Positions 1 to 20,407 of a stretch of 20,407 nucleotides of DNA are shown here, one piece after another (the first letter of the stretch is position 1; the number at the start of each line of letters is the position of its first letter). The notes beneath the pieces are model-generated. The model was not told the origin of the DNA, ran no database searches, and saw nothing but the letters and a program-made list of their open reading frames with translations. The stretch lies in the IMG/VR virus record IMGVR_UViG_3300044729_001097, positions 1-20,407 of that record, one strand, 5' to 3'. Source of the stretch: a virus. The position numbers were made by a program, and so were the translations under genes.

Positions 1-123
1 GCCTTCGCTGAAGTGACCGCCGCCGTGACCCAGGCTGTCGTGCCCTTCGAACTCGACGTTCCGTTTGTCCGCACCTCCTACGCCGGGGGCGGCCCGCTCG
101 TCACCATCTACGGGGTCGTGTAA
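1..123 (+). CDS. C-terminal end of an unidentified phage gene (partial)
   Basis: Frame 1 is open from the window edge to a TAA at 121-123 and encodes the last 40 residues of a protein, ending in a Gly-rich stretch and the hydrophobic tail TIYGVV. The start lies outside the window. It sits 15 nt before the first adaptor gene on the same strand, so it probably belongs to the same virion-morphogenesis operon, where a capsid-associated or other structural protein would be expected. Too little is visible to assign a family. Confidence 0.6.
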   Translation, partial: AFAEVTAAVTQAVVPFELDVPFVRTSYAGGGPLVTIYGVV

Positions 124-138
124 CGGAGAGTAACGCCC

Positions 139-801
139 GTGGCAACCAGCGGCATATCCAACTTCGACCCTACGTTCGATGATCTTTTGCAGGATGCTGC
201 CGCGATGGTTGGCGGCGGGCCCGTCCTTGCTGACGAACTGATCAGCGCCCGGCGTGGCCTCGACTACATGCTGACGGACCTTCAGAACAAGAACGTCCTC
301 CTGCACAAGATCGAGACCACCATCGTCCCGGTCTCCATTTCTGTCTCGTCCCTGACTTTCGACCAGACCATCTCCGACGTCCTCGTCGCTAGCATCCGCA
401 CCTCCACCACCGACATCCTCGTGGAGCGTGACGGCTATGAGCGTTGGGCCGAGATCCCCACCAAGTCCCAGTCCGGCCGCCCGACCCGCTACTGGTGGGA
501 TCGCCGCCGCGCATCCAACGTGATGAACCTGTGGCCGGTCCCCGACCAGACCTACACGGTCGTCCTTACCATCCAGAAGAACGCCGAAAGTACGTTGCGC
601 GCCTTCGACAATGTCGATGTGCCGCGTCGTTTCATGCCTGCCCTCGTCTACGGTCTCGCCTACTGGATCGGTCTGCGCCGTGGCACCCGCGTTGACGCCG
701 GCCGCCTGACGCTGCTGCGCGCCGAATACGAACGGGCCATCAAGGACGCCATGCGCGAGGACCGGGAACGCGGCAAGGTCTACATCAGGATTGGCCGCTG
801 A
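139..801 (+). CDS. Head-tail adaptor / P22 gp4-like tail accessory protein (putative)
   Basis: A 220-aa protein started by GTG, with GGAG at 125-128 ten bases upstream. Near residues 30-50 it has the helical pattern ARRGLDYMLTDLQNKN. A beta-rich middle follows, with RWAEIPTKSQSGRP, YWWDRR and LWPVPD. It ends in a helical part, VPRRFMPALVYGLAYWIG, followed by YERAIKDAMREDRER. From memory, this order is typical of phage adaptor proteins that bind the portal and receive the tail nozzle (P22 gp4 / T7 gp11-like roles). The stop overlaps the start of a second adaptor-like gene of nearly equal size, which supports a neck-assembly role. The structural class is fairly secure; the exact position in the neck is inferred. 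Confidence 0.72.
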   Translation: MATSGISNFDPTFDDLLQDAAAMVGGGPVLADELISARRGLDYMLTDLQNKNVLLHKIETTIVPVSISVSSLTFDQTISDVLVASIRTSTTDILVERDGYERWAEIPTKSQSGRPTRYWWDRRRASNVMNLWPVPDQTYTVVLTIQKNAESTLRAFDNVDVPRRFMPALVYGLAYWIGLRRGTRVDAGRLTLLRAEYERAIKDAMREDRERGKVYIRIGR

Positions 802-1454
802 TGCCCTACACCTACACCACCCTCACCAACGACGTCATCGCCAACATGGAGGAGGACTCCGAGGAGTTCGTCTCGGCCCTGCCCTCCATCATCGAGCGCG
901 CCCAGTCCCACTTGCAGCGCCGCCTCGACCCCGTCAACATCATCACGTTCACGGAAGTCTCGGTCAGCGCCTCGACGCGCACCCTGACCCTACCCTCCAA
1001 CCTGCTTGTCCTCAAGTCCATCCAAGTCTGCGCAACGGGCGGCTGGAACAACCTGCTGGAGCAGAACAACGAGTTCCTCACCGCGTACTGGCCGGACTAC
1101 ACGTCCTGCGCTCCCGCCAAGTACTACGCGCCCAAGGACAACGCCACCATCTTTCTGGCGCCGACGCCCCACTCCAACACCACGGCCCTCATCGAGTACA
1201 TCCCGCGCGTGACGGTCCTGAGTTCGGCGCACCCGACCAACTACTTTGCGACCTATACGGACACGGCCCTGTTCGCGGCGACCATGCTGTACGCCAATGC
1301 GTGGACCAAGAATGCCGGCGCCGTTACGCTTTGGCAGGGCATCCTCAACGAGGAACTGACCGCCCTGAACATCGAGTCCAGCCGGGCGCGCCGCTCCGAC
1401 GCCGTCAATAGATATAACGGGTCGCCCGAGAACACCATTTCGGGGCAGCCCTAA
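801..1454 (+). CDS. Second head-tail adaptor (SU10-adaptor-like), putative
   Basis: A 217-aa protein whose ATG overlaps the previous stop (TGATG). It begins with a segment like other short-tailed-phage adaptors (YTTLTNDVIANMEEDSEEF, then IIERAQSHLQRRLDP). A central beta-rich part (TLTLPSNLLVLKSIQV; KYYAPKDNATIFLAPTP) is followed by a helical end (FAATMLYANAWTKNAGAV). The opening helices, the platform-like beta segment and the closing helices match, from memory, the SU10 adaptor family, which joins portal to nozzle. Its place directly after another adaptor and ahead of the nozzle gene fits. Whether it is the ring adaptor or a head-closure protein cannot be decided from sequence alone. Confidence 0.65.
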   Translation: MPYTYTTLTNDVIANMEEDSEEFVSALPSIIERAQSHLQRRLDPVNIITFTEVSVSASTRTLTLPSNLLVLKSIQVCATGGWNNLLEQNNEFLTAYWPDYTSCAPAKYYAPKDNATIFLAPTPHSNTTALIEYIPRVTVLSSAHPTNYFATYTDTALFAATMLYANAWTKNAGAVTLWQGILNEELTALNIESSRARRSDAVNRYNGSPENTISGQP

Positions 1455-1672
1455 TGTCCGTCCTCGACATGTGGTCGGTCTGCGACAGGTGCGGATTCGA
1501 CTACAAGCGCCGGGACCTGCGCAAAGAGTCTACCAAGTTCGTGGTCTGCTACTCCTGTTTCGACGGCATCTACGACAAGAAGAGCCACCCTCAAAACAGG
1601 TCGCCGAAGCCGCGCCGCGAACTCCAGCCCGTTCCTGATGGGCGCCCTGACCAGACCAACTATGGTTCCTGA
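1454..1672 (+). CDS. Small zinc-ribbon protein, copy 1
   Basis: A 72-aa protein with two CxxC pairs (C10/C13 and C32/C35) spaced as in a zinc ribbon, followed by a basic, proline-rich tail (HPQNRSPKPRRE, then VPDGRPDQ). The ATG overlaps the preceding stop by 1 nt. The following gene encodes a clear paralogue with the same Cys spacing and the same HPQNR...VPDGRP tail. Small zinc-ribbon proteins of this kind are common among structural genes of marine podoviruses, but I know of no proven role. The position between adaptor and nozzle genes suggests a virion or assembly factor. The metal site is well supported; the function is unknown. Confidence 0.75.
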   Translation: MSVLDMWSVCDRCGFDYKRRDLRKESTKFVVCYSCFDGIYDKKSHPQNRSPKPRRELQPVPDGRPDQTNYGS

Positions 1673-1674
1673 TC

Positions 1675-1986
1675 ATGGCCCTACAAGTCTGGTCGCTGTG
1701 TGATAGGTGTGGACAGAAGTACTATCGCAGGCAACTCCGCAAGGAATCCACCGGCCTCGTCGTCTGCTCCTCTTGCTACGACGGCGCCTACGATCTTCGG
1801 AAGCACCCGCAGAACAGGCCGCCCCGACCACGCCTAGAGTCCCGCAAAGTCCCTGACGGCCGCCCCCTTCAGAGCCTTGACAACTACCTCGCTCAAGAAA
1901 ACGACGCCTATCTCCTCACCGAAGACGGCTCGAATATCCTGGTCACTTCCGTGGTCTGGAGCCCCTCTATGAGCAGTCCAACTTAG
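1675..1986 (+). CDS. Small zinc-ribbon protein, copy 2 with extended C terminus
   Basis: A 103-aa paralogue of the preceding gene, two bases after its stop. The metal-binding cysteines are C9/C12 and C31/C34, and most of the first 65 residues align without gaps (WSLCDRCGQKYYRRQLRKES against WSVCDRCGFDYKRRDLRKES). It differs by an acidic, beta-prone extension of about 35 residues carrying AYLLTEDGSNILVTS. That LxxEDGSxILV pattern recurs in phage structural proteins and may be an added interaction segment. The pair reads as a tandem duplication followed by divergence. Function is unknown, and nothing indicates that either copy is broken. Confidence 0.75.
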   Translation: MALQVWSLCDRCGQKYYRRQLRKESTGLVVCSSCYDGAYDLRKHPQNRPPRPRLESRKVPDGRPLQSLDNYLAQENDAYLLTEDGSNILVTSVVWSPSMSSPT

Positions 1987-1996
1987 GATTCCTCAC

Positions 1997-2257
1997 ATGG
2001 ACGTCAAGCTTGTTTTCGACTTCGTCTCCACTTTCCTGTGGCCACTTCTGTTGGCTTACGGCGCCTATCTGCAACGGGAGCTTTCGGCTGTGCATAAGAA
2101 AGTCGATCACCTCCAAGAGCTTCACCACGGCCACGTCGCTCAAGTCAACAAGGACTTCGCCACGCGAGAGGTTGTCTCCGATCTTGAAAACAAGCTCACA
2201 ACTGTGCTAAATAGAATTGACGATAAAGTAACACGCATCCTTGAGGAGCGCAAGTAA
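1997..2257 (+). CDS. Small N-anchored membrane protein with coiled coil
   Basis: An 86-aa protein starting at ATG 1997 after an AGGA at about 1985-1988. Residues 5-25 form one hydrophobic, aromatic-rich segment (VFDFVSTFLWPLLLAYGAYL) that is probably a membrane anchor. The remaining 60 residues are charged and heptad-like (ELSAVHKKVDHLQELHH; VVSDLENKLTTVLNRIDDKV), as expected of a coiled coil. This architecture would fit an inner-membrane spanin subunit, a holin-like accessory or a small virion component. No lipoprotein partner gene is seen next to it, and the lysis genes are on the other strand, so a spanin role is only a possibility. The next gene starts on the last base of its stop. Confidence 0.6.
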   Translation: MDVKLVFDFVSTFLWPLLLAYGAYLQRELSAVHKKVDHLQELHHGHVAQVNKDFATREVVSDLENKLTTVLNRIDDKVTRILEERK

Positions 2258-2700
2258 TGCCCTCGACTTATGATCCCCTCCTTCGTCTAGAACTCCAAGC
2301 GACCGGCGAGAACGCCACCACTTGGGGCACCAAGACGAACAACAACCTTGATTTGATCGCAACCGCAGTCGCGGGCATCGCGGTCGTTAGCGTTTCGTCC
2401 GGCGACACCACCCTGACCACGGCCAACGCGGCAACCGACCAAGCCCGCGCCGCCATTCTTCTTGTGCAGGGCACCCTGACGGGCAACGCCAACATCATCA
2501 TGCCGGCCTCGCCGAAGACCTACATCTTCATCCGCCAGACCAGCGGCGCCTTCAACGTTACGGCCAAGCAATCCGCCGGCACCGGCACTGTCCTGCCGCC
2601 TTCTGGCCCTGCCCTCATCATCAATACCAGCACTACCAGCATCGACCTGATGGCGGGCCTGCTCGACAACTACGGCGTTCGGATCACCGAGACCGCCTGA
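2257..2700 (+). CDS. Short virion protein with fibre/appendage-type N-terminal domain
   Basis: A 147-aa protein overlapping its neighbours by one base at each end. Residues 4-35 (TYDPLLRLELQATGENATTW, then GTKTNNNLDLIATAVAG) match a segment I recognise at the N terminus of tail-fibre, appendage or neck proteins in many podoviruses. There the segment usually anchors a larger protein to the virion. The remainder is Ala/Thr/Val-rich and beta-prone (DTTLTTANAATDQARAAIL; YIFIRQTSGAFNVTAKQS). It ends after this domain, without the long shaft and receptor-binding region of real fibres. It may be a free-standing decoration or nozzle-associated protein, or a minimal anchor for a fibre encoded elsewhere. 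Confidence 0.6.
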   Translation: MPSTYDPLLRLELQATGENATTWGTKTNNNLDLIATAVAGIAVVSVSSGDTTLTTANAATDQARAAILLVQGTLTGNANIIMPASPKTYIFIRQTSGAFNVTAKQSAGTGTVLPPSGPALIINTSTTSIDLMAGLLDNYGVRITETA

Positions 2701-4556
2701 TGTCGGCCACCTTTCAGGACCAGAAGCTTACCGAACTAAACTTCCAAGTCGGCGTCGTCAAGGAGAAGACCCAACTTGACGCTGGTGGCTTTTGGACTGA
2801 CGCCGACAAGATCCGCTTCCGCTATGGGCGCCCCGAACTCATGGGCGGCTGGCAGCGCGTCATCGACTCTTCCCAAGATAGCAAAATCTTCGGCGTGCCG
2901 CGTTACCTAACTTCGATTCGTAGCCGGGGTGGTCAGCCTGCCGCCGTCATCGCTACTAATGTGGGCCTGTTCTCCAGCGAACTTTCTACCTTCTATAACA
3001 TCACGCCCATCACCTCTACCCTCGCTTCCAGCAATCTGCTGTCTACTGAAGCGGGCTCGACGAAGATCGTCGTTTCCGTCTCCAATCATGGCCTCACGAC
3101 GGGCAGCCTCGTCGAGGTCGTATCTGCTGCCGCTACCATTGGCGGCAACATCGTCATCAACGCGATCTCTTCGACGACGGCCACCTTCCCGGTTAGCGTC
3201 ATCACCTCCAATGCCTTCGCATTCAATGTTAGCCTGACTGCCGTGGCCACATCTGTAGCTACGGGCGGTGCCATCACCATCGGCTTCTCCTACCCAGCCG
3301 GTAACATCTCCACCGAATTTGTTTCGGGCTGGGGCATCGGCGTTTGGAGCGGCAACTTTGGTTGGGGCACCCCCTCTTCGCCAGTGCCTTTTCCCCTTCG
3401 CCAGTGGTCGCTCGATCTGTGGGGCACCGATATCATGGCCGTTCCTTCTGGCGGCCCGCTCATGTACTGGGATACCAGCGCCGGAATTGTCAGTCGCGCC
3501 ACTATCGTCACGGCAGCCCCCTCCGTCAACCAGATTGTGCGCGTCGCCTCGGAAGCCAGACACGTTCTTCTTTATGGCACCCATGACATTTCCGGCGTTT
3601 ACAGTCCGCTCCTAGTCCGTTGGTGTTCCCAAGAAGACTTCACCGACTGGACGCCTTCCAACATCAACACCGCAGGCGACTATCCGCTGCCGAGCCGTGG
3701 CTCCGAGATTAGGGCCGTCAACCGCATTGGCGACAAGACTGCCATCCTGACCGACAACGACCTGTTCATCCAGTCCTACATCGGCGGCAACGACGTCTTC
3801 GGCTTCACCGCTGTCGGTGAACAATGCGGCATCATTGCCCGTAACGCAGCCATCGAATACAACGGCACACTCTATTGGATGGCAGCCAACGGCCAGTTCT
3901 ACCAGTATGATGGTCGCCTCCAAACTTTGAGCTGTACCGTCCTCCGCTACATCTATGACAATTTGGACCAGTTCCAACTTGAAAAGATCTATGTGGGTTC
4001 GAACTCGACCTTCGACGAAATCATGTGGTTCTATCCTTCCCTCGAATCGCCTAATGGCGAGAACGACCGCTACGTCATCTATAACACGCGCGAGAAGCAC
4101 TGGTCCATCGGCACCATGCCCCGCACAGTCTGGGAAGATAGCAATACGTTCTCGCGCCCCCTTGCCATTGACGACAAGGCTTCCAACATTTATTATCAGG
4201 AATCTGGCTACACTGCCGATAGCTCCGTCCTCGCTGCCAATCTTGAAGGCGCGTACTTCGATCAGCAGGACGGCAACAGCATTGTGTTCGTCAACAAGTT
4301 CGTGCCCGACTTCTCCAACCTGTCCGACAATACGCCCTACGTCGGCACCCTCAACATCTCGCTCCAAGCCCGTAAATATCCAGGCGGCCCGGTCATCACC
4401 AAGGGTCCCTTCCCCGTGACCGGCAACACCCAGAAAATCTCCACCCGCCTGCGGGGCCGCGAACTGGCCATCCAAATCCAGTCCTCGACTTCTTCCAACG
4501 TGCCGTGGCGGATGGGTCAGTTCCGCATGGCAATCGAACCTGACGGTCTGCGATGA
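2700..4556 (+). CDS. Tail nozzle / P22 gp10-like tail hub protein
   Basis: A 618-aa protein. Its N terminus (FWTDADKIRFRYGRPELMGGW, residues about 31-51) and C terminus (RLRGRELAIQIQSSTSS; MGQFRMAIEPDGLR) match a phage tail-nozzle family I recognise. Residues about 240-520 are rich in beta-blade motifs such as WCSQEDFTDWTPS, AVNRIGDKTAILTDNDL and LYWMAANGQFYQYDGR. This agrees with the beta-propeller of P22 gp10/T7 gp12-type nozzle proteins that extend the tail tube below the adaptor ring. Residues about 115-200 look like a separate beta-rich insert centred on NHGLTTGSLVEV. The gene follows the adaptors and overlaps the next gene by ATGA. A nozzle role is likely; the exact homology class is less certain. 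Confidence 0.72.
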   Translation: MSATFQDQKLTELNFQVGVVKEKTQLDAGGFWTDADKIRFRYGRPELMGGWQRVIDSSQDSKIFGVPRYLTSIRSRGGQPAAVIATNVGLFSSELSTFYNITPITSTLASSNLLSTEAGSTKIVVSVSNHGLTTGSLVEVVSAAATIGGNIVINAISSTTATFPVSVITSNAFAFNVSLTAVATSVATGGAITIGFSYPAGNISTEFVSGWGIGVWSGNFGWGTPSSPVPFPLRQWSLDLWGTDIMAVPSGGPLMYWDTSAGIVSRATIVTAAPSVNQIVRVASEARHVLLYGTHDISGVYSPLLVRWCSQEDFTDWTPSNINTAGDYPLPSRGSEIRAVNRIGDKTAILTDNDLFIQSYIGGNDVFGFTAVGEQCGIIARNAAIEYNGTLYWMAANGQFYQYDGRLQTLSCTVLRYIYDNLDQFQLEKIYVGSNSTFDEIMWFYPSLESPNGENDRYVIYNTREKHWSIGTMPRTVWEDSNTFSRPLAIDDKASNIYYQESGYTADSSVLAANLEGAYFDQQDGNSIVFVNKFVPDFSNLSDNTPYVGTLNISLQARKYPGGPVITKGPFPVTGNTQKISTRLRGRELAIQIQSSTSSNVPWRMGQFRMAIEPDGLR

Positions 4557-4825
4557 CCCGGCGCATCTCCTCCCGCACCTTTCCTACGCCCCCTGACGCC
4601 TGGGACCCTGCCTCCCGCGACGCATGGAATCGGCTCATTACAGTACTCGAACAGAGCGACCTCTTCGACCCCGGTCGGCGCACCCGTCCCCAGTTCATTG
4701 TGCAGGGCACCGTCAGCGCCCCCATCACCGTCGATATGCTAAATCCGTCGGTCACGGCCCTCACCAACGTCGTCGGCAAACTCCTGCTCGCCCTCCAGTC
4801 CAGCAACTTCGTCGACGTCCGCTAG
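4553..4825 (+). CDS. Small conserved phage protein after the nozzle gene
   Basis: A 90-aa protein starting in the ATGA overlap with the nozzle stop. The N-terminal half is Arg/Pro-rich (RRISSRTFPTPPDAWDPASR) and the middle helix WNRLITVLEQSDLF precedes a basic turn. The C-terminal half (QFIVQGTVSAPITVDMLNP; ALTNVVGKLLLALQSSNFV) is hydrophobic and helical but not clearly transmembrane. It is the last gene before a promoter and ends inside the inverted repeat described separately. I recognise no family with certainty. Translational coupling to the nozzle gene suggests a structural or assembly role. Confidence 0.6.
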   Translation: MTRRISSRTFPTPPDAWDPASRDAWNRLITVLEQSDLFDPGRRTRPQFIVQGTVSAPITVDMLNPSVTALTNVVGKLLLALQSSNFVDVR

Positions 4826-4843
4826 GTTTATTTTCCAAACCTA
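4823..4843. promoter_or_regulatory. Perfect 7-bp inverted repeat overlapping a stop codon and the -35 area
   Basis: TAGGTTT (4823-4829), a 7-nt centre and AAACCTA (4837-4843) are exact inverted copies. The left arm begins at the TAG stop of the 90-aa gene, and the right arm ends four bases before the extended -10 box. No T-run follows on either strand, so it is not a convincing intrinsic terminator. Its place across the -35 region suits an operator or activator site. It could also be a weak RNA hairpin at the end of the upstream transcript. Confidence 0.5.
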
Positions 4844-4846
4844 ACG

Positions 4847-4855
4847 TGGTATAAT
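4847..4855 (+). promoter_or_regulatory. Extended -10 sigma70-type promoter
   Basis: TGGTATAAT is a perfect extended -10 element (TGn followed by TATAAT) in one of the few noncoding gaps. The best -35 with 17-bp spacing, TTTATT at 4827-4832, matches TTGACA at only 3 of 6 positions, which is common for extended -10 promoters. Transcription would start near 4862. That leaves a leader of about 13 nt with AGAAGG (4863-4868) six bases before the ATG at 4875. It would drive the ejection-protein block. Confidence 0.65.
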
Positions 4856-4874
4856 AAGCAGCAGAAGGCCCATC

Positions 4875-6962
4875 ATGTCCGACACCCTTTTTGCCCCTTC
4901 TTTTGCGCCGTTCTCCGCAGAAACCGACGTTCCTGCTGTGGGGATTGGTGCGCCTGAAGACGGCATCGTGCGGACTATGGCTTTCGCGCCGGCCCTCAAC
5001 GCCCTCCCTGCTGCGTTGCCCTCAAGCGGTAATGTGTTCCGCTCCTACACGCCGCCCCCGCCCGACTCTTTCGATCCTTTCACCGCTGCTATGACGGGTG
5101 GCATTCCTTCTTTCTTCTCCTACCGCGAAGGCGCTCTGCCCGACCTCGGCGGCCCGCCTCCCGACATTGGCAGTGCCGACACAGGCGGCGGCGAAGGTGG
5201 CGATTATGTTCCCCCTCCCTTCTCGTTTGTGCCCAATCCTCCCGGCGCGGTAACTCTCGGGCGTCCTGGAACTGAAGACATTCTTGGTCCCCGTGGCCCG
5301 TCGGTCGTAAGTCCCGGTGCGGGTCTCGCGGGTCCCGCTGGCGGCAGCCTTGTGTTCAATCCGCTATCCAATTTTGCGCCCGGCGTCATGCCTAGCACCG
5401 GCAACTTCCTACAAGACCTTAGTAACCTTTACAATACGCCCGGCTTTACCGGCGCACTCGCGAGCGTTGCGGGTGGCCCTGCCGCAATCCTTTCGCTCCT
5501 AGCCGGAACTGCCCTGTCTCAAGCGGCAGGCGACACCCCTCGCAGTACTGGCGTCCTCGGTGCCCTTTCCGACTTGGTGCGCGATTCCCGCTTGTCGCCC
5601 GAACAGCGCGAACTTGCCCGGCAAACTGCCCGTGACCTCGACGCAGAATCCCGCCGTGCCGCTGAAGCTCGTCAGGGCGTCGTCCTCGAAAACCTCCCCG
5701 CCCCCACACAGGGAGCCCTCGGCCCTGCTGGCGAAGGCGGCAACCAAGTCGCCCCCGGACCCGGCGGTCCCACTAACCAAGAAGCGCCGACTGCCGGTTC
5801 GGTGGCGGTGGACACCCCTCCGACGGGCATGCAAACAGGCTTGGGTGGGATTCCTAGTGCCGCTACTCCAAGCCAGCAGGCGGGTCTCAGTGCCGCTCTT
5901 GATGCGCTCACGGCAGCAGTTGATGCCTTTCAGCAGGCCCGAAACGCGGAGCTTGACGATCCCACTCCCGCAAATATTGAAGCTTCGCGTCAAGCCAATC
6001 AAGCAGCAATAGATGCTCAACGCAGCGTTGATGGTCTTCTAAATTCGATAGCTACGCCCACGGCGCCTGCCCCCGCTGCGCCTCCTGTATCCGAGATAAT
6101 TAGCTCCATCATTGATTCGATTGTCAGCCCTGCGGCAGCCGCCACCCTAGGAGGCACACCGGGCGGGGCTTTCGGCGCCCCAGATGGCCTAGGCGAAGGT
6201 TGGGGTGACGCTGACTTCGGTGGTTTTGCCGACGCTCAAGATGCTGCCAATGCTGCTGCCCAAGCTGACGCCAATGCTGCTGCCGCCAACGCCGACGCAG
6301 ATTCCCAGCCGGGCGGGGTGGATAGCGGCGATGCTCCCGGCGATGCTGGCGATGCCGGTGACGCTGGGGATGCTGGTGGTGATGCTGGCGAGGGCGGTGA
6401 TGCCGGTGGCGATGCTGGCGGCGATTCCGGTGGTGATGGAGGAGGCGACGGTGGTGGAGATGGTGGCGGTGATGGCGGCGGCGGAGATGGTGGGGGTGGT
6501 GATGGCGGCGGTGGCGGCGACGGTGGAGGCGGCGGTGATGGCGGTTATCGCAGGGGCGGCGTCGTGAAGTACGCTGAAGGCGGCCTCGCTGTTCTCGGCA
6601 ATGACTTTAATTTTGACGGCGGCTATGCTATAAACATGATGGGCGGTCAAATGCCCGAAGCCTTTGCTGGCGGGGGCCTTGTTCCGCTGGCAGGCGGCGG
6701 CAAGATTGCCATTGGTCCCGGCGGCGGCCTCGACGACCTGATCCCAACGTCCATCAATGGGCGGCGGGCTGCGGCTCTTTCGGATGGTGAGTTCGTCATC
6801 CCCGCCGACGTAGTCTCCATGCTTGGGGACGGTTCTTCTAACGCAGGCGCCCGGCGTCTGTACGATCTGATGAGGCAAATTCGCGACGCCAAGACCGGAA
6901 CTACGCGCCAAGCTGGTCCTCTGCCCGTTGGCGAGATTCTTAAAAGGAGCCTTGGCGAATGA
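4875..6962 (+). CDS. Large Gly/Asp-rich virion protein with C-terminal LSDGEFV domain
   Basis: A 695-aa protein preceded by AGAAGG with 6-nt spacing. Residues 1-200 are Pro/Gly/Ala-rich and apparently unstructured. Residues about 225-270 and 340-400 are helical (LSPEQRELARQTARDLDAES; AALDALTAAVDAFQQARNAE). Residues about 485-557 are almost pure Gly, Asp and Ala repeats. The last 135 residues form a compact domain with the motifs YAEGGLA, IPTSINGRRAAALSDGEFVI and SNAGARRLYDLMRQIR. I recognise that end as a conserved domain of podovirus structural or ejection proteins. It is the first gene after the promoter and overlaps the next gene by ATGA. A virion or ejection role is inferred; the Gly/Asp tract has no known function. 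Confidence 0.62.
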   Translation: MSDTLFAPSFAPFSAETDVPAVGIGAPEDGIVRTMAFAPALNALPAALPSSGNVFRSYTPPPPDSFDPFTAAMTGGIPSFFSYREGALPDLGGPPPDIGSADTGGGEGGDYVPPPFSFVPNPPGAVTLGRPGTEDILGPRGPSVVSPGAGLAGPAGGSLVFNPLSNFAPGVMPSTGNFLQDLSNLYNTPGFTGALASVAGGPAAILSLLAGTALSQAAGDTPRSTGVLGALSDLVRDSRLSPEQRELARQTARDLDAESRRAAEARQGVVLENLPAPTQGALGPAGEGGNQVAPGPGGPTNQEAPTAGSVAVDTPPTGMQTGLGGIPSAATPSQQAGLSAALDALTAAVDAFQQARNAELDDPTPANIEASRQANQAAIDAQRSVDGLLNSIATPTAPAPAAPPVSEIISSIIDSIVSPAAAATLGGTPGGAFGAPDGLGEGWGDADFGGFADAQDAANAAAQADANAAAANADADSQPGGVDSGDAPGDAGDAGDAGDAGGDAGEGGDAGGDAGGDSGGDGGGDGGGDGGGDGGGGDGGGGDGGGGGDGGGGGDGGYRRGGVVKYAEGGLAVLGNDFNFDGGYAINMMGGQMPEAFAGGGLVPLAGGGKIAIGPGGGLDDLIPTSINGRRAAALSDGEFVIPADVVSMLGDGSSNAGARRLYDLMRQIRDAKTGTTRQAGPLPVGEILKRSLGE
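6328..6546 (+). repeat. Imperfect GAT-GCT-GGC / GGT-GGC-GAT coding repeat
   Basis: About 220 bp of short degenerate triplet-type repeats inside the 695-aa gene encode GDAGDAGDAGD units that grade into GDGGGDGGGGD units (residues about 485-557). The frame is kept throughout, so the tract is translated. Such tracts change length easily by slippage. Confidence 0.9.
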
Positions 6963-7954
6963 GCATCCTAGGCGATATCTTCGGGACTTCGCGTTCCGCT
7001 AACACTGCCACGACGACTTCGACGCCGCAAGTCCCGGCTGATGTTGCTGCCGCACGCACGGATCTTCTGTCGCGTGCCCGCGCCTTCGCCGCCGAGCCTT
7101 TCCCTCAATACAACCAGCCGCGCGTTGCAGGTTTCACCCCCGACCAGCAGGCCGGTTTCCAAACGACCCGCAATCTTGCAGCGCAGTCCGGTGCCCTCGG
7201 CGCCCTGACCCCCGAACTTACGCAGGCCGGTATTGCCGCTTCTCGGGGAATGGCCCGTGCGCTACCGGACGTTGATCTTTCCGGCTACATGTCGCCCTAC
7301 ACGGAGGCGGTCCTTGACCCTGCCATCCGTGCTATCGAAGAACGTGCCGCACAAGAACGTCTGCGCCTTGGCCAGCAGTCCGCCCGAGCAGGCGCATTCG
7401 GCGGTTCCCGTCAGGCCATTGCCGAGTCCGAACTTGAGCGTGGTACCCAGCGTACCATCGGCGAAGAGACTGCCCGGCAGCGCGCTGCCGCCTTCAACCA
7501 AGCAATCCAGCAGTTCCGCGAAGACCAGACGCGCATCCCCGGCCTCTTCTCCACGGCCCTCGGCCAACTTGGCACCGGCCTCTCGCAAACCGGCGGTCGC
7601 CTTACCACCGAAGCACAGCCCCTTATCAATATCGGTGCCGCGCAGCAGGGTCTCAATCAGCGCAACCTCGACGTCCTGCGCGAAGCCTTCCTTGAAGAAC
7701 GTGACTTTCCTACGCGCGGTATTGACGTCCTTCGCGGGGCACTTGGCCTGACGCCTAATACCCTCGGCATCGGCACCGCCGGCACTTCCGTCGCGCCTAG
7801 TCCCAATGTCCTAGGCTCTGTCATCGGCGGCATCGCCCAAGCCCCTCAAGTCATCCAAGGCGGGGCGGCTGTTTTAGATTTCCTCAAGGGCCTTTTTGCA
7901 GAAGGCGGTCTTGTCGGCCTTGAAGGCAACATGACCCCCAAGACCCGGAAGTAA
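6959..7954 (+). CDS. Internal virion / DNA-ejection protein (putative)
   Basis: A 331-aa protein with AAGGAG at 6944-6949, nine bases before the ATG, which overlaps the previous stop. Three segments belong to a family I recognise in many podoviruses: PFPQYNQPRVAGFTPDQQAG (about residues 46-65), DLSGYMSPYTEAVLDPAIRA and QQSARAGAFGGSRQAIAESE. The middle is a long amphipathic helix region, and the C terminus is Gly-rich with AEGGLVGLEG. Such proteins are usually annotated as internal virion or ejection proteins that leave the capsid with the DNA and extend the channel across the cell envelope. The family is well supported; the mechanism is taken from general podovirus knowledge. Confidence 0.7.
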   Translation: MSILGDIFGTSRSANTATTTSTPQVPADVAAARTDLLSRARAFAAEPFPQYNQPRVAGFTPDQQAGFQTTRNLAAQSGALGALTPELTQAGIAASRGMARALPDVDLSGYMSPYTEAVLDPAIRAIEERAAQERLRLGQQSARAGAFGGSRQAIAESELERGTQRTIGEETARQRAAAFNQAIQQFREDQTRIPGLFSTALGQLGTGLSQTGGRLTTEAQPLINIGAAQQGLNQRNLDVLREAFLEERDFPTRGIDVLRGALGLTPNTLGIGTAGTSVAPSPNVLGSVIGGIAQAPQVIQGGAAVLDFLKGLFAEGGLVGLEGNMTPKTRK

Positions 7955-7957
7955 GCC

Positions 7958-8599
7958 ATGTCCGAATCTTTCCTCGACATACTTCGCAACCGCGTTGCCT
8001 CTAACATGCAGAATGAGGCGCTGCGACGGGCCTCTGAATTTGGCGCCGGCATGCTCGCTTCCGGCAGCCCCAACTTCTTCGCCATGCTCGGTGGCGGCGC
8101 TCGCGCCCAGGCTGAAGGCGACCGTGCCCGCATGGACGAACTGCGCCGCGTCGCAGAAGCCGAACGCCAAGCCCGCGCCCAGCAGGCCGAAGAACAGTTC
8201 CGCCGCGACCAGATCGAAGTAGAGCGTGAACGCCGCGAAGCTGAACGTGATCCTACCAATCCGCGCAATCGCCTGTATGCAGCGCAAGCGCGCTTCTATG
8301 AAGCAGGCGGTTCGGGCGCAAATCGCATGCAGGTTACGCCGCAGATTCGTCTTCGAGCAGAAGGTCAGGCCCTGAGCGAAGCGCGAACGCTGTTCCCCGA
8401 TCCCCCTTCCACTTCCCTTAACCGCGATGCCGAAGTTGCCCGCGTCCAGCGCGAACGTCAAGCCTACATTGCCACGCGCGTGCCTGCCCTTCTTGAAAGC
8501 CTTGGCGCTCCGGGCCAGATTTCCGCTGCACCGGCTGCCCCTGCCGCACCGGCTGTTCCCGTCATCGAAGTTAATCCGGTGGGCCGCCCCGCTCGATGA
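7958..8599 (+). CDS. Small helical ejection-associated protein (putative)
   Basis: A 213-aa protein starting three bases after the previous stop. Residues 25-60 contain FGAGMLASGSPNFFAMLGGG followed by RAQAEGDRARMDELRRVAE, a Gly-rich hydrophobic turn leading into a long charged helix. Residues about 60-105 are very rich in Arg, Glu, Gln and Ala and probably form a coiled coil. The C-terminal 35 residues are an Ala/Pro linker. Size, composition and place between two larger ejection-type proteins fit the small member of a three-component ejection apparatus. No specific family can be claimed. It overlaps the next gene by ATGA. Confidence 0.55.
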   Translation: MSESFLDILRNRVASNMQNEALRRASEFGAGMLASGSPNFFAMLGGGARAQAEGDRARMDELRRVAEAERQARAQQAEEQFRRDQIEVERERREAERDPTNPRNRLYAAQARFYEAGGSGANRMQVTPQIRLRAEGQALSEARTLFPDPPSTSLNRDAEVARVQRERQAYIATRVPALLESLGAPGQISAAPAAPAAPAVPVIEVNPVGRPAR

Positions 8600-11500
8600 T
8601 CCGAGTTCGTCTCAACGACAACATTGCAGTAGACGTTAACACCGACGACCGCGAGGCTGCGGCAGCAGCGGGTCGCCGTTGGTTCCAGCAGAATCACCCG
8701 CAAGAGTTCGAGGCGTGGCGTCAAACCCAACTTGGCTTGGGCTCCTCCATTTCACGGGGCGCCAGCGCGGGCATCGACCAATTTCAAAGCACCTTGTTCT
8801 CCGCAGCCGAAGGTCTCGGGCGGGCTGTCGGATCTGAAGGTCTGGAGCGTCTGGGCCGCGAAGGTCGCATTCGCAATCAAGCTGAAGCCGAAGCCGCCTT
8901 CCCCTCTGAACTGCGTCAGCCATTCACCGAAGTCGAGGGTGTTGGCGGCGCTGCCCGTGCAACTGCTGAAGCCGTCACCGGCTCTCTTCCCGCTACCGCT
9001 ACCGGCTTGGCTGGCGCGCTGGCTGGAGCAAAGCTGGGCGCCCCTCTTGGCCCGGCAGGCGCCATCATCGGCGGTCTTGCTGGCGGCGCGGCTGCTTCTT
9101 TCCCGCTCCTGTTCGGTAGCAACATCGAGCGTCAGGTTCAAGAGCAGGGCGACATTACTAGCCCCGGCGCTGCCGCTGCTGCCGCTGCGGTACAAGCCCC
9201 ACTCGAAAGCGCCGCCGACGTCCTTACTCTTGGTGCCAGTCGCTTCCTCCGCCGTCCCGCTACCGAAGCTGCCGGGGCTGGGCTTGGTCGCCGTCTTGCC
9301 ACTGGCGCCGCAGTCGGTGCCGCTACCGAAGCCCCCGTTGAAGTCGCACAGACTGCCCTCGAACGAGCCCAAGCCGGTCTCCCTGCTTTTACGACTGAAG
9401 GCGGCGCTGGCCGCGAATACCTCGAAGCTGCCCTCGGCGGTGCGGCTGCTGGCGGTGTAACTGGCGGCGCGCTGCGTGGTGCCTTTGGTGAACGTCCTGC
9501 ACCTGCCGAAGCTGCCGCCGTTCCGGAAGGTGCCTTCGCTCCCGCTCCCGCTCCCACTCCCGAAGCTGCCGCACCTCCGCGCATGGCCCCGCTCACGACG
9601 CCCGAGCGGCCAGAAGCTTTCACGACCCGTGAGGAAGCCGAAGCCTTCATTGCTGAGAACCCTCAGTTCACGCCCCCTGCCACACTGGCCACACCTGAAG
9701 CGACCGTTGGCTTCGTCAATGCTGCCCGTGTATCCGATTGGGAACAGTCTGTCCAGCAGACCCGTCAGCAGGCGATCACCGAGTTCTTCCCGCGCGCCCC
9801 CGAAACTAATCAGCCCATCATCTCCGACGCAATCAGCAACCTCGCTGAAGCTGCGAACCGGGGCGACCTGAACCTGAATGCGTTCTCGCCCAACGCCGTT
9901 GCCAAGGCTGCCCTCACTTCCCGTGACATTGATCCGGCCCGCGTTACCAAGGCCGAAGTCAAGGCAGCCGCCGACCAACTCGATGCCCTCGCCCAAGCCG
10001 GCGTCATCAAGAAGGAAAGCCCGACCAAGTATGCAATTAACTACGGCGCCCCTACCCCGTCGCAGCCTGCACCCACGCCGACAGCCGCGCCAGAAGCCGC
10101 CCCAGCAACTGGCACCGTTCCCCCGGCCACCGAAGGGGCGCCGATCCCGGAAGCTGCGCCAACACCGGTTGCCCCGGAAGCCGCTGCCGCTCCTGCCGTT
10201 GAGCCCGCTGCCGTAATTCCCATTCGCGCTGAAGATGCACGCGCGTTGTGGCAGGGTTACTCCATGAACGCTGGCCCCCAGGCCAACAGCCCGTTCGTGG
10301 CAGCCGTCCGTAACGTCGCTAGCATTCGTGGGCGCCCGTTCACGCAACCCGAATTCAACGACTTCGCCCAGCAGTTCGGCAACGCCCCTACGACTGAAGC
10401 CCGCGACACTGTCGCTAACAACTTCATCAATCAGCGTGCCGCCCCTGCGCCCACCGCCGCTCCCGCTCCCCAGCCAACTCAGACGAGAGAGCAGCTAGCG
10501 GACGCGGCAGCCGAAGCCGACCCGGCAAGCGGTGCTGGCGACGAAACCGATACCGTTGAAGAAGGTATCTTCTCGACGCCGCGCAACGAGTCCATCAAGA
10601 AGCAGCAGCAGACCCTCGACAAGCAGATCGTGGACGGATTCCGTGGCGGCTTCCTTGGTAAGTGGTTCGCTTCGCCCATCGCTTCGTTCGCCAAGCAGCC
10701 CATCTACCGCGATTCCGCTGACCAAATGGACCGACTGTACGTCCGTAACCATACTGCCCTCAACGAAGCCACGCAACTTTTCGAGCCTGCGCTGATGCTG
10801 CCGCCTGCCTCGCAGGCCCGTATTGCACTGGCCCTCCAAGAAGCCCGTAGCCGCAAGCAGCGTCCCAATCCGGAAGCCTTTACTCCGGAAGAAAACGCTG
10901 CTATGGATGGACTACTGCAAGCTGGCCAACGTATGCTCGATTACTACATCGACGCCTACACCAGCAAGTTCTTTAATCCGGCCAACGCTACGTCGGCGCA
11001 AGACCGCGCCCGCCTCGAAGCATTCCAGCAGGCCAAGGGCGACCGCCTCATCACCGAGATGTCTGACGCTGAAATCCGCGCCGCCTCGCCAGATGGTGCC
11101 CGCGAAGTCCGACGCCTGAACAGCCGCCGCGATCCTCTCTTCTTCCCGCAAATCTCAACGGGCACCCACTTCGCCGCAGCCTACGAGCGCCAGCCGGGCG
11201 GCAAGGAAAAGCTGGTCCGCATCTACTTCTTTGATCCGGTGCGCGGTATCCGCACGGCCCGCCAGAAGCTGGGCATCCAGCGCGATCCTGAAGCCACCGC
11301 CATTCGCTCGCTCCGTGAAGAGTTCCCCGATACCTCCCGTTTCCGCATCATGCAGCGCGGCGTCGAAGTCGAGAACGATGGACGGGCCGCTGATCTGCGT
11401 CGCGACGGTGACTTCATTGCCCAGTACCTCCAAGAACTTAGCAAGGTCAGCGGCAAGGAAGCCAAGCAGATCATCGCCCGTATGTCGAAGGAAATCGACA

Positions 11501-13416
11501 AGGCGCAGATGGATCGCATCTTCCGTCCCAACAACGATCTGCTCCGCGCCGTCACGCCCGAGAACGCCTCCGACTATATTCGCGACACCCTGCCCGCCTA
11601 CTTCATTGCTGCCTCCAAGGTGCAGGCCCGCCGTTTCATTCAGGACGACTTCAACCGTTCTCTCGACGGCTACTCCAATGAAGAAAAGCAGTACTGGAAT
11701 GATCTGCTAGATTACAGCACCACGCCGACCGAAGCTTTCGGGACGGGCCGTGCCCTCGCATTCTTCATGTTCCTCGGCTTCAACGTCAGCACCGCCGTCA
11801 TCCAGATGACGCAGAACCCGACTGTCCTTGTGCCCCGCCTGCTGCGCGATGGTGGTGGCGCTGCTGCTCCCCGTTACTTCCTCTCGGCTGCCAAGGACGT
11901 TTACGGCACCCTTGATGCACTGCGCGTCTTCGGCAAGGAAATGGACCAGACCAAGCGCCTCATTCAGCGCGGCATCCTGAAGCCCGACGAAGTCACCGCC
12001 CTTCAACGCGCTCTCCGTGAAGGCCGCCTGAACCCGGTCCAAGCCGTTGAACTTCGCAGCACTGTTTCCGCCGCCGACCTTCGCAACTCCGGTATCGCTG
12101 ACCGTGACGCTACCGCTTTTGCCGGGGGCTTCAACAAAGTCCTCGATCTGTCGGGCCGCATGCTGGCAACCGTCGATGAGACCAACCGGGCCACTGCCTT
12201 CCTCGCCGCCTACCGCCTTGCCAAGGCTCGCCCGGAAGTTATGGCACGCGCCGGCCGCCTCGACAACCGCACCTACAACAACGCCTATGAGTATGCCGAA
12301 GGCGTGACGGGCGACACCAACTTCCGCTCTACCAAGGAAGACCGCGCCCTCATCCAACGCTTTCATCCCATCGCCGAAATGATGACGCAGTTCATGTCGC
12401 CCGTCTTCAAACTGATGGAACTGTACGCTCGCAGCGCCAAGCAGACTGTCGAAGGTCTCCGCAAGAACGATCTTGTTATGGCCCGTGCCGCCGCTCTCCA
12501 GTTCGCTGCCATGACTGCTGCCCAAGTCGCACTGGCTGGCGTCTGGTCACTGCCCCTTGCCGAACGCCTCCGCGACCTGACCGAAGCCGTCCTCAAGTTG
12601 GTGTTCGACGACATTGTAGACTTTGAGCAGGAACTTGAAAAGTACCTCGGCAACAATTCTTTCGCTGCCGCCATGAGCTTCGGCTTTCCCCACGCTTGGG
12701 GTTCCATCAGCCTGAACAGCCGCCTCAAGATCGACCCTCTCCCGCAGGGCAGCGTCACCGAGTGGGACGTCCTCTCCGTTCTCGGTCCTGTCGGCGGTCT
12801 AGTCCAGAAGGGCATGGACGCCTATCAAGCGTGGAATCTGGGCGACTACTGGGGTCTGTCCTACGCCATGCTGCCCACCGCCTTTGCCAACGTCGCCAAG
12901 GGCGCACAACTCGCAGTTGACCAAGAACAGTTTACTAAGCGTCAGGGTCGTATCATTACGCCCGAACAGGTCCGCGCCGCCAGCGAGTCCGGTCTCCTGC
13001 CCCCGGCTGCCCAGCAAGCTATCGGCTTTGCGCCGCCTGAGTTCGCTGACATTCGCCGCACTGCCCAGCGCATTCGTGAACTACAAACCGCTACCCGTGA
13101 TGCGACCGAGCGCGTCAATATTGAGTTGGCACGCATTGCACTCCGTGTTATGGAGGCTCAAGCTGCCGGTCGCACGGCCGAAGCTCAAGCCCTTACGCAG
13201 CAGTACCGCCAACGCATCAACGAAATCCGAGCGGAACAGCAGGATAAGCCGCCCGAGTTCCAAGTCCAAGTCAACGAGTCCGCTATCTTGCAGCGTGCCC
13301 GTCAAGACTTCCAGGGTCGCGGTTCGCCTGAAGTTCTCATTCCGGGCACTCGCACCCAGGCCCGCCCCGCCGCTCAAGAAATAATCGAGCGGTCGCAATG
13401 GCGCAACCAACAATAG
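8596..13416 (+). CDS. Giant internal virion / ejection protein (1606 aa), PLxRFG-like C-terminal region
   Basis: The largest gene in the window. Residues about 136-175 form a glycine-zipper hydrophobic segment (LAGALAGAKLGAPLGPAGAI), typical of membrane-active injection proteins. Ala/Pro linkers at about 299-332 and 485-542 flank a domain whose end resembles a winged helix (VKAAADQLDALAQAGVIKKE). From about residue 659 the protein is long-helical. Two hydrophobic stretches lie near 1054-1084 and 1298-1324. Residues about 1382-1455 (VLGPVGGLVQKGMDAYQAW; FTKRQGRII) resemble the end of large PLxRFG-type phage polyvalent proteins. I saw no clear lysozyme or transglycosylase catalytic motif. Size and context suggest the role of T7 gp16: ejection into the cell and trans-envelope channel formation. 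Confidence 0.66.
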   Translation: MIRVRLNDNIAVDVNTDDREAAAAAGRRWFQQNHPQEFEAWRQTQLGLGSSISRGASAGIDQFQSTLFSAAEGLGRAVGSEGLERLGREGRIRNQAEAEAAFPSELRQPFTEVEGVGGAARATAEAVTGSLPATATGLAGALAGAKLGAPLGPAGAIIGGLAGGAAASFPLLFGSNIERQVQEQGDITSPGAAAAAAAVQAPLESAADVLTLGASRFLRRPATEAAGAGLGRRLATGAAVGAATEAPVEVAQTALERAQAGLPAFTTEGGAGREYLEAALGGAAAGGVTGGALRGAFGERPAPAEAAAVPEGAFAPAPAPTPEAAAPPRMAPLTTPERPEAFTTREEAEAFIAENPQFTPPATLATPEATVGFVNAARVSDWEQSVQQTRQQAITEFFPRAPETNQPIISDAISNLAEAANRGDLNLNAFSPNAVAKAALTSRDIDPARVTKAEVKAAADQLDALAQAGVIKKESPTKYAINYGAPTPSQPAPTPTAAPEAAPATGTVPPATEGAPIPEAAPTPVAPEAAAAPAVEPAAVIPIRAEDARALWQGYSMNAGPQANSPFVAAVRNVASIRGRPFTQPEFNDFAQQFGNAPTTEARDTVANNFINQRAAPAPTAAPAPQPTQTREQLADAAAEADPASGAGDETDTVEEGIFSTPRNESIKKQQQTLDKQIVDGFRGGFLGKWFASPIASFAKQPIYRDSADQMDRLYVRNHTALNEATQLFEPALMLPPASQARIALALQEARSRKQRPNPEAFTPEENAAMDGLLQAGQRMLDYYIDAYTSKFFNPANATSAQDRARLEAFQQAKGDRLITEMSDAEIRAASPDGAREVRRLNSRRDPLFFPQISTGTHFAAAYERQPGGKEKLVRIYFFDPVRGIRTARQKLGIQRDPEATAIRSLREEFPDTSRFRIMQRGVEVENDGRAADLRRDGDFIAQYLQELSKVSGKEAKQIIARMSKEIDKAQMDRIFRPNNDLLRAVTPENASDYIRDTLPAYFIAASKVQARRFIQDDFNRSLDGYSNEEKQYWNDLLDYSTTPTEAFGTGRALAFFMFLGFNVSTAVIQMTQNPTVLVPRLLRDGGGAAAPRYFLSAAKDVYGTLDALRVFGKEMDQTKRLIQRGILKPDEVTALQRALREGRLNPVQAVELRSTVSAADLRNSGIADRDATAFAGGFNKVLDLSGRMLATVDETNRATAFLAAYRLAKARPEVMARAGRLDNRTYNNAYEYAEGVTGDTNFRSTKEDRALIQRFHPIAEMMTQFMSPVFKLMELYARSAKQTVEGLRKNDLVMARAAALQFAAMTAAQVALAGVWSLPLAERLRDLTEAVLKLVFDDIVDFEQELEKYLGNNSFAAAMSFGFPHAWGSISLNSRLKIDPLPQGSVTEWDVLSVLGPVGGLVQKGMDAYQAWNLGDYWGLSYAMLPTAFANVAKGAQLAVDQEQFTKRQGRIITPEQVRAASESGLLPPAAQQAIGFAPPEFADIRRTAQRIRELQTATRDATERVNIELARIALRVMEAQAAGRTAEAQALTQQYRQRINEIRAEQQDKPPEFQVQVNESAILQRARQDFQGRGSPEVLIPGTRTQARPAAQEIIERSQWRNQQ

Positions 13417-13429
13417 CCTGATTTAGTTG

Positions 13430-13458
13430 TTGACAGTCAAGGGGCGGAATAGTATCCT
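13430..13458 (+). promoter_or_regulatory. Sigma70 promoter TTGACA-N17-TATCCT
   Basis: A perfect -35 box (TTGACA, 13430-13435), exactly 17 bp of spacer and a 4/6 -10 box (TATCCT, 13453-13458) fill the 49-nt gap before the glycosyltransferase gene. Transcription would begin at about 13465, effectively on the A of the ATG at 13466. TTGAC-A-GTCAA (13430-13440) is also an 11-bp odd palindrome centred on the last base of the -35 box, a possible operator. It probably gives the downstream cassette independent expression by host polymerase. Confidence 0.7.
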
Positions 13459-13465
13459 ACGCCCC

Positions 13466-14236
13466 ATGACAAACTTCGCCTATTACATTGGCGTGGACCA
13501 CCGTGAACCGGAGGCTCTGCGCGTCACCGAATCCTCGGCCCGTGCCTACGCCAGCAAGCCGCTGACAATCAGGCACCTCGAACATCTGGACCTGCGGCGT
13601 CGTCAGTTCTTTGACAGGCCGTGGCGCATCTGCGAAGACGGCTCCTACCTCGACGAACGAGACGGCAGACCGTTCAGCGTCCAGTTCTCCCACTCCCGCT
13701 TCCTGACACCTATCGTCGCACAGTCCGACGGCGTGACCGATTGGGCGCTGTTCACGGACTGCGACTGGCTGTGGCTCGACGATATCCACAAGCTGCTGCG
13801 CGAAGCCGACCCCACCAAGACGGTCATGGTCGTGCCGCACAACTTCAATCCGACGACCACCGTCAAGATGGATGGGCAGAAGCAGTCCCGCTACCACCGC
13901 AAGATGTGGTCGGCGCTGATGCTGTGGAACCTCAAGTCCAAGAAGCTGCCCACCTTCGAGATGGTGAACTCCGCTCCCGGCAGCTACCTGCACGGCTTCG
14001 AGTGGCTGGACGATTCCGACATCGGCTACCTCTCCGAGTCGTGGCACTGGGTCCCGAACTACAGCCCCACCACGGAAGTCGGTCTTGCTGCCGAAGAGGC
14101 GCACCGCCCGCTGCCCATCAATGGAATCCACTTCACGTATGGGCCGCCCGTGCCGGGCATGGTAGACCGTGAGACAACTCCCTTCGATGAATACTGGACG
14201 AACGAACTCCTCGGAGCTTACGCCGATGCGCGCTAA
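13466..14236 (+). CDS. Phage glycosyltransferase (GT-A fold, DxD motif)
   Basis: A 256-aa protein. I start it at ATG 13466 because an upstream TTG at 13427 would lie at the edge of the -35 box. It has the elements of a phage GT-A glycosyltransferase family: YYIGVDHREPEALRV at the N terminus, FSVQFSHSRFLTP near residue 75, and the metal/nucleotide-sugar motif D98-C99-D100 within WALFTDCDWLW. Further elements are VKMDGQKQSRYHRKMWSALM, LHGFEWLDDSDIGYL, and a C-terminal HFTYGPPVPG supplying a likely metal-binding His. It should transfer a sugar from a nucleotide donor; the acceptor is unknown (host surface glycan or virion protein). No Shine-Dalgarno is close to the start. It overlaps the next gene by 11 nt. 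Confidence 0.8.
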   Translation: MTNFAYYIGVDHREPEALRVTESSARAYASKPLTIRHLEHLDLRRRQFFDRPWRICEDGSYLDERDGRPFSVQFSHSRFLTPIVAQSDGVTDWALFTDCDWLWLDDIHKLLREADPTKTVMVVPHNFNPTTTVKMDGQKQSRYHRKMWSALMLWNLKSKKLPTFEMVNSAPGSYLHGFEWLDDSDIGYLSESWHWVPNYSPTTEVGLAAEEAHRPLPINGIHFTYGPPVPGMVDRETTPFDEYWTNELLGAYADAR

Positions 14237-16370
14237 GATCATCACCACAATCGGCCCCAACTCATGGGAACGGTACGGCCTACGCTTTGCCGAATCCTTC
14301 AAGAAGTTCTGGCCCGCCGACATCGAACTTGAAATCTGGCACCACGATCTCGAAGGCAACGTGCCCAACTTTCCGGGCATCACCTTTCACGCCCTCGAAG
14401 ATACGCCGTCCTTCCGGAAGCTCAAGGCCCACATCGGCGCCCAAGCCAAGGATGGCCCGTCCCTCGACTACTGCTTCAAGGCAGTCGCCCTCGCCTCCAG
14501 CGTGACGCCCGAACTGGATTGGATCGGCTTCATCGACGCCGACACCGAGACCATGCGGCCCGTTGATATCGACCTCCTTGGCGAACTCTTCGACGACAAC
14601 TACCATCTGACCTACTTGTATCGGAAGTCCGTCAAGGAAAGCGAGGGCTCTTGGTTCGCCTTCAATCTGGCTACCGTCAAGGGCGCTTCCCTGCTGGCCG
14701 ACTACTGGGGCCTCTACAATTCGTTGGAAGCCTTCCACTACAAGAAGGCCCACGACAACGCAGTCCTTGATCGCATCGCCCTGCTACACCTGGCGCACGG
14801 CCTGCAAATCAAGAACTTGTCGCCGGGCTGCCTCGGCCTCGATGCCTTCCACCAGTCTCCGCTTGCCGCCTACATGGTCCACTACAAAGGCCCTGACAAG
14901 CAGACCATCGCCAACCCGGCCCTCGGTGCCCCGGCCCGCTACGAGACTCTATGCGAACTGCTGACCGCCTCCATCGCCGCAACGAACGCTGCCCGCATTG
15001 TGGAGGTCGGCACTTGGAACGGCAGTCGCGCAATCCAGATGGCCGAAACCGCCTTCGCTACCGGCGTCAAGACCGTATCCTACGTCGGCTTCGACACCTT
15101 CGAGGGCGGCAACGACCGCGTCCATGAGGGCCACACCAAGCCCCATGCCGACTCTTGGATTATCCACAACCGCCTCAACAACTACAGCCGCCTGATGGCG
15201 CGGAAGGGCCTGACCTTCGCCTTCTCCCTCGTCAAGGGCAACACCCTCAAGACTCTGCCCGACTCCGCCGCTCTTGTAGCAGATGCTACATTTGCCTACA
15301 TCGACGGCGGCCACTCCTACGAGACGACCAAGTCGGACTACGAATGCCTGAAGCATGTACCCTTCATCGTCTTCGATGATGTCATCGTCAACGAGGAAGA
15401 GGGTTCGCCGGAAGGTCCGCGCCGTGTCATGAAGGAAATCCCCGGCCAGAAGCGAATCATCACCAGCGGTGACGGTTACGCGGGCCTGACGCAAACCATC
15501 TCGTTCGGCCTAGTCGTGCGCGACGGCTACCCGGTGCCGGAACTCAAGACCCGCATCCAAGTAAAGCCGGTCGATTCTGTTGACAAGGGCGAGCAACTTC
15601 AGCATATTGCAGATAACGCTGCCGCCATTCCAACTTGGATTGGTGCCTACCAAGCACACGAAGGCGTCGCCCTGTTCGTCAGTGCAGGCCCGACCCTTCC
15701 CAACTTCCTCGAAGAAATCCGCGCCAAGCAGGCAGCCGGTGCCACAGTCTTTGCCGTCAAGCACTCACTGCCCGTCCTGAAGAAGGCCGGTATCACGCCT
15801 GACTGGACGGTCATTCTCGATCCGCGCCCGGTCGATGGCCTGTCTACGCACGGCGTCATCCGTACCGACCTCTTCGCGGACGTTGGCCCGGAAGACAAGT
15901 TCCTCTTCGCCACCATGACGCATCCCTCGGTGCGCCAAGTCCTCGAAGAGAAGGGCGCCCAACTCTTTGGCTGGCATGCCCACACCCAAGCGACGCAAGC
16001 CGCAAAGCTCCCGGCCTTCAACACCGGCATGGTTGTGGCGGGCGGCACCTGCTCCGCTACCCGCATTCCGATGCTGGCTTTCGTGATGGGCTTCCGCCGT
16101 TTCCACTTCTACGGCTACGACTTCTTCTACCCCGACAACACCACGCAGGACGACATCAAGCAACAACTGATGCGCGTGAATCTGGGCGCCGATCAGCGTT
16201 CCTTCCTGACGACTGGCGAACTCATCGCTGCCATGCAGGACTTGGGTCAGTGGAATCGTTGGCTTGTGGAGAACCGTACTAGCGTGACATTCCACGGCGA
16301 GGGTGCTGGCGCCCTCATTTGGAAGCAGACCGTCAACAACTACGAAGCCCCGAAGGAGTATCCGTTCTGA
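14226..16370 (+). CDS. Three-domain glycosyltransferase / SAM methyltransferase / MptE-MAF-like protein
   Basis: A 714-aa protein started at ATG 14226, overlapping the preceding gene; the longer reading would intrude 19 codons into it. Residues 1-230 look like a second GT-A domain, with D104-A-D106 in GFIDADTE and the end YMVHYKGPDKQ. Residues about 240-430 are a class I methyltransferase: IVEVGTWNGS (258-267) is the SAM-binding loop, followed by YVGFDTF, AYIDGGHSYE (357-366) and FDDV (383-386), as in Methyltransf_24-type enzymes. Residues about 475-690 resemble the MptE-like/MAF_flag10 domain: VALFVSAGPTL (481-491), LDPRP, and GGTCSATRIPMLAFVMGF leading to FHFYGYD. MAF proteins glycosylate flagellins, whereas MptE is a pterin pyrophosphokinase. 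With its neighbour it points to making or modifying a methylated glycan. The substrate is unknown. Confidence 0.78.
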   Translation: MRAKIITTIGPNSWERYGLRFAESFKKFWPADIELEIWHHDLEGNVPNFPGITFHALEDTPSFRKLKAHIGAQAKDGPSLDYCFKAVALASSVTPELDWIGFIDADTETMRPVDIDLLGELFDDNYHLTYLYRKSVKESEGSWFAFNLATVKGASLLADYWGLYNSLEAFHYKKAHDNAVLDRIALLHLAHGLQIKNLSPGCLGLDAFHQSPLAAYMVHYKGPDKQTIANPALGAPARYETLCELLTASIAATNAARIVEVGTWNGSRAIQMAETAFATGVKTVSYVGFDTFEGGNDRVHEGHTKPHADSWIIHNRLNNYSRLMARKGLTFAFSLVKGNTLKTLPDSAALVADATFAYIDGGHSYETTKSDYECLKHVPFIVFDDVIVNEEEGSPEGPRRVMKEIPGQKRIITSGDGYAGLTQTISFGLVVRDGYPVPELKTRIQVKPVDSVDKGEQLQHIADNAAAIPTWIGAYQAHEGVALFVSAGPTLPNFLEEIRAKQAAGATVFAVKHSLPVLKKAGITPDWTVILDPRPVDGLSTHGVIRTDLFADVGPEDKFLFATMTHPSVRQVLEEKGAQLFGWHAHTQATQAAKLPAFNTGMVVAGGTCSATRIPMLAFVMGFRRFHFYGYDFFYPDNTTQDDIKQQLMRVNLGADQRSFLTTGELIAAMQDLGQWNRWLVENRTSVTFHGEGAGALIWKQTVNNYEAPKEYPF

Positions 16371-16615
16371 TGACGCATGTATATGAAGGCAAGCCCGATG
16401 GCCGCCAACTCGAAACTGTCCAACCCGTCTCCCGCTTTCGGCCCCGTTATCGGGCGCTGACTGACGACGAGAAGGTGCTGCACGATAAGATCAAGGCCAA
16501 GGCCGAAGAACTTGAAACCTTGTTCAACGAAGTGAAGGACGGGCGTTATAAGTCGCTGGCGTTCACATCCCTTGAGCAGTCCGTCATGTGGATCGTCAAG
16601 GAACTGACGTCTTAG
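16370..16615 (+). CDS. Acb2/Tad1-like hairpin protein, putative cyclic-nucleotide sponge
   Basis: An 81-aa protein whose ATG overlaps the preceding stop (TGATG). Residues 24-80 match, from memory, the two-helix Acb2/Tad1 hairpin family (formerly DUF7681): RYRALTDDEKVLHDKIKAKA, EELETLFNEV, a short turn, then SLEQSVMWIVKELT. Acb2 proteins form hexamers that bind cyclic di- and trinucleotides and block CBASS; related Tad1 proteins bind gcADPR and block Thoeris. As I recall, Acb2 of phage PaMx33 needs Y11 and K26. Here Y27 and K42 lie at the same 15-residue spacing within the same YR.L...IK context. An N-terminal extension of about 20 residues is unusual. Family assignment is good; the bound nucleotide and anti-defence activity are inferred. 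The stop overlaps the convergent gene (TTAG). Confidence 0.74.
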   Translation: MTHVYEGKPDGRQLETVQPVSRFRPRYRALTDDEKVLHDKIKAKAEELETLFNEVKDGRYKSLAFTSLEQSVMWIVKELTS

Positions 16616-16857
16616 CGGAACTTCTTCGCGATATTGGCGGCGCTGGCAGGCTGCTTCGAAAACTGCTTGCCAGCCTTCGTCGCCTTCCGCTTCGCTGCAC
16701 TACTCGCCGCATAAGTCGCAGCAGGCATAGCCTTGATGGCAGCCTCGGGTAGATACCGTTCGCCTGTAGCCTGCGGCCCCTGCGTACTAGGCTTGCCCGA
16801 CTTGGTGCGCCACTTCTGCTTGGTCCAATCGACCAGCGACTTCTGCGGGGCCTTCAC
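16612..16857 (-). CDS. DUF5872-like small phage protein
   Basis: An 81-aa basic protein with a GTG start embedded in the stop of the upstream nuclease gene (GTGA). It has the hallmarks of a family I recognise as DUF5872: SLVDWTKQKWRTKSGKPS near the N terminus, ATGERYLPEAAIKAM in the middle, and AAKRKATKAGKQFSKQP before a basic tail. The family is widespread in marine phages. Its function is unknown to me; the basic composition would allow nucleic-acid binding. It is the last gene of the minus-strand operon and ends in a four-base overlap with the Acb2-like gene. Confidence 0.72.
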   Translation of the reverse strand: MKAPQKSLVDWTKQKWRTKSGKPSTQGPQATGERYLPEAAIKAMPAATYAASSAAKRKATKAGKQFSKQPASAANIAKKFR

Positions 16858-17282
16858 GACTTATAGCCCTTCGCATTCCGCTTGAGATATTCGGCGGCTG
16901 CTTCTAAGACTTCAATCTTGTCGCGAGCATGACCCAGAACCGTGTTGCAAGGGTTACAGAGAACGCCGCGCACTACTCCGGTATCGTGACAATGATCCAC
17001 GTCCAGCTTCCTACCCAGTGCCGTCTCTTCAATACCGCAAATCATGCAGGAATAATTCTGCTCTTTACGAATTTCTTCCCACTGGCTATGCTCTAATCCG
17101 TAGCGCAACTTCAGCTTCTCGGCTTTGCGATTACGCTTGGTGTTTGGATTAGTGTGCTTATATAGCAAATGGCATGGGCGGCAACGCGAGCTATAAAACT
17201 TACGCCCCGCCCACTTGTCATAGAACTGATAGTACTCAGTCAGTTCTTTCTCTTGCTTGCAGTGGAGGCAAGACTTAGTCAC
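16854..17282 (-). CDS. HNH endonuclease, recombination endonuclease VII type
   Basis: A 142-aa nuclease with a GTG start. An N-terminal zinc ribbon has C5/C8 and C34/C37. After YGLEHSQWEEIRKEQNYSC the catalytic beta-beta-alpha-metal core contains C79/C82, D94-V-D96-H97-C98-H99 and C109/C112 with N113 (VRGVLCNPCN). This is the T4 endonuclease VII family layout, used for branched-DNA resolution or for homing by stand-alone HNH genes. Hand counts of two 60-nt stretches give 42% and 47% G+C (17041-17160), against 65% in the neighbouring gene (16741-16800), which suggests recent arrival. It overlaps both neighbours (4 and 8 nt). Nuclease identity is strong; resolvase versus homing role is undecided. 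Confidence 0.88.
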   Translation of the reverse strand: MTKSCLHCKQEKELTEYYQFYDKWAGRKFYSSRCRPCHLLYKHTNPNTKRNRKAEKLKLRYGLEHSQWEEIRKEQNYSCMICGIEETALGRKLDVDHCHDTGVVRGVLCNPCNTVLGHARDKIEVLEAAAEYLKRNAKGYKS

Positions 17283-17460
17283 GGTACTTGCCGCCCTTCG
17301 CCTTATATTCTGAGGCGAGCATCTGAGCTTTGCGGGCGCTCCACTGGCCCGGCCTGCCGCCCTTGTCCCCCGCTTTAATGCGTTCGAACAAAGACTTACG
17401 CATGCCGGGCTTCGTGTAGACGCCCGCTTCGTTCACCCGACTTTCGGGCTTCTTGGCCAT
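17275..17460 (-). CDS. Conserved 61-aa basic phage protein
   Basis: A 61-aa protein with an ATG start overlapping the preceding stop by one base (TAATG). The sequence pattern, RVNEAGVYTKPGMRKSLFER followed by IKAGDKGGRPGQWSARKAQM and a Gly/Lys-rich end, is one I recognise from many uncultured aquatic phages, often close to DUF5872-like genes. It is strongly basic and probably binds nucleic acid or an acidic partner, but no role is known to me. The intact frame and tight packing support a real gene. Confidence 0.68.
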   Translation of the reverse strand: MAKKPESRVNEAGVYTKPGMRKSLFERIKAGDKGGRPGQWSARKAQMLASEYKAKGGKYRD

Positions 17461-17636
17461 TAGCCAGCCATCAGGCAGCGACCAGCCTTACGGCAAGCCG
17501 CCGGGTTCGGGCACTGCGCGCATGGCACCTTGCCGCCCTTCTGCATCTTGACTGGCTTACCAGCAGCAACCTTGCCGCCAGCCTTCTTCTTCATCGGGCC
17601 TTGCGTAACCTGCTTGCCCATGTTCGAACGCATCAT
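17460..17636 (-). CDS. 58-aa Lys/Gly-rich protein with four-cysteine C terminus
   Basis: Found by reading the minus strand between 17460 and 17640. An ATG at 17636 (others at 17633 and 17621) opens a 58-codon frame ending in TAA at 17460-17462. Upstream AAGGGGAAG is a plausible ribosome site. The first half carries MKKKAGGKVAAGKP and KMQKGGKV, the Lys/Gly motif also found in the two genes upstream. The end, VPCAQCPNPAACRKAGRCLM, has four cysteines (C39, C42, C48, C54) and may bind zinc. It fills exactly the gap between the 94-aa and 61-aa genes and overlaps the latter by one base. No known function. Confidence 0.68.
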   Translation of the reverse strand: MMRSNMGKQVTQGPMKKKAGGKVAAGKPVKMQKGGKVPCAQCPNPAACRKAGRCLMAG

Positions 17637-17637
17637 A

Positions 17638-17922
17638 TTACTTCCCCTTCGCCTTGGGCTTGCCGATCATACCACCGGCCTTCTTCTTGACCATACCGCC
17701 CTTCTTCATGCGGCTCGACATGCCCTCCAGTTCACGGGCCGTCAGCGGGGCATCAGCCTCACGACGTTCCTCCGGGGTCATCATGCTGCGAGCCTGCCGG
17801 CGCTGCTCCTGCGTCATGACTGGCACGCCCTTCTGGCCGCCGTCCATACCCCGCCGCTTACCAGACGCGCGCACCGGCCCGCCCTCCTGATACATCATTC
17901 CCTTCTTCATCATACCAGGCAT
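17638..17922 (-). CDS. 94-aa Met/Lys/Gly-rich phage protein
   Basis: I start this at ATG 17922, one base after the upstream stop, with AAGAAG nearby; a longer frame would run into the upstream gene. It begins MPGMMKKGMMYQEGGPVR. The centre is a charged helix (MTQEQRRQARSMMTPEERRE; LTARELEGM), and the tail is [19 protein letters not shown]. That tail nearly duplicates part of the upstream 379-aa protein at both DNA and protein level. Proteins of this composition are frequent in marine phages and lack assigned functions. It is unlikely to be cytoplasmic-enzymatic; a DNA-binding or virion-packed protein is conceivable. Confidence 0.65.
   Translation of the reverse strand: MPGMMKKGMMYQEGGPVRASGKRRGMDGGQKGVPVMTQEQRRQARSMMTPEERREADAPLTARELEGMSSRMKKGGMVKKKAGGMIGKPKAKGK
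17667..17709. repeat. 43-bp diverged direct repeat, copy A
   Basis: This 43-bp stretch matches 18061-18103 at 38 of 43 positions by hand alignment. It encodes [15 protein letters not shown] at the C terminus of the 94-aa protein. Some substitutions are synonymous, so the peptide is better kept than the DNA. Confidence 0.85.
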
Positions 17923-17923
17923 G

Positions 17924-19063
17924 TTACTTCTTTCCCTTCTTAATAACGCCGCCCTTCTTAAAGGGCATCGGCTTGGTTTTGGACTTCGCAGCAACCTTGG
18001 GCTTGGCAACCATGCCGCCCTTCATCATCTTCTTCGGAGCAGCCTTCGGCTTCGCAGCAATCATGCCACCAGCCTTCTTCTTAACGATGCCGCCCTTCTT
18101 CATATTGTAGTCGCCGGGAGGGCCGACCTGTTCACCACGCGCACGCGCGGACGCCGCCCCGATATTACCGGAGCCGCCCATCATTTCCTCTCGGCGGCGC
18201 AGGCGTTCGCGGGCATCGTCTTCTTCCATCTGGCGCTCGGCCCGAATACGACGAAGCTCCATCTCATTCAGTTCGTCGGCCGTCATCTCCCGAATACGGG
18301 GGCGCGGAGCCGGGGCTGGCGCAGGACGAGCAGCCGGGCGCGGGGCGGGGCGAGCCGGGGCAGCAGCGGGACGAGCAGCTTCCTGACGCTGCCGCTCGGC
18401 ATCAGCAGCAATGTCGCCGCCTTCCGCATCCGCCGTGCGAGCGCGCATAGACATCAGGTTCAATTCACGACGGGCATCAGCTTCCTCACCCCGGCGGGCC
18501 GCGAACTCACGACCGTAGTTCACCAGCGGTTCGGCAGCCGCAGCCGCAGTACTTCCTGCAATCGCCGCCAGATTGCCGCCGACCGGGGGACGCACGCGAC
18601 CAAGCGGCATCTGACGGGGCGTAGCCACCTCGGCAAGCGCGCGACTAGCGGACGGACGGGCAGGCACCGCCTCTCGGCTAGGCACCATCTCACGGCCAGT
18701 CGCAGTGCCCCGGCGCGTCGTGCCATCCGGGCTGGTCGTGAAGTCCTGACGGCCAGACGGCAGTTCCGTAGCACCCATGCGACGCATCGTATCCGCATCC
18801 ACTTGACCGCGCTGGACCCGCCGATTAAAGTCCTCGACATCCCGAAGCGCATTCAGACGCTCAACTTCTCGCTGGGCAGCGGCCCGTTCAGCAGCGGCGG
18901 CACGACGGGCAGCCTGATTAGCAGCCTCGCGCTCACGGGCACGTTCGGCCAGACCAACGCGGCGACCTTCGCGCCCGAACTTCTCCATCCTCTCTCGGAG
19001 TTGGCGGTTCCGGGGCGACTCTTCGACAGCACCGCCCTCTTGGAACTTGACTTTACGCTTCAC
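17924..19063 (-). CDS. 379-aa low-complexity coiled-coil protein with Lys/Gly repeat tail
   Basis: It starts with GTG at 19063 inside the stop of the 46-aa gene (GTGA). After [12 protein letters not shown], residues about 15-90 are a dense Arg/Glu/Ala helix likely to coil. Residues about 90-200 are mixed and include [16 protein letters not shown]. An Ala/Pro/Arg linker lies near 238-262, followed by a second charged helix ([20 protein letters not shown]). The last 65 residues hold repeated K-G-G-x-V units: [25 protein letters not shown] and [12 protein letters not shown]. The composition suggests an elongated, basic-tailed protein, perhaps virion-associated. A 594-codon frame on the other strand is its shadow. 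No function can be assigned. Confidence 0.62.
18061..18103. repeat. 43-bp diverged direct repeat, copy B
   Basis: Partner of the copy at 17667-17709, in the same orientation inside the 379-aa gene. It encodes [15 protein letters not shown]. Further, looser Lys/Gly copies follow in the same protein. Confidence 0.85.
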
Positions 19064-19200
19064 TTCTTGGATTCCTTCTTGGACTTGCCAGCCGCGCTTA
19101 GGGCGATGGCGATTGCTTGTTTCTGGGGGCGGCCACTCTTAACTTCGCGGCTAATGTTCTCCGAGATTACCTTCTGGGAGGTGCCCTTTTTAAGCGGCAT
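19060..19200 (-). CDS. 46-aa conserved basic phage protein
   Basis: The start at ATG 19200 is set by a strong AAGGAGG (19207-19213) six bases upstream; a longer in-frame reading lacks comparable support. The sequence [20 protein letters not shown], then [20 protein letters not shown], is a family I recognise as very common in marine and prophage genomes, with the core [12 protein letters not shown]. The function is unknown. It overlaps the endolysin end by 11 nt and is coupled to the 379-aa gene, so it is made with the lysis proteins. Confidence 0.75.
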
Positions 19201-19699
19201 GGAGAGCCTCCTTCTCAGTCTCATCGACACGCCGCAGCCAGCCGCGCCCGAAAGTTGCAAACGTCTTCAGACTCTTGTAGAAGTCGCGCCGACCCTCGGA
19301 CACCTTGGCAATCAGGTCGTCAGCGTCCATAGCATTGATGGCGGCCATGCTCTTAGGACCAAGCACCCCATCCTCGGTAGCGCCTGCGGCCCGCTGCATC
19401 AGCCTGACTGCCCGGCGAACGCCCTTGTTCACGGCCATGTCGAAGGCCAGCAGGTCCACGCCCGACTTCAGTTCGTCGCAGCGCAGCGCGTCCCAATACT
19501 GATTCTTGTAGATGGTATTGACGTCGGCATCGGAGATAGCCCGCAACTCGTCCTTGCTCATGGGCTTACCCTTGAAGGCCGAGAAGGTAGCGAGCGTGAT
19601 GCCCTTCATGGTGGCGCCGCCCGGATCTTCCGGATGATCGACGTACCCACCCTCATGCTTCAGAATCAGCGCCAGCCACTTGGCGTAGTTGTCTTTCAC
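19190..19699 (-). CDS. Endolysin, GH108-type peptidoglycan hydrolase
   Basis: A 169-aa protein starting with GTG at 19699 within the holin stop (GTGA). The N terminus has the glycoside hydrolase 108 signature [20 protein letters not shown] followed by KGIT, with E16 the expected catalytic glutamate. Residues about 90-150 ([31 protein letters not shown]) match the C-terminal peptidoglycan-binding part usual in this family. It should cut the glycan backbone at the end of infection. No signal peptide is visible, so it depends on the holin encoded directly upstream. Length is normal for the family. Confidence 0.92.
19207..19213 (-). promoter_or_regulatory. Strong Shine-Dalgarno (AAGGAGG) within the endolysin end
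   Basis: The reverse complement of 19207-19213 is AAGGAGG, six bases before ATG 19200. It lies inside the last codons of the endolysin and decides the start of the 46-aa gene. Confidence 0.8.
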
Positions 19700-20214
19700 T
19701 TGTGAGTCATCCTATTCATAGCGTCAGTCTTTTCCTTGGAGCCGGCGGAACTACCAAAGTAATAGGCAACCACGCCGCCCCATGCAGTGCCAAGCGTACC
19801 CAGCATAACCAACATAGCCTCAGAGCCGCCCGTCGTAGGCAGGCCATTTAGCAACATGAAGAACAGCACGCCAAAATAACCTAGCGTAATACTACCAGCC
19901 AATAGGCGCGGAGTCCAGTCTTTAGTCTTGATCTCCCGGTCGCGTGCGCTGTTGCGGTCCTCGTTAGAGATGCGTTCCAGATCGACGTCCAGTTCCCGCA
20001 TCCGCACCGCAAAGTCCTGCTCGGCTTTCTTCAGGGCCAGCAACTGCTCGGGTGTCGCCGTGGCTGCCGCCTCAACAAGCTCGGCCTCAGTACCATCCGG
20101 CTTGCCAAGCAGCGCCTCAGAAATGGCACGGGTCGCCATCCCCGCCAGCGGTCCACCCACGGCAGTCGCAATGGACGGGGCTACCGTCCTAACGAGATTG
20201 AGCAGCGGTTCCAT
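19696..20214 (-). CDS. Holin of the 3TM / GTA-holin family
   Basis: A 172-aa protein started at ATG 20214, with GGAG seven bases upstream. Hydrophobic residues 11-28 (VAPSIATAVGGPLAGMAT) are followed by an acidic stretch with ATPEQLLALKKAEQDF, the helix MRELDVDLERISNEDRNSAR and the signature KDWTPRLLAGSITLGYFGV. Membrane segments are at about 104-123 and 133-152, and the end is AWGGVVAYYFGSSAGSKEK. This is the GTA_holin_3TM pattern, widespread in phages and gene transfer agents of Alphaproteobacteria. It would permeabilise the inner membrane and release the endolysin encoded immediately downstream. It overlaps the upstream coiled-coil gene by 26 nt. Confidence 0.87.
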   Translation of the reverse strand: MEPLLNLVRTVAPSIATAVGGPLAGMATRAISEALLGKPDGTEAELVEAAATATPEQLLALKKAEQDFAVRMRELDVDLERISNEDRNSARDREIKTKDWTPRLLAGSITLGYFGVLFFMLLNGLPTTGGSEAMLVMLGTLGTAWGGVVAYYFGSSAGSKEKTDAMNRMTHK

Positions 20215-20407
20215 TGCGGGTCTCCAAGAGGGCCAAGCGCCGGTCAAGTTCGCTGGTCAGCCGCATCAGGTCGGCTCGCAGGGCTGCCATGCCATTGGTG
20301 AAATCCGCAGTCTTCTCAAGGCGGGAGCGGTCAATCGCAGCTATGCTCCGCTCCCGGTCCAGCGTCATGTTGGCGCGGCCAATAGCGTTATCCCGCTCCA
20401 CCTGTTC
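20189..20407 (-). CDS. Coiled-coil protein upstream of the holin (start cut by window edge)
   Basis: The frame is open to the window edge; an internal GTG at 20401 would give 70 residues. It is highly charged and helical throughout (LDRERSIAAIDRSRLEKTAD; ALRADLMRLTSELDRRLALL), with no membrane segment or signal peptide in the visible part. Placed just before the holin and overlapping it, it may be the soluble part of a spanin-like or other lysis accessory protein whose N-terminal anchor lies beyond the window. That is an inference from position only. Confidence 0.55.
   Translation of the reverse strand, partial: EQVERDNAIGRANMTLDRERSIAAIDRSRLEKTADFTNGMAALRADLMRLTSELDRRLALLETRNGTAAQSR

Follow-up and report, generated by a model that had tools for sequence, protein, structure and literature searches.

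A compact Acb2-type hairpin protein, a putative nucleotide sponge, carried as a single-gene cassette between two convergent phage genes

We identified, in a virus record of 20,407 bases analyzed over its whole length (hereafter the window), a gene for an 81-aa protein that is a compact Acb2-type hairpin and very likely a nucleotide sponge with a putative anti-defense role. For the nucleotide that it would sequester, a cyclic di- or trinucleotide of CBASS is the most likely candidate, and gcADPR, the Thoeris signal, a less likely one. The gene is an exchangeable single-gene accessory cassette located between two convergent genes.

The hairpin gene and its surroundings

The window is labelled linear by IMG/VR, a label often given to fragments, and no near-identical phage record was found for it. 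Phage genes occupy the + strand, whereas the - strand carries a gene block that includes endonuclease VII and a GH108 endolysin. A 618-aa protein of the window is approximately 28–35% identical to "stabilization" and other phage virion proteins, and positions 4875–6962 encode a 695-aa protein with a long low-complexity Gly/Asp-rich stretch.

The hairpin gene (16370..16615, + strand) is an open reading frame from ATG to TAG, identified by Pfam and hhalign. Its start codon and the stop codon of the upstream enzyme gene (14226..16370, + strand, counted from the likely start; the reading frame opens at 14169) overlap as TGATG, and the hairpin gene ends where the convergent gp16 (phrog_14910; 16612..16857, - strand) ends. 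Both neighbors lie outside the system, with gp16 forming the right border of the insertion site. Judging from the sequence, AAGGAG at 16353..16358 (+ strand), 11 nt 5' of the ATG, is the likely ribosome-binding site. The ATG is kept in relatives, and an upstream in-frame start (e.g., TTG at 16319) is missing from one of them, L009.

Family membership and predicted fold

Membership of the Acb2/Tad1 hairpin family, proposed in the preliminary description of this DNA, was borne out by profile searches. Residues 27–77 matched Pfam PF24729 (Acb2/Tad1 hairpin) with 59 bits and an E-value of 5.3e-16, the curated cutoff being 27 bits and the studied proteins PaP2 Acb2 and T4 Vs.4 scoring 66 and 71 bits, respectively. 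A clade profile aligned with PaP2 Acb2 over both helices (hhalign 97%, E 9e-11), the relatives' profile picked up PaP2 Acb2 in the PDB (E = 4e-5), and a broader profile picked up Tad1 (E 3e-5), Acb2 homolog 43 (E 4e-4), and Vs.4 (E 2e-3). The PDB match needed a profile, as a single-sequence search with the window protein returned nothing relevant. No match was found among the PADLOC models, and the PHROG matches were to families without known function. A bridging protein in locus L033 ends in the same QPDSF tail as PaP2 Acb2, with which it shares 34% identity, and is 36% identical to the window protein. Further, the hairpin clade, comprising 72 distinct proteins, is under clear purifying selection, with a dN/dS of about 0.16 that is rough because dS is near saturation. 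Because of this selection and the PF24729 E-value, the gene is far beyond chance.

The hairpin fold had also been anticipated, and the AlphaFold2 (AF2) monomer model agrees with it: an antiparallel two-helix hairpin with helix 1 at residues 32–52 (16463..16525, + strand) and helix 2 at residues 59–80 (16544..16609, + strand), with pLDDT mostly >90 in the helices and a low-confidence N-terminus, the region in which Acb2-type sponges have a short helix. Acb2 structures ranked first in a Foldseek search of the PDB (best probability 0.98–0.99, TM about 0.6, E near 0.5), and the best BFVD structure matches were mostly named Acb2/Tad1 hairpin. VIA-align gave Z scores of 7.1 for Acb2 homolog 43 (over 57 residues), 6.8 for Acb2, and 6.6 for Vs.4, and also 7.5 for an unrelated influenza hairpin. 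The two-helix hairpin is therefore a common shape that alone proves nothing, a point that weighs against a sponge.

The window protein shares with Tad1 (PDB 7UAV, 8KBH) the helix 2 motif R...A.T..E...MW. However, Tad1 has an N-terminal antiparallel beta-sheet domain followed by the hairpin (PMC12043709), whereas the AF2 model of the window protein has no strands and only 26 residues before the hairpin. Lacking an N-terminal beta domain, the protein is, as far as sequence and model indicate, Acb2-type and set apart from Tad1. The N-terminal extension (residues 1–26; 16370..16447, + strand), delimited from the AF2 model and the alignment of relatives, had been noted beforehand and is real and conserved among relatives, with D10, R12, Q13, and R22-F23-R24-P25 nearly invariant in the 72 distinct proteins.

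Conserved residues and candidate ligands

PaP2 Acb2 (p26; PDB 8H2J, 8H2X, 8IXZ) has the same Pfam hairpin as the window protein, and both helices can be aligned. The alignments placed Y27 (codon 16448..16450) on PaP2 Y11 and T4 Y8, K42 (16493..16495) on PaP2 K26, R59 on PaP2 R67, and T66 (16565..16567) on PaP2 T74 and T4 T68, all codons lying on the + strand. Y27 and K42 are 15 residues apart, the spacing of Y11 and K26 in PaP2, so a correspondence given in the preliminary description is confirmed by alignment. PaP2 Y11 and T4 Y8 are ligand-contacting tyrosines, and we take PaP2 K26 to be a ligand-contacting lysine. The counterparts of Y27, K42, and T66 in T4 or PaP2 Acb2 matter for binding of the ligand, which speaks for a sponge. 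In T4 Acb2 (Vs.4; PDB 7UQ2), which also shares a KxE..MW-type helix 2 with the window protein, cyclic dinucleotide binding is lost in Y8A (PMC12657218), and binding is lowered in T68M (PMC12657230). Across the 72 distinct relatives, Y27, R28, L30, E34, K42, R59, T66, E69, M73, W74, and K77 were invariant, and the hairpin-tip positions varied freely.

Compared with PaP2 Acb2, the window protein has approximately 16 extra residues ahead of the tyrosine and is without approximately 24 hairpin-tip residues and the QPDSF C-terminal tail. T4 Vs.4 likewise has a longer tip, and its ligand-stacking F82 (PMC12657218) is replaced by T80 in the window protein, as counted along the alignment. The shorter tip, the missing tail, and T80 in place of F82 count against a sponge.

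Acb2 homolog 43 (PDB 9PTQ), the top match among the Acb2 structures, is a compact hairpin about as long as the window protein and likewise lacks the long tip. Its structure was determined in complex with the Thoeris signal 3'cADPR (PMC13232231). Its sequence is distant (19% identity in the structural alignment), and its helix 2 (REKSVFKTKLEEAMFF) is similar to RYKSLAFTSLEQSVMW of the window protein. The window protein could accordingly be a sponge of the same family whose main ligand is the Thoeris signal (gcADPR) instead of a CBASS nucleotide, a reading that we hold as possible and give a minor share of the probability. It gains from the co-occurrence of ThsA with ThsB in 2 of 8 carrier genomes, compared with ThsA in 3 of 150 genomes of one family, but in an order-wide sample ThsA and the hairpin gene were found together in the centre genome only, and helix 1, where Y27 and K42 lie, resembles that of PaP2 Acb2, which binds cyclic dinucleotides. 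The CBASS and Thoeris readings are not mutually exclusive because Acb2-type proteins can bind several signals.

Insertion site and upstream enzyme

The gene had been described as the last in a glycan-modification operon, coupled to a three-domain glycan enzyme. By Pfam, the upstream enzyme comprises Methyltransf_24 and MptE-like domains, with no match for the N-terminal part, and a glycan action is partly supported; its AF2 model was poor (mean pLDDT 58), too low for a fold search. A separate search for the enzyme in viral data yielded 36 loci, the window being counted apart. The hairpin gene was directly 3' of the enzyme in 6 of these (L005, L007–L010, and L043), as in the window, and 30 loci were without it, nearly all of them being an exact empty site. 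There, the enzyme stop directly abuts the gp16 stop, as in CCGTTC-TAGCGGAAC, and the window has 245 bp more between the same stretches, an insert (16368..16612, no strand assigned) delimited by the junctions of L168, L148, L146, and others.

Other single genes were found at the same enzyme/gp16 junction, encoding a 56-aa lipoprotein-like protein (L161:5169–5339) and a GNAT acetyltransferase (L163:5148–5630), and L160 has a slightly longer gap there. The junction is a small accessory-gene exchange site. In the enzyme tree, carriers of the hairpin gene were scattered (four changes), and a single carrier clade was rejected (p-AU 0.004). The hairpin genes found at this junction form one group (SH-aLRT about 87), and we infer that the gene arrived here once and was later exchanged between related phages or lost from some of them. 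Translated matches to the upstream enzyme in L158, L161, and L179 contained one in-frame stop each, reflecting a broken gene or a sequencing error.

The empty sites, the other junction genes, and the scattered carriers mark the hairpin gene as a cassette outside any glycan operon. The operon description thus holds for the position of the gene and fails as a functional statement. The hairpin protein might still be imagined as a functional partner of the enzyme in glycan modification, given the TGATG overlap in the window and the 6 loci with the same adjacency, but this is largely refuted and highly improbable, with the gene missing from most enzyme loci, the enzyme missing from most hairpin loci, and single genes of other kinds occupying the same junction.

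Distribution in viruses and bacteria

A viral scan for the hairpin gene returned at least 80 loci with 65–100% identity, and among the viral loci listed most were without the enzyme. Neighbors elsewhere were unrelated and varied, including integrases, primases, terminases, portals, and others, so the claimed coupling to the enzyme is not upheld. The closest proteins found in named phages were those of Sinorhizobium phage Aussie and "Dunaliella viridis virus SI2," which are unstudied, equally compact, and share the N-terminal pattern D.R ... YR.L, but are only 33–42% identical to the window protein and stand in other gene neighborhoods. The SI2 record (L003, HQ332136.1; hairpin gene at 17428–17658) belongs to Caudoviricetes, and its algal host label looks doubtful. 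Hairpin homologs of some Paenibacillus phages are labelled "phosphomannomutase," apparently by misannotation (KT361654.1, 43441–43623; KT361655.1, 42044–42226).

The Aussie relative lies among head-tail genes, and the Pfam family is broad, with most members unstudied and the PHROG matches without known function. These observations would fit a hairpin-domain protein with a role other than that of a sponge, such as a small protein of the virion or one that helps in its assembly. We consider this unlikely, as close phages do without the gene at exact empty sites, its neighbors include genes as different as integrases, primases, and portals, and no variation is seen at the residues connected with ligand binding. 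For the sponge reading, the accessory distribution is a point in favor.

Bacterial carriers were mostly alphaproteobacteria, including Bradyrhizobium, Phenylobacterium, Acetobacter, and Azospirillum, and no plasmid relatives of the hairpin gene were found. The SMODS (CD-NTase) domain was identified in 4 of 8 carrier genomes and in 19 of 150 genomes of one family (p = 0.014, with a poorly matched baseline from which the centre genome was left out). In an order-wide sample of 397 genomes, the association between the hairpin gene and CD-NTase was not significant (p = 0.29), which counts against a sponge, and we therefore did not use the co-occurrence as support. One carrier, Bradyrhizobium sp. 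dw_78 (L119, G006:C26:108000-124000), encodes a Thoeris system with ThsA and three ThsB and, approximately 4 kb from it, a CBASS locus comprising a cyclase, an E2, and a patatin, all within about 10 kb. The presence of both systems in a genome that carries the hairpin gene is a further point in favor of a sponge, although host data of this kind serve as background and prove nothing.

Proposed function and significance

In the mechanism that we propose, two-helix hairpin protomers would probably assemble into an Acb2-like hexamer. At the open end, which is conserved, Y27, R28, and K42 from helix 1 and T66, E69, W74, and K77 from helix 2 would probably form, together with the N-terminal extension, inter-protomer pockets that hold a host nucleotide alarm signal tightly. 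With the signal sequestered, the host effector would stay off and the phage could replicate, the gene acting as a cassette without a functional tie to the neighboring enzyme. It is a more speculative and rather improbable idea that the compact clade of alphaproteobacterial phages, recognizable by its conserved D.RQ...RFRP extension, possesses a distinct pocket in which it sequesters an immune nucleotide new to the family as a ligand.

With the window protein as a putative nucleotide sponge, the Acb2 family of sponges would come to include a large phage group, mostly of alphaproteobacteria, that is, as far as we found, unstudied. The compact form of the clade and its conserved N-terminal extension would allow the range of ligands to be charted within a single clade. 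Further, the exact empty sites offer a clean natural comparison between close phages with and without a likely counter-defense gene, and they pinpoint a site of exchange for small genes of this kind.
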